Below are positions 1 through 43,357 of a DNA stretch of 43,357 bases, in pieces (the first letter of the stretch is position 1; each line of letters starts with the position of its first letter). The DNA comes from Alphaproteobacteria bacterium (GTDB lineage: Bacteria; Pseudomonadota; Alphaproteobacteria; Micropepsales; Micropepsaceae): the NCBI GenBank assembly GCA_947475445.1, contig CANJLC010000015.1, forward strand, positions 1 to 43,357, written 5' to 3'. Both the position numbers and the translations under genes were made by a program. The notes under the pieces are model-generated. The model did not search any database and had not been told where the DNA came from. It was given only the letters and a program-made list of their open reading frames with translations.

Positions 1-85
1 CCGCAACCGACCCGCCCTGCGAAAGCACAATCTCCGCCTCCCGCAGCTTGCCAATAACTTCCTCAGGCTGATGCCTGCGTCCCAT
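1..85 (-). CDS. IS3-family transposase OrfA, N-terminal fragment
   Basis: Only the first 28 codons are present (MGRRHQPEEVIGKLREAE...), read from ATG at 85 towards the left edge. The sequence resembles the helix-turn-helix N-terminus of IS3-family OrfA proteins (PEEIIxKLREvE followed by SQGxSVA). OrfA is the DNA-binding half of the transposase and is normally joined to OrfB by programmed frameshifting. A purine-rich GGAGGGAGA lies just upstream as ribosome-binding site. The same peptide is encoded at 43274-43357. Confidence 0.8.
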   Translation of the reverse strand, partial: MGRRHQPEEVIGKLREAEIVLSQGGSVA

Positions 86-148
86 TTCAAATCTCCCTCC
101 AAGGTTCCAATATGATAGTCCCTGGACCACTTGGAAGGGGGCAGATCA
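1..148 (-). mobile_element. IS3-family insertion sequence, one end (partial)
   Basis: This is the terminal part of an insertion sequence that runs off the left edge. Read on the minus strand it begins TGATCTGCCCCC at 148, has a roughly 60-base leader and then the start of orfA at 85. The TG...CA-type terminus and the orfA sequence fit the IS3 family (IS407/ISRj2-like). The reverse complement of 1-147 is base-for-base the same as 43211-43357, so the two edges carry copies in opposite orientation. The target duplication cannot be determined because the other end is missing. Confidence 0.88.
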
Positions 149-232
149 AAGGCTTGGTGCTAGCCGGGTGGGGTTCTTGGGCAACAGCGGCCATCTTATT
201 TTGGCGGCGTGAAATTCCTACTCGCCCCGCGT

Positions 233-256
233 GCTTGTGGACCAGCTTGTGGACCA
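233..256 (+). repeat. Tandem 12-bp direct repeat
   Basis: GCTTGTGGACCA occurs twice head to tail (233-244 and 245-256). Short repeats of this kind beside a tRNA 3' end resemble arm-type binding sites of a tyrosine recombinase. That reading is an inference: no integrase gene is in the window, and the IS lies where one could begin. Confidence 0.5.
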
Positions 257-304
257 CGCGCACAAAACTGGGATTAACGTAATATAATCAATGTATTATG
301 GAGG

Positions 305-319
305 ACTCTCTGTCCGCCA
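305..319 (+). other. tRNA-Ser 3'-end fragment (possible att core)
   Basis: CTCTCTGTCCGCCA at 306-319 matches a tRNA-Ser acceptor 3' strand plus discriminator G and CCA; compare the CTGTCCGCCA end of the intact tRNA-Ser at 24885. It is followed at once by a terminator of the same design as the one after the intact tRNA. No anticodon or D arm lies upstream, so this is a fragment. The same 14 bases recur at 498-511. Confidence 0.5.
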
Positions 320-360
320 ATAAAACAGCCCCCGGTCCAGGGGGCTTTTTTATTGGCGGA
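313..360 (+). terminator. Rho-independent terminator inside a long palindrome
   Basis: AGCCCCC (327-333) and GGGGGCT (340-346) form a GC stem with loop GGTCCA, followed by a T run. The inverted repeat extends outward through AATAAAA/TTTTATT to TCCGCCA/TGGCGGA, with a single mismatch, giving arms of about 21 bp. It could work in both directions. Confidence 0.75.
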
Positions 361-390
361 TCGGAGGGAGGTGGACGGACCCCCGTTCGA

Positions 391-491
391 CAAAATCGGC
401 GACAGCCGATTTTGGGCGCTTGGCGGGCCATCGGCCCGCAGAGCGATCCGAGCGTCAGCGAGGACGAAAACATGCCTTGAGCATGTTTTCG
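391..491. repeat. Three consecutive perfect hairpins
   Basis: There are three perfect inverted repeats: 10-bp arms at 391-400/405-414 (CAAAATCGGC with GCCGATTTTG), 7-bp arms at 423-429/433-439 (GCGGGCC with GGCCCGC), and 11-bp arms at 465-475/481-491 (CGAAAACATGC with GCATGTTTTCG). Read on the minus strand, the block shares CGCTGACGCT...CTGC...GCGCCCAAAATC with 21856-21903. It probably belongs to a dispersed intergenic repeat family. Confidence 0.7.
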
Positions 492-495
492 CAAT

Positions 496-511
496 CCCTC
501 TCTGTCCGCCA
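496..511 (+). other. Second tRNA-Ser 3'-end fragment
   Basis: CCCTCTCTGTCCGCCA continues leftwards as TTCGCAAT, close to a T-loop TTCGAAT with one inserted C. It therefore looks like the T-arm 3' half, acceptor strand and CCA of a tRNA-Ser. It repeats the fragment at 306-319 at a spacing of 192 bases. The best guess is a leftover attachment site or a partial duplication made by an integrative element. Confidence 0.45.
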
Positions 512-670
512 TATCCAATTGAATAGATGAGTCGTTTTAAGGGGTAAGGTTTTCCACCTGCCGCCTTTCCCATTCGCTACCCCTCCTTGATAGCGGGTAT
601 TAGCGGTTTACAGAGCGAAGGTCCGTGCCTGTTTGAAAATGAGAGGGTCAACGCAGCTACTGCCCTTCGG

Positions 671-1720
671 CTATTCGTCCGCGAAATCGCCCTTTCGAAA
701 GATTTCCCAGCTCGCCATGAAGATCGCTGCAATGAGCGGGCCCAAGATGAAGCCGTTCAGGCCGAAGATCCCGATCCCGCCGAAGGTGGAGAGCAGAACG
801 ATGTAATCTGGAAGTTTAGCGGACTTTCCAACCAGAACGGGCCGAAGCAGATTGTCCGACAAGCCGATGACCACAACGCCATAACCCGTCAGGACCAGCC
901 CCTGCCATAGATAGCCGGTTGCAACCAGGTAAAGCGCTACGGGTCCCCACACAATGGCGGCGCCAACGGATGGGAGTAGCGACAGGAATGCCATCACGAC
1001 GGCCCATAGTATGGGGCCCGGGATGCCCAGTGCCCAGAAAGCAAGCCCGCCCAGCATGCCCTGAACGAATGCGACGACCAGGCCCCCTTTCACCGTTGCT
1101 CGAACCACCACCGATATCCTGTCGAGCAACAGCGTCTTGTGTTCCGCACGCAGCGGAACAGCACTTTTCACGCGCTTCACCAAGTCGTCACCGTCACGAA
1201 GAAGGAAAAAGAGCAGGTACAACATCACTGCGACGCCGATGACGAAATCGAATGCGCCCAGCCCTATGCCAAGAGCCCGCGCCGCAATGAGCTGGCTAGC
1301 CTGGGCCAGCGCGGCGGTCAGCTTGGCGCGCGCGGCCGCAAGGTCCGTAAGACCAAAATTGTTCAGGATTTCACGCATCCAGGCGGGCAGCGCATCCAGA
1401 ATGCGCTGGAGGTACAGCACAAAATCGAGCTCGCCAGATTGGAGCATGCGATAGATTTCGGATGCCTGATGGCCCAGCGAGGTGCTGATCAGGATGAGTG
1501 GCACAATCGCAATGACAATTACGAATAGTATTGTAGCAGCTGAAGCAACGCTCCGGCGATGTCCCATTGCCTTTCGGAGGCGCAGGTTCAGAGAATTGAA
1601 AAGGAGCGCGACCACCAATCCCCACAGGATGGCCCCAAAAAAAGGCGCCAGCACCCAGGCGAAAGCGATGGTCGCCAGCAGGACCAGCAAAATAAATGCG
1701 CGGTCTTCAATTTTTTTCAT
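671..1720 (-). CDS. AI-2E/PerM-family inner-membrane transporter
   Basis: The 349-residue polytopic membrane protein matches the AI-2E family transporters (formerly UPF0118) in length and pattern. It has two N-terminal hydrophobic segments (about residues 8-40), another near 60-80, a less hydrophobic central part, and several C-terminal helices including the conserved-looking glycine-rich FGLNGFILGPL stretch near 320. Members export varied small molecules or act as Na+/H+ antiporters, so the substrate is unknown. The ATG at 1720 has AGGAA upstream. It faces away from the DsbA-like gene and appears monocistronic. Confidence 0.88.
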   Translation of the reverse strand: MKKIEDRAFILLVLLATIAFAWVLAPFFGAILWGLVVALLFNSLNLRLRKAMGHRRSVASAATILFVIVIAIVPLILISTSLGHQASEIYRMLQSGELDFVLYLQRILDALPAWMREILNNFGLTDLAAARAKLTAALAQASQLIAARALGIGLGAFDFVIGVAVMLYLLFFLLRDGDDLVKRVKSAVPLRAEHKTLLLDRISVVVRATVKGGLVVAFVQGMLGGLAFWALGIPGPILWAVVMAFLSLLPSVGAAIVWGPVALYLVATGYLWQGLVLTGYGVVVIGLSDNLLRPVLVGKSAKLPDYIVLLSTFGGIGIFGLNGFILGPLIAAIFMASWEIFRKGDFADE

Positions 1721-1839
1721 GCCGGCGGGTTCCTATAACGGCCTGTCAGGTGAGAGCGGCCTGCATACTCTGTGTTGATGCCGCTAATGGTGCAAGCGAA
1801 TCTCGGTCAGATCGGGATAGGGGTTCCGCGAGGATTTCT

Positions 1840-1866
1840 GGTCCCCGGTCTCGGGACCCGTTTTTA
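1840..1866 (+). terminator. Hairpin plus T run upstream of the DsbA-like gene
   Basis: GGTCCC (1840-1845) pairs with GGGACC (1853-1858) around a 7-base loop, followed by CG and five T. No plus-strand gene ends nearby. It is either a stray terminator or part of the 5' leader of the gene at 1947. Confidence 0.4.
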
Positions 1867-1946
1867 CCGTCCGTTTGACCGGCGTTTGGCTTGGCGGCAT
1901 TTTTGCCCTATCAAGAAAATCGAACGAACAGGGGACCGGAAGCGTC

Positions 1947-2627
1947 ATGTCAAAAAAGCAGTTCATTATCCTGGGCGCGGCCCTGCTTTTGCTGCTGGCG
2001 GCCGCCGGCGCCGGCTATTACCTCACGCGCGGCACGCCGGCGGACATGGCTGCCGCGGCAAGCGGCGAACTGCCGCCCGACAGCGTCACGGCGACCGACC
2101 ATGTCATGGGCAGCGCCGATGCGCCGGTGACCATAATCGAATATTTTGCGCAAGCCTGCTCGGTCTGCGCCGCCTTCGATGCGCAGGTCTTCCCGCAGCT
2201 CAAGGCCAAATATATCGATACCGGCAAGGTGCGCTATGTCATGCGCCTGTTCCCGCTTTTCCCGATCGATGCGCCGTCGCACAAGCTGGCCCTGTGCATG
2301 CCCAGGGAATATTTCTTCCAGGCGACCGACCTTCTGTTCCGCAGCCAGCCGCAATGGGATAGCGCCGAATTCCAGGGCGTGGATGCACATGCCGGCCTGC
2401 TGCAGATGGCGCGCGTCATGGGCATGGACGCCGCCAAGGCCGAAGCCTGCATGACCTCGACCGAACATGACGCCGCCATCAACAAGGTCGCGGAAGAAGG
2501 CAATGCGCGCTACCAGATCGAAGGCACGCCCACTTTCGTGATCGATTTCAAGAAATATGACGGCGGCAAAAGCTGGGACGCTATCCAGGTCGCGATCGAT
2601 GCGGCGCTGGCCGCCAAGGGCAAGTAG
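1947..2627 (+). CDS. DsbA/DsbG-like thioredoxin-fold protein with CSVC active site
   Basis: The 226-residue protein has a single N-terminal membrane anchor or uncleaved signal (about residues 5-26), so the catalytic domain should lie in the periplasm. The domain opens with DAPVTIIEYFAQACSVC (redox cysteines C71 and C74) and has the cis-proline loop GTPTF at 193-197, both hallmarks of DsbA-type disulfide oxidoreductases. CSVC is an unusual dipeptide compared with CPHC of DsbA. Two further cysteines lie near 117 and 168. The start at 1947 was chosen because the hydrophobic anchor follows directly and GGGGA lies upstream; an in-frame start at 1875 would add a non-signal tail. Confidence 0.85.
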   Translation: MSKKQFIILGAALLLLLAAAGAGYYLTRGTPADMAAAASGELPPDSVTATDHVMGSADAPVTIIEYFAQACSVCAAFDAQVFPQLKAKYIDTGKVRYVMRLFPLFPIDAPSHKLALCMPREYFFQATDLLFRSQPQWDSAEFQGVDAHAGLLQMARVMGMDAAKAEACMTSTEHDAAINKVAEEGNARYQIEGTPTFVIDFKKYDGGKSWDAIQVAIDAALAAKGK

Positions 2628-2641
2628 GACGTCACCGCCGC

Positions 2642-2839
2642 TCAGCTCATACGGGAATAATCGGAGGCCTGGCTGAAGACGCGGTTCATGCCGCGCCAGA
2701 TTTCCACCATGTCGCCGTCTTTCGCCAGCAGGCGGGCGCGGCAGATGGCGGCATGTTCGCTGACCTGGGGCGTAACCTGTACCAGCGCGTCTTCGCCGCT
2801 GCGGGTGATGCGGATGACATAATCCCTGGATACGCCCAT
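2642..2839 (-). CDS. Small conserved-type hypothetical protein (65 aa)
   Basis: This 65-residue soluble protein is encoded convergently to the DsbA-like gene. It has GGGAGAAA eight bases before its ATG, which supports expression. It has no signal peptide or membrane segment, with mixed charged residues and one cysteine. I do not recognise the family. Its stop is 15 bases from the end of the preceding gene, so a shared termination region is likely. Confidence 0.55.
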   Translation of the reverse strand: MGVSRDYVIRITRSGEDALVQVTPQVSEHAAICRARLLAKDGDMVEIWRGMNRVFSQASDYSRMS

Positions 2840-3224
2840 CTGTTTCTCCCTGTCCCAGTCATTGGGCCACCAGTGAACGGTGCGGCCCTGCCTTGCGTTC
2901 CGGCATAGAGATGCCGCGCGGGGATAAATCGCGCCATGCGGATCAAATACCTGCCGGGGTGGCAGGGAATTACCTGCCCATCAGGGTTTTATACCTATGC
3001 GGCAATAGCCCGGCGGTCCGGATTGATTCACCACTGCCCCCTGCCCTTGTGGGCGGAACGCTCCGGCCCCGTGGCGTACGGAGACCGAACGCTCCGTTGG
3101 CTATCTCGCCGGCGGGGCGTTTTGCTTTTCCGGCCCCTGGGCTGGCCTGCCGGCGCGCAAAAGGTCATATGGCCGAACAATCGCTGGCATGAGATGGTCG
3201 CTGCCCCAACACGCCAGCGGCCCG
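2840..3224. other. Intergenic region of about 385 bp
   Basis: I see no gene here. It holds two copies of GAACGCTCCG (about 3057 and 3087). A weak hairpin in which AACGC (3088-3092) pairs with GCGTT (3117-3121) leads into TTGCTTTT and may be a terminator. The reading frame of the TPR gene stays open upstream to ATG at 3189, so the true start is uncertain. Confidence 0.4.
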
Positions 3225-4880
3225 ATGACTTCAGCACAGGATTTGCAAAAATTGTGGGACCAGGCTGCCGCCCTGCACCAGGGGGGCAGGCTGGCGCAAG
3301 CCGAGCAGCTGTATCTGCAGGTCTTGGCCGCAGAACCGCGCCTGGCGGCAGGCTGGAACGTGCTGGGATCCCTGCGGGCGCAACAGGGCCGCGTTGCCGA
3401 GGCGCTGGCGGATTTCGACAGGGCCGTGGCGCTCAAACCGGCCCATGCGGAGGCCCATGCCAATCGCGCCCATGCCTTGTGGGCCCTGGGCCGGTTGGAG
3501 GAGGCGGTGACGGCCTATGACCGGTCATTGGCGGTCCAGCCTGGCGATCCGCAGCTCTGGAATTATCGCGGCGGCGCCCTGGCCCAGCTGAACCGCCTGG
3601 ACGACGCCCTGGCCAGCTTCGTGCGCGCCGCCGCCCTCAAGCCCGATCATGTCGAGGCGCTGAACAACCAGGGTGTCATCCTGCAGATTCTTCGCCGCTT
3701 CGACGAATCGCTGGCCGTCTTTGATCGCGCGCTGGCGGCAAGGCCCGATCACGCCGAGGCGCTGAACGGCCGCGCCGCCACCCTGTCCGAGATGGAAAAT
3801 TTTGCCGCCGCCCTGGCCAATGTGGAAAAAGCGATCGCGCTGCAGCCCGCCTACACGGAAGCGCATTACAATCACGGCGGCATTCTTGCCGATCTGGGCC
3901 GCTTTGAAGACGCGGTGGCGTCCTATGACCGGGCGCTGGCGCTCAAGCCCGACTATGCCGAGGCGCAATATAACCAGAGCCTGTGCCGGCTGCTGCTGGG
4001 CCAGTTCGAGAAAGGCTGGGCGCAATATGAATGGCGCAAGCGGCGGCGCTTACCCATCACCCTGCGCAACCATCCCCAGCCGCACTGGCTGGGCGAAGAG
4101 GATATTTCCGGCAAGCAGCTGTTTCTGTATTGGGAACAGGGGTTGGGCGACACGATCCAGCTGTGCCGTTACGCCCGGATGGCGGCGGCAAAGGGCGCCA
4201 GGGTCGTGCTGTCGGTGCAAACGCCGCTGGTGGGGCTGCTGCAGCAACTGGGTCCTGAAGTCGAAGTGATCGGCAAGGAGGACACTCCGCACCATTTTGA
4301 TTTTCAGTCCTCATTGATGAGCATGCCACTGGCTTTTGGCGGCGCCATTCCTTCCGCCCCCTATCTCCATCCCGATCCCGAACTCGCGGCGCAATGGGCT
4401 GACCGCCTGCCGCCCAAAACCCGTCCCCGTATCGGGTTGGTGTGGAGCGGCGGGCAAAATCACAGGAATGATCACAACCGTTCCATGCCGTTCGAGACGC
4501 TGGCGCCGCTGCTGGGGCCGCAGGCGGATTGGGTTTGCCTGCAAAAGGAGATTCGCGACATCGACATCGCCGCGGTGCGCCGCCATGGCAAAGTGACTTG
4601 TTTCGGCAACGCGCTGCGGGATTTCCGCGACACCGCCGCCCTGGCCAGCCTGATGGACCTGGTGATCAGCGTCGACACCGCAGTGGCGCACATGACCGGC
4701 GCGCTGGGCCAGCCTGTCTGGATCCTGCTGGCGCAGCGTCCCGACTGGCGCTGGCAATTGGAGCGGGACGACAGCCCCTGGTATCCATCCGCGAGACTGT
4801 TCCGCCAGCAAAGGCGCGGCGACTGGGCCGGCGTGATCGCGCGCCTGCAAACCGAAATCGCGGCCATCGCGCCGGGCTAG
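3225..4880 (+). CDS. TPR protein with C-terminal glycosyltransferase-like (GT9/GT-B) domain
   Basis: The 551-residue protein starts with about seven tetratricopeptide repeats (residues 1-260; repeated A-x-xxxNRAxAL/Y-DRALALKPDxAEA units). The C-terminal domain (about 270-545) contains FLYWEQGLGDTIQ, RIGLVWSGG and SLMDLVISVDTAVAHMTGALG, the pattern of bacterial TPR proteins with a heptosyltransferase (family 9)-like module. No signal peptide is visible, so it should be cytoplasmic. The donor and acceptor are unknown. The N-terminal TPR block closely resembles that of the gene at 5618 (LHQ-GRLA-AE-LYLQ-LAA). The start at 3225 is a judgement; ATG at 3189 is also in frame and neither has a clear ribosome-binding site. 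Confidence 0.82.
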   Translation: MTSAQDLQKLWDQAAALHQGGRLAQAEQLYLQVLAAEPRLAAGWNVLGSLRAQQGRVAEALADFDRAVALKPAHAEAHANRAHALWALGRLEEAVTAYDRSLAVQPGDPQLWNYRGGALAQLNRLDDALASFVRAAALKPDHVEALNNQGVILQILRRFDESLAVFDRALAARPDHAEALNGRAATLSEMENFAAALANVEKAIALQPAYTEAHYNHGGILADLGRFEDAVASYDRALALKPDYAEAQYNQSLCRLLLGQFEKGWAQYEWRKRRRLPITLRNHPQPHWLGEEDISGKQLFLYWEQGLGDTIQLCRYARMAAAKGARVVLSVQTPLVGLLQQLGPEVEVIGKEDTPHHFDFQSSLMSMPLAFGGAIPSAPYLHPDPELAAQWADRLPPKTRPRIGLVWSGGQNHRNDHNRSMPFETLAPLLGPQADWVCLQKEIRDIDIAAVRRHGKVTCFGNALRDFRDTAALASLMDLVISVDTAVAHMTGALGQPVWILLAQRPDWRWQLERDDSPWYPSARLFRQQRRGDWAGVIARLQTEIAAIAPG

Positions 4881-4883
4881 CGA

Positions 4884-5465
4884 TCAATTGCCGGCGGTGA
4901 GGGCGGCGGCGGCCTTGGCGATGTCATAATCCTTCAGCCGGTCGGCGGCAGGCGTGAAGGCCGGCTCCAGCTCGATGGTTTTCTTGTAGTCGAGATAGGC
5001 TTCCTTGTATTTGCCGGTCAGCTGCTCGGCCACGGCACGGTTGTAATAACCGACAAAGGGATAGCTGACGCCAAGTTCGATGCCATGATTGATATCGGCC
5101 ATCGCCTCGTCAAAGCGCTTCTGTGCGATGAAAGCGCCGCCCCGGTCCACATAGGCATCGCCCAGCGTGGGGAATATCCGGATGCCATTGTTGTAATCAT
5201 CCATGGCGGCTTGGATGCGGTTCAGCTGCATCTCCATTGAAGCGCGGTTGACCATGGTGGCGGCGCGGTCGTGCGAGGACAGCATTTCATTATCGAGCGC
5301 CGAATTGCAGGTGCCGATGCCGCCCTTGGGGTCCTTGCCGATCTTGGCGAGGACGAAACAGGTATGCGCCAGTGAATTGCCAACCACGGTGACCACCGCT
5401 TGCGCCGGAGCTGGCAAACCCAGAAGGGCAGCCAGCGCCGCAATTCCCGCCCATCTCCGCGCCAT
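4884..5465 (-). CDS. Exported TPR protein (193 aa)
   Basis: The protein carries a cleavable-type signal peptide (MARRW..., hydrophobic core about 6-17, A-Q-A site near 23) followed by a small domain with two cysteines and three TPR-like units between residues 75 and 180. It is probably periplasmic and binds a partner protein. The start at 5465 is preceded by AGGAGAAAG at ideal distance. It lies between the two large TPR genes in opposite orientation and resembles the exported TPR protein at 7202 in plan. No enzymatic motif is seen. Confidence 0.8.
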   Translation of the reverse strand: MARRWAGIAALAALLGLPAPAQAVVTVVGNSLAHTCFVLAKIGKDPKGGIGTCNSALDNEMLSSHDRAATMVNRASMEMQLNRIQAAMDDYNNGIRIFPTLGDAYVDRGGAFIAQKRFDEAMADINHGIELGVSYPFVGYYNRAVAEQLTGKYKEAYLDYKKTIELEPAFTPAADRLKDYDIAKAAAALTAGN

Positions 5466-5617
5466 GCTTTCTCCTGGCCAAGCTGCCGCCAATGATAATC
5501 CCGCGCCCCCTATTTTGGTAGGCTATTTCCCCGTTGCACCGGGCACCGGCATGGCCGATTGTCCCGGCAGCGCGGGCTGAAGCTGTCAGCGCCCTGAAGG
5601 ACCAGCCGGACGCGCGC

Positions 5618-7114
5618 ATGACCCCGCAACTTCTGTTCAACCAGGCAGTTTCCCTGCACCAGCAAGGCCGGCTGGCGGATGCCGAACCGCTTTATCTGCA
5701 GCTGCTGGCCGCCGCGCCTGACGTTTTCCAGGGCCATTATCTTTTTGCCATCCTGCGCTTCCAGCAGCAGCGCAGCGCGGAGGCGCTGCGCGCGTTGGAA
5801 ACGGCGCTGAAAATCAATCCCGACGCCCCCGAGGCACTCAATCTGCATGGCGTCCTGCTGCAGGCCGGCGGGCGGCGCGAAGAGGCGCTCGCCAGTTTCA
5901 CCAGGGCCTTCGCCCTGAAGCCGGATTTTGCCGAAGCCAGCTACAACAAGGGCATCGCCCTGGCCGAACTGAAACGCCATGCCGAGGCGGTACTGGCCTT
6001 CGACCAGGCGCTGGCGCTTGCCCCCAATGCGGAAGTCTTCAACAGCCGTGGCTCGACTTTGCGAACCCTAAAGCGCTTTGGCCCGGCGCTGGAAAGTTTT
6101 GATGCCGCGCTGGCGCTGGCGCCCGATCACGTGGAAGCCCTGACCAATCGCGCCAGCCTGCTGCTGCGCCTGGCCCGCTTCGATGAAGCCGCGCCGGACC
6201 TTGGGCGCGCGCTGGCGCTGCGTCCGGACGATCCGGGCGCGCTGGCGATGCACGGGCGCCTGCTGTGCGAAACAGGCCGCGTGGCGGAAGGCTTTGCTGT
6301 GCTTCGCCGGCACGCCGAACTGGTGCATGGCGCCGATCCCGGCACGCGGGACGGCGATCCGGAGCATAAGCGCACTCACGACGCCGAACAGCGCGCCCAC
6401 CTGGCAGCGCAGGGCGTGACGCCGGGCTTCCACCTGGGGGACGGCGCAAGGCTTGCGGGCGCTGCCATCAGTCCCGCCAATGCGCAGGATATTGACGCGC
6501 AATGGCTGTCAAACAAGCCGCAGCTGGTGGTGATCGACAATTTGCTGACGCCACAAGCGCTGGAAAAACTGCAACGCTATTGCCGCGATTCCACCATCTG
6601 GCGCGATGCCTACAAGAACGGCTATCTGGGCGCAATGCCGGAATATGGCCTGGCCGCGCCGCTGCTGGCGCAGATCGCCGATGAATTGCGCCAGACTTTC
6701 CCGGCGGTGTTCGGCGACCACCAGCTGCAGCTGCTGTGGGGATTCAAATATGATGGAAGCCTTGGCGGGGTCGGCATCCATGCCGACCAGGCGGCGGTCA
6801 ATGTGAATATCTGGATCACGCCGGACGAGGCCAATACCAATCCGGACAATGGCGGGCTGATCGTCTGGGACGCCAGCGCGCCGCTGGACTGGGAATTCAG
6901 CCAGTATAATGGCTGTAACGACGACGCGGTGCGCGATTTCCTGGCCAAGGCCGGCGCCAAAGCCACCGTGGTGCCCTATCGCGCCAACCGGGCGGTGATT
7001 TTCGATTCCGACCTGTTCCACGAAACCGACAACATCGAATTCAGGCCCGGTTACGAGAACCGCCGCATCGGCATTACCCTGCTGTATGGCCGGCGCTCCG
7101 CCAGCGGCAATTGA
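5618..7114 (+). CDS. TPR protein with C-terminal 2OG-Fe(II) oxygenase-like domain
   Basis: The 498-residue protein has about six TPR units (1-230), a linker (230-310) and a double-stranded beta-helix oxygenase-like domain. The probable iron ligands are H388 and D390 (GIHADQ) and H468 (DLFHETDN). R482 or R483 (YENRRIGITLLYG) is placed to bind 2-oxoglutarate. This is the HxD...H...R arrangement of Fe(II)/2OG hydroxylases. No signal peptide is seen. The TPR block looks paralogous to that of the gene at 3225, which suggests related clients receiving different modifications. The substrate is unknown. The start at 5618 was preferred because it matches the paralogue; the frame stays open upstream to TTG at 5534. 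Confidence 0.8.
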   Translation: MTPQLLFNQAVSLHQQGRLADAEPLYLQLLAAAPDVFQGHYLFAILRFQQQRSAEALRALETALKINPDAPEALNLHGVLLQAGGRREEALASFTRAFALKPDFAEASYNKGIALAELKRHAEAVLAFDQALALAPNAEVFNSRGSTLRTLKRFGPALESFDAALALAPDHVEALTNRASLLLRLARFDEAAPDLGRALALRPDDPGALAMHGRLLCETGRVAEGFAVLRRHAELVHGADPGTRDGDPEHKRTHDAEQRAHLAAQGVTPGFHLGDGARLAGAAISPANAQDIDAQWLSNKPQLVVIDNLLTPQALEKLQRYCRDSTIWRDAYKNGYLGAMPEYGLAAPLLAQIADELRQTFPAVFGDHQLQLLWGFKYDGSLGGVGIHADQAAVNVNIWITPDEANTNPDNGGLIVWDASAPLDWEFSQYNGCNDDAVRDFLAKAGAKATVVPYRANRAVIFDSDLFHETDNIEFRPGYENRRIGITLLYGRRSASGN

Positions 7115-7201
7115 ATCCCTCGAAGATGAACGGCGCCGCCAACCCGCCTTGTGCGCAGCTATTGAGGCGACGAAAGGGCGCGCGCATGCTTAAATGGGGC
7201 A

Positions 7202-7717
7202 ATGAACGGCCTGAGAAAATTGTTGCCCGCGTTGATGCTGGCGGCCCTGTGCCCGCCGGCACGGGCCGACTATATCGGTGACCAGGTGGCGCTTTGCGAG
7301 GCGCCACTGACGCCGGAAAATCGCCAGGGCGTGATCGCTGCCTGCAGCGCGGTGGTGCTGTTCGGGGAATTGCCGGGCGATATCCAGCTACCGGCTTTCG
7401 TCCATCGCGGCAATGCCTATGCCCTGGGCGCGGATTTTCCCCACGCCCTGGTGGACTACGCCATCGCCATGGACATTGATGCCCGCAATCCGGATCCCCT
7501 GGTGGCCCGCGGCATCACCCTCCTGAAACAGAAGAAATTCCAGGACGCCTGGAATGATTTCGACGCCGCCATCGCACTGGCGCCGCGTGATGCCGTCGCG
7601 CTGTACGGCCGCGGCCTTGCAGCGCAGAAACTGGGGAAAGACGGAAGCGCCGATCTGGCGGCGGCAACGGCGCTGGATCCGGGCCTGGCGCGTTTCTACG
7701 ACGATTACGGCCTGTAA
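7202..7717 (+). CDS. Exported TPR protein (171 aa)
   Basis: The signal peptide (residues 1-22, ending ARA-DYIG) precedes a small domain with two cysteines and about three TPR units (65-165). GGGGCA lies just before the ATG. It is similar in plan to the exported protein at 4884-5465: signal peptide, Cys pair, then TPRs. It is likely a periplasmic protein-interaction module with no catalytic motif. It ends 4 bases from the convergent peptidase gene. Confidence 0.8.
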   Translation: MNGLRKLLPALMLAALCPPARADYIGDQVALCEAPLTPENRQGVIAACSAVVLFGELPGDIQLPAFVHRGNAYALGADFPHALVDYAIAMDIDARNPDPLVARGITLLKQKKFQDAWNDFDAAIALAPRDAVALYGRGLAAQKLGKDGSADLAAATALDPGLARFYDDYGL

Positions 7718-7721
7718 CCAC

Positions 7722-9773
7722 CTACCAGAGGCGCACGCGCTCCTGCGGCGGCAGGTAATATTTGTCGCTCGGCTTCACCGCGAATGCGTCGTACCATTCA
7801 TCCTGGTTGCGGGTAGGCCCGATGACGCGGAATTCCGCAGCGGTATGCTCATCGGACAATGTCTGGGTGCGCAGCGCGCTGGCGCGCTGGCGCACCCGCC
7901 AGATCTGCCCCATCGACAGATAGAAACGCTGGTCCCCCGTCAGCCCGTCAATCACCGGCGCGGGCTTGCCGTTCAGCGACAAATGATAGGCCTTGAGCGC
8001 AATCGCCAGCCCGGCATTGTCCGCGATATTCTCGCCCAGCGTGTTCTGCCCGATCACATGCAGGCCCGGCAGCGGTTCAAAGGCGTCATACTGCTTCACC
8101 AGCGCCGCTGTGCGTGCGTCGAAATTGGCGCGATCCTCTTTGGTCCACCAATCCTGGTACACGCCATGGCCGTCATACTTGCTGCCCTGGTCGTCGAAGC
8201 CGTGGCTGATCTCATGGCCGATCACCATGCCGATGCCGCCATAATTGACGGCATCATCGGCCGTGGGATCGAAAAATGGCGGCTGCAGGATGGCGGCCGG
8301 AAACACGATCTCGTTGAACGCGGTATTGTAATAGGCGTTGATGGTGGGCGTCGTCATGCCCCATTCGCTGCGGTCCACCGGCTGGTTGATGCGCGCGACG
8401 TTGCGGCGCCATTCAAAAAGCTGGCCGCGCTGGATATTGCCGATCAAATCGCCGCGCCGCACCTCATAGGCGGAATAATCGCGCCAATGGTCGGGATAGC
8501 CGATCTTGGGCGTGAATTGCCGGATTTTCTCCAGCGCCTTTTCGCGCGTGGCCGGCGTCATCCAGCTGAGCGTCTTGATATCGGCTTCATAGGCCTTCAG
8601 CACATTGCCCACCAGGATTTCCGCCTTGGCCTTGGCTTCCGGCGGAAAATAGCGCGCCACATAAAGCCGGCCCAGGGCTTCGCCCATCATCTTGTCCAGC
8701 AGGCGGATGCCGCGTATGGGCCGGTCCAGCTGCCGCGTATTGCCGGACAGGACCGTGCCGTAGAAGGCAAAATCCCGTTCATCGAATTTCGCCGGCAGGT
8801 ACCGCGCATAGGTATGCAGGTAGTGAACGACAAGGTAATCGCGCCAGGTCGACACCGGCGTGGCGGCGAATATTTTCGCCATCGGCGGGAAGGCGGATTT
8901 CTCGGCCACGATCACTTGCCGCTCCCCGCCGGCGGCTTTGGTGGGAATCTCCAGCGCGGCGAAGAAAATGTCCCAGTTGAATTGCGTCGCCAGGCTTTTC
9001 AGCCCTGAAAAGGGCATGGGATTGTAGATCTTGTCCTGGTCGCGGCGGTCGGCCCGGCTCCACTGCACTTTGGCAATTTCCGTTTCCAGCGCCAGGATGC
9101 GGTCCGCGCGGACTTGCGCATCGTCCAGGCCCGCCAGCTGCATCACGTCGGCCAGGTAGGCGTGGTAGGCGCTGCGCGTCTTCAATGTCGCCGCATCGTC
9201 CGACAAATAATAATTGCGGTCCGGCATGCCCAACCCCGATTGGGTCAGGTTGATGGAATAGGAATCCGGGTTCTTGTCATCCACATTGATCGAGATTTCA
9301 AAAAGGCTGGTGGTGGCCATCTGGGTCGAGGCCATGGCGCGGGCGACATCATCCAGTGTTTTCAACCCGCCCAGATTGTCCAGATCCTTTTGCACGGGCG
9401 CCAGGCCTGCCGCGTCGATGGCCTTCTTGTCCTGAAAATCGTCATACAGGTCCCGCAGCTTGCGCTCGTCGTCTGGCCGCGCGCTTTGCGGTTTCTTGCC
9501 AAGGTCATCAACGATGGCCCGCATGCGCTTCTCGGACAGGATCTGCAGATCCTGGAATGATCCGGTCTGGGAGCGCTCCGCTGGAATCAGCGCCTTCTTA
9601 ACCCAGGCGCCGTTGGCGTAATCAAAAAAATTGTCGCCGGGCCTGACGCCATGGTCCACCGAACGTAGGTCGATGCCCCATTTGCCGAATTGCGGGCTGG
9701 GAATATCCTGCGACAGCGCCGGCGCCACCAGCGCACAGCTCAAAACCAGCACCGCGGAAAAACGCGCCGTCAT
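7722..9773 (-). CDS. M13-family zinc metallopeptidase (neprilysin/PepO-like)
   Basis: The 683-residue protein has a signal peptide (about 1-21) and is expected to act in the periplasm on peptides. It carries the gluzincin motif HEISH (H520, E521, H524) in VIGHEISHGFDDQG and the third zinc ligand in ENIADNAG (E581, with D585). NAYY (substrate-binding loop) lies upstream near residue 475, and it ends with a C-terminal YxLPPQERVRLW tail, close to the CxxW end of family members. Length fits M13 enzymes. It overlaps the preceding gene by ATGA at 9770-9773, so the two are probably translationally coupled. Confidence 0.95.
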   Translation of the reverse strand: MTARFSAVLVLSCALVAPALSQDIPSPQFGKWGIDLRSVDHGVRPGDNFFDYANGAWVKKALIPAERSQTGSFQDLQILSEKRMRAIVDDLGKKPQSARPDDERKLRDLYDDFQDKKAIDAAGLAPVQKDLDNLGGLKTLDDVARAMASTQMATTSLFEISINVDDKNPDSYSINLTQSGLGMPDRNYYLSDDAATLKTRSAYHAYLADVMQLAGLDDAQVRADRILALETEIAKVQWSRADRRDQDKIYNPMPFSGLKSLATQFNWDIFFAALEIPTKAAGGERQVIVAEKSAFPPMAKIFAATPVSTWRDYLVVHYLHTYARYLPAKFDERDFAFYGTVLSGNTRQLDRPIRGIRLLDKMMGEALGRLYVARYFPPEAKAKAEILVGNVLKAYEADIKTLSWMTPATREKALEKIRQFTPKIGYPDHWRDYSAYEVRRGDLIGNIQRGQLFEWRRNVARINQPVDRSEWGMTTPTINAYYNTAFNEIVFPAAILQPPFFDPTADDAVNYGGIGMVIGHEISHGFDDQGSKYDGHGVYQDWWTKEDRANFDARTAALVKQYDAFEPLPGLHVIGQNTLGENIADNAGLAIALKAYHLSLNGKPAPVIDGLTGDQRFYLSMGQIWRVRQRASALRTQTLSDEHTAAEFRVIGPTRNQDEWYDAFAVKPSDKYYLPPQERVRLW

Positions 9774-10480
9774 GGATGCCGTGCGGGGGCGAAGGGCCGC
9801 GGCACTTCCGGCGCCGGCGCAAACCCCGCCGCGCTGCCTTGCACGGCGCCGGCTTCAACGGCCGCATTTTCAACGGTGAGCCCCGGCGTGACCGGCTTTC
9901 CATCCGGCCCTGCCATGATCGAAACCGCCAGCACCGCGCCGGGCACCAGCAGGCTTTTGTCGCCCTGCACCAGCGCCATCACCGGCGCATCCGCCGGCAC
10001 GGCGAAAACGACAGCGCCCTGGCAGCCGGCCAGCGGATCAAGCGGCGCACGCCCCGCGCAATTGGCGCCCTCGCCAGTTGCGCCGCGGAATTTCACGCCA
10101 AGCGTGGTTGTCCCGACATTGGTGACGGTGCCGCCCAGAACAGTGCTGGGACCGGCCGGATAGAGCCCCTCGCCCGACCCGCGCAGCGTTTCCGGGAAAA
10201 TATGCACTTCCCGCGCGCTCAAAGCGCCAAGCGGGGACTTGTCCAGCGTGGCGCCGATGAAGTCCCCCGTCCTGATTTCGCCAAGGCTCGCCGGAGCCTG
10301 CTTCATGATGCGGGTGGCGGGCCGCACCCCGATCTTCAGGCTCTGGCTTTCGCCCGCCGGCATGACGGTCAGGACATTGCTGTCAAAGCCGACCACGGTC
10401 GCCCTGATACGAGGTACGGCTGTCTGCGCGGAGGCCGCACTGGTCAAAAAAGCAAGCGCAAGACCCAGGCAAAACCGCAT
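9770..10480 (-). CDS. Exported DUF5666-like protein
   Basis: The 236-residue protein has a signal peptide (about 1-19, ASA-QTA). It then has a small beta-rich domain (RIRATVVGFDSNVLTV...; GDFIGATLDKS) like DUF5666/OB-type domains of exported proteins. The C-terminal part is Ala/Pro-rich. The function is unknown. It lies upstream of and overlaps the M13 peptidase by 4 bases, so it may be a partner or chaperone, which is inference only. Confidence 0.7.
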   Translation of the reverse strand: MRFCLGLALAFLTSAASAQTAVPRIRATVVGFDSNVLTVMPAGESQSLKIGVRPATRIMKQAPASLGEIRTGDFIGATLDKSPLGALSAREVHIFPETLRGSGEGLYPAGPSTVLGGTVTNVGTTTLGVKFRGATGEGANCAGRAPLDPLAGCQGAVVFAVPADAPVMALVQGDKSLLVPGAVLAVSIMAGPDGKPVTPGLTVENAAVEAGAVQGSAAGFAPAPEVPRPFAPARHP

Positions 10481-10488
10481 TGCGGGCC

Positions 10489-11238
10489 TTAGAGCGGCTT
10501 CTGGAATTTCAGCACCATCTGGTCGGTGTGATCATGCTCACCCGCTTCGAACACGCGCTTGCTGTCGTCGTCAGCGGCGTTGGTGAGGATATTGCTCTCA
10601 GCCACCAGCTTGAAACCGGCCGCCTCGATCTCGCGCTTTGCGATATCCTCGTCCTGGCGGTGCAGCGCTTCCGTCGCGCCTGCGCCCGCGCCCTTGACCG
10701 CGCGATGATCCACCACGATGAAATATCCGCCCGGCTTGAGTGCGGCGAATATACCCTTGTTCATTGCCGCCACATCGGTGGCATAGCTGGCATTGTGGGT
10801 GTCGTGGTAATTGTCGCTGGTCCAGATCAAATCGACCGGCTGCGGAGTCGAAAATTGGGCCAGCGGCGCATGCTGCACGCTGAGATTGGGATAAAGCTGT
10901 TTCAGGTCCGTAAACTGGTTGTTCGGGTCCTTGCCCGCCGTCGTCAACCGCGCGTCATATTGCACGCCGAAATAGGCGATGACCTTGCCCTGCGGCCCCA
11001 CCGCCTTGGCGAACAGATGGGTGTAATAGCCGCCGCCGGGCAGCAGATCGACCACAGTCATGCCGGGCTTGATGCCGGCGAAATCCATCAGCTCCGCGGG
11101 CTTGCGAAATTCATCGCGGCTGGTGTCGGTGGCGGGGCGCGCTGCATTGGAAAGCGCGGCAGTGTTGGAGGCCGAGGCGGCATAGGCAGCGCCGCCGACA
11201 ACGGTGCTGACAAGGGCGGCGATCAGAATGCGTTTCAT
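10489..11238 (-). CDS. Exported class I methyltransferase-like protein, copy 2
   Basis: The 249-residue protein has a signal peptide (MKRILIAALVSTVVGGAAYAAS). A Rossmann methyltransferase-like domain follows, with motif I VVDLLPGGGYY and a later KPGGYFIVVDHRA strand-loop; it resembles the predicted methyltransferase group COG4798. The usual acidic-Gly-x-Gly motif is altered to DLLPGGGY. The ATG at 11238 has GGAGTG upstream and starts a textbook signal; an upstream in-frame start would bury it. It is a tandem paralogue of the gene at 11317. An extracytoplasmic SAM enzyme is odd because SAM is cytoplasmic. Confidence 0.85.
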   Translation of the reverse strand: MKRILIAALVSTVVGGAAYAASASNTAALSNAARPATDTSRDEFRKPAELMDFAGIKPGMTVVDLLPGGGYYTHLFAKAVGPQGKVIAYFGVQYDARLTTAGKDPNNQFTDLKQLYPNLSVQHAPLAQFSTPQPVDLIWTSDNYHDTHNASYATDVAAMNKGIFAALKPGGYFIVVDHRAVKGAGAGATEALHRQDEDIAKREIEAAGFKLVAESNILTNAADDDSKRVFEAGEHDHTDQMVLKFQKPL

Positions 11239-11316
11239 GGTCACTCCGTGAGGTTGTGCGGCGGACGAAAATGGCCGCGCATCCCCTTGGGACGCGCGGC
11301 CAGAACGCATCGGCGA

Positions 11317-12033
11317 TTACATCGGCTTCTGGAACTTCAGCACAAACTGGTCGGTGTGGTCATGTTCACCCGCCTCGAAAACCTTCTTGGTGTTGTCATC
11401 AGCAGGATTGGTGAGGATCTTGCTTTCCGCCGCCAGCTTGAAGCCTGCCGCCAGTATTTCCTGCTTGGCGATGTCCTCGTCGGTACGGTGCAGCGCGTCG
11501 GTGGCGCCGGGACCCGCACCCTTGGCGGCGCGGTGGTCAATGACCATGTAGATGCCGCCCGGCTTGAGCGCGGCGAAGATCGCCTTGTTCATTGCCGCCA
11601 CATCGGTGGCAAAGCCCTTGTTGTGGACATCGTGATAATTGTCCGAGGTCCAGATCACATCGACAGGCTGGGGCGTCTTGAAATTGTCCAGGGGCGATTG
11701 GATGACGCTGACATTGGGATTGGCGGCGACCAGGGCGTTGAATGCCTCATTGGGGGCCTTGGCCATCAGCGCATAGACATGGCCGCTCGTGCCCACCGTC
11801 TTGGCGAACAGGCGGGTGAAATAGCCGCCGCCCGGCAGAAGATCGACCACCTGCTGGCCCGGCTTGATGCCGGCAAAGTCCATCAGGTCGGCGGGGTGGC
11901 GGTTGGCGTCGCGCGCCGTGTCCGTGGCGGGACGGCCCGCATCGGCAATGGCGGCGTTGATGGGGGCGGAGGCGGCATAGGCGGCGCCCGCCAGAAGGGT
12001 ACTCACAACACCTGCGATAAGAATGCGTTTCAT
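11317..12033 (-). CDS. Exported class I methyltransferase-like protein, copy 1
   Basis: The 238-residue protein has a signal peptide (MKRILIAGVVSTLLAGAAYAAS), the same domain plan as the next gene, motif I VVDLLPGGGYF, and DVIWTSDNYHDVHNK and KPGG motifs. Identity to the downstream copy is high along the length (my estimate is about 60-70%), so this is a local duplication. GGGAG lies before the ATG. Both copies end VLKFQKP. The two genes are 78 bases apart and probably cotranscribed. The substrate is unknown; reactive-compound detoxification has been proposed loosely for such proteins, but nothing here shows it. Confidence 0.87.
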   Translation of the reverse strand: MKRILIAGVVSTLLAGAAYAASAPINAAIADAGRPATDTARDANRHPADLMDFAGIKPGQQVVDLLPGGGYFTRLFAKTVGTSGHVYALMAKAPNEAFNALVAANPNVSVIQSPLDNFKTPQPVDVIWTSDNYHDVHNKGFATDVAAMNKAIFAALKPGGIYMVIDHRAAKGAGPGATDALHRTDEDIAKQEILAAGFKLAAESKILTNPADDNTKKVFEAGEHDHTDQFVLKFQKPM

Positions 12034-12087
12034 GTTTTTCTCCCGGAAATGTTCCGCCGGATTTTTCCGGCTGAAGCAGTAAGGTTG

Positions 12088-12567
12088 TTAGTCAGGAATC
12101 TCGATCGGCACGCCCGGTTCATGCTTTGAGGCGTGGATCACAAGTGAAGACTTGACGCTGGCCACGTTCTTTTCCGCCGTCAGCGTATCGGTGATGAAGG
12201 ACTGGAAAGCCGACAAATCTGTGGCGACGCATTTGAGGATGAAGTCCACCTCGCCCGACAGCATGTGGCATTCGCGCACTTCCGGCCAGGACCGCACCCG
12301 CTCCTCGAAATGCTTGAGGTCGGCGTCCTTCTGTCTGGCCAGCCCGACAAAGACGAAACCGGCGACCTGGAAGCCCAGCGCCTTGCTGTTCAGCTCGGCG
12401 TGATAGCCCTGCACAAAACCGGCCTTTTCCAGCGTCCGCATGCGGCGCAGGCAGGGTGGGGCGGTGATCTTGGCGCGGCGGGACAGCTCCACATTGGTAA
12501 TGCGCCCATTGGCCTGCAACTCGGCCAGGATGCGCATGTCTATGGCGTCCAGCTTGCGGTTTTCCAC
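12088..12567 (-). CDS. Lrp/AsnC-family transcriptional regulator
   Basis: The 159-residue protein has an N-terminal winged HTH (LDAIDMRILAELQANGRITNVELSRRAKIT, residues about 5-35), then a RAM ligand-binding domain ending IHASKHEPG. Family members bind amino acids and form octamers that wrap DNA. I chose GTG at 12567 because the family starts just before the LDxxDxxIL motif and AGAAAG lies upstream; the frame extends to 12624. It is read divergently from trxB and is upstream of the methyltransferase-like pair, so it could regulate either. Confidence 0.85.
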   Translation of the reverse strand: MENRKLDAIDMRILAELQANGRITNVELSRRAKITAPPCLRRMRTLEKAGFVQGYHAELNSKALGFQVAGFVFVGLARQKDADLKHFEERVRSWPEVRECHMLSGEVDFILKCVATDLSAFQSFITDTLTAEKNVASVKSSLVIHASKHEPGVPIEIPD

Positions 12568-12734
12568 GGCAATAAACTTTCTGTAGCGAGGCCGGTTTGT
12601 ACGCTTTGGCCGGTTCCAAGGCAATTATATTTCCAAAAAGCCCCGACTCGGTTGCGAGTCACGACGTGAAAATCCGGGCCATCCCAGGCCAAAGCGGCAA
12701 AATTCCGAGCCCGCCCCGGTGGTTGGGAAGCGTC

Positions 12735-12763
12735 TTGACCTTTCCCCCGCCGGTCCCGATATC
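12735..12763 (+). promoter_or_regulatory. Candidate sigma-70 promoter for trxB
   Basis: TTGACC at 12735-12740 and GATATC at 12758-12763 are separated by 17 bases, and the trxB start is 31 bases downstream. The -35 box is strong and the -10 box weaker. This is a pattern match only. Confidence 0.4.
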
Positions 12764-12793
12764 AGACCCCCTCGAGACGCGCAGAGTCCTGTC

Positions 12794-13756
12794 ATGACCA
12801 ATCATTCAAAAGTGATCATCCTGGGCAGCGGCCCGGCCGGCTGCACCGCCGCCATCTATGCCGCGCGCGCCATGCTGGAGCCGACCCTGATCGCCGGCAT
12901 CCAGCCGGGGGGCCAGCTCACCATCACGACCGAAGTGGAAAATTATCCCGGCTTTGCCGACGCCATCCAAGGGCCCTGGCTGATGGACCAGATGCAGGCC
13001 CAGGCCGCGCATCTGGGCACAAAATTTGTCCAGGACATGATCGCGTCGGTGGACCTGTCGCGCCGCCCCTTCAAGCTGACGGGCGACAGCGGCGACATCT
13101 ATACCTGCGACGCGCTGATCATCGCCACGGGCGCCAGCGCCAACTGGCTGGGCCTGCCCAGCGAAAGCCAGTTCCAGGGATTTGGCGTTTCGGCCTGCGC
13201 CACCTGCGACGGGTTTTTCTATCGCGGCAAGAATGTCGCCGTGGTCGGCGGCGGCAACACGGCCGTCGAGGAAGCCTTGTTCCTCACCAATTTCGCCGAC
13301 AAGGTGACGTTGATCCATCGCCGCGACAGCCTGCGCGCCGACAAGACCAACCAGGCGCGCCTGGCCGCGAACAAGAAAATCGAATGCCTCTATGACAGCG
13401 AAGTGGCCGAGGTGCTGGGCACCACCGAGCCCAAGGGCGTCACCGGCATCAAGATCCGCAACACCGTCACCGGCTCGCTGCACGATCTGGCCGTGCATGG
13501 ATTGTTCATCGCCATCGGCCATTCCCCCGCCACCAGCCTTTTCAAGGGCAAGCTGGAGATGGACAATGAGGGCTATATCGCCACCGCGCCCGATTCCACG
13601 CATACCAGCGTTGCAGGCGTCTACGCTGCCGGTGACGTGAAAGATAAGGTATTCCGGCAGGCCGTTACGGCGGCGGGGATGGGATGCATGGCGGCGCTGG
13701 AGGCGGAACGCTTCCTGGCCGGCGCCCATGCGGGAGCAGTGCCGCTCAAAGTCTGA
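12794..13756 (+). CDS. trxB: Thioredoxin reductase
   Basis: The 320-residue flavoprotein transfers electrons from NADPH to thioredoxin. The FAD-binding GSGPAG (11-16) opens the protein. The redox pair is C135-A-T-C138 in SACATCDGFFY. The NADPH-binding VVGGGNTAVEEA follows at about 151-162, and the C-terminal FAD motif is GVYAAGDVKD. Length and motif order are those of low-molecular-weight bacterial TrxB. The start at 12794 places the Rossmann motif at the usual distance. The LysR gene begins 15 bases downstream, so the two may be cotranscribed. Confidence 0.97.
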   Translation: MTNHSKVIILGSGPAGCTAAIYAARAMLEPTLIAGIQPGGQLTITTEVENYPGFADAIQGPWLMDQMQAQAAHLGTKFVQDMIASVDLSRRPFKLTGDSGDIYTCDALIIATGASANWLGLPSESQFQGFGVSACATCDGFFYRGKNVAVVGGGNTAVEEALFLTNFADKVTLIHRRDSLRADKTNQARLAANKKIECLYDSEVAEVLGTTEPKGVTGIKIRNTVTGSLHDLAVHGLFIAIGHSPATSLFKGKLEMDNEGYIATAPDSTHTSVAGVYAAGDVKDKVFRQAVTAAGMGCMAALEAERFLAGAHAGAVPLKV

Positions 13757-13770
13757 GGCCGGGGGACGTC

Positions 13771-14667
13771 ATGGACTGGGACAAGCTTCGCATCTTTCAG
13801 GCTGTCGCATCGGCAGGAAGCTTTACCCATGCCGGGCAGACGCTTTCGCTCAGCCAGTCGGCGGTCAGCCGCCAGATCAGCGCGCTGGAAGAAGAAATCT
13901 CCACGCCGCTGTTCCAGCGCCATGCCCGCGGCCTGACCCTCACCGATGAAGGCGAGCTGCTCTATGCCGCCGTCAGCGATGTGCTGTCGCGCCTGGCCGC
14001 CGCAGAGGAAGCGCTCAAGAACATCCATGAATCGCCCCGGGGCCCGCTCAAGCTCACCGCCAGCCACGGCATCGCCGCCTACTGGCTGCTGCCGCGCCTG
14101 AAGGATTTCGCCAAGGAGTATCCCGAAGTCGAAATTCACCTGCTGATGGACGATCACGAGCTGGACCTGTCGCAGCGCGAAGCCGATCTGGCGATCCGCA
14201 TGCGCGCGCCGGTGCAGGCCGACCTGATCCAGCGCAAGCTTTTCACCGTGCATTACCACATGTACGCGTCGAAGGAATATCTGAAGGCCCATGGCGCGCC
14301 GAAATCGCTGGAGGAAGTCTGCAACTTCCCCATCGTGGTCTATGGCGAAACCGCCGCGCCGGAGATCCGCGAAATCAACTGGCTGCTGGAGCATTACAGG
14401 AAGCACTTCAAGCCCGGCTGCAAGGGCTCCATCACCCGCATCAACAACATCACGGGCATCTTGCAGGCGGTGGAAGTGGGGCTTGGGGTGGGCGTGCTGC
14501 CCGACTATGTCGCGGTCGGCCATCCCGACCTGGTGCAGGTGCTGCCGGATGTGCCGGCCCCCAGCTTTGACGTGCATTTGGTCTATGCCGATGCCTTGCG
14601 CCAGTCCAAGCGCGTGGCGGCATTCCGCGATTTCCTGGTCAAGGGCTCGAAGGACTGGCAGTACTGA
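13771..14667 (+). CDS. LysR-family transcriptional regulator
   Basis: The 298-residue regulator has an N-terminal winged HTH (MDWDKLRIFQAVASAGSF..., LSQSAVSRQISALEEE, residues 1-60) and a LysR substrate-binding domain (about 90-295). GGGGGACG lies at ideal spacing before the ATG. A LysR gene directly downstream of trxB occurs in several alphaproteobacteria, so control of redox genes is plausible but not shown here. The inducer is unknown. Confidence 0.93.
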   Translation: MDWDKLRIFQAVASAGSFTHAGQTLSLSQSAVSRQISALEEEISTPLFQRHARGLTLTDEGELLYAAVSDVLSRLAAAEEALKNIHESPRGPLKLTASHGIAAYWLLPRLKDFAKEYPEVEIHLLMDDHELDLSQREADLAIRMRAPVQADLIQRKLFTVHYHMYASKEYLKAHGAPKSLEEVCNFPIVVYGETAAPEIREINWLLEHYRKHFKPGCKGSITRINNITGILQAVEVGLGVGVLPDYVAVGHPDLVQVLPDVPAPSFDVHLVYADALRQSKRVAAFRDFLVKGSKDWQY

Positions 14668-14919
14668 TCAGTCTGGCGTCAATGCGATGTCCGGATCGCC
14701 TTCCATATATTCACAAGCGATTTTGGCGCCGGGCCGCGAGGTAAGGTCCGGCGGCAACAGCTGTTCGCATTCCTCGAACGGGACGAAGGGGCCTTGCAGG
14801 ATGGCCCCGGCGCTGACCTCGTACCAGGCTGCCCCTTTCCACAGCGGATGGGCCTGCGCCGTCCCGGCCAGGCCCAGCGCGGCAACGGCAAGACGGAGCG
14901 TCCGGCGCAATTTTTTCAT
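14668..14919 (-). CDS. Small exported protein (83 aa)
   Basis: It has a signal peptide (MKKLRRTLRLAVAALGLAGTAQA) followed by a mature part of about 60 residues with two cysteines (EECEQLL and ACEYMEG), which could form one disulfide. I do not recognise the family. The start at 14919 was chosen because it begins a standard signal peptide; there is no strong ribosome-binding site. It is convergent with and abuts the lysR stop. Confidence 0.6.
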   Translation of the reverse strand: MKKLRRTLRLAVAALGLAGTAQAHPLWKGAAWYEVSAGAILQGPFVPFEECEQLLPPDLTSRPGAKIACEYMEGDPDIALTPD

Positions 14920-15189
14920 CTTGCGAGAATAATGCTTTTCCGCGCCTTTCGCCCGGCCGGCAGATGGAGCCATACGCAGATTTTCCCAAAATCGGGCCGT
15001 GGCGCGCGGTGGAAATATCCGGCCAGCTTTGGTGGGCGTTGAAGGAGCCGCCACGCCTGTTTCCCCACGGGTATGGCGGCTTGTTTCTTGTTCGGCGCGG
15101 CCCCGCTACCAGCGCGGAATTGGCCTTTTTAACCCCTTGCCTCCCAGCCCCATTAAGCCAGCTTTTCCGGGCTTTTTTGACCACTTGAA

Positions 15190-15316
15190 ACTAATAATGG
15201 AGATACCCATTTCCTTGATGTCGCGTTTCTCCCCCCCCGAGCGCGACACGCCGCGCTCTTAGCCCCTTTGAGCGCGAATTCTGGCCCGGGCTGCCTTTGG
15301 CGGCCCGGGCCTTTTT
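15190..15316 (+). ncRNA. Candidate small RNA or attenuating leader with alternative hairpins
   Basis: No plus-strand gene ends upstream, yet a strong terminator closes this block. GAGCGCG (15239-15245) can pair with CGCGCTC (15252-15258), which can instead pair with a second GAGCGCG (15270-15276). The two structures are therefore mutually exclusive. A 21-codon frame (ATG 15197, stop TAG 15260-15262; begins MEIPISLMSRF) covers the first pair. A C-rich tract, TTTCTCCCCCCCC, at 15226-15238 could be an anti-Shine-Dalgarno loop. It could be a trans-acting RNA or a leader for the gene at 15386. Confidence 0.4.
15283..15316 (+). terminator. Strong Rho-independent terminator
   Basis: A 13-bp stem pairs 15283-15295 with 15299-15311 (one T-G wobble) around loop TTT, followed by TTTTT. 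It lies 70 bases upstream of the ATG at 15386 and so would end or attenuate any transcript entering from the left. Confidence 0.8.
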
Positions 15317-15385
15317 CTTTGCCGCCATCCCGAAGAATCCTCCATTTTCGCGCCATACGGCGATGGGATCTGAAGGGGGCTGACT

Positions 15386-15886
15386 ATGTGCGAGTGCGCG
15401 ACACGGCGTGAGATAATGGGATTTGCCGCCGGTGCGGCCATGACGGGACTGGCGGGAACCAGCGCCCAGGCGGCGGGCGTCACCGCCCTGGCCATCACCT
15501 GCATTGACTACCGGCTGGTGGATGACACGGTGCGGTTCTTTGATGGCCAAAAACTGACCAATGACTATGACCAGGTTTCGCTGGCTGGCGCTTCGCTGGC
15601 CGCGGTGTCGGACAAATTTCCGCAATCCAATGCCGCCTTCTGGAACCATATCGGCATCGCAAAACAGCTGCACCACATCAAGAAAGTGATCGTCGTGGAT
15701 CACCGCGACTGCGGCACCTTCAAGGTTGCCTATGGCAAGGATTACAAGGGCACGGGCGCAGCCGAACTGGCGCAGCACAAGCAGGTGATGACCCAGGTCA
15801 AGGCGAAGCTCGCCAAGGAGTATCCCGACCTGGCGTCGGAATTCTACCTGATGGATGTGAGCGGAAAGACCGAACGCGTCCTCTGA
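15386..15886 (+). CDS. Beta-carbonic anhydrase homologue with Tat-type signal
   Basis: The 166-residue protein opens with a twin-arginine-like leader (TRREIMGFAAGAA, ending AQA-AG). The beta-carbonic-anhydrase signature CxDxR is present as C39-I-D41-Y-R43, and HxxC as H106-R-D-C109, so all expected zinc ligands and the Asp-Arg dyad are there. Such enzymes interconvert CO2 and bicarbonate. Here the Tat signal suggests a folded zinc protein sent to the periplasm. It is shorter than classical beta enzymes at the C-terminus, so activity is uncertain. It sits downstream of a terminator-bearing leader and is convergent with the gene at 15908. Confidence 0.8.
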   Translation: MCECATRREIMGFAAGAAMTGLAGTSAQAAGVTALAITCIDYRLVDDTVRFFDGQKLTNDYDQVSLAGASLAAVSDKFPQSNAAFWNHIGIAKQLHHIKKVIVVDHRDCGTFKVAYGKDYKGTGAAELAQHKQVMTQVKAKLAKEYPDLASEFYLMDVSGKTERVL

Positions 15887-15907
15887 CGTTTCAGGGGAAC
15901 TGGCGGC

Positions 15908-17017
15908 TCAGAAGAATATCCTGGCGTCGAGCTGGAACAGCTTCTGGCCGATTTCGCCCGATGGAACGCCCACGGCGATATATTGGCCGCGGCGCGAATG
16001 CATCAGCAGGCCTTCACCGGTGATGCGCAGCCAGTCGGTGCCCTGCCAGGAAAGACTTAAGGTCATGGCGCGGCCATCTTCGCTCATGGCGGGCGGCGCA
16101 GCGGCGACATGGCGGGTCTGGAACACATCCATGCGTGCGCTGGCGCGCCAGTCCTCAAAACCGGCCTCGGTCAAATCATAACTGGCGAGCAGGAAGGCCG
16201 ACTGGAATTTGGTGTCACTGATGAGGCCCGGGCGTACCACCACGATGGTCTGGCCCTGCAGGCCCTGCGCGATCAGCACCAGGGAATCGATCTGGGTGCG
16301 AAAGCCATAGGCATAGAAGCGCGTGTCCCAGGCCGTGTCGCGCACCGACTTGGCGGCGGGGTTGCCTTCATTGTCGTAACGCAGCACCGACAGTTTGCCG
16401 ATATTGGCCATCTGCCAGGTCAGCCCGGCATACCAACCGATGCGGTCGTCAATCTCGTCGAACATGCCGGTGCGGCCCGGCACGGGCGCGCGGAAGGTGC
16501 GCAAGCTGGCGTCCGGCAGGCGGACGCGCTCGAACAGGCCGGTGGGCCGGTCACCCATGGCCCAGCCGCGATCCGCCATCAGGATGCCGGCTTCGTCGTT
16601 GCAGCAAGTGAAAGCGCCGATGACGGAGAAGGTGCCGGCCTTGTCGGTGCGCCAGCGCAGCGTGCCTTCGCTGCCGATGGTGCGCAGCTCTTCGCCGATC
16701 CAGCTGTTGATGGCGGAATAGGTCAGCGTGTAGGGGCTGTCCCAGCCCAGATCATCATTCTCGAGGCTGATGGTGGGGAAGAAGGCGCCGCCCTTTACCG
16801 ACCAGCTTACAGGCCCGTCACTTTGCGGGTGCAGGAAGAAATAGGCTTCCAGCGCGTCCACGCCGCTGACCTGGTCCTGGTCGGCGCGGGCCACGGCGAT
16901 GGCGGACAGATCGTCGGTCAGGTTCAGGGTGCCCTGGACGATGCCCGAAAAGCGCATGTCGCCCGTGTCGCCGCCATTGCGGTATTTGCCAAGGCCGCCG
17001 CTCAGCCAGTCGGTCAT
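15908..17017 (-). CDS. Outer-membrane beta-barrel-like protein, frameshifted from its signal peptide
   Basis: The 369-residue frame is rich in alternating aromatic/polar strands (WSVKGGAFFPT, GTLRWRTDKAGTFSVIGAF, GWYAGLTWQMANIGKLSVLRY) and ends LDARIFF. Such a C-terminal phenylalanine is typical of outer-membrane barrels. No signal peptide lies in this frame. The frame stays open upstream (IDFEFAGYADARIIAEPK...) to a CG dinucleotide tract at 17072-17084. A good signal peptide lies beyond it in another frame, starting at ATG 17150. One extra CG unit would join them with an ARA cleavage site. It is either phase-variable (off), a recent pseudogene or an assembly error. The specific family is not recognised. 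Confidence 0.75.
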   Translation of the reverse strand: MTDWLSGGLGKYRNGGDTGDMRFSGIVQGTLNLTDDLSAIAVARADQDQVSGVDALEAYFFLHPQSDGPVSWSVKGGAFFPTISLENDDLGWDSPYTLTYSAINSWIGEELRTIGSEGTLRWRTDKAGTFSVIGAFTCCNDEAGILMADRGWAMGDRPTGLFERVRLPDASLRTFRAPVPGRTGMFDEIDDRIGWYAGLTWQMANIGKLSVLRYDNEGNPAAKSVRDTAWDTRFYAYGFRTQIDSLVLIAQGLQGQTIVVVRPGLISDTKFQSAFLLASYDLTEAGFEDWRASARMDVFQTRHVAAAPPAMSEDGRAMTLSLSWQGTDWLRITGEGLLMHSRRGQYIAVGVPSGEIGQKLFQLDARIFF

Positions 17018-17150
17018 TTTCGGTTCGGCGATGATGCGCGCATCGGCATAGCCGGCGAATTCGAAATCGATCGCGCGCGCGCGCCAGCGGCGCAGCGATC
17101 ATGATCGCAGCCAGCGCAACTCCACGAACTGTGGATGTGCCCCTGAACAT
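17018..17150 (-). other. Signal-peptide-encoding 5' part of the outer-membrane protein gene
   Basis: From ATG 17150 the frame reads MFRGTSTVRGVALAAIMIAAPLA then Arg-Ala repeats, a classical signal peptide. It then enters the CG tract and leaves the frame of the barrel. It belongs to the gene at 15908-17017; the intact gene would be 15908-17150. Confidence 0.7.
17072..17084 (-). repeat. CG dinucleotide tract, (CG)6C
   Basis: Six CG units plus one C lie inside the signal-peptide codons. With seven units the reading frame would be continuous from 17150 to 15908. Short tandem tracts inside 5' coding regions of surface proteins are classic slipped-strand phase-variation sites, although six dinucleotides is short for that. 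Confidence 0.7.
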
Positions 17151-17245
17151 GGCGTGACTTTAACCCCCACATGCTTAACGGGGGGTAACCATGCATTCGC
17201 CAAGGGTTCTGCGGTGAAATCCGTCCCGATGGTCGTTTTACAGCG

Positions 17246-18475
<1,230 letters not shown>

Positions 18476-18599
18476 CTAATGCGCGGGTTCACTAGCAACC
18501 GGGCCGGGGCCGGGCAAGGCCCGCGCGCCGCATAAGGCATATGTCCACGGCTTTCGCGGGCTTATGCTGGCCCCCGGTCGCCCTTAAGTCGGAGAAACC

Positions 18600-19049
18600 A
18601 TGCGCCTGATCGCATCCGTGCTGGCGTTTGCGGCCCTTGCCGCCCTGACCGCCTGCTCCAAACCCGCCCCGCCCCAGGGCCGTTGGGAAGGCGGCTATGC
18701 CAAAGCCGGCACCCTCATCGTGGCGCGGGTGGAAATCGGCAAGGACGGACTGGTGCGGGTCAGCGCGCCCCCCATCACCAACCTGGAAAATGCTAAACCC
18801 GAACAGCTGGAGATGGAACGCGACAAGCTGGCGGCCGAACTGGCGGCTGGCTGGGACGAGGTCAAGCCGCGGGAATTCAAGTTTGACGGCGACACCTTCC
18901 GCAAGCCGGGTGGATTCGCGCCGCAGATGATCTGGGACAAGGCCACCAACCAGATGACGCTCGAACTTTATATTGGCGCCAATCCCGCTTTGCCCGTGGT
19001 GCTCAGGCCCGTGAGCGCGTTTCACGACAATCCTTGGGGTTCGGCGTGA
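18600..19049 (+). CDS. Lipoprotein, hypothetical
   Basis: The 149-residue precursor has a lipobox LTAC with the lipidated cysteine at residue 19, so the mature protein is membrane-anchored. CGGAGAAACC precedes the ATG. The mature part begins SKPAPPQGRWEGGY and has a charged middle (EMERDKLAAELAAGWDE) and a C-terminal beta-like stretch. I do not recognise the family. The binding-type fold (GRWEGxY...L.V.V) resembles other small periplasmic lipoproteins only loosely. Confidence 0.82.
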   Translation: MRLIASVLAFAALAALTACSKPAPPQGRWEGGYAKAGTLIVARVEIGKDGLVRVSAPPITNLENAKPEQLEMERDKLAAELAAGWDEVKPREFKFDGDTFRKPGGFAPQMIWDKATNQMTLELYIGANPALPVVLRPVSAFHDNPWGSA

Positions 19050-19058
19050 TCGGCGTAA

Positions 19059-19123
19059 GCCGGGCAAATCGGTCTGGTAGACCGAATTGAACGTCGAACG
19101 CGCCGAGCTTGGGCGAGGCGCCG
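19059..19123 (-). repeat. Dispersed palindromic repeat, copy on minus strand
   Basis: Read on the minus strand it starts GGCGCCTCGCCCAAGCTCGG, then CGCGTTCGACGTT and a hairpin CGGTCT/AGACCG. It matches the copy at 19870 (CCTCGCCCAAGCTCGGGG). It lies just after the lipoprotein gene and could act as a transcription or RNA-stability element. Confidence 0.6.
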
Positions 19124-19147
19124 GGTGTTGCAACCAGCGCGAATTTT

Positions 19148-19411
19148 TTACTTCCTCTGCCCGCCCTGCTGACCCGCCAGATCGTTCTGTTTCGGCGTGC
19201 CGCCCTGGCCTTGCTGCTGGCGCGGCATTGGGGCCGGATGCTCCAACTCGCTTTCCGGATTCTTGATCGAGCCGGCGGCAATGGCGACGGCCTGGTCTTC
19301 CTCGGTGCGCTGGGACAGGGGAATGGGATTGCCCTTGCTGTCCACCTCGATGCCAGGCGGCGAGCCCGGATTGACGTGCATCTTGCCCTTGGCGGTGGGT
19401 TCTTTGGTCAT
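19148..19411 (-). CDS. Small polar hypothetical protein (87 aa)
   Basis: The soluble, low-complexity protein is rich in Gln, Gly, Pro and Lys, and its C-terminus runs PRQQQGQGGTPKQNDLAGQQ. It has no signal peptide or membrane segment and is probably disordered. CCGGAG lies before the ATG, which supports translation. The family is not recognised. Confidence 0.55.
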   Translation of the reverse strand: MTKEPTAKGKMHVNPGSPPGIEVDSKGNPIPLSQRTEEDQAVAIAAGSIKNPESELEHPAPMPRQQQGQGGTPKQNDLAGQQGGQRK

Positions 19412-19528
19412 GGCGCGCTCCGGTTTGCGAGGTGGAAACGGATGCGCAGGGGGACGGTTCCTTCACGCCCACTTGTGGAATGAGAAGAACGCCGCGCCAC
19501 AGAGAAACAGGAACGCCACGGCGTGATT

Positions 19529-19810
19529 TCAGCGCAGCGCCTCTCCCAGATACATCACCGAGAACACGCCGAACACCAGCAAGGTGATGATCTCCTGCAT
19601 GGTCTTGAGCTGCGCGGCGGAATAGACCCGCGCGCCCAAATGATTGGCGGGGACGGCCAGGCAATATTCAAAAAGGGCGATGCCCCAGCACACCGGGATC
19701 AGCACCCAAAGGGATGCGGAGGGGAATTTGAGCTGGCCGTACCAGGCGAATGTCATGAAGACGTTGGAGCAGACGAGCAGCAGGATGGGTGTGAGATAAA
19801 CGAGGTTCAT
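19529..19810 (-). CDS. DUF486-family small membrane protein, truncated by an in-frame TGA
   Basis: The encoded 93 residues (MNLVYLTPILLLVCSNVFMT...) match the DUF486/DMT-like family, with three hydrophobic helices and the motifs NVFMTFAWYG, FEYCLAVPAN and QLKTMQEIITL. The family normally continues for about 20 residues with a fourth helix after a Leu-Arg-Trp-Asn sequence. Here TGA (19529-19531) stands where TGG would encode that Trp. The same frame continues NHAVAFLFLCGAAFF to a second stop at 19463-19465, giving 115 residues in all. It is either a nonsense mutation, a sequencing error or readthrough. The start at 19810 was chosen by family; TTG at 19825 is also in frame. Confidence 0.78.
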   Translation of the reverse strand: MNLVYLTPILLLVCSNVFMTFAWYGQLKFPSASLWVLIPVCWGIALFEYCLAVPANHLGARVYSAAQLKTMQEIITLLVFGVFSVMYLGEALR

Positions 19811-20362
19811 CGCGGATTCTTTCAAAGAAGCGGCAAGAGGCGTTCGGCGCGGTTCTTAGCGCCCCCGGGCCCCTCGCCCAAGCTCGGGGCGCTCGCCGTC
19901 CACTGGACCATTTCGCAGGGCCTTCGGCCCCGACGCGGCTCGCCCCGAATTGTTTCGCTGGTCTGGGAGAGGGTCCTTTTGGCGACATTCCATTACAATT
20001 TTCCCCAGCCCCGGTCCTTTTCGTGTGGCCCCCAAGGGATCAATCTGGGGGCTGGCCTTGTGTCCATTCGGCGCTCCACCAAACGGATACAGCCACAGGA
20101 CGTCCGGACCGGCTTTGGTGCCCCCCACGTAAAGCCACCCGTCCGGCCGTCCCTTTTCACAAAACTCCAACCTTGCTACGGGCTTCGGGCCGCAAGCAGT
20201 TTTTCAGACTTTGGGGCTACAAAGCGTCCCTGAGCCGGGAATACGTGACAAAGGTTTACAGGGCCGGTCCCTTGTCTAATGGCGGCTTCTAGCCATATTT
20301 GGGGCACACCTGCCCGGCAGGATGTGCTTCGGGGCCCGCCTATTTCCATGAATGAGAGTTCG
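19811..20362. other. Long intergenic region with no supported gene
   Basis: Besides the repeat copy at 19870-19950 I see nothing convincing. A minus-strand open frame (20170 to 19856) is rich in Gly, Pro and Arg and runs through the repeat, so I treat it as non-coding. Around 20185-20205 CGGGCTTCGGGCCG could form a short hairpin before a T run. Confidence 0.4.
19870..19950 (+). repeat. Dispersed palindromic repeat copy
   Basis: It begins CCCCTCGCCCAAGCTCGGGG and continues CGCTCGCC, then a GTCCACTGGAC apex, AGGGCCTTCGGCCCC (a perfect hairpin) and CGACGCGGCTCGCC. It shares this order with 33252, 42388 and, inverted, 19059 and 41566. Confidence 0.65.
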
Positions 20363-21796
20363 ATGAAAGCCATTATCCGCAGCCTGTCCGTCAGCGTCCT
20401 TGCCCTGACCGCAGCGGGTTGCTCGACCCCCAATCCCACCGCCCTGGACCGCCCCGGCGATGTCCCGGTGGCTTTCACGGCCCCCCTGGCCAAGGATGCC
20501 CCCATCTGGCCGGAAGCCGGCTGGTGGTCGAATTTCCAGGCTCCCGAACTGCCCGCCCTGGAAGACACCGCCTCCAAGGAAAATCTCGATCTCGCCGCCG
20601 CCGCCGCCCAGGTGCTGCAGGCCGAGGCGACCAATGGCGTGGCCTTCAGCGCCCTGCTTCCGACCCTTTCCGCCAATGGCGGCTTCAATCGCAAAGGCAC
20701 CAACACGGCGCTGGGCGAAAACGACGTCAACGCCTTCTCCGCCGGTCTTTCCGCCAGCTATGAGCTGGATTTCTGGGGCCTCAACCAGGACAAGCTGCGC
20801 CAGGCGCGCGAAAGCCTGCGCGCCGCGCGCTATGCCCAGTCCGTGGTGGGCATCACCACCGCCGCCAGCGTTGCCAATTCCTATTTCATCATCCTGTCGC
20901 TGCGCGAACGCATCACCATCACCCGCCAGAATATCGACGCCGCCAAGCGCATCATGACCGTCACCCAGGCCAAGGTGACCAATGGCGTGTCGTCCAACCT
21001 GGATCTCGCCCAGCAGCAATCCACCGTCGCCGCGCAGCAGGCGCGCCTGCCCGCCCTGATCGAGCAGGAACGCGAAGCGCGCTATGCCCTCGCCATCCTG
21101 CTGGGCCGCGCGCCCGAAGGTTTTGACGTCAAGGCTCAGAATCTCGACGGCATCGTCTCGCCCACCGTGCAGCCCGGCCTGCCCTCCGAAGCGCTGCTGC
21201 GCCGCCCCGACGTGGCCCAGGCCGAAGCCAACCTCTATGCCGCCCATGCCAATGTGGATGCTGCGCGCGCCGCCTTCTTCCCCCATGTCGGCCTGTCAGG
21301 CTCGGCGGGTTACGGTTCGGCGGTTCTCGACGGCCTGATCAGCCCGGGCAATTTCGCCTGGAGCATCGGCACCACCTTGCTGCAGACCATTTTTGACGGC
21401 GGCCGGCTGAAGGCGCAGGACGATCTCGCCCTGGGACAGCAAAAGCAGCTGATCGCGCAGTACCGCAAATCGGTCTTCAACGCCTTCAGCGATATCGAAA
21501 CTGCGCTTGGCCAGGCCAGCGCCACCAACGAACAGCTGGTCGCGCTGACCGAACAGGTGCGTGCGTCCACGGAAGCCTTCCGCATCGCCGAACTTCAGTA
21601 CCGCGAAGGCACGATTGATATTCTCTCGTTGCTGCAGACCCAGCAGACCTTGTTCGGCGCCCAGGATTCGCTGGTCCAGACCAAGCTGGCGCGGTTGCAG
21701 GCGGATGTCAGCGCCTATCGCGCACTGGGCGGCGGCTGGACACAGCAGGCGTCGGATGCGGCTTTCCAGCCGCAGCTCGACTGGTGGCCCCTCTAA
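20363..21796 (+). CDS. TolC/NodT-family outer-membrane efflux lipoprotein
   Basis: The 477-residue lipoprotein has a lipobox LTAAGC with Cys at about residue 19 and two TolC-type repeats (about 60-260 and 270-460) of long amphipathic helices. Motifs include GWWSNFQAPEL, SYELDFWGL, RRPDVAQAEANLYAAHANVDAARAAFFP and FDGGRL, all typical of the NodT branch of RND outer-membrane channels. It would form the trimeric exit duct for a tripartite pump, but no RND or adaptor gene is adjacent, so its partner is elsewhere. The start at 20363 has GAGAG upstream and begins the signal peptide directly; ATG 20348 is an alternative. Confidence 0.93.
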   Translation: MKAIIRSLSVSVLALTAAGCSTPNPTALDRPGDVPVAFTAPLAKDAPIWPEAGWWSNFQAPELPALEDTASKENLDLAAAAAQVLQAEATNGVAFSALLPTLSANGGFNRKGTNTALGENDVNAFSAGLSASYELDFWGLNQDKLRQARESLRAARYAQSVVGITTAASVANSYFIILSLRERITITRQNIDAAKRIMTVTQAKVTNGVSSNLDLAQQQSTVAAQQARLPALIEQEREARYALAILLGRAPEGFDVKAQNLDGIVSPTVQPGLPSEALLRRPDVAQAEANLYAAHANVDAARAAFFPHVGLSGSAGYGSAVLDGLISPGNFAWSIGTTLLQTIFDGGRLKAQDDLALGQQKQLIAQYRKSVFNAFSDIETALGQASATNEQLVALTEQVRASTEAFRIAELQYREGTIDILSLLQTQQTLFGAQDSLVQTKLARLQADVSAYRALGGGWTQQASDAAFQPQLDWWPL

Positions 21797-21825
21797 AGTC
21801 GCGGATCTTTTGATCGCTGAGTTTG

Positions 21826-21905
21826 TCGGCCGTGCTCACGTGCATTCGCACGCCCTGTGCCACTACGCTGACGCTAGGAAACCCTGCTCAGCGCCCAAAA
21901 TCTCT
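21826..21905 (+). repeat. Intergenic repeat related to the 391-491 block
   Basis: CGTGCTCACGTGCATTCGCACG is followed by CGCTGACGCTAGGAAACCCTGC and GCGCCCAAAATCTCTCTCTC. The CGCTGACGCT...CTGC...GCGCCCAAAATC order equals the minus strand of 391-457. Confidence 0.5.
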
Positions 21906-21922
21906 CTCTCCATCGGGAGCAG

Positions 21923-22564
21923 TTAAAATCCGAAGAGTTTGCCGACGATCTTCTGCACCACGCTTTCAAAGCGCAGCGGCGCCGTGGTCACGGCCAGGTT
22001 GATGCAATCGCTGTCATCGCCATCGGCAATGGGGTTGTGCCTGAGGTCCGGTGACGCGGTCTGGAAATCGCCCGGGCCATAGCTGCCAGTGACATCGGTA
22101 AAGCCACCCGCCAGCACCAGGGTATATTCCATGCCCTTGTGTCCATGGCGTCCCACATCCGTGCCGGGCGCGCCGCGCAACAGGCGCATGCTGACGCCGC
22201 CGCGGCGCGTCAGCGGAACATAGGCCAGCTTCGGCCCCATCTTGCGCCAGCCGACCTGCGACAGGTCGCGGCCCAGGAACCGACGAAGCGGCAAGGGCGT
22301 ATTGTCGTTCGAAACCGGCCTCGCCTGCTCCGGCATGGGCGCATCCAGCTGCGCCAAAGTCCGTGCCAAAGCGTCCGGCGCCAGCGGCGCCGGGGCAATG
22401 ACATCCAGCAGCGTGCCACCCACTTTTTCCGCCAGTGCCACGGTCGCGCGGCACTGCGCGCAAAAGCAAAGATGCGTGGCCACGATCAGCGCCATCGATT
22501 CATCCAGCGCCCCGGCCGCATGGGCCAGCAGAAGGTCTTCTTCAGGATGATGCCGGACCGTCAT
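21923..22564 (-). CDS. chrR: ChrR-type zinc anti-sigma factor with cupin domain
   Basis: The 213-residue protein inhibits its cognate ECF sigma factor until singlet oxygen or organic peroxide triggers release. The anti-sigma domain carries H6, H31, C35 and C38 (HLCFCAQC), the ligand set known for Rhodobacter ChrR. The C-terminal cupin carries H140, H142, E146 and H176 (GRHGHKGMEYTL, DLRHNP), again the same set to within one position. Its ATG overlaps the sigma-factor stop (ATGA, 22561-22564), so the pair is translationally coupled. It is cytoplasmic. Confidence 0.95.
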   Translation of the reverse strand: MTVRHHPEEDLLLAHAAGALDESMALIVATHLCFCAQCRATVALAEKVGGTLLDVIAPAPLAPDALARTLAQLDAPMPEQARPVSNDNTPLPLRRFLGRDLSQVGWRKMGPKLAYVPLTRRGGVSMRLLRGAPGTDVGRHGHKGMEYTLVLAGGFTDVTGSYGPGDFQTASPDLRHNPIADGDDSDCINLAVTTAPLRFESVVQKIVGKLFGF

Positions 22565-23109
22565 GGCATGTCTCCCATGGCGCCGCGCAGCCGCGTCATG
22601 GCAAGACGCAGGCGCGATTTCACCGTCCCCAGCGGTATGCCCAGCTCCGTGGCGATCTGGCTATGCGGCTTGCTGGAGAAAAAAGACAGGTTCACGATCT
22701 GCGCCTGGTCGGGCGGCAAGGTCGAAAGCGCATGGCGCAGCGCCACTTCGCTTTGCCCACGGGAAAACCCGTCTTCCGCATTTTCCTCCGCCTCGGGAAC
22801 AAAATCGGCAGGATCCAGCGGCGGGCGGCTTTCGCGGCGCACCGCGTCAATACGCAGATTGCGCGCGATGGTGAACATCCAGGTTGCGGCCGACGCCTTG
22901 GCCGGATCAAACAGCGCCGCCTTGCGCCACAAAAGCAGCATCGCTTCCTGCGCCAGTTCTTCGGCCTGCTGCGGCGTCACGCCCAGCCGCATCAAATAGG
23001 ATTTGAGGCGCGGCGCGAAATGGGCGAACAGCGCCTCGAACGCGGCCCGGTCGCGGCGTTCCGCGACTTGGCGCACAAGCTGGTCCATGCTGTCCGCCGG
23101 CCTGGTCAT
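22561..23109 (-). CDS. rpoE: ECF sigma factor, RpoE/ECF11 type
   Basis: The 182-residue protein directs RNA polymerase to TGATCC/CGTA promoters. Region 2 spans about 10-85 (FEALFAHFAPRLKSYLMRLG, QAEELAQEAMLLLWRKA, ATWMFTIARNLRIDAVRR) and region 4 about 115-180 (LPPDQAQIVNLSFF, ELGIPLGTVKSRLRLAMTRLR). It is coupled to chrR by a 4-base overlap. The promoter at 23189-23216 matches the sigma's own consensus, so it is likely autoregulated. The start at 23109 is family-based; ATG 23088 follows a GGCGGA and is possible, while 23178/23181 would be almost leaderless. Confidence 0.92.
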   Translation of the reverse strand: MTRPADSMDQLVRQVAERRDRAAFEALFAHFAPRLKSYLMRLGVTPQQAEELAQEAMLLLWRKAALFDPAKASAATWMFTIARNLRIDAVRRESRPPLDPADFVPEAEENAEDGFSRGQSEVALRHALSTLPPDQAQIVNLSFFSSKPHSQIATELGIPLGTVKSRLRLAMTRLRGAMGDMP

Positions 23110-23188
23110 GCGCAGGCGCACCACAGCCGGGGGGCGTGGGAAAAAGCCGGGTTTCGCAACACTTGCAGCATGCGCCATCATACAGGCT

Positions 23189-23216
23189 TTTACGCAAGGA
23201 CCAGCCCGGCGGATCA
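23189..23216 (-). promoter_or_regulatory. ECF11-type promoter for rpoE-chrR
   Basis: On the minus strand TGATCC (23216-23211) is followed by 16 bases and CGTAAA (23194-23189), matching the known RpoE/ECF11 consensus. It drives the sigma gene itself. Confidence 0.75.
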
Positions 23217-23217
23217 A

Positions 23218-23245
23218 TGATCCAACCGGGGCCGCGCCGCGTAAA
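23218..23245 (+). promoter_or_regulatory. ECF11-type promoter for the DUF1365 gene
   Basis: TGATCC (23218-23223), a 16-base spacer and CGTAAA (23240-23245) mirror the minus-strand promoter exactly. The -35 boxes are one base apart. Confidence 0.75.
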
Positions 23246-23270
23246 TAAAGCGGCTTGGAAGGGTTCCCGC

Positions 23271-24014
23271 TTGCGCCAGTCTGCCCTTTACCCCGGAATT
23301 GTGATGCACAGGCGGCTGCGGCCCCGGCACCACCGCTTTGCCTATCGGGTTTTCGCGATGCTGGTGGACCTGGACGAACTGCCCGGCCTGGACCGCGGCC
23401 TGAGGCTATTTTCCTGGAATCGCTTCGGGCTTTTCAGCTTCCATGACCGCGATCATGGTGATGGCACGCCGCTCAAGGCATGGCTGGACGGGCTCCTGGG
23501 GGCAGCCGGCATCACCGCGACAGGCCCCAGGCGCGTGCTCTGCTATCCGCGCATCCTGGGCTATGTCTTCAATCCGCTCAGCGTCTGGTTCTGCCACGGC
23601 GAAAGTGGCGCGCTGAAAGCCATAATCTATGAGGTGCACAACACCTATGCCGAACGCCACGCCTATGTGTTGCCCGTCGCCAGCGACAGCGCGCTGGTGC
23701 GGCATGGCTGCGCCAAGGATTTTTATGTCTCGCCCTTTCTCTCGCCCGATTGCCGCTATCAATTCCGAATCCATCCGCCGGGCGAAAAAACCGCCATCGT
23801 GATCCATGAGGAGGAAGCCGGTGCGCCCATCCTCAGCGCTTCCTTCAGCGGCCGGCGCCGCGCCCTGGACGACCGGGCCTTGCTGGCCATGTTCCTGGCC
23901 TATCCCCTGATGACTCTCAAAATCGTGGCCGCCATCCATTTCGAGGCAGTTCGGCTGATGTTCAAGGGCATCCGCCGCCATCCGCATGGCGTGAAGCCCG
24001 CCCCCACGGAATAG
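23271..24014 (+). CDS. DUF1365-family protein, RpoE-regulon member
   Basis: The 247-residue protein has the DUF1365 pattern: SALYPGIVMHRRLRPRHHRFAYRVF at the N-terminus, PRILGYVFNPLSVWFC, and YEVHNTYAERHAY. The biochemical role of the family is unclear. In Rhodobacter such genes lie with cfaA and are induced by singlet oxygen through RpoE, where they affect fatty-acid modification. Here cfaA is not adjacent. I chose TTG at 23271 because GGAAGGG lies 8 bases upstream and the start falls just downstream of the ECF promoter at 23218; frames beginning earlier would start inside or before the promoter. Confidence 0.88.
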   Translation: MRQSALYPGIVMHRRLRPRHHRFAYRVFAMLVDLDELPGLDRGLRLFSWNRFGLFSFHDRDHGDGTPLKAWLDGLLGAAGITATGPRRVLCYPRILGYVFNPLSVWFCHGESGALKAIIYEVHNTYAERHAYVLPVASDSALVRHGCAKDFYVSPFLSPDCRYQFRIHPPGEKTAIVIHEEEAGAPILSASFSGRRRALDDRALLAMFLAYPLMTLKIVAAIHFEAVRLMFKGIRRHPHGVKPAPTE

Positions 24015-24174
24015 AACAAATATAAAGCAGGGAATTTTTGGGGCTGGCCCGGTGTTAGGGAACCAGTACCCCGGCTCATTTCAGCCGTTTTCCGGAAGAA
24101 CCCATGGTCAGCCTTGATAACGCCTCGGGAGAGCCTGCGGCCTGGTTCAAACTGGACCACTCAGTGGGGGCCGG

Positions 24175-24288
24175 TCAAAGCTCACGGCCTTCCTGGGCCT
24201 TGACCTGGCTCTTGGCCGACTTGCCATGCTCATACGCCTCTTCCTTGGCGTAACCGGCGGCTTCCTTGATATGTCCTTTGATGCTCAT
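24175..24288 (-). CDS. Small charged protein, stress-protein-like (37 aa)
   Basis: The 37-codon gene has a perfect GAAGGAG ribosome-binding site before ATG 24288 and encodes MSIKGHIKEAAGYAKEEAYEHG... . It is highly charged and helical (Lys, Glu, Ala) and has no cysteine. The G-x-IKEAAGYAKEE pattern recalls CsbD-like general-stress peptides, but it is too short to assign. It is divergent from the exported protein at 24382. Confidence 0.6.
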   Translation of the reverse strand: MSIKGHIKEAAGYAKEEAYEHGKSAKSQVKAQEGREL

Positions 24289-24381
24289 GGGAACTCCTTC
24301 TAGAAAACGCTATAAGGAAAAGCGGCGCCGCGAATTTTGTTCCGGGCCGGAATTGCGAGTTCCGCAGCAGGGATCTGGTGC

Positions 24382-24819
24382 ATGTCGACACGGAAAAGAA
24401 TCCTTCTATTGACCTTGGTCCTGATGGCGGCGCCCGGTGCTTTGGCCGCCGATGACATGCTTTCCGCAGACCCCGAACTGCGTCCCGCTTATTGCGCCGG
24501 TTATTTTGAAGGCGAGGAGCAGACCATAGGCGACACTTGCCATATCGCGGAAGCCGGATGGGAAAATGGCTGCTCCGAGGTTGCGCGCCGCAAGAACCGA
24601 TCCCTGGAGCAGTGGTCCGCCGGCAATCCACGCAATGCCATTGCAACACAGGCGGGCTATGCCGATTACCGTCAGTGCATCACGGAAGTTTCCTCCGATG
24701 CGGGCGTCACCCAAACGCTGGAATGCGAAAAGCACTTCACCGGAAGGCAACTCAGTATCTGCATATCGTCCGGCCCGGCGACGCCGGCCTGCAAAAGACT
24801 GCTTCCATGCGCTGAGTGA
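24382..24819 (+). CDS. Exported cysteine-rich hypothetical protein (145 aa)
   Basis: It has a signal peptide (MSTRKRILLLTLVLMAAPGALA, cleavage near 22). The mature domain holds eight cysteines (for example AYCAGYF, GDTCHIAE, ENGCSEV, YRQCITE, LECEKH and PACKRLLPC), consistent with several disulfides in the periplasm. I do not recognise the family. The start at 24382 directly begins the signal peptide; an in-frame TTG lies upstream at 24337. Confidence 0.72.
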   Translation: MSTRKRILLLTLVLMAAPGALAADDMLSADPELRPAYCAGYFEGEEQTIGDTCHIAEAGWENGCSEVARRKNRSLEQWSAGNPRNAIATQAGYADYRQCITEVSSDAGVTQTLECEKHFTGRQLSICISSGPATPACKRLLPCAE

Positions 24820-24844
24820 CGGGTGGGTTCGATCCTCGGCCGTG

Positions 24845-24890
24845 CCGCCAATAAAAAAGCCCCCAACGTTGGGGGCTTTTTTATTGGCGG
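24845..24890 (-). terminator. Bidirectional terminator after tRNA-Ser
   Basis: AAGCCCCCAAC/GTTGGGGGCTT forms a perfect stem (core 24859-24876) with flanking A and T runs, so it can stop transcription from both sides. The palindrome continues outward through AATAAAA/TTTTATT to CCGCCA/TGGCGG, which is the tRNA 3' end on the right arm and its mirror on the left. This is the same design as at 313-360. Confidence 0.85.
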
Positions 24891-24974
24891 ACAGGGTGGG
24901 ATTCGAACCCACGGTACCCTTGCAGGTACGCCGCATTTCGAGTGCGGTACATTCAACCACTCTGCCACCTGTCC
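24885..24974 (-). tRNA. tRNA-Ser (anticodon CGA)
   Basis: The 90-nt class II tRNA has acceptor arms GGACAGG and CCTGTCC, discriminator G and encoded CCA. The D-arm begins TGGCAGAGTGGTTGAA, the anticodon stem-loop is CCGCA-CTCGAAA-TGCGG with anticodon CGA (reads UCG), a long variable arm (GTACCTGCAAGGGTAC) follows, and the T-arm is GTGGGTTCGAATCCCAC. The terminator starts inside its 3' end. Confidence 0.96.
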
Positions 24975-25026
24975 GCCGCCGGTGATAAGGGAGGCGGACA
25001 GGCTTGGCAAGATTTTTTGCAGCAAT

Positions 25027-27216
25027 TCAGCCGGCTTTTGTCACGTCAAAAACCATATTTTCAGGAGCCGGGCCGAAAGATGCCCACGGCACGACCTTGA
25101 CCTGGGAAACGCCGGGCTTGGACCAGTCACAGACCCCGCCAGCAAAAATCTTCTTCGCCCGCCCCATCTGCGCGGCGGTGAACGCGACCTTGTAGTCCGC
25201 TTCGCTCACCGGCTTGGTCTGACATTTGATGATGCTGTAGGCGATGGGAGAACCGGCGATAAAGCGGGGGTTGGTCCAGTTGGGGAAGAGCTTGTTGCAG
25301 GCCGTGCTGGGCTCATGGCCCACCACCTGCTTTTCGGCAACGAAGCTGCCCGCATCGCGCCAGCAGCCATCCACCAGGTTTTTGGGCCGGCCGGCTATCA
25401 CCTTGGCGCGCTGGCTCCTGGCCGAACCGTCCTTGTGCACGGATTCCGCCCAGCCACTGAACGCCGCAAAGGCTTTTTCGAATGGCACCGGCTTGCCGCG
25501 CCACATCACATGATTGTCGGCATTGCCGTTGGCCCGCGCCAGGCGGTCCCGCAGGGCATAATGGAACCACTGGTAATGATAGCCGGCTTCGTCGCGCATG
25601 ATGCCCGAAACATCGAACACCGGGATGGTGGAAAGGCCCGCCCCACCATCCAGGATCAGGCCCGCCTGATAGGCGCGCTTGAGCGCCTGGGTGTTGGCGG
25701 CGCTGCGCTGGGGCACATAACTGGCGTCCTGGTCATAGCCGCCCACCCCCTCATTAAGGTCGAGGAACTGGTCGACGCTGATGGTTTTGTCGTTGAGCGC
25801 CGCCAAGCCATATTGCACGCCGATATTGTCGAAGGTGCGATTGGCGAAACCGGACTTGGGATCGGTGCCATAAATGTTCTTGGAATCATCGAAGATGGTG
25901 GGGCGCAGTCCCTTCGGATTGGTTTTGGGATCGTAATAGAGATTTTTCGGCACTGAGTCGTTCCAGCGCGCGGGCAGATAGCCGGCGACGTCCTTGCGGC
26001 CGCCAACAGGATCGGTGCGGCCCGCCTGGTTGGCGGCGTCAATCCACGCCTGCTTGCCCTGGTAGCCAGACACCGCCACCTGCTGCGCCTCGGTGAATTT
26101 CCTGCCCGCCGGCGTCAGCATGAAATAATGCGTCAGCAGATGCCCATCCAGGCCCGAGAACGCGATCGTCACCGGATCGGGAAACGTGCAGGAGATCAGG
26201 ATGCCGTCAAACAGGCCGGGCAACTGGTCGCCCAGTTGCGCCGAGCTGTAGGAGCCGCCGGAGCAGCCGATGGCGAGATTGAGTTCAGGCACGCCCACCG
26301 TCTTGATGAAATGCTCGCGGCTCATCACCGCCGCTTCCCCGGCAAGAACCTGGTTGCAGCTTTGCGAGGGGTTCATCAGCGTATTGCCCATCAGGGCATA
26401 GCCCTGGCCCAGGCGCGCCGGCGAGAAGATCGAGGCGTCAAAGCCGTCCAGCACAATGCTGCCGCCCTTCATGCCCTGGAAGTACCAGCCGCCGGGGCAG
26501 CCCGTGCCGGTGATGGTGATCAGCCGCCTGTTCCAGCCCCTGGGCGGATTGCGCCAGGAGGAACCGGAATCGGATTTTGCGTCATACAGCACGGTGCTCT
26601 GGTAGATGCCGCGATCGACCGTGGAGGTTTCCAGCCGCACAATGAAGGGCATGGTGACGCCTGCGCTGGTAGTGGTCATGGCGACATCGGCGGGCGGTTT
26701 GGCGGGATCGGCGATCCGTTTCAGGTCCGTGGCGCCCTTGGCCAGATAGAGATAGGTGATCTTGGTCGGAGCCGAACAATTCTTGTCGGTCGGCGGATTG
26801 AAAACGCTTTTGTCCGCCAGCAGCCCCGGGGTCGCGCCGCTGAAGATCGGAAATTGTCCGGTGGTGCAGAAATAAGGCGTCTGCAGCGGTCCCGACACGA
26901 TGGGGCCGGTAATGGGATAATTCTTGATAGACAGGCTCTTGCCGCCCGCCGCAATCATGTTGACGCCCAGCTTCAGGCCTTTCACCAGACCGTCGCGGCT
27001 GTGCGGCGCAGAACTGGCCCCAAAAGCCTTGCTGACATCGGTGCCGTTCAGCGTCACGGGCGTGGCCGCGTCATCGGATTGGGTGATCCGCAACAGCACA
27101 TCGCCGCCGCTGACCCGGTCGGGCCGCGACGACAGCGCCTTGATGTCAAGAACGGCGGCGGACGCCGGTACGCAAAGAACTGCGGCAAGGATGATGGCGC
27201 ATTGCGCCCGGATCAT
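25027..27216 (-). CDS. DUF6351-family exported esterase-like protein
   Basis: The 729-residue protein has a signal peptide (MIRAQCAIILAAVLCVPASA) and a large alpha/beta-hydrolase-like body. A probable nucleophile elbow is GCSGGSYSS (about residues 314-322), preceded by GTGCPGGWYFQG (about 237-248). Cys-rich C-terminal motifs include LVDGCW, STACNKLF, IIKCQTKPV and GGVCDWSKPG. This fits DUF6351 proteins, which resemble tannase/feruloyl-esterase-type hydrolases; the substrate is unknown. It is the last gene of a probable operon behind the PQQ dehydrogenase (97-base gap). GGGAGG lies 14 bases before the ATG. A truncated paralogue is at 42455-43210. Confidence 0.82.
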   Translation of the reverse strand: MIRAQCAIILAAVLCVPASAAVLDIKALSSRPDRVSGGDVLLRITQSDDAATPVTLNGTDVSKAFGASSAPHSRDGLVKGLKLGVNMIAAGGKSLSIKNYPITGPIVSGPLQTPYFCTTGQFPIFSGATPGLLADKSVFNPPTDKNCSAPTKITYLYLAKGATDLKRIADPAKPPADVAMTTTSAGVTMPFIVRLETSTVDRGIYQSTVLYDAKSDSGSSWRNPPRGWNRRLITITGTGCPGGWYFQGMKGGSIVLDGFDASIFSPARLGQGYALMGNTLMNPSQSCNQVLAGEAAVMSREHFIKTVGVPELNLAIGCSGGSYSSAQLGDQLPGLFDGILISCTFPDPVTIAFSGLDGHLLTHYFMLTPAGRKFTEAQQVAVSGYQGKQAWIDAANQAGRTDPVGGRKDVAGYLPARWNDSVPKNLYYDPKTNPKGLRPTIFDDSKNIYGTDPKSGFANRTFDNIGVQYGLAALNDKTISVDQFLDLNEGVGGYDQDASYVPQRSAANTQALKRAYQAGLILDGGAGLSTIPVFDVSGIMRDEAGYHYQWFHYALRDRLARANGNADNHVMWRGKPVPFEKAFAAFSGWAESVHKDGSARSQRAKVIAGRPKNLVDGCWRDAGSFVAEKQVVGHEPSTACNKLFPNWTNPRFIAGSPIAYSIIKCQTKPVSEADYKVAFTAAQMGRAKKIFAGGVCDWSKPGVSQVKVVPWASFGPAPENMVFDVTKAG

Positions 27217-27312
27217 GAATTTTATGTTTTCCTCCCAATTTTGTTCTGTTGAAGCGCAAAAGGCCCCGGCGCTAAAACGCCAAAGTCTTTCACGAAGTCA
27301 TTTTCGCCAGTT

Positions 27313-29538
27313 TCAATCCGGCAGGCCAAATACCATCAGCGCATTGCCGTGCGACGGACGGCGTACTTCCTCGCTGAGCATGAAGGTGGGCTTTTCCTCG
27401 GGGCTGCCGCCGCCAAGGCCCGTGGTCACGGCAACATACTGCTTGCCGTCCACGCTGAAGGTGATCGGATGGCCTTGCACCGTGGTGCCCAGCTTTGTCG
27501 TCCACAGCGTCTTGCCGCTCTTGACATCAACGGCGCGGAACACGCGGGCGAAGTCGCCGACAAAGGCGACATTGCCCGCCGTCGAAAGAACGCCGGTGAG
27601 GAAGGGCGAACGCTGCTGGAAGCTCCATAGCGGCTTCATGGTGTTGGTCTCATAGGCCGAGACGCGTCCCAGGTTTCCGCTGCTGCCCGGCATTTCGTAG
27701 AACATCTGCGAACCAGACCCCAGCATCATCACGCAGGTCTGGCTCAGCGGCAGGATCATGGTGTCCGACGGCTGGTGATAGCTCGCCGCCGGCCAGTCCT
27801 TGCCGCCTTCCGGGCCCGGGCAGGACGGCAGCCACTGCTCCATCTTCTGATCCAGCATGTCCTTGCGGTAATTGACCCGCCCGGTCTTGGGATCGATCTT
27901 GGTATAGACGTTCTGGAAAACCGTCTGGCGCGAATCCAGATACTTGCCCGTCTCCCGGTCCAGCTTCCACAGGATGCCCGCCTTGCCGGTGGTCATCACG
28001 GTTTTCTGGCTGCCATGATCAATCAGGATGCGCTCAAACACTTCGTCCAGGTCAAAGCTCTCGCCCGGCGCATGATTGAAATACCATTTCAGCTTGCCGG
28101 TATCCGGATCCAGCGCCAGCGTGGAGTTGGCATAGAGTGTGTCGCCATCGCCGCTGCCACGCAGGTCGCGGCGCCACGGCTTGGCCTGGGCCGTGCCCCA
28201 AAAGGTGGTGTTCAGCACCGGATCATAGGTGCCTGCGATCCATGTCTCGGTGCCGGCACGCTTTTCATTGGGCAGATTGTTCCAGGTGTCGCCACCGGGC
28301 GTGCCTGCGTCCGCCACGGTCACGAACTTCCACACCCGCGCGCCGGTGTTGGCGTCATAGGCGCTGATGTAGCAATGGTTTTTCTGCGGAATGCGTCCGC
28401 AGCCCACCAGACCGACAATCGCCTTGCCGTGAATGATGATCACCCCGCCGGTGTTGCCGCCGATGCCGTCCTTTTCCGGTTCGGCGATCATGGTCTGCCA
28501 CACGGTCTTGCCGGTCTTGGCGTCCAGGCCATACAGCTTGGCGTCCGGCGTGGGCACGATCACCTTGTCATTGTAAAGGCCGATGCTGCGGGTGGGGTCG
28601 CTGGCGCCGCCGGGCTCATCATTGCGCGGCAGCGGGCCCAGGCGATTTTCCCACAGCAGCTCGCCGCTCTTGGCATCGAGCGCCTGCACCGTATTGCCGG
28701 CGGAGACGATGTAGAGAATGCCGTCATGAACAACTGGGGTGGTTTCCTGGCTGGCGCCGTCATTGAGCGTCCACAGCCATTTGAGCTGCAGGTTTTTGAC
28801 ATTGTCCGGCGTGATCTGGTTCAGCTTGCTGAAGCTCCAGCCGGCATAACCGCCGCGATACATCAGCCAGTCATTGTCGGATGGATGTGTCAGCACATCA
28901 TCGGTGACGGGGCTGAAATTCTTGATGCTGCCGGGCACCAGCAGGCCCAGGGCGCGATTGACGGTGAAGCGTCCACCCGCGCCGTCGGCACGGGACGCCA
29001 GGGCGGGAGCCGCCGGGGCCGCACCGGCGGCAGGACGGGCCGCAGGCGCCGCGGCGACGGGCGCAGCCGCTTGCGCGACCTTCTTGACGCCATTGGCGAC
29101 ATCGGGCGGCACCGTGCCGCTGGCGATGGCGCTGATCTTGACCGCCGTGGTGGGCGTCAGCGCGGCAGTGCCGGCTTTCGCCCCATTGGCATGCAGCAGG
29201 AAGGCGGCGAGGTTGGTGTAGGTCGGCACATCAAGGCTGCCGCCCGCGCCATAGGGCATGTCGGTATGAATCTTGTCGAACAGATCCTTGGTGGATTTGC
29301 TGGCCCAGGAAACCATGAAGGCCTGGCCCGCGATGGGCAGCGCCTCGCCCGAACCAGACAAATTGTCCGTGTGGCAGGCCTGGCAATTTTCGACATAAGC
29401 GTTGCGGCCGGCGTCAACCTGGGCCTGCGTGAACGGCCCGGCAGCATTCTGCGCCACGCTGCTGGCGGCCCATAATGCGATGGTGGCGCAGGTGGCGAAC
29501 GCCGCAGCGGCTACAGCCTTGTTCCTTGAGAGCGTCAT
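27313..29538 (-). CDS. PQQ-dependent dehydrogenase with N-terminal cytochrome c domain
   Basis: The 741-residue protein has a signal peptide (about 1-30), a cytochrome c domain with haem motif CQACH (C52, C55, H56), a Pro/Ala-rich linker (about 140-185), and an eight-bladed PQQ propeller. Propeller blades show W-repeats such as WLMYRGGYAGWSFSKLNQI, AKLYGLDAKTGKTVW and TLALDPDTGKLKWYFNHAPGE. Such quinohaemoproteins oxidise alcohols in the periplasm and pass electrons to cytochromes. The fused haem precedes rather than follows the propeller, unlike classical type II alcohol dehydrogenases. The start at 29538 has GGGAG upstream and begins the signal peptide. It is the middle gene of the CHRD-PQQ-DUF6351 set. 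Confidence 0.9.
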   Translation of the reverse strand: MTLSRNKAVAAAAFATCATIALWAASSVAQNAAGPFTQAQVDAGRNAYVENCQACHTDNLSGSGEALPIAGQAFMVSWASKSTKDLFDKIHTDMPYGAGGSLDVPTYTNLAAFLLHANGAKAGTAALTPTTAVKISAIASGTVPPDVANGVKKVAQAAAPVAAAPAARPAAGAAPAAPALASRADGAGGRFTVNRALGLLVPGSIKNFSPVTDDVLTHPSDNDWLMYRGGYAGWSFSKLNQITPDNVKNLQLKWLWTLNDGASQETTPVVHDGILYIVSAGNTVQALDAKSGELLWENRLGPLPRNDEPGGASDPTRSIGLYNDKVIVPTPDAKLYGLDAKTGKTVWQTMIAEPEKDGIGGNTGGVIIIHGKAIVGLVGCGRIPQKNHCYISAYDANTGARVWKFVTVADAGTPGGDTWNNLPNEKRAGTETWIAGTYDPVLNTTFWGTAQAKPWRRDLRGSGDGDTLYANSTLALDPDTGKLKWYFNHAPGESFDLDEVFERILIDHGSQKTVMTTGKAGILWKLDRETGKYLDSRQTVFQNVYTKIDPKTGRVNYRKDMLDQKMEQWLPSCPGPEGGKDWPAASYHQPSDTMILPLSQTCVMMLGSGSQMFYEMPGSSGNLGRVSAYETNTMKPLWSFQQRSPFLTGVLSTAGNVAFVGDFARVFRAVDVKSGKTLWTTKLGTTVQGHPITFSVDGKQYVAVTTGLGGGSPEEKPTFMLSEEVRRPSHGNALMVFGLPD

Positions 29539-29557
29539 GTTTTTCTCCCGTGATTTC

Positions 29558-30112
29558 TTATGAATTCCTGTCGGTGGCCAATTCATGCGTGCTGCCATGC
29601 TCGACGCTGAGCGGCATGTCATATTGCGGCAGGAACCAGTGACCCATCTGCGGCACGTCCTGGCCCACTTCTTCATGGGCAATCATGATCCAGCCCCACA
29701 GATTGCCGGCAGGCGCGGGCGCCTTTTCGCTGTTGATCTGGATATAGAGCCGCCCGGCAGGAAGCGCCGCCAGTTCCTTGGCATTCAGCATGACATCGCC
29801 GGTCAGCGTGCCGCTGGCCGCCTTGGTCACGGCCAGCTCGGTGCCGCAGGTGCCCGCGACGCCGATGCCCACACCGACGCATAGATGCGCATCGGTTGCC
29901 GCTGAAGCCAGGCCGTCAAAATTGATGTTGAGCGTGAGCTTCCGGCCATCCAGGGTGATGGTGCCCGCGCCGCGCCCCACGGCCAGCAGCTTGGTGGCGT
30001 TGGTGCGGGCCACGGGACCAAGATTGACCTGGTAGGCTTCGGGCGCCGCGCTTGCCGCGCCGCTGGCGAGCATTGCGATAGCAGCAATCGCGCTGATGCG
30101 AAGATACGACAT
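29558..30112 (-). CDS. Exported CHRD-domain protein
   Basis: The 184-residue protein has a signal peptide (MSYLRISAIAAIAMLASGAASA). A CHRD domain follows: a beta-rich fold with YQVNLGP, GAGTITLDGRKLTLNINFDGL, AHLCVG and the GRLYIQINSE strand. CHRD domains occur in chordin and in bacterial secreted proteins and are thought to bind partners rather than catalyse. The start at 30112 has GGGGAG upstream. Only 19 bases separate its stop from the PQQ-dehydrogenase start, so they are cotranscribed. It could be an accessory or docking protein for the dehydrogenase. Confidence 0.85.
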   Translation of the reverse strand: MSYLRISAIAAIAMLASGAASAAPEAYQVNLGPVARTNATKLLAVGRGAGTITLDGRKLTLNINFDGLASAATDAHLCVGVGIGVAGTCGTELAVTKAASGTLTGDVMLNAKELAALPAGRLYIQINSEKAPAPAGNLWGWIMIAHEEVGQDVPQMGHWFLPQYDMPLSVEHGSTHELATDRNS

Positions 30113-30319
30113 GGAATGAATCTCCCCTGGTCCTTTGTTTGGGGGCGACATGCATGACGGCAGGACGCAGCCCATCCGGGCAGCGCGGCACACCGATCTA
30201 TGGCTGAATCATCCCCGTTCTGCCGGAAACATTAGCAGAGTCGCAGTAGGCCCGGAAGTTGGCTCCGGGGCCTGGCAATGGGCCTTTATTGTATCAAGAT
30301 ATCGCGCTTTTCGCCCGTT

Positions 30320-31132
30320 TCAGGCCTCGCCGCGCAGCCATTCCAGCCGGGCCCGCCCTCCCGGCAGGCGCGGCGCAATCCTGTCCAGAATTTCATGCAT
30401 CGCCGCATCGAAGCCATAGGGCGGGTTGAGCACCAGCAGCCCGGCGCTGGCAAGCTTGCCCTGCGGCGCATCAATGGTGACCTCGATGTTGAGAACCTTG
30501 CCCGCGCCACTGGTCAGCACTTCGCCGCAAAAAGCGCGCGCCGCCGCGGCTGATTTGACCGGGTACCAGATCAGGTAAATGCCGGTGGCGAAGCGGCGCA
30601 CCGCGCCGCGTACCGTCTCGCCAGCGGTCTCAAATTCATCCGGCGCTTCAAAGGGCGGGTCTATCAAGACCAGCCCGCGCCGCTCCGGCGGCGGCAATTG
30701 GGCGATCAGCCGGGCGTAACCATCGCCTTCTTCGGCGCGCGCCTTGCGGAAGGGCGACAATATTTCCTTCAGCAGCGCTGCCTCTTCGGGATGTTTCTCG
30801 ATGGCGGTCAGCCGGTCCTGCGGCCGCAGCATCTTGGCCGCGATCAGGGGTGATCCTGGATATGTCCCGGGGCCGCTTTCCTCCACCATGGAAAGATAAC
30901 GCTCCAGCACTTCGGGACCTTTGAGGCCGTGTAATTTCCCGATGCCGTTTTCCGCTTCGCCGGTCCTCTGTGCCTCGTCAGACGACAGGTCATAAAGCCC
31001 CCTGCCCGCATGGCTGTCGATCACCGCGAACGGCGTATCCTTTTTTTGCAGGTGCAGGAGAATCTGGACCAGCGCAACATGCTTGACGACATCCGCGAAA
31101 TTTCCGGCATGGTACGCGTGGCGATAATTCAT
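30320..31132 (-). CDS. rlmJ: 23S rRNA (adenine2030-N6)-methyltransferase
   Basis: The 270-residue enzyme methylates A2030 of 23S rRNA using SAM. It opens with the family signature MNYRHAYHAGNFADVVKHVAL, has the motif VIDSHAGRGLYDL (SAM binding, about 38-50) and the catalytic LIDPPFE motif near residue 156-162. It has a C-terminal helix-strand region ending RARLEWLRGEA. AAGGATG precedes the ATG. It is cytoplasmic and shares no operon with its neighbours. Confidence 0.95.
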   Translation of the reverse strand: MNYRHAYHAGNFADVVKHVALVQILLHLQKKDTPFAVIDSHAGRGLYDLSSDEAQRTGEAENGIGKLHGLKGPEVLERYLSMVEESGPGTYPGSPLIAAKMLRPQDRLTAIEKHPEEAALLKEILSPFRKARAEEGDGYARLIAQLPPPERRGLVLIDPPFEAPDEFETAGETVRGAVRRFATGIYLIWYPVKSAAAARAFCGEVLTSGAGKVLNIEVTIDAPQGKLASAGLLVLNPPYGFDAAMHEILDRIAPRLPGGRARLEWLRGEA

Positions 31133-31182
31133 CCTTGCAACTCAGGCCGGCCGATGCGGAGGGCGGAGGGGGAACAAAAACG

Positions 31183-32340
31183 TCACGCAGACTTCTCGTA
31201 ATCCCGATGCACGTCATGGGCGATGATGCCGACGCCCTGGGGCGGGATCGTCAGCCAGTCCTTGCGCGCCAGGGTGCGGCGCGTGTCTTCCAGCCCGCTC
31301 TGCCAATGCTCATGCATGGAATCGGCGGAAAATTCATAATCGCGCGCATTGCTCTCATAGATTTTGCGCTGGTAGATCATCTGCAGGATGGTCGCCTGGG
31401 GCAGGTCAGCCAGCTTGTCGCGCATCTCGCGCTGCTCGTCGGAAAGATCGCCATCCGGCACTTTTACCAGCGCCTCATAGGCGCGTTGCTTCCAGCGCTG
31501 CAGCCGCGCGAACATGTCGGTGACCTGACGGGTGCGCGAGGAATAGACAATGTCCTTCTCGCGGCCCATCACGTCTTGAATTGTGCGCGGCAGCGGCCCG
31601 CGGGCGCTGAACAGATCGACCTGGAACACCAGCGAATTGAGATTGTCGTCCTGCGCCAGCAAATGCTGCAGCGGCGTATTAGACACCACACCGCCATCCC
31701 AGAAATAATCTGTGCCGATCTTGACCATGGGAAGTCCCGGCGGCAGCGCCGCCGATGCCATCACATGTTCGGGAATGATGGTGTCGTGCCGGTTGTCGAA
31801 GTACACAAAATTGCCTGACTGCACATTCACCGCCCCAACCGAAAACCGCACGGCCTTGGTATTGAGGTAGTCGAAATCAATCACCTCGGTCAGGGTCTGG
31901 CGCAGCGGCGCGGTGTCGTAATAGCTGGTGGCGTCCTTGGCGCCGGCGGGCAGCAGCCATGGGCTGATCTTGTGCGGCTCGAAGAAACCAGGCTGGCCCT
32001 GGAACAGGGTGGTCATCGCGCTATAGGCATTGCGCCACTGCTTGAAGATATCGCCGTCCGGCGTTTGGACGAGAAGCGCGCGGTCGGTGATGCGGCGCCA
32101 GAATTCGCTGAGGGCTTCCAGCCGCTCCTCGACCTTGTTGCCGGCGATGATGGCGGCGTTTATGCCGCCGATCGAGACGCCGGAAATCCAGTCCGGCTCC
32201 AGCCCCGCCTCATTCAGCGCCTGGTAGACGCCCGCCTGGTAGGCGCCCAGCGCGCCGCCGCCCTGCAGCACCAGGGCGATGCGGTCGCAGCGGTCGGGGC
32301 GGCGCAGCTTGCGGCTGGCCGGGAAGGCTTTAGTGTCCAT
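31183..32340 (-). CDS. Patatin-like phospholipase with C-terminal DUF3734
   Basis: The 385-residue protein has the patatin oxyanion loop GGGALG (27-32), nucleophile S56 in GVSIGG and catalytic D215 in DGGVVSNTP, giving the Ser-Asp dyad. The C-terminal third (about 280-385, with SRTRQVTDMFARL and DYEFSADSMHEHW) matches DUF3734, often fused to patatin in proteobacteria. It hydrolyses lipid acyl esters, or possibly polyhydroxybutyrate. It is divergent from bdhA with a 118-base gap, so shared control and a role in PHB mobilisation are possible inferences. Confidence 0.92.
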   Translation of the reverse strand: MDTKAFPASRKLRRPDRCDRIALVLQGGGALGAYQAGVYQALNEAGLEPDWISGVSIGGINAAIIAGNKVEERLEALSEFWRRITDRALLVQTPDGDIFKQWRNAYSAMTTLFQGQPGFFEPHKISPWLLPAGAKDATSYYDTAPLRQTLTEVIDFDYLNTKAVRFSVGAVNVQSGNFVYFDNRHDTIIPEHVMASAALPPGLPMVKIGTDYFWDGGVVSNTPLQHLLAQDDNLNSLVFQVDLFSARGPLPRTIQDVMGREKDIVYSSRTRQVTDMFARLQRWKQRAYEALVKVPDGDLSDEQREMRDKLADLPQATILQMIYQRKIYESNARDYEFSADSMHEHWQSGLEDTRRTLARKDWLTIPPQGVGIIAHDVHRDYEKSA

Positions 32341-32458
32341 GGGCTCAAATCATAGCGGGATTCGCCGAATTTTGTCCGAATTTTTTGCGCTGCGGCCTTA
32401 ACACGCGCGGGCAAGGAAGCTGTCCTGTGCCATGCTGGCGGCAAAATTGGAGGCCCCC

Positions 32459-33241
32459 ATGCACCAAGGCAAAGTCGCCCTCGTCACCGGCTCGACCTCG
32501 GGCATCGGCCTGGCCATCGCCCGCACCTTTGCGCAGAACGGCGCCAACGTCGTGATCAACGGCTTTGGCGACAAGGACGCCATCGAGCAGGAGCGCAGCG
32601 GCATCGAAAAGGATTTCGGGGTCAAGGCGATCTATTCGGGCGCCGACATGAGCAAGGGCGACCAGATCGCCGCCATGGTTGCCGATGCCGGCAAGGCGCT
32701 GGGCAGCGTGGACATACTGGTCAACAATGCCGGCATCCAGTTCGTTTCGCCGGTGGAGGATTTCCCCGTCGAGAAATGGGACCAGATCATCGCCATCAAC
32801 CTCTCTGCCGCCTTCCATGCATCACGCGCCGCCGTGCCCGGCATGAAGGCGAAGAAGTGGGGCCGCATCATCAACACGGCCAGCGCCCATGCCCTGGTCG
32901 CCTCACCCTTCAAGTCGGCCTATGTCTCCGCCAAGCATGGCGTGGCGGGACTGACCAAGACCGTGGCGCTGGAAACCGCCGCCCACGGCATCACAGTCAA
33001 CGCCATCTGCCCCGGTTATGTCTGGACCCCGCTGGTCGAAAAACAAATTCCCGACACCATGGCGGCGCGCAACCTGACGCGCGAACAGGTGATCAAGGAC
33101 GTGTTGCTGGCAGCCCAGCCGACCAAGGAATTCGTCACCGTGGAAGAGATTTCGGGCCTTGCACTCTATCTGACCTCAGACTTGGCCCGCTCCATCACCG
33201 GCGCGATTCTGAGCATTGATGGCGGCTGGACGGCGGCTTGA
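32459..33241 (+). CDS. bdhA: D-3-hydroxybutyrate dehydrogenase
   Basis: The 260-residue short-chain dehydrogenase oxidises 3-hydroxybutyrate to acetoacetate with NAD+. The cofactor motif is GSTSGIG (11-17), NNAG is at 89-92, and the catalytic residues are S142, Y155 and K159. The segments GYVWTPLVEKQIP and the C-terminal ILSIDGGWTAA are typical of BdhA rather than generic reductases. GGAGG lies at ideal spacing before ATG 32459, which is preferred over ATG 32432. A short terminator follows at 33381. Confidence 0.93.
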   Translation: MHQGKVALVTGSTSGIGLAIARTFAQNGANVVINGFGDKDAIEQERSGIEKDFGVKAIYSGADMSKGDQIAAMVADAGKALGSVDILVNNAGIQFVSPVEDFPVEKWDQIIAINLSAAFHASRAAVPGMKAKKWGRIINTASAHALVASPFKSAYVSAKHGVAGLTKTVALETAAHGITVNAICPGYVWTPLVEKQIPDTMAARNLTREQVIKDVLLAAQPTKEFVTVEEISGLALYLTSDLARSITGAILSIDGGWTAA

Positions 33242-33251
33242 TGCCGCGGCC

Positions 33252-33332
33252 CTTCGCCCAAGCTCAGGGCGTTCGCCTTTTCTCGCATGTCCGCTGGACA
33301 TGCTCGCGCGCTTCGCGCGCCAGAGGCTCACG
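33252..33332 (+). repeat. Dispersed palindromic repeat copy
   Basis: It begins CTTCGCCCAAGCTCAGGGCG, then TTCGCC, the perfect hairpin GCATGTCC-gct-GGACATGC (33285-33303) and GCGCGCTTCGCGCGCC. It shares order and sequence with 19870, 42388 and inverted copies. Confidence 0.7.
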
Positions 33333-33380
33333 GACAGCGGCGTAATTGCCGCATCCATCGCCTACATTGCGAGGTGTATT

Positions 33381-33405
33381 TGGCCCTTGTTTTACGGGCC
33401 TTTTC
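33381..33405 (+). terminator. Terminator after bdhA
   Basis: GGCCC (33382-33386) and GGGCC (33396-33400) pair around a 9-base loop and are followed by TTTTCT. The stem is short, so it is a moderate candidate. Confidence 0.5.
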
Positions 33406-33521
33406 TGTAGCGCCGGTACACTTCGCGACAATCAAATCATTTCCGCCTCAAAGCATTCAGCCAGGGTTCACGGCGGAATCCCTACCTTGTGCGTTATCGA
33501 CACTGCAGAAAAGGAAACACC

Positions 33522-33896
33522 ATGAAACGCACACTCACTATTGCTCTTGCTCTCTCGCTTCTGGCGGGCACGGGCAGCGCCTTCGCCCAGGGCACCTACA
33601 ATCAAAGCCGCAACAATCACGACAACGGCTTCAATGCCGATACGCAGCGCAATGACGATCATCGCGGCAACAACAACGCCAATAACAACAACCGGAACAA
33701 CAATCGGCATGCCAATTGGCGCCAGGGCGGTCATATCGACCGCAGCGACTGGGGCCGTGGCCACCGTGTGGATTATCGCGCCCGTCATTTGCGCACCCCG
33801 CCGCGCGGTTATGAATGGCGCGAAGTGGACGGCAATTATGTCCTTGCCGCCGCCGTTACGGGCCCGATCGCCTCGATCATCCTCGCCAACCACTAG
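33522..33896 (+). CDS. RcnB-family exported protein
   Basis: The 124-residue protein has a signal peptide (MKRTLTIALALSLLAGTGSAFAQ). It then has an Asn/His/Arg-rich low-complexity linker (about 30-75; NNNANNNNRNNN) and the RcnB C-terminal module RARHLRTPPRGYEWREVDGNYVLAAAVTGPIASII. RcnB proteins are periplasmic and in E. coli affect Ni/Co efflux. AAGGAAA precedes the ATG. It is followed by a strong terminator and appears monocistronic. Confidence 0.88.
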   Translation: MKRTLTIALALSLLAGTGSAFAQGTYNQSRNNHDNGFNADTQRNDDHRGNNNANNNNRNNNRHANWRQGGHIDRSDWGRGHRVDYRARHLRTPPRGYEWREVDGNYVLAAAVTGPIASIILANH

Positions 33897-33911
33897 CGGA
33901 CCCCACAAACC

Positions 33912-33945
33912 AAAACGGCGCTCCTTGCGGGGCGCCGTTTTTTTT
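33912..33945 (+). terminator. Rho-independent terminator after the RcnB-like gene
   Basis: AACGGCGC pairs with GCGCCGTT and is followed by a run of eight T. With A-rich 5' flank it could also stop the convergent gene. Confidence 0.85.
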
Positions 33946-33961
33946 GCAGGCCTGAAGAAAC

Positions 33962-35191
33962 CTATTTCGGCGTGATGCGCCACAAAGCGCCCTTGGCGTC
34001 ATCCTCGATCGCCCAGATCGCGCCATCGGGAGCAACTTCAATATTGCGGATACGGTGGCCCATGTCCCAGCGCTCGGCCGGCTTGGCGCCGCCCTTGCCG
34101 TCGAACACGATGCGGTTCAGCGTCTTGCTGGCCATGCCGGTAATGAAGCCGTTGCCATTCCATTGCGGGAACATGGCGCCCTTGTAGAAGGTCAGGCTGC
34201 CCGGCGCGATGACCGGCGCCCAATAGATCACCGGCTTGGCCAGGTTCGGAAAATCATCGGGCGAGGGAATCGGCTTCTTGTTGTAATTGACGCCATAGGA
34301 GGTAATCGGCCAGCCGTAATTCTTGCCCGGCTCGATCAGGTTCAGCTCGTCGCCGCCGAACGGACCATGCTCGACTTCCCAGAGCCTTCCGTCCGGCGCA
34401 AAGGCCAGGCCATAGGGCGTGCGGTGACCCATGCTCCAGATTTCGGCCGGCGTGGTGTTGGTGCCGGGCAGCGTGACGGTGCCGATCTGCTTGGGCGTTT
34501 TGGCTTCCTCCGTATCCGCGGGCCAGTCGATCACCGGGACCGTGGATGTGCCGGTCTTGCCGGCGCCCGGATTGCCCGGTGCGGGCTTGCCGTCCAGAGT
34601 CAGGCGCAGGATCTTGCCCAGCGCCACATTGGGATCCTGGGCCGGCGACATGCGCAATTCGTCGCCGACGGACAGGAACAAATATTTGCCGTCGGGCGAG
34701 AAAGCGACCTTGGCGCCGAAATTGCCGCGCTTGCTGTCAGCCTTGGGATATTCGCGCCACAGGACCTTGAGGCCTTCGAGGCTGGCCGCATTGCCCTTGA
34801 TCGCCAGGCGTCCGCGCGCCAGCGCCAGGCTGGCGCCGCCCTCTCCGGGCTCGGCATAGGTAAGATAGACATTGTGATCCGTGGCGTAATGCGGCGACAG
34901 GAACACGCCCAGCATGCCGCCCATGCCCAGCTTCAGGGCCTGCGGCACACCGGAAATTTCGGTCTTCTCGCCCTTCTGCGTCACCAGCCAGACCGGGCCG
35001 ACCTTTTCGGTGATCAGCATGCGGCCATCCGGCAGGAAGGCGATCTTCCAGGGAAAATTGAATGTCGACACCTGCGTCATGGTGAAGGGCAATGCGGCTT
35101 CTGGCTTTTGCGTGCCTGCATTGACCTGCGCCATCGCGCCGGTCGAAACAAGCGCCAGAGCAAGCGTCAACAATGCTTTCGTAGCTTTCAT
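33962..35191 (-). CDS. PQQ-dependent sugar/aldose dehydrogenase (sorbosone dehydrogenase-like)
   Basis: The 409-residue protein has a signal peptide (MKATKALLTLALALVSTGAMAQ) and a six-bladed beta-propeller of the soluble glucose/sorbosone dehydrogenase (YliI/Asd) type. Motifs include PWKIAFLPDGRMLITEK, FLSVGDELRM, GHRTPYGLAF, EHGPFGGDELNLIEPGKNYGWP and the C-terminal APDGAIWAIEDDAKGALWRI. It oxidises aldoses or related sugars in the periplasm with PQQ. GGGGGAGACC sits just before ATG 35191; the frame extends upstream to 35479 but that part overlaps the tRNA terminator. Confidence 0.92.
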   Translation of the reverse strand: MKATKALLTLALALVSTGAMAQVNAGTQKPEAALPFTMTQVSTFNFPWKIAFLPDGRMLITEKVGPVWLVTQKGEKTEISGVPQALKLGMGGMLGVFLSPHYATDHNVYLTYAEPGEGGASLALARGRLAIKGNAASLEGLKVLWREYPKADSKRGNFGAKVAFSPDGKYLFLSVGDELRMSPAQDPNVALGKILRLTLDGKPAPGNPGAGKTGTSTVPVIDWPADTEEAKTPKQIGTVTLPGTNTTPAEIWSMGHRTPYGLAFAPDGRLWEVEHGPFGGDELNLIEPGKNYGWPITSYGVNYNKKPIPSPDDFPNLAKPVIYWAPVIAPGSLTFYKGAMFPQWNGNGFITGMASKTLNRIVFDGKGGAKPAERWDMGHRIRNIEVAPDGAIWAIEDDAKGALWRITPK

Positions 35192-35411
35192 GGTCTCCCC
35201 CATCAATTTTTTATGCGCAGCCAGGGCGCACCTTAAAATTATTTCCGAACAGATACCACGGCCACGCGCCGAACAATTTCGTGCTGCACATGCGAGTGCG
35301 CCTCTGCGTGTAAGTGGTTCTCTTACATAGACGGCGCGCGATGAACACTGCCGCGCCGGCCTCTCTGCGCGCGGCCAACACGCTGCCGCTAGGCCGCCGC
35401 GGCCGCTCAGC

Positions 35412-35449
35412 ATTAAAAAAGCGCGCCTGTAAGGGCGCGCTTTTTTAAT
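35412..35449 (-). terminator. Terminator after tRNA-Leu
   Basis: GCGCGCC pairs with GGCGCGC around a short loop, flanked by A6 and T6 runs, so it can work in both directions. It lies immediately 3' of the tRNA. Confidence 0.85.
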
Positions 35450-35534
35450 TGGTGCGGGCGGTCGGAATCGAACCGACACACCTTGCGGTACCAGATTTTG
35501 AGTCTGGCGCGTCTACCAGTTCCACCACGCCCGC
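35450..35534 (-). tRNA. tRNA-Leu (anticodon CAA)
   Basis: The 85-nt class II tRNA has acceptor arms GCGGGCG and CGCCCGC, discriminator A and encoded CCA. The D-arm is GTGGTGGAACTGGTAGACGC, the anticodon stem-loop is CCAGA-CTCAAAA-TCTGG (anticodon CAA, reads UUG), a short variable arm follows, and the T-arm is TGTCGGTTCGATTCCGACC. Confidence 0.96.
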
Positions 35535-35652
35535 ATCCAAGGCGCGGGAATATAGCCAGCCCCGGCCCCCCGTCAAACCTTCAAAATCGCTGCCTTTTTG
35601 GGGCCCGTTCTGGGGTCTTGCGCGGCTGCCGCCCCCGGGTTTTAAGTGGGGC

Positions 35653-36639
35653 ATGAACGCACCCCTGCCTGCCGACACGGCACCCCGGACAGACTGGACG
35701 CGCGAGGAAATCGCCGCCCTGTTCGCCCTGCCTTTTGCCGAACTGATGTTCAGGGCGGCGTCGGTTCACCGGCGCAATTTCGACCCCAGCGAAGTGCAGA
35801 TTTCCACCCTGCTGTCTATCAAGACCGGCGGCTGTCCCGAGGACTGCGCCTATTGCCCCCAGGCCGCCCAGTACGACACCGGCGTCAAGGCTGAAAAGCT
35901 GATGGATGTCGAGGCCGTGCTGACAGATGCCCGCAAAGCCAAGGAAGCCGGCGCTTCCCGCTTTTGCATGGGCGCGGCCTGGCGCTCGCCCAAGGACAAG
36001 GACCTGGACGCTGTCTGCACCATGATCGAAGGCGTCAAGGCGATGGGGCTGGAAAGCTGTGTCACGCTGGGCATGCTGACCGGGCCGCAGGCGCAGCGCC
36101 TCAAGGGCGCGGGGCTGGATTATTACAACCACAATCTCGATACCTCGCCCGAGCATTACCGTCACATCATCAGTACACGGACATATCAGGACCGCCTCGA
36201 CACGCTGGAACATGTCCGCAATGCGGGGCTAAATGTCTGTTGCGGCGGCATTGTCGGGATGGGCGAGAGCGCCGCCGACCGGACCGGCATGATCCACGCC
36301 CTGGCCACGTTGCCCGAGCATCCCCAATCGGTGCCGATCAATGCGCTGGTGGCAGTGAAGGGAACACCGGCGGCGCAGGCGGCGGCGCTCGACGCCATCG
36401 ATTTCGTGCGCACCATCGCGGTGGCGCGCATTGTCATGCCGCGCTCCATGGTGCGGCTGTCGGCGGGCCGCGAATCCATGAGCCAGGAAACCCAGGCCCT
36501 GTGCTTCCTGGCGGGTGCCAATTCCATCTTTTACGGCGAAAAGCTCCTCACCACGCCAAACCCCGAAACAGACGCCGACAAGGCCCTGTTTGCCCGGCTG
36601 GGGATGCGTTCCATGCCCCTGAAAGACGCCGGACACTAA
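35653..36639 (+). CDS. bioB: Biotin synthase
   Basis: The 328-residue radical SAM enzyme inserts sulfur into dethiobiotin. The SAM-cluster motif is C61-P-E-D-C65-A-Y-C68. Further motifs include the second-cluster region with [30 protein letters not shown] and [11 protein letters not shown], and R in [13 protein letters not shown]. Length and order match BioB. The ATG at 35653 has GTGGGG upstream. No other biotin gene is adjacent. The DUF2905 gene follows by 35 bases. Confidence 0.97.
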
Positions 36640-36674
36640 CAGCGCCTTAACCGGCCTGCCCTATCCTGTGGGGG

Positions 36675-36875
36675 ATGAGGCAGCTTCTGTTCATCCTGGT
36701 CATCCTGGCCGTCGGCGCCGTGGCGCTGGCCCCTGCCATTGCCCTGCTGGGCCTGGATCCCATGCCCGGAGATTTTGCCGTAAATCAGGGTGACTGGCAT
36801 TTCACGGTCCCCGTGACCTATTCGCTGTGTGCAAGCCTGGGATTGGGCCTTTTCTATTACCTCATGAAGCGATAA
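36675..36875 (+). CDS. DUF2905-family small membrane protein
   Basis: The 66-residue protein has two hydrophobic helices (about 3-26 and 46-62) separated by a short loop with [21 protein letters not shown]. This is the DUF2905 pattern (LPGDI...F.F.FPI...). It is an inner-membrane protein of unknown role. It lies in line between bioB and purH and may be part of one transcript. Confidence 0.82.
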
Positions 36876-36912
36876 CACCCACGCGCAACCTCGCTTTTTC
36901 CGAGTCGCGCCA

Positions 36913-38511
36913 ATGGCCAACCGCAAGATTTCCCGTGCCCTTTTGTCAGTTTCCGACAAGACGGGATTGATTGAATTTGCCAAAGGACTGGCGGCTCAGG
37001 GGGTGATGCTGATTTCCACCGGCGGCACCGCCAAGGCGCTGCGCGACGCGGGCCTTGCTGTCAGCGACGTCTCCGAGATCACCCAATTTCCCGAAATGAT
37101 GGATGGACGGGTCAAGACCCTGCACCCCAATGTGCATGGCGGCCTGCTGGCGCTGCGTGACAAGGCGGACCATGCCGCCTCCATGAAAGAGCATGGCATC
37201 ACCGGCATCGACCTGCTGGTGTGCAATCTCTATCCCTTCGAGGCCACGGTGGCGCGCGGCGCCGATTTTGACACCACCATCGAGAATATTGATATCGGCG
37301 GCCCGGCCATGACGCGCAGCGCCGCCAAGAACCATGACTGGGTGACGGTCGTGGTGGATGTGGAAGACTACAAGGCCGTGCTGGACGAGATGGCGGCCAA
37401 TGACGGCGCCACCACGGCAGGCCTGCGCCGCACCCTGGCGCAGCGCGCTTTCGCCCGCACCGCCGCCTATGACGCGGCGGTTTCCAACTGGTTCGCAGGC
37501 GAACTGGAAAAGGGCGGCGAGAAAACCCCGCCCCGCCGCCGCAGCTTTGGCGGATTGCTGCGCCAACCGCTGCGCTATGGCGAAAATCCCCACCAGGGCG
37601 CAGCTTTCTATGTGGACGGCTCGTCGCGTCCGGGCGTCGCCAGCGCCACGCAGCTCCAGGGCAAGGAATTGTCCTTCAACAACATCAACGACACTGATGC
37701 CGCTTACGAACTGGTGGCGGAGTTTGATCCGAAAAATGGCGCGGCCTGCGCCATCATCAAGCATGCCAATCCCTGCGGCGTGGCCCTGGGCTCCAGCCTG
37801 AAAGACGCCTATCTCAAGGCGCTGGCCTGTGACAGCGTCAGCGCCTTTGGCGGCGTACTGGCCTTCAACCAGAAACTGGATGGCGAGACCGCCGAGGAAA
37901 TCTCCAAGATTTTCACCGAAGTGATCATCGCGCCGGATGCCGACGAGGACGCAAAGCGCATCCTGTCGGCCAAGAAGAATCTGCGCCTGCTGACGGCGGG
38001 CGCATTGCCCGATCCGCTTAGCCCCACCCTCACCTACCGTTCGGTGGCGGGAGGCTTCCTGGTCCAGACCCGCGACAATGGCCGCATCACGGAAGATAAA
38101 TTGAAACTGGTCACCAAGCGCAAGCCGTCGCCGCAGGAGATCAAGGACATGCTGCTGGCCTTCACAATCGGCAAGCATGTGAAATCCAACGCCATCATTT
38201 ACGTGAAGGATGGCTCCACCGCCGGCATCGGCGCTGGCCAGATGTCCCGCGTGGATAGCGCCCGCATCGCCGCCATCAAGGCGAAAGACGCCGCCAAGAT
38301 CGCCGGCTGGAGCGAGCCGCGCACGGTGGGTTCGTCGGCCGCTTCGGAAGCCTTCTTCCCCTTCCCCGACGGATTGCTGGCGGTCGCCGAAGCCGGCGCC
38401 ACGGCGGTGATCCAGCCGGGCGGCTCGATGAATGATCAGAAAGTCATCGATGCAGCCGACGAAGCGGGCCTTGCGATGGTTTTCACCGGCATGCGCCACT
38501 TTCGGCACTAA
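36913..38511 (+). CDS. purH: Bifunctional AICAR transformylase / IMP cyclohydrolase
   Basis: The 532-residue enzyme performs the last two steps of IMP synthesis. The N-terminal cyclohydrolase domain (1-200) carries [21 protein letters not shown] and [14 protein letters not shown]. The C-terminal transformylase domain carries [13 protein letters not shown] and the catalytic KH pair K283-H284 in IIKHANPCG, and ends [11 protein letters not shown]. Length is normal. The start is conserved across the family ([14 protein letters not shown]). It is cytoplasmic and convergent with the SH3 gene. Confidence 0.98.
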
Positions 38512-38514
38512 GGC

Positions 38515-38979
38515 TTACTTGAAAACCTCGTCCACGCTGACGCCCCAGACGCGATTGCGGGCGATCCAGCCGTCAATGCCCTCGCCACGAATGTGACAGG
38601 CGACGCGGGTGCAACTTTTCAGTCCCGCAATCGCCCCGGGATCTGCCAACCCGACCACCTTGCCGCCAGCCGCCGTTTCATGGATCTGCACCCTGTCCTT
38701 GCCGGTTACCAGCACGGTGCGATCATCCGACAGCATGGAGGCGCTCATCCAGCCGGTTGTGCCATCCGCCGCCTGGACCCGGCGCCAGACATCGAACTTG
38801 GCAATGACTGTGAAGGGGTAGCCGCGATGGCGGTATATCCAAAGAACCTTATGACTGAAGCTGGGCCCTTCGCGCAGAAAGGCCTTGTTCACGCGCTGGC
38901 TGACAAAGCGCGCCGGCGCGGCGGTGGCAGAAGCCACCGCCATGGCCACCAGGCACAATGCCAGCACCGAGCTTCGCAT
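38515..38979 (-). CDS. Exported SH3-domain protein
   Basis: The 154-residue protein has a signal peptide (MRSSVLALCLVAMAVASATAAPA). It then has an SH3_3-type domain (DUF1058: VNKAFLREGPSFSHKVLWIYRHRGYPFTVIAKFDVWRRVQAADGTTGWM) and a second SH3-like repeat (VLVTGKDRVQIHETA...). Such proteins are periplasmic cell-wall-associated binding modules. Two cysteines near 125 (CTRVAC) may form a disulfide. It abuts the purH stop convergently. Confidence 0.88.
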   Translation of the reverse strand: MRSSVLALCLVAMAVASATAAPARFVSQRVNKAFLREGPSFSHKVLWIYRHRGYPFTVIAKFDVWRRVQAADGTTGWMSASMLSDDRTVLVTGKDRVQIHETAAGGKVVGLADPGAIAGLKSCTRVACHIRGEGIDGWIARNRVWGVSVDEVFK

Positions 38980-39027
38980 GCGGTCCGCAAGCCTTACTGA
39001 TTCGACGCAATTTTTAGCACAGAAGGC

Positions 39028-39756
39028 TCAGGCGATAGTGCGCTTCATCAGGTCCAGCAGCTTTTGCGCATGGCGTTCCGCCATGGCTTCATCGAACACA
39101 TCGCGCCCCGGCACGGTCCAGCCATGCCGGGCCTGGTACATCTCACTCTGGAACTTGCCGCCCCAGCCCTTGAGCGTGTCGTCCAGCTTTGCGATCTGGG
39201 CCGGTGTCGCCGTCGGGTCCTCGATGGCATGGCCGAAATACAGTTCACCTTTGACATCGGCGATGCGCGCATGGGGGCTGTCAGCATCCTCCGTCACCAG
39301 GCGTCCGCCATGGAAGGATGCGGCGGCGGCGACAAGGTCTGGCGCCACGGCGGCGGTGCGCAGCGCCATGGCGCCGGTATAGCAATAGCCTACCACCGCG
39401 ATCTTGGGACCCTTGCTGCGCGCCAGCAGCGCTTTTACATAATGGGGGGCATCGCGCTCCATCTGGGCATTGGTCAGCGAAGCGAAAAGCGCATTCATCC
39501 GCTGCATCGAGCGTTCCTCGCCCATCTTGAATTCGAAATCCAGCAGCGGCAGCGCGCCGAAACGGTAAAAGACGTTGGGCATCAGAACGGCGTAGCCGGC
39601 CTGCGCAAAGCGTCTCGCCACACCCTGGTTGGCGGGCCGGATGCCGAACAGGTCGGTAAAGAATAACAGACCGGGGAAAGTTCCCGGGCCCGGGGGATAG
39701 AGAAACGCTTCGGCATCGCCGTCAGCGGCGCCAATCACAAGTCTTTCTTCAATCAT
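39028..39756 (-). CDS. Dienelactone hydrolase family protein
   Basis: The 242-residue alpha/beta-hydrolase carries the nucleophile cysteine C125 in GYCYTGAM, where classical dienelactone hydrolases have GYCxGG. The histidine is H211 in HGWTVPGRD and the likely acid is D180 in HAIEDPT. It cleaves ester or lactone bonds; the substrate is unknown. Its start at 39756 overlaps the stop of the upstream phosphatase gene (ATGA), indicating translational coupling; ATG 39774 is also in frame. Confidence 0.9.
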   Translation of the reverse strand: MIEERLVIGAADGDAEAFLYPPGPGTFPGLLFFTDLFGIRPANQGVARRFAQAGYAVLMPNVFYRFGALPLLDFEFKMGEERSMQRMNALFASLTNAQMERDAPHYVKALLARSKGPKIAVVGYCYTGAMALRTAAVAPDLVAAAASFHGGRLVTEDADSPHARIADVKGELYFGHAIEDPTATPAQIAKLDDTLKGWGGKFQSEMYQARHGWTVPGRDVFDEAMAERHAQKLLDLMKRTIA

Positions 39757-40355
39757 GCGCCTACTTTCTTCCATTCATAGGTCACCGCATTCCAGTAACG
39801 CGCACGATGACTGCCGCTGCGCGACCAGCCGCGCAAGCGCAATTGCCGCCCGATCATGGCGTTGAAATAGCCATGCGCCACCAGCACTGCCGTGCCGCCG
39901 CCCTGGGTGCGGGCGGTGAGCATGTCCGCGGCCCGGATGGCGCGGTCGCGCGCCTGGGCGTAATTCTCGATTCCCGGCGTATGACCCAGATGCCAGAGCA
40001 GGCGCGCGATCACCGCCCATTTGGGAACACTCATCCTCAGCAAGGATATCGGCGGGCTCGCCAGGGGCGCTTCGGCAAACAGCGGATCGACGATCAATTC
40101 GGCATGGGGCGCCAGCATGCGGGCGCTCTCATGCGCGCGGCGGCGGTCGCTGGTGAGGATTTGCGTGACCCCCTGCATCAGCTCCGCGATCTCGCGCGGC
40201 GGCAGGATGGACGGATCAAGCCCTGCCGCTTCATAGGCTTCTATATAGTCGCGAAACTCAGCGTGGCTGGTGCGCGGCCTGAGCGGAATGGCGGGCTGGC
40301 CGTGTCGGATCAGGATGATGCGGGCGCCCGGCAAGGGCTGATTCTGGTGTGGCAT
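39753..40355 (-). CDS. Histidine phosphatase family protein
   Basis: The 200-residue protein has the RHG motif in IILIRHGQPAI (catalytic His near residue 18), a second histidine in LVAHGYFN, and SDRRRAHESARML. This is the phosphoglycerate mutase/SixA-like fold that dephosphorylates small molecules or proteins. Its specificity is unknown. It is the first gene of a coupled pair with the dienelactone hydrolase-like gene. It is read away from the TorF-like gene; the intervening 379 bases contain palindromes. Confidence 0.87.
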   Translation of the reverse strand: MPHQNQPLPGARIILIRHGQPAIPLRPRTSHAEFRDYIEAYEAAGLDPSILPPREIAELMQGVTQILTSDRRRAHESARMLAPHAELIVDPLFAEAPLASPPISLLRMSVPKWAVIARLLWHLGHTPGIENYAQARDRAIRAADMLTARTQGGGTAVLVAHGYFNAMIGRQLRLRGWSRSGSHRARYWNAVTYEWKKVGA

Positions 40356-40549
40356 GCGCGATCAAAGATCAACGCAAACGCTGCACAAAGCTATGGCAGT
40401 TTGGGCGGCGGGCTGTCTGAAATGCGCAAATCCGAGTCGTTTTCCGTCCAAAAACGCCGAAATTTTCCGGCGGTACAGACCTGACTCTGCTATCGATTCC
40501 AAGCTTTTCCGCCCAATTAGTCATCGACATGCCCACAATTTGGGCAAAT

Positions 40550-40571
40550 GCGTGTTGCATTGCAACAACGC
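40550..40571. promoter_or_regulatory. Palindromic candidate operator
   Basis: GCGT-GTTGCA-T-TGCAAC-A-ACGC is nearly perfect (GTTGCA with TGCAAC, GCGT with ACGC, one asymmetric A). It lies about 165 bases before the TorF-like start and is a candidate binding site for a dimeric regulator. Confidence 0.4.
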
Positions 40572-40619
40572 TTTGCCAAATCCGGTCCAAAGTGGCCAAA
40601 AACAAGCTCCGCAGGACAA

Positions 40620-40649
40620 TTGTCATATTGAGTTTGGCCCCCCTAAAAC
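40620..40649 (+). promoter_or_regulatory. Candidate sigma-70 promoter of the TorF-like gene
   Basis: TTGTCA (40620-40625), an 18-base spacer and TAAAAC (40644-40649) lie 85 bases before the start codon. The pattern is moderate. Confidence 0.35.
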
Positions 40650-40734
40650 TGGATCGTCAGCCCAGTTTCAACCGGGGCGTCCAGCCTGGGCAAGTCCACA
40701 CCAGTCCACGGTGTGCTCAACGAGAGGATTACAA

Positions 40735-41505
40735 ATGAAGACGATTACGAAAATGACGCTGGCTGCCGCGAGCCTGCTTGGCCTGGCGTCCAGCACGGCC
40801 GTTTATGCGCAGGATGCGCCCGCCGTGACCGTGAGCGCCGCCCTTGCGGTGCAGAGCGATTATCGCTTCCGTGGCATTTCCCAGAACAACAAGAAGATCG
40901 CGCCCCAGGGCACGCTCAACTTCACGCTGCCGGAAGGCTTTTACGTCGGTACCTGGGCTTCCCAGACCAACTGGCAGCTCGGCGGCTCGAACCACAATCC
41001 GGGCTATGAAATCGACATTTATGGCGGCAAGCACACCACGGTGTTCGACTCCGACCTGAACATTGAGGCCTATTACTATGCCTATCCCGACGCCAACACG
41101 TTTGGCGGTTCGGAAGCCAGCTTCGTCGAAATCATCACCCAGCTCAGCCACAGCTTCGAAGGCTTCAGCCTGACGGGCACCTGGGCCTATTCGCCCATGT
41201 TCAGCCTGGGCGGCGGTGTTTCCAACTATCTGGCCGGCAACCTGACCATTCCGGTCAATGACTGGCTCTCGCTCAGCGGCAATGTCGGCCACCAGTGGGT
41301 GCAGGCTGCCAAGAATTTCGGTTCGGGCGACTATACCCACTACGACGCCGGCCTGACGGCCAGCTACATGGGCTTCGCGCTTGACGCCCGTTATGTCGGC
41401 ACCGACCTGTCCAACTCGGCTTGCAGCGGCTTCTACATGGCCACCAAGAATGCCTGCTCGGGCGGCGGTGTCATCACCCTCACCTACAACATCGCTTTCA
41501 ACTAA
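40735..41505 (+). CDS. TorF-family putative porin
   Basis: The 256-residue protein has a signal peptide (about 1-23, VYA-QDA) and a beta-barrel-type body. The N-terminal signature VSAALAVQSDYRFRGISQNNKKIAPQG and EGFYVGTWASQTNWQLGG are those of the TorF putative porin family. It ends with alternating strands, GGVITLTYNIAFN. It should lie in the outer membrane and let small solutes pass. CGAGAGGA precedes ATG 40735; the frame extends upstream without coding character. A clear terminator follows. Confidence 0.92.
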   Translation: MKTITKMTLAAASLLGLASSTAVYAQDAPAVTVSAALAVQSDYRFRGISQNNKKIAPQGTLNFTLPEGFYVGTWASQTNWQLGGSNHNPGYEIDIYGGKHTTVFDSDLNIEAYYYAYPDANTFGGSEASFVEIITQLSHSFEGFSLTGTWAYSPMFSLGGGVSNYLAGNLTIPVNDWLSLSGNVGHQWVQAAKNFGSGDYTHYDAGLTASYMGFALDARYVGTDLSNSACSGFYMATKNACSGGGVITLTYNIAFN

Positions 41506-41525
41506 AAGCGGTTTCGTAAAAAACC

Positions 41526-41558
41526 AAACCCGCCGGACGAAAGTTCGGCGGGTTTTTT
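41526..41558 (+). terminator. Terminator after the TorF-like gene
   Basis: AACCCGCCGGAC pairs with GTTCGGCGGGTT around the tetraloop GAAA and is followed by TTTTTT. Confidence 0.9.
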
Positions 41559-41565
41559 CTGTTTG

Positions 41566-41660
41566 ACGCGGCGCGCGAAGCGCGTGAGCAAATCCGGTGG
41601 GTCCATAGCGACAGCGTTTGGATGCGAAAACGGCGAACGTCGCGAGCCTGCGAGCGGGTG
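41566..41660 (-). repeat. Dispersed palindromic repeat copy, minus strand
   Basis: On the minus strand it reads CGCGACGTTCGCCGTTTTCGCAT and, after about 30 bases, GCTCACGCGCTTCGCGCGCC. It is aligned with 33266-33332 (GCGTTCGCCTTTTCTCGCAT and GCTCGCGCGCTTCGCGCGCC). Confidence 0.6.
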
Positions 41661-41679
41661 CCCCAGAAGCGATACTTCA

Positions 41680-42234
41680 TTAAACCCACATAGCTCTACG
41701 CAATTGCCCCAGGTCGAACGGCTTTGTCAGGTGGACAATATCCTTGGTCTCGGGGCTGGTGCCGGCCTCCACGTCAGAACGGATAGCCGCCATTTGCTGG
41801 CGGGCGCGTTCCAGCGCCTGTGTCACGACGGGCGTCGGCGCGGATCCCGCGCTTCCAGCCCGCTCCGCCGCCCGCAGGCCTTCGAACCGGGTATTGATCA
41901 GCTTCTGCAGGCGGTCGGCACGACGCAACTGGTCGGGACTATCGGCCGCCAGTGCGCGACACTGTTTCATGTCTGCGGGCACGCGCGCCGCGCGGGCGCG
42001 GTAAACGGTGACGAAAGTGGGGTTATGGGCGATCAGGTAGCCCCGGATACTGCTTTCGGCTCCCTGGACATCATCTTGGAGCGTGCGAAGCGACTCCATC
42101 ACCTGGTAAGTGTGACGAACCCAGCGCTGCGCTTCGCGCTCGTTGGCGGCGAACTGGATCGTGATGTAGGCAACGACAGCCAACACCAGAAATAGCGGCA
42201 CCACCGCCAGCAAAACCAGCCTATTTGCAGCCAA
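41680..42234 (-). CDS. CHASE3 membrane sensor fused to a receiver-domain tail (kinase core missing)
   Basis: The 184-residue protein has one strong N-terminal membrane helix (LVLLAVVPLFLVLAVVAYIT) and a CHASE3-type sensor domain (about 25-155: QRWVRHTYQVMESLRTLQDDVQGAESSIRGYLIAHNP). The last 18 residues (IVHLTKPFDLGQLRRAM) look like the end of a response-regulator receiver domain with its conserved Lys-Pro. A hybrid kinase normally has HisKA, HATPase and most of the receiver between these parts. The simplest reading is an in-frame internal deletion. A GGAAC-N16-CGTT promoter lies upstream. The start TTG at 42234 was chosen downstream of that promoter; the frame is open further upstream. Confidence 0.7.
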   Translation of the reverse strand: MAANRLVLLAVVPLFLVLAVVAYITIQFAANEREAQRWVRHTYQVMESLRTLQDDVQGAESSIRGYLIAHNPTFVTVYRARAARVPADMKQCRALAADSPDQLRRADRLQKLINTRFEGLRAAERAGSAGSAPTPVVTQALERARQQMAAIRSDVEAGTSPETKDIVHLTKPFDLGQLRRAMWV

Positions 42235-42266
42235 GATGCGTCCAGACCCACAAAGCCCGGAGCCCC

Positions 42267-42291
42267 AACGCCCGATATTGGGATTGGTTCC
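42267..42291 (-). promoter_or_regulatory. EcfG-type general-stress promoter
   Basis: On the minus strand GGAAC (42291-42287) is followed by 16 bases and CGTT (42270-42267), the alphaproteobacterial EcfG consensus. It directs transcription into the CHASE3 gene. Confidence 0.65.
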
Positions 42292-42342
42292 GCCCAAAAC
42301 GTAAATTGGTGGGGGATTGCAAAAAAAACAGCCCGGAAATGA

Positions 42343-42370
42343 CAAAGGCCCCGGTTTCCCGGGGCCTTTG
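42343..42370 (-). terminator. Bidirectional hairpin terminator downstream of the DUF6351 remnant
   Basis: CAAAGGCCCCGG pairs with CCGGGGCCTTTG around a four-base loop. On the minus strand a T8 run follows about 14 bases later. It separates the DUF6351 remnant from the CHASE3 promoter. Confidence 0.7.
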
Positions 42371-42387
42371 GTGTTCGTTACGCCCGG

Positions 42388-42459
42388 CCGCTCGCCTGAG
42401 CTCATGTCGTTCGCCGCGCCGAGCGGTCCGCTGGACCGTTCGGCAAGACGCGGCTCACC
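42388..42459 (+). repeat. Dispersed palindromic repeat copy
   Basis: GCCGCTCGCCTGAGCTCATG is followed by TCGTTCGCC, the hairpin GAGCGGTCC-gct-GGACCGTTC and AGACGCGGCTCACC. It matches the copies at 19870 and 33252. Confidence 0.65.
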
Positions 42460-43210
42460 CCTGTCTTGTTATGTCGTAGACGAGGTTTTCCTGGGCCGGC
42501 CCGAAGGACGCCCAAGGCACCACCTTGACCTGGCCCACGCCCGGCTTGGAGAAATCGCAGACGCCGCCCGCGAATATCTTCTTCAGGCGCGCGGTCTGGT
42601 CGGGATTGAAGGCGACCTTGTAATCCTTCGCGTTCACCGGACGCAGCGCGCACTTGATGATGTCCGCCGCCAGCGGGCCGCCGGCCGCCAGCCGCGGGAA
42701 GCCATAGGACGGGAACGCCGCGTTGCAGGAAGTCTTGCTGTCGGAGCCGAAGACCTGCGGTTCGGCGGTAAATGCCGTGGGTGTCTTCCAGCAGCCATCC
42801 ACCAGGCTGGCAGGCCGGTTGGCAATCACCTTCTGGCGCTGGCTGCGGCCGGAATTGTCCTTGGCTACCGCTTCCACCCAGCTGATGAAGGCAGGCCAGG
42901 CCTTGGCCAGCGGCACCGGGTTGCCGCGCCACATCACATGGTTCTTTGTATCGCCATTCTGCCTAGCCATGCGCTCGCGCACCGCAAAATGGTACCACTG
43001 ATAGTGATAGCCGCCATCGTCATTGAAGGTGCCGGTGACGTCGAACACGGGAATCTGCGACAGACCGGCGCCGCCGCTGAGCGTCACGCCACCCTGATAG
43101 ACGCGCTTGAGCGCGCCGGCGTCACCCACCACGCGGTTTGCCACATAATTGGCATTCTGGTCATAGCCGCCAATGCCTTCATTGAGGTCGAGGAACTGGT
43201 CGGCCGTGAT
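42455..43210 (-). pseudogene. DUF6351-family protein, 5' end removed by IS insertion
   Basis: About 250 C-terminal codons of a paralogue of the gene at 25027 remain (DQFLDLNEGIGGYDQ, YHYQWYHFAVRERMA, NHVMWRGNPVP, LVDGCWK, GGVCDFSKPGVGQVKVVPWASFGP). The full-length family member has 729 residues, so roughly two thirds, including the signal peptide and nucleophile region, lies beyond the IS. The IS terminus begins at 43211, directly upstream of codon ITADQF. Identity to the intact paralogue is about 60% by eye. It is probably non-functional. Confidence 0.85.
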
Positions 43211-43357
43211 TGATCTGCCCCCTTCCAAGTGGTCCAGGGACTATCATATTGGAACCTTGGAGGGAGATTTGAAATGGGACGCAGGCATCAGCCTGAGGAA
43301 GTTATTGGCAAGCTGCGGGAGGCGGAGATTGTGCTTTCGCAGGGCGGGTCGGTTGCG
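43211..43357 (+). mobile_element. IS3-family insertion sequence, one end (partial)
   Basis: It begins TGATCTGCCCCC at 43211 and runs off the right edge. It is identical to the reverse complement of 1-147. It has inserted into the DUF6351 gene. Confidence 0.9.
43274..43357 (+). CDS. IS3-family transposase OrfA, N-terminal fragment
   Basis: The first 28 codons of OrfA (MGRRHQPEEV...) are read from ATG 43274 to the window edge. The sequence is the same as the minus-strand fragment at 1-85. A GGAGGGAGA ribosome-binding site precedes the ATG. Confidence 0.8.
   Translation, partial: MGRRHQPEEVIGKLREAEIVLSQGGSVA

Follow-up and report, generated by a model that had tools for sequence, protein, structure and literature searches.

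A predicted outer-membrane porin gene in the window is parted from its signal peptide at a short alternating CG run, and the likeliest reading, probably the right one if only just, is a recent frameshift by slippage in a porin gene that a small-genome lineage can dispense with. The window is the whole stretch of DNA analysed here, 43,357 nucleotides that make up contig C15 of a 2.17 Mb genome in 29 contigs; this genome is 98.4% complete and appears to have been assembled from a metagenome. No second genome of the window species was found, and the nearest homologue of the porin, in genome G009 of the window's genus, is 67% identical.

A porin gene split at a CG run

The porin gene begins on the minus strand, at 17085..17150, with its start codon and signal-peptide part (MFRGTSTVRGVALAAIMIAAPL...), and the closest relative, G009, starts at the matching place (MFR...). 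As judged by eye, ATG 17150 opens a signal peptide. Next to this part lies the 13-nt alternating CG run (17072..17084, minus strand), the point at which the signal-peptide frame and the barrel frame, one base apart, separate. The barrel frame is open from stop to stop at 15908..17098 on the minus strand; its predicted fold is that of an OprO/OprP/DcaP-like 16-strand porin, and it carries no signal peptide of its own. Within it, a 369-codon frame beginning with ATG spans 15908..17017 (minus strand). The gene as it stands would yield the product of a 110-codon frame from ATG 17150 (16818..17150, minus strand), in which the signal peptide is followed by out-of-frame sequence. The run lies inside the porin gene, and gain or loss of units in it shifts the frame, as in a contingency locus.

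A preliminary description of this DNA had reported ATG 17150, the CG run at 17072-17084 and the 369-codon frame at 15908-17017. All three are present, with coordinates and arithmetic correct. Its further claims, that the two frames are offset by one base and that ARA stands just before the mature start in the barrel frame, agree with our analysis, in which the barrel frame around the cleavage site reads ARA IDFEFA GYAD. Between 17098 and ATG 17017 the barrel frame contains no ATG, GTG or TTG. We rejected a barrel start at the internal ATG 17017: its product would be short of the signal peptide and of strand 1 in the structure model, and relatives begin at the signal peptide.

Upstream of the porin, at 17246..18460 on the minus strand, lies an aminotransferase gene (class I and II; Pfam PF00155, 1.6e-87) that marks the orthologous place in other genomes. 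The neighbour on the other side is a convergent carbonic-anhydrase-like gene on the plus strand (15386..15886; Pfam PF20393, 4.3e-10).

Fold and family of the barrel

A structure model built from four sequences contains 16 strands, at a pLDDT of only 58 and a pTM of 0.62. Its best structural matches are OprO and OprP (VIA-align Z 22.0, 22.0) and DcaP (Z 21.4), over 297-300 residues, and a Foldseek ranking placed general porins, OmpT of Vibrio among them, at the top. The 16-strand barrel is common to the window model, OprO and OprP of Pseudomonas and DcaP of Acinetobacter; identity between the window protein and these three is, however, only 10-12%, and general porins follow close behind at Z 20-21. 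The window protein has no Pfam match, and so does not reach the Porin_O_P cut-off, nor has it an NCBIfam match; a sequence search of solved structures gave no meaningful match. L010, a more distant relative, scores barely above the Porin_O_P cut-off (21.4 bits vs 20.9). By its modelled fold the window protein is likely an OprO/OprP/DcaP-like porin rather than a proven member of that family.

Relatives carry both parts in one frame

The barrel was found in 38 of 96 genomes of the order and in 31 of 69 of the genus, with homologues in 37 genomes besides that of the window. At the DNA level, the signal peptide and barrel are in a single frame in 28 of the 31 relatives that could be read uncut by a contig end. 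As relatives hold both parts in one frame, the two frames represent one gene and did not arise by chance, and the preliminary description was right to see in them a single outer-membrane barrel gene that the CG run parts from its signal peptide. Copies cut by a contig end (G001, G090, G108 and a third G093 copy) were dropped before counting. The DNA-level count also leaves out seven match rows (a second G093 copy, G091, G082, G072, two of G114, and G113), for which the match table shows no stop, and L018, L019 and L020 were taken as the same as G096, G009 and G008 and counted once.

The junction itself can be followed among these relatives. In G009 (ALA), G096 (ARA), G093 (ARA) and G067 (AQA), the cleavage site is followed by six residues and then by a G-Y/F-x-D motif, with the same spacing as in the window's barrel frame; the spacers between cleavage site and motif are longer in other relatives. 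Fifteen of 20 stretches in one set, and 3 of 9 in a second, have the aminotransferase gene upstream of the porin and on its strand; the distance exceeds 1 kb in some of them, and some stretches end before that gene could show. From porin start to aminotransferase stop there are 95 nt in the window vs 80 nt in G009. The carbonic-anhydrase-like gene also adjoins the porin in G009, G107, G104, G015 and G006. Intact orthologues are therefore found at the same place at which the frame is broken in the window, as for a pseudogene made by a recent frameshift.

The three remaining relatives are broken in other ways. The porin of G103 (L037) contains two TAG codons, while that of G015 (L040) has several frame changes, one of them at a short tandem duplication just past the signal peptide. 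In G061 (L059), which belongs to another genus, only the 3' part of the porin is present, behind an unrelated open frame, and the 5' part was not found. No porin copy was found in 38 of the 69 genomes of the genus, some of which are incomplete.

Constraint on the barrel

The window copy keeps 68 of the 68 residues at columns that are invariant in 18 other aligned intact copies, and its end branch is 0.30 vs 0.32 for its sister. In a Tajima-type count with 17 outgroups, chi-square stayed below 3 in 13; it exceeded 3 with G086, G102, G031 and G062, the excess changes being on the sister side. The broken copies of G103 and G015 were omitted from the tree and the invariance test. With invariant residues kept and no acceleration of its branch, the barrel either remains under normal constraint or was so until very recent times. 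The break is either recent or not real. The absence of decay is equally expected from a working gene with an assembly error or from a switch gene in its OFF state.

The CG run in its genomic context

For 43 kb such a run is unusual; on the scale of the window genome it is not. In the 2.17 Mb of the window genome the 13-mer is seen twice, vs about eight times expected from the dinucleotide frequencies of the window, and the second copy, at C1 108429, sits in a long open frame that it leaves unbroken. Within the window, the 9-mer occurs 7 times vs a shuffle mean of 9.33 and the 10-mer 2 times vs 1.48, which is not above shuffles. The 13-mer is present in 67 of the 69 genomes of the genus, so such runs are commonplace.

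A run of this kind is, in contrast, not a feature of the gene in relatives. We measured the longest CG run in the gene of 19 orthologues, 18 of them whole and that of G103 up to its first stop. None has a run comparable to that of the window, and the tract is not one that is conserved and variable across these copies; the longest, 9 nt, is in G094, about 40 nt past its signal peptide.

A scan of 343 kb of the window genome revealed three dinucleotide runs of six units, all CG and including that of the window, and none longer. There was no tri-, tetra- or pentanucleotide tract at thresholds of 6, 4 and 4 units. The cut-offs of PMC5953494 (cited, like the papers below, from an excerpt) are reached only by one G9 and by two six-base units in three copies. 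With so few tracts at published cut-offs in the sampled 343 kb, we rejected the idea of a repeat-rich genome. A mutator background was likewise rejected: a 992-codon open frame of the genome encodes a MutS_V domain, and one of 617 codons a DNA_mis_repair (MutL) domain.

Frame changes elsewhere in the genome

A coding-frame screen of 300 kb of the window genome called 99 same-strand frame changes, two of which had a distant stop. In a control with 60 simulated mid-gene shifts, the distant-stop criterion found 39 of 60, and some frame change was called near 55 of 60. The screen is blind near gene starts and missed both the porin break and a break at a G9 run. Within the window five changes were called, the porin break included, and none had a distant stop; for the porin break, this follows from the blindness near gene starts. 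Indels are uncommon mid-gene in the window genome, and two breaks at repeats are seen.

The second of these, at C1 294035 (L057), was found by eye: a truncated ATPase gene is frame-broken at a G9 run in its start. At C1 295126 (L057) the frame of this same gene, export-ATPase-like by Pfam (ATP-synt_ab and part of T3SS_ATPase_C), is joined at its 3' end to another frame that has no start codon and no Pfam match above cut-off. The ATPase-like frame we take to be FliI; flagellin or FlgL, our presumed name for the second frame, is not borne out by Pfam. The ATPase-like gene of C1 is either a decayed flagellar-type gene or a product of assembly faults. Elsewhere on C1, at 247106 (L055), a short gene, presumably cupin-like, has a frame change that may be a recent lesion or an error. 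The changes at C1 295126 and C1 247106 are the two distant-stop calls of the screen.

Origin of the break

How might the break have arisen? In the reading that we favour, the product of the gene at 15908-17150 would be an outer-membrane porin of 16 strands whose signal peptide can be cleaved, and a chance CG run would fall on the signal-peptide cleavage site. Replication slippage would then have altered the length of the run and put the barrel out of frame; with the barrel out of frame, we propose, no exported barrel is made by the window genome. The porin would be dispensable in the genus, where it may have been lost or broken repeatedly, and here it would have gone from a genome that is small, is also without its former flagellar export gate and bears other gene scars. 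We infer a real mutation as opposed to an assembly slip; slippage was probably its cause, and selection as a switch presumably played no part in it. That short CG runs can mutate is seen in CGCGCGCG near hisD3052, where heterocyclic amines cause a CG deletion (PMC8284014). At this site in the Salmonella Ames strains, a short alternating CG run loses a unit and the frame is shifted, as in the window (PMC8284014). The hisD3052 losses differ in that heterocyclic amines bring them about, in a test strain whose excision repair is defective, and that neither a switch nor a signal peptide is involved.

The preliminary description had instead proposed a phase switch, in which the CG run is a contingency tract whose gain or loss of units toggles the porin and the assembled majority is OFF. 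We regard this as rather unlikely. The precedent on which it drew is sound, as signal-peptide repeats do switch a surface protein elsewhere: oipA of Helicobacter pylori encodes an outer-membrane protein and has, within its signal-peptide part, a CT dinucleotide run that sets the gene in or out of frame, like the window run (PMC10564699). The window run sits in a signal peptide as the oipA run does, its frame offset can be crossed by unit changes, the barrel is fully kept, and a porin would be a plausible target of phages or toxic solutes. However, position, kept barrel and frame offset fit a slippage mutation and an assembly slip as well as a switch, and it is for a switch here that the claim falls short. 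Whereas oipA tracts vary among many strains, the window offers one length in one genome, made of CG and not CT, with no comparable run in the measured orthologues, whose longest CG run is 9 nt. Six units fall below the cut-off of 8 at which a Neisseria study calls a dinucleotide tract phase-variable, although its table lists tracts from 6 (PMC5953494). According to the excerpt, dinucleotide tracts switch genes in other Gram-negatives, and repeat number was unchanged in Neisseria. Phase variation is by definition reversible switching at a detectable rate (PMC11868660). Also against a switch are a 13-mer that is rarer in the genome than expected and not over-represented, a 343 kb scan with no dinucleotide tract above six units and few tracts at cut-offs, the encoded MutS_V and MutL-type domains, and a porin that is broken in other ways in other lineages. 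The bolder form of the proposal appears less probable still: a small-genome alphaproteobacterium, outside the well-studied host-adapted pathogens, would toggle a porin via a very short CG run at the cleavage site, with most sampled cells OFF, perhaps as an escape from phages. In part of the literature, searched with few terms, no title among the matches listed concerned repeat switching of a porin in an alphaproteobacterium. If a switch were true, with mixed tract lengths in the reads, it would be unusual repeat-driven porin switching in an alphaproteobacterium, by a tract shorter than present scans seek.

An assembly or sequencing slip, by which a CG run miscounted in the assembly would hide a gene that is intact in the organism, is unlikely, though the most probable of the rival readings. 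It would explain a barrel frame without sign of decay, and the second frame break of the window genome is also at a repeat, the G9 run. A 13-nt run is, however, short enough for ordinary short reads to span. Of the two distant-stop calls that the 300 kb screen gave, one is a two-gene join, with no indel. The lesion at the G9 run may be real decay, since that gene is truncated as well. Breaks at repeats are accounted for equally by slippage in genes under decay and by slips of assembly. Many reported pseudogenes stem from assembly, in a study whose excerpt places metagenome-assembled genomes outside its scope (PMC11017572), and singleton frame breaks confirmed by relatives are expected to be sequencing errors and not true indels (PMC3711429); this one large survey put single-genome frame breaks down to errors or indel mutations. 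What counts against a fixed mutation is that the break is known from one genome only. A fixed mutation or read error had been named in the preliminary description as its alternative, and this fits better than the switch. Recoding, by which ribosomes or RNA polymerase would shift frame at the run so that the full protein is made anyway, is very improbable. The barrel kept under constraint would suit it, but to our knowledge a CG run is not among the usual slippery sequences. We rejected recoding at the run, as the frame does not change at that site in any of the 31 relatives read, whereas the recoding class of PMC3711429 demands a conserved site. Next to no probability attaches to an old pseudogene or a chance open frame: although the frame is broken, all 68 invariant residues are kept, the branch shows no acceleration, and homologues exist in 37 other genomes.

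Probable loss in a small genome

If the break is an ordinary slippage frameshift, as we favour, it adds one case to the surface genes that small genomes have lost, and it warns against taking a short signal-peptide repeat, by itself, for a switch. The window genome appears to be one of a lineage that is losing genes. FlhA is absent from it and present in 48 of the 69 genomes of the genus. FlhA was not found in the other 21 of the 69, which include 12 of the 14 genomes below 2.7 Mb; some of these assemblies are incomplete. Flagella seem to have been lost together with genome size in the genus. G103 and G015, whose porins are broken, are small genomes without FlhA. Three small genomes without FlhA, G006, G025 and G107, speak against a simple link, as their porin is intact.
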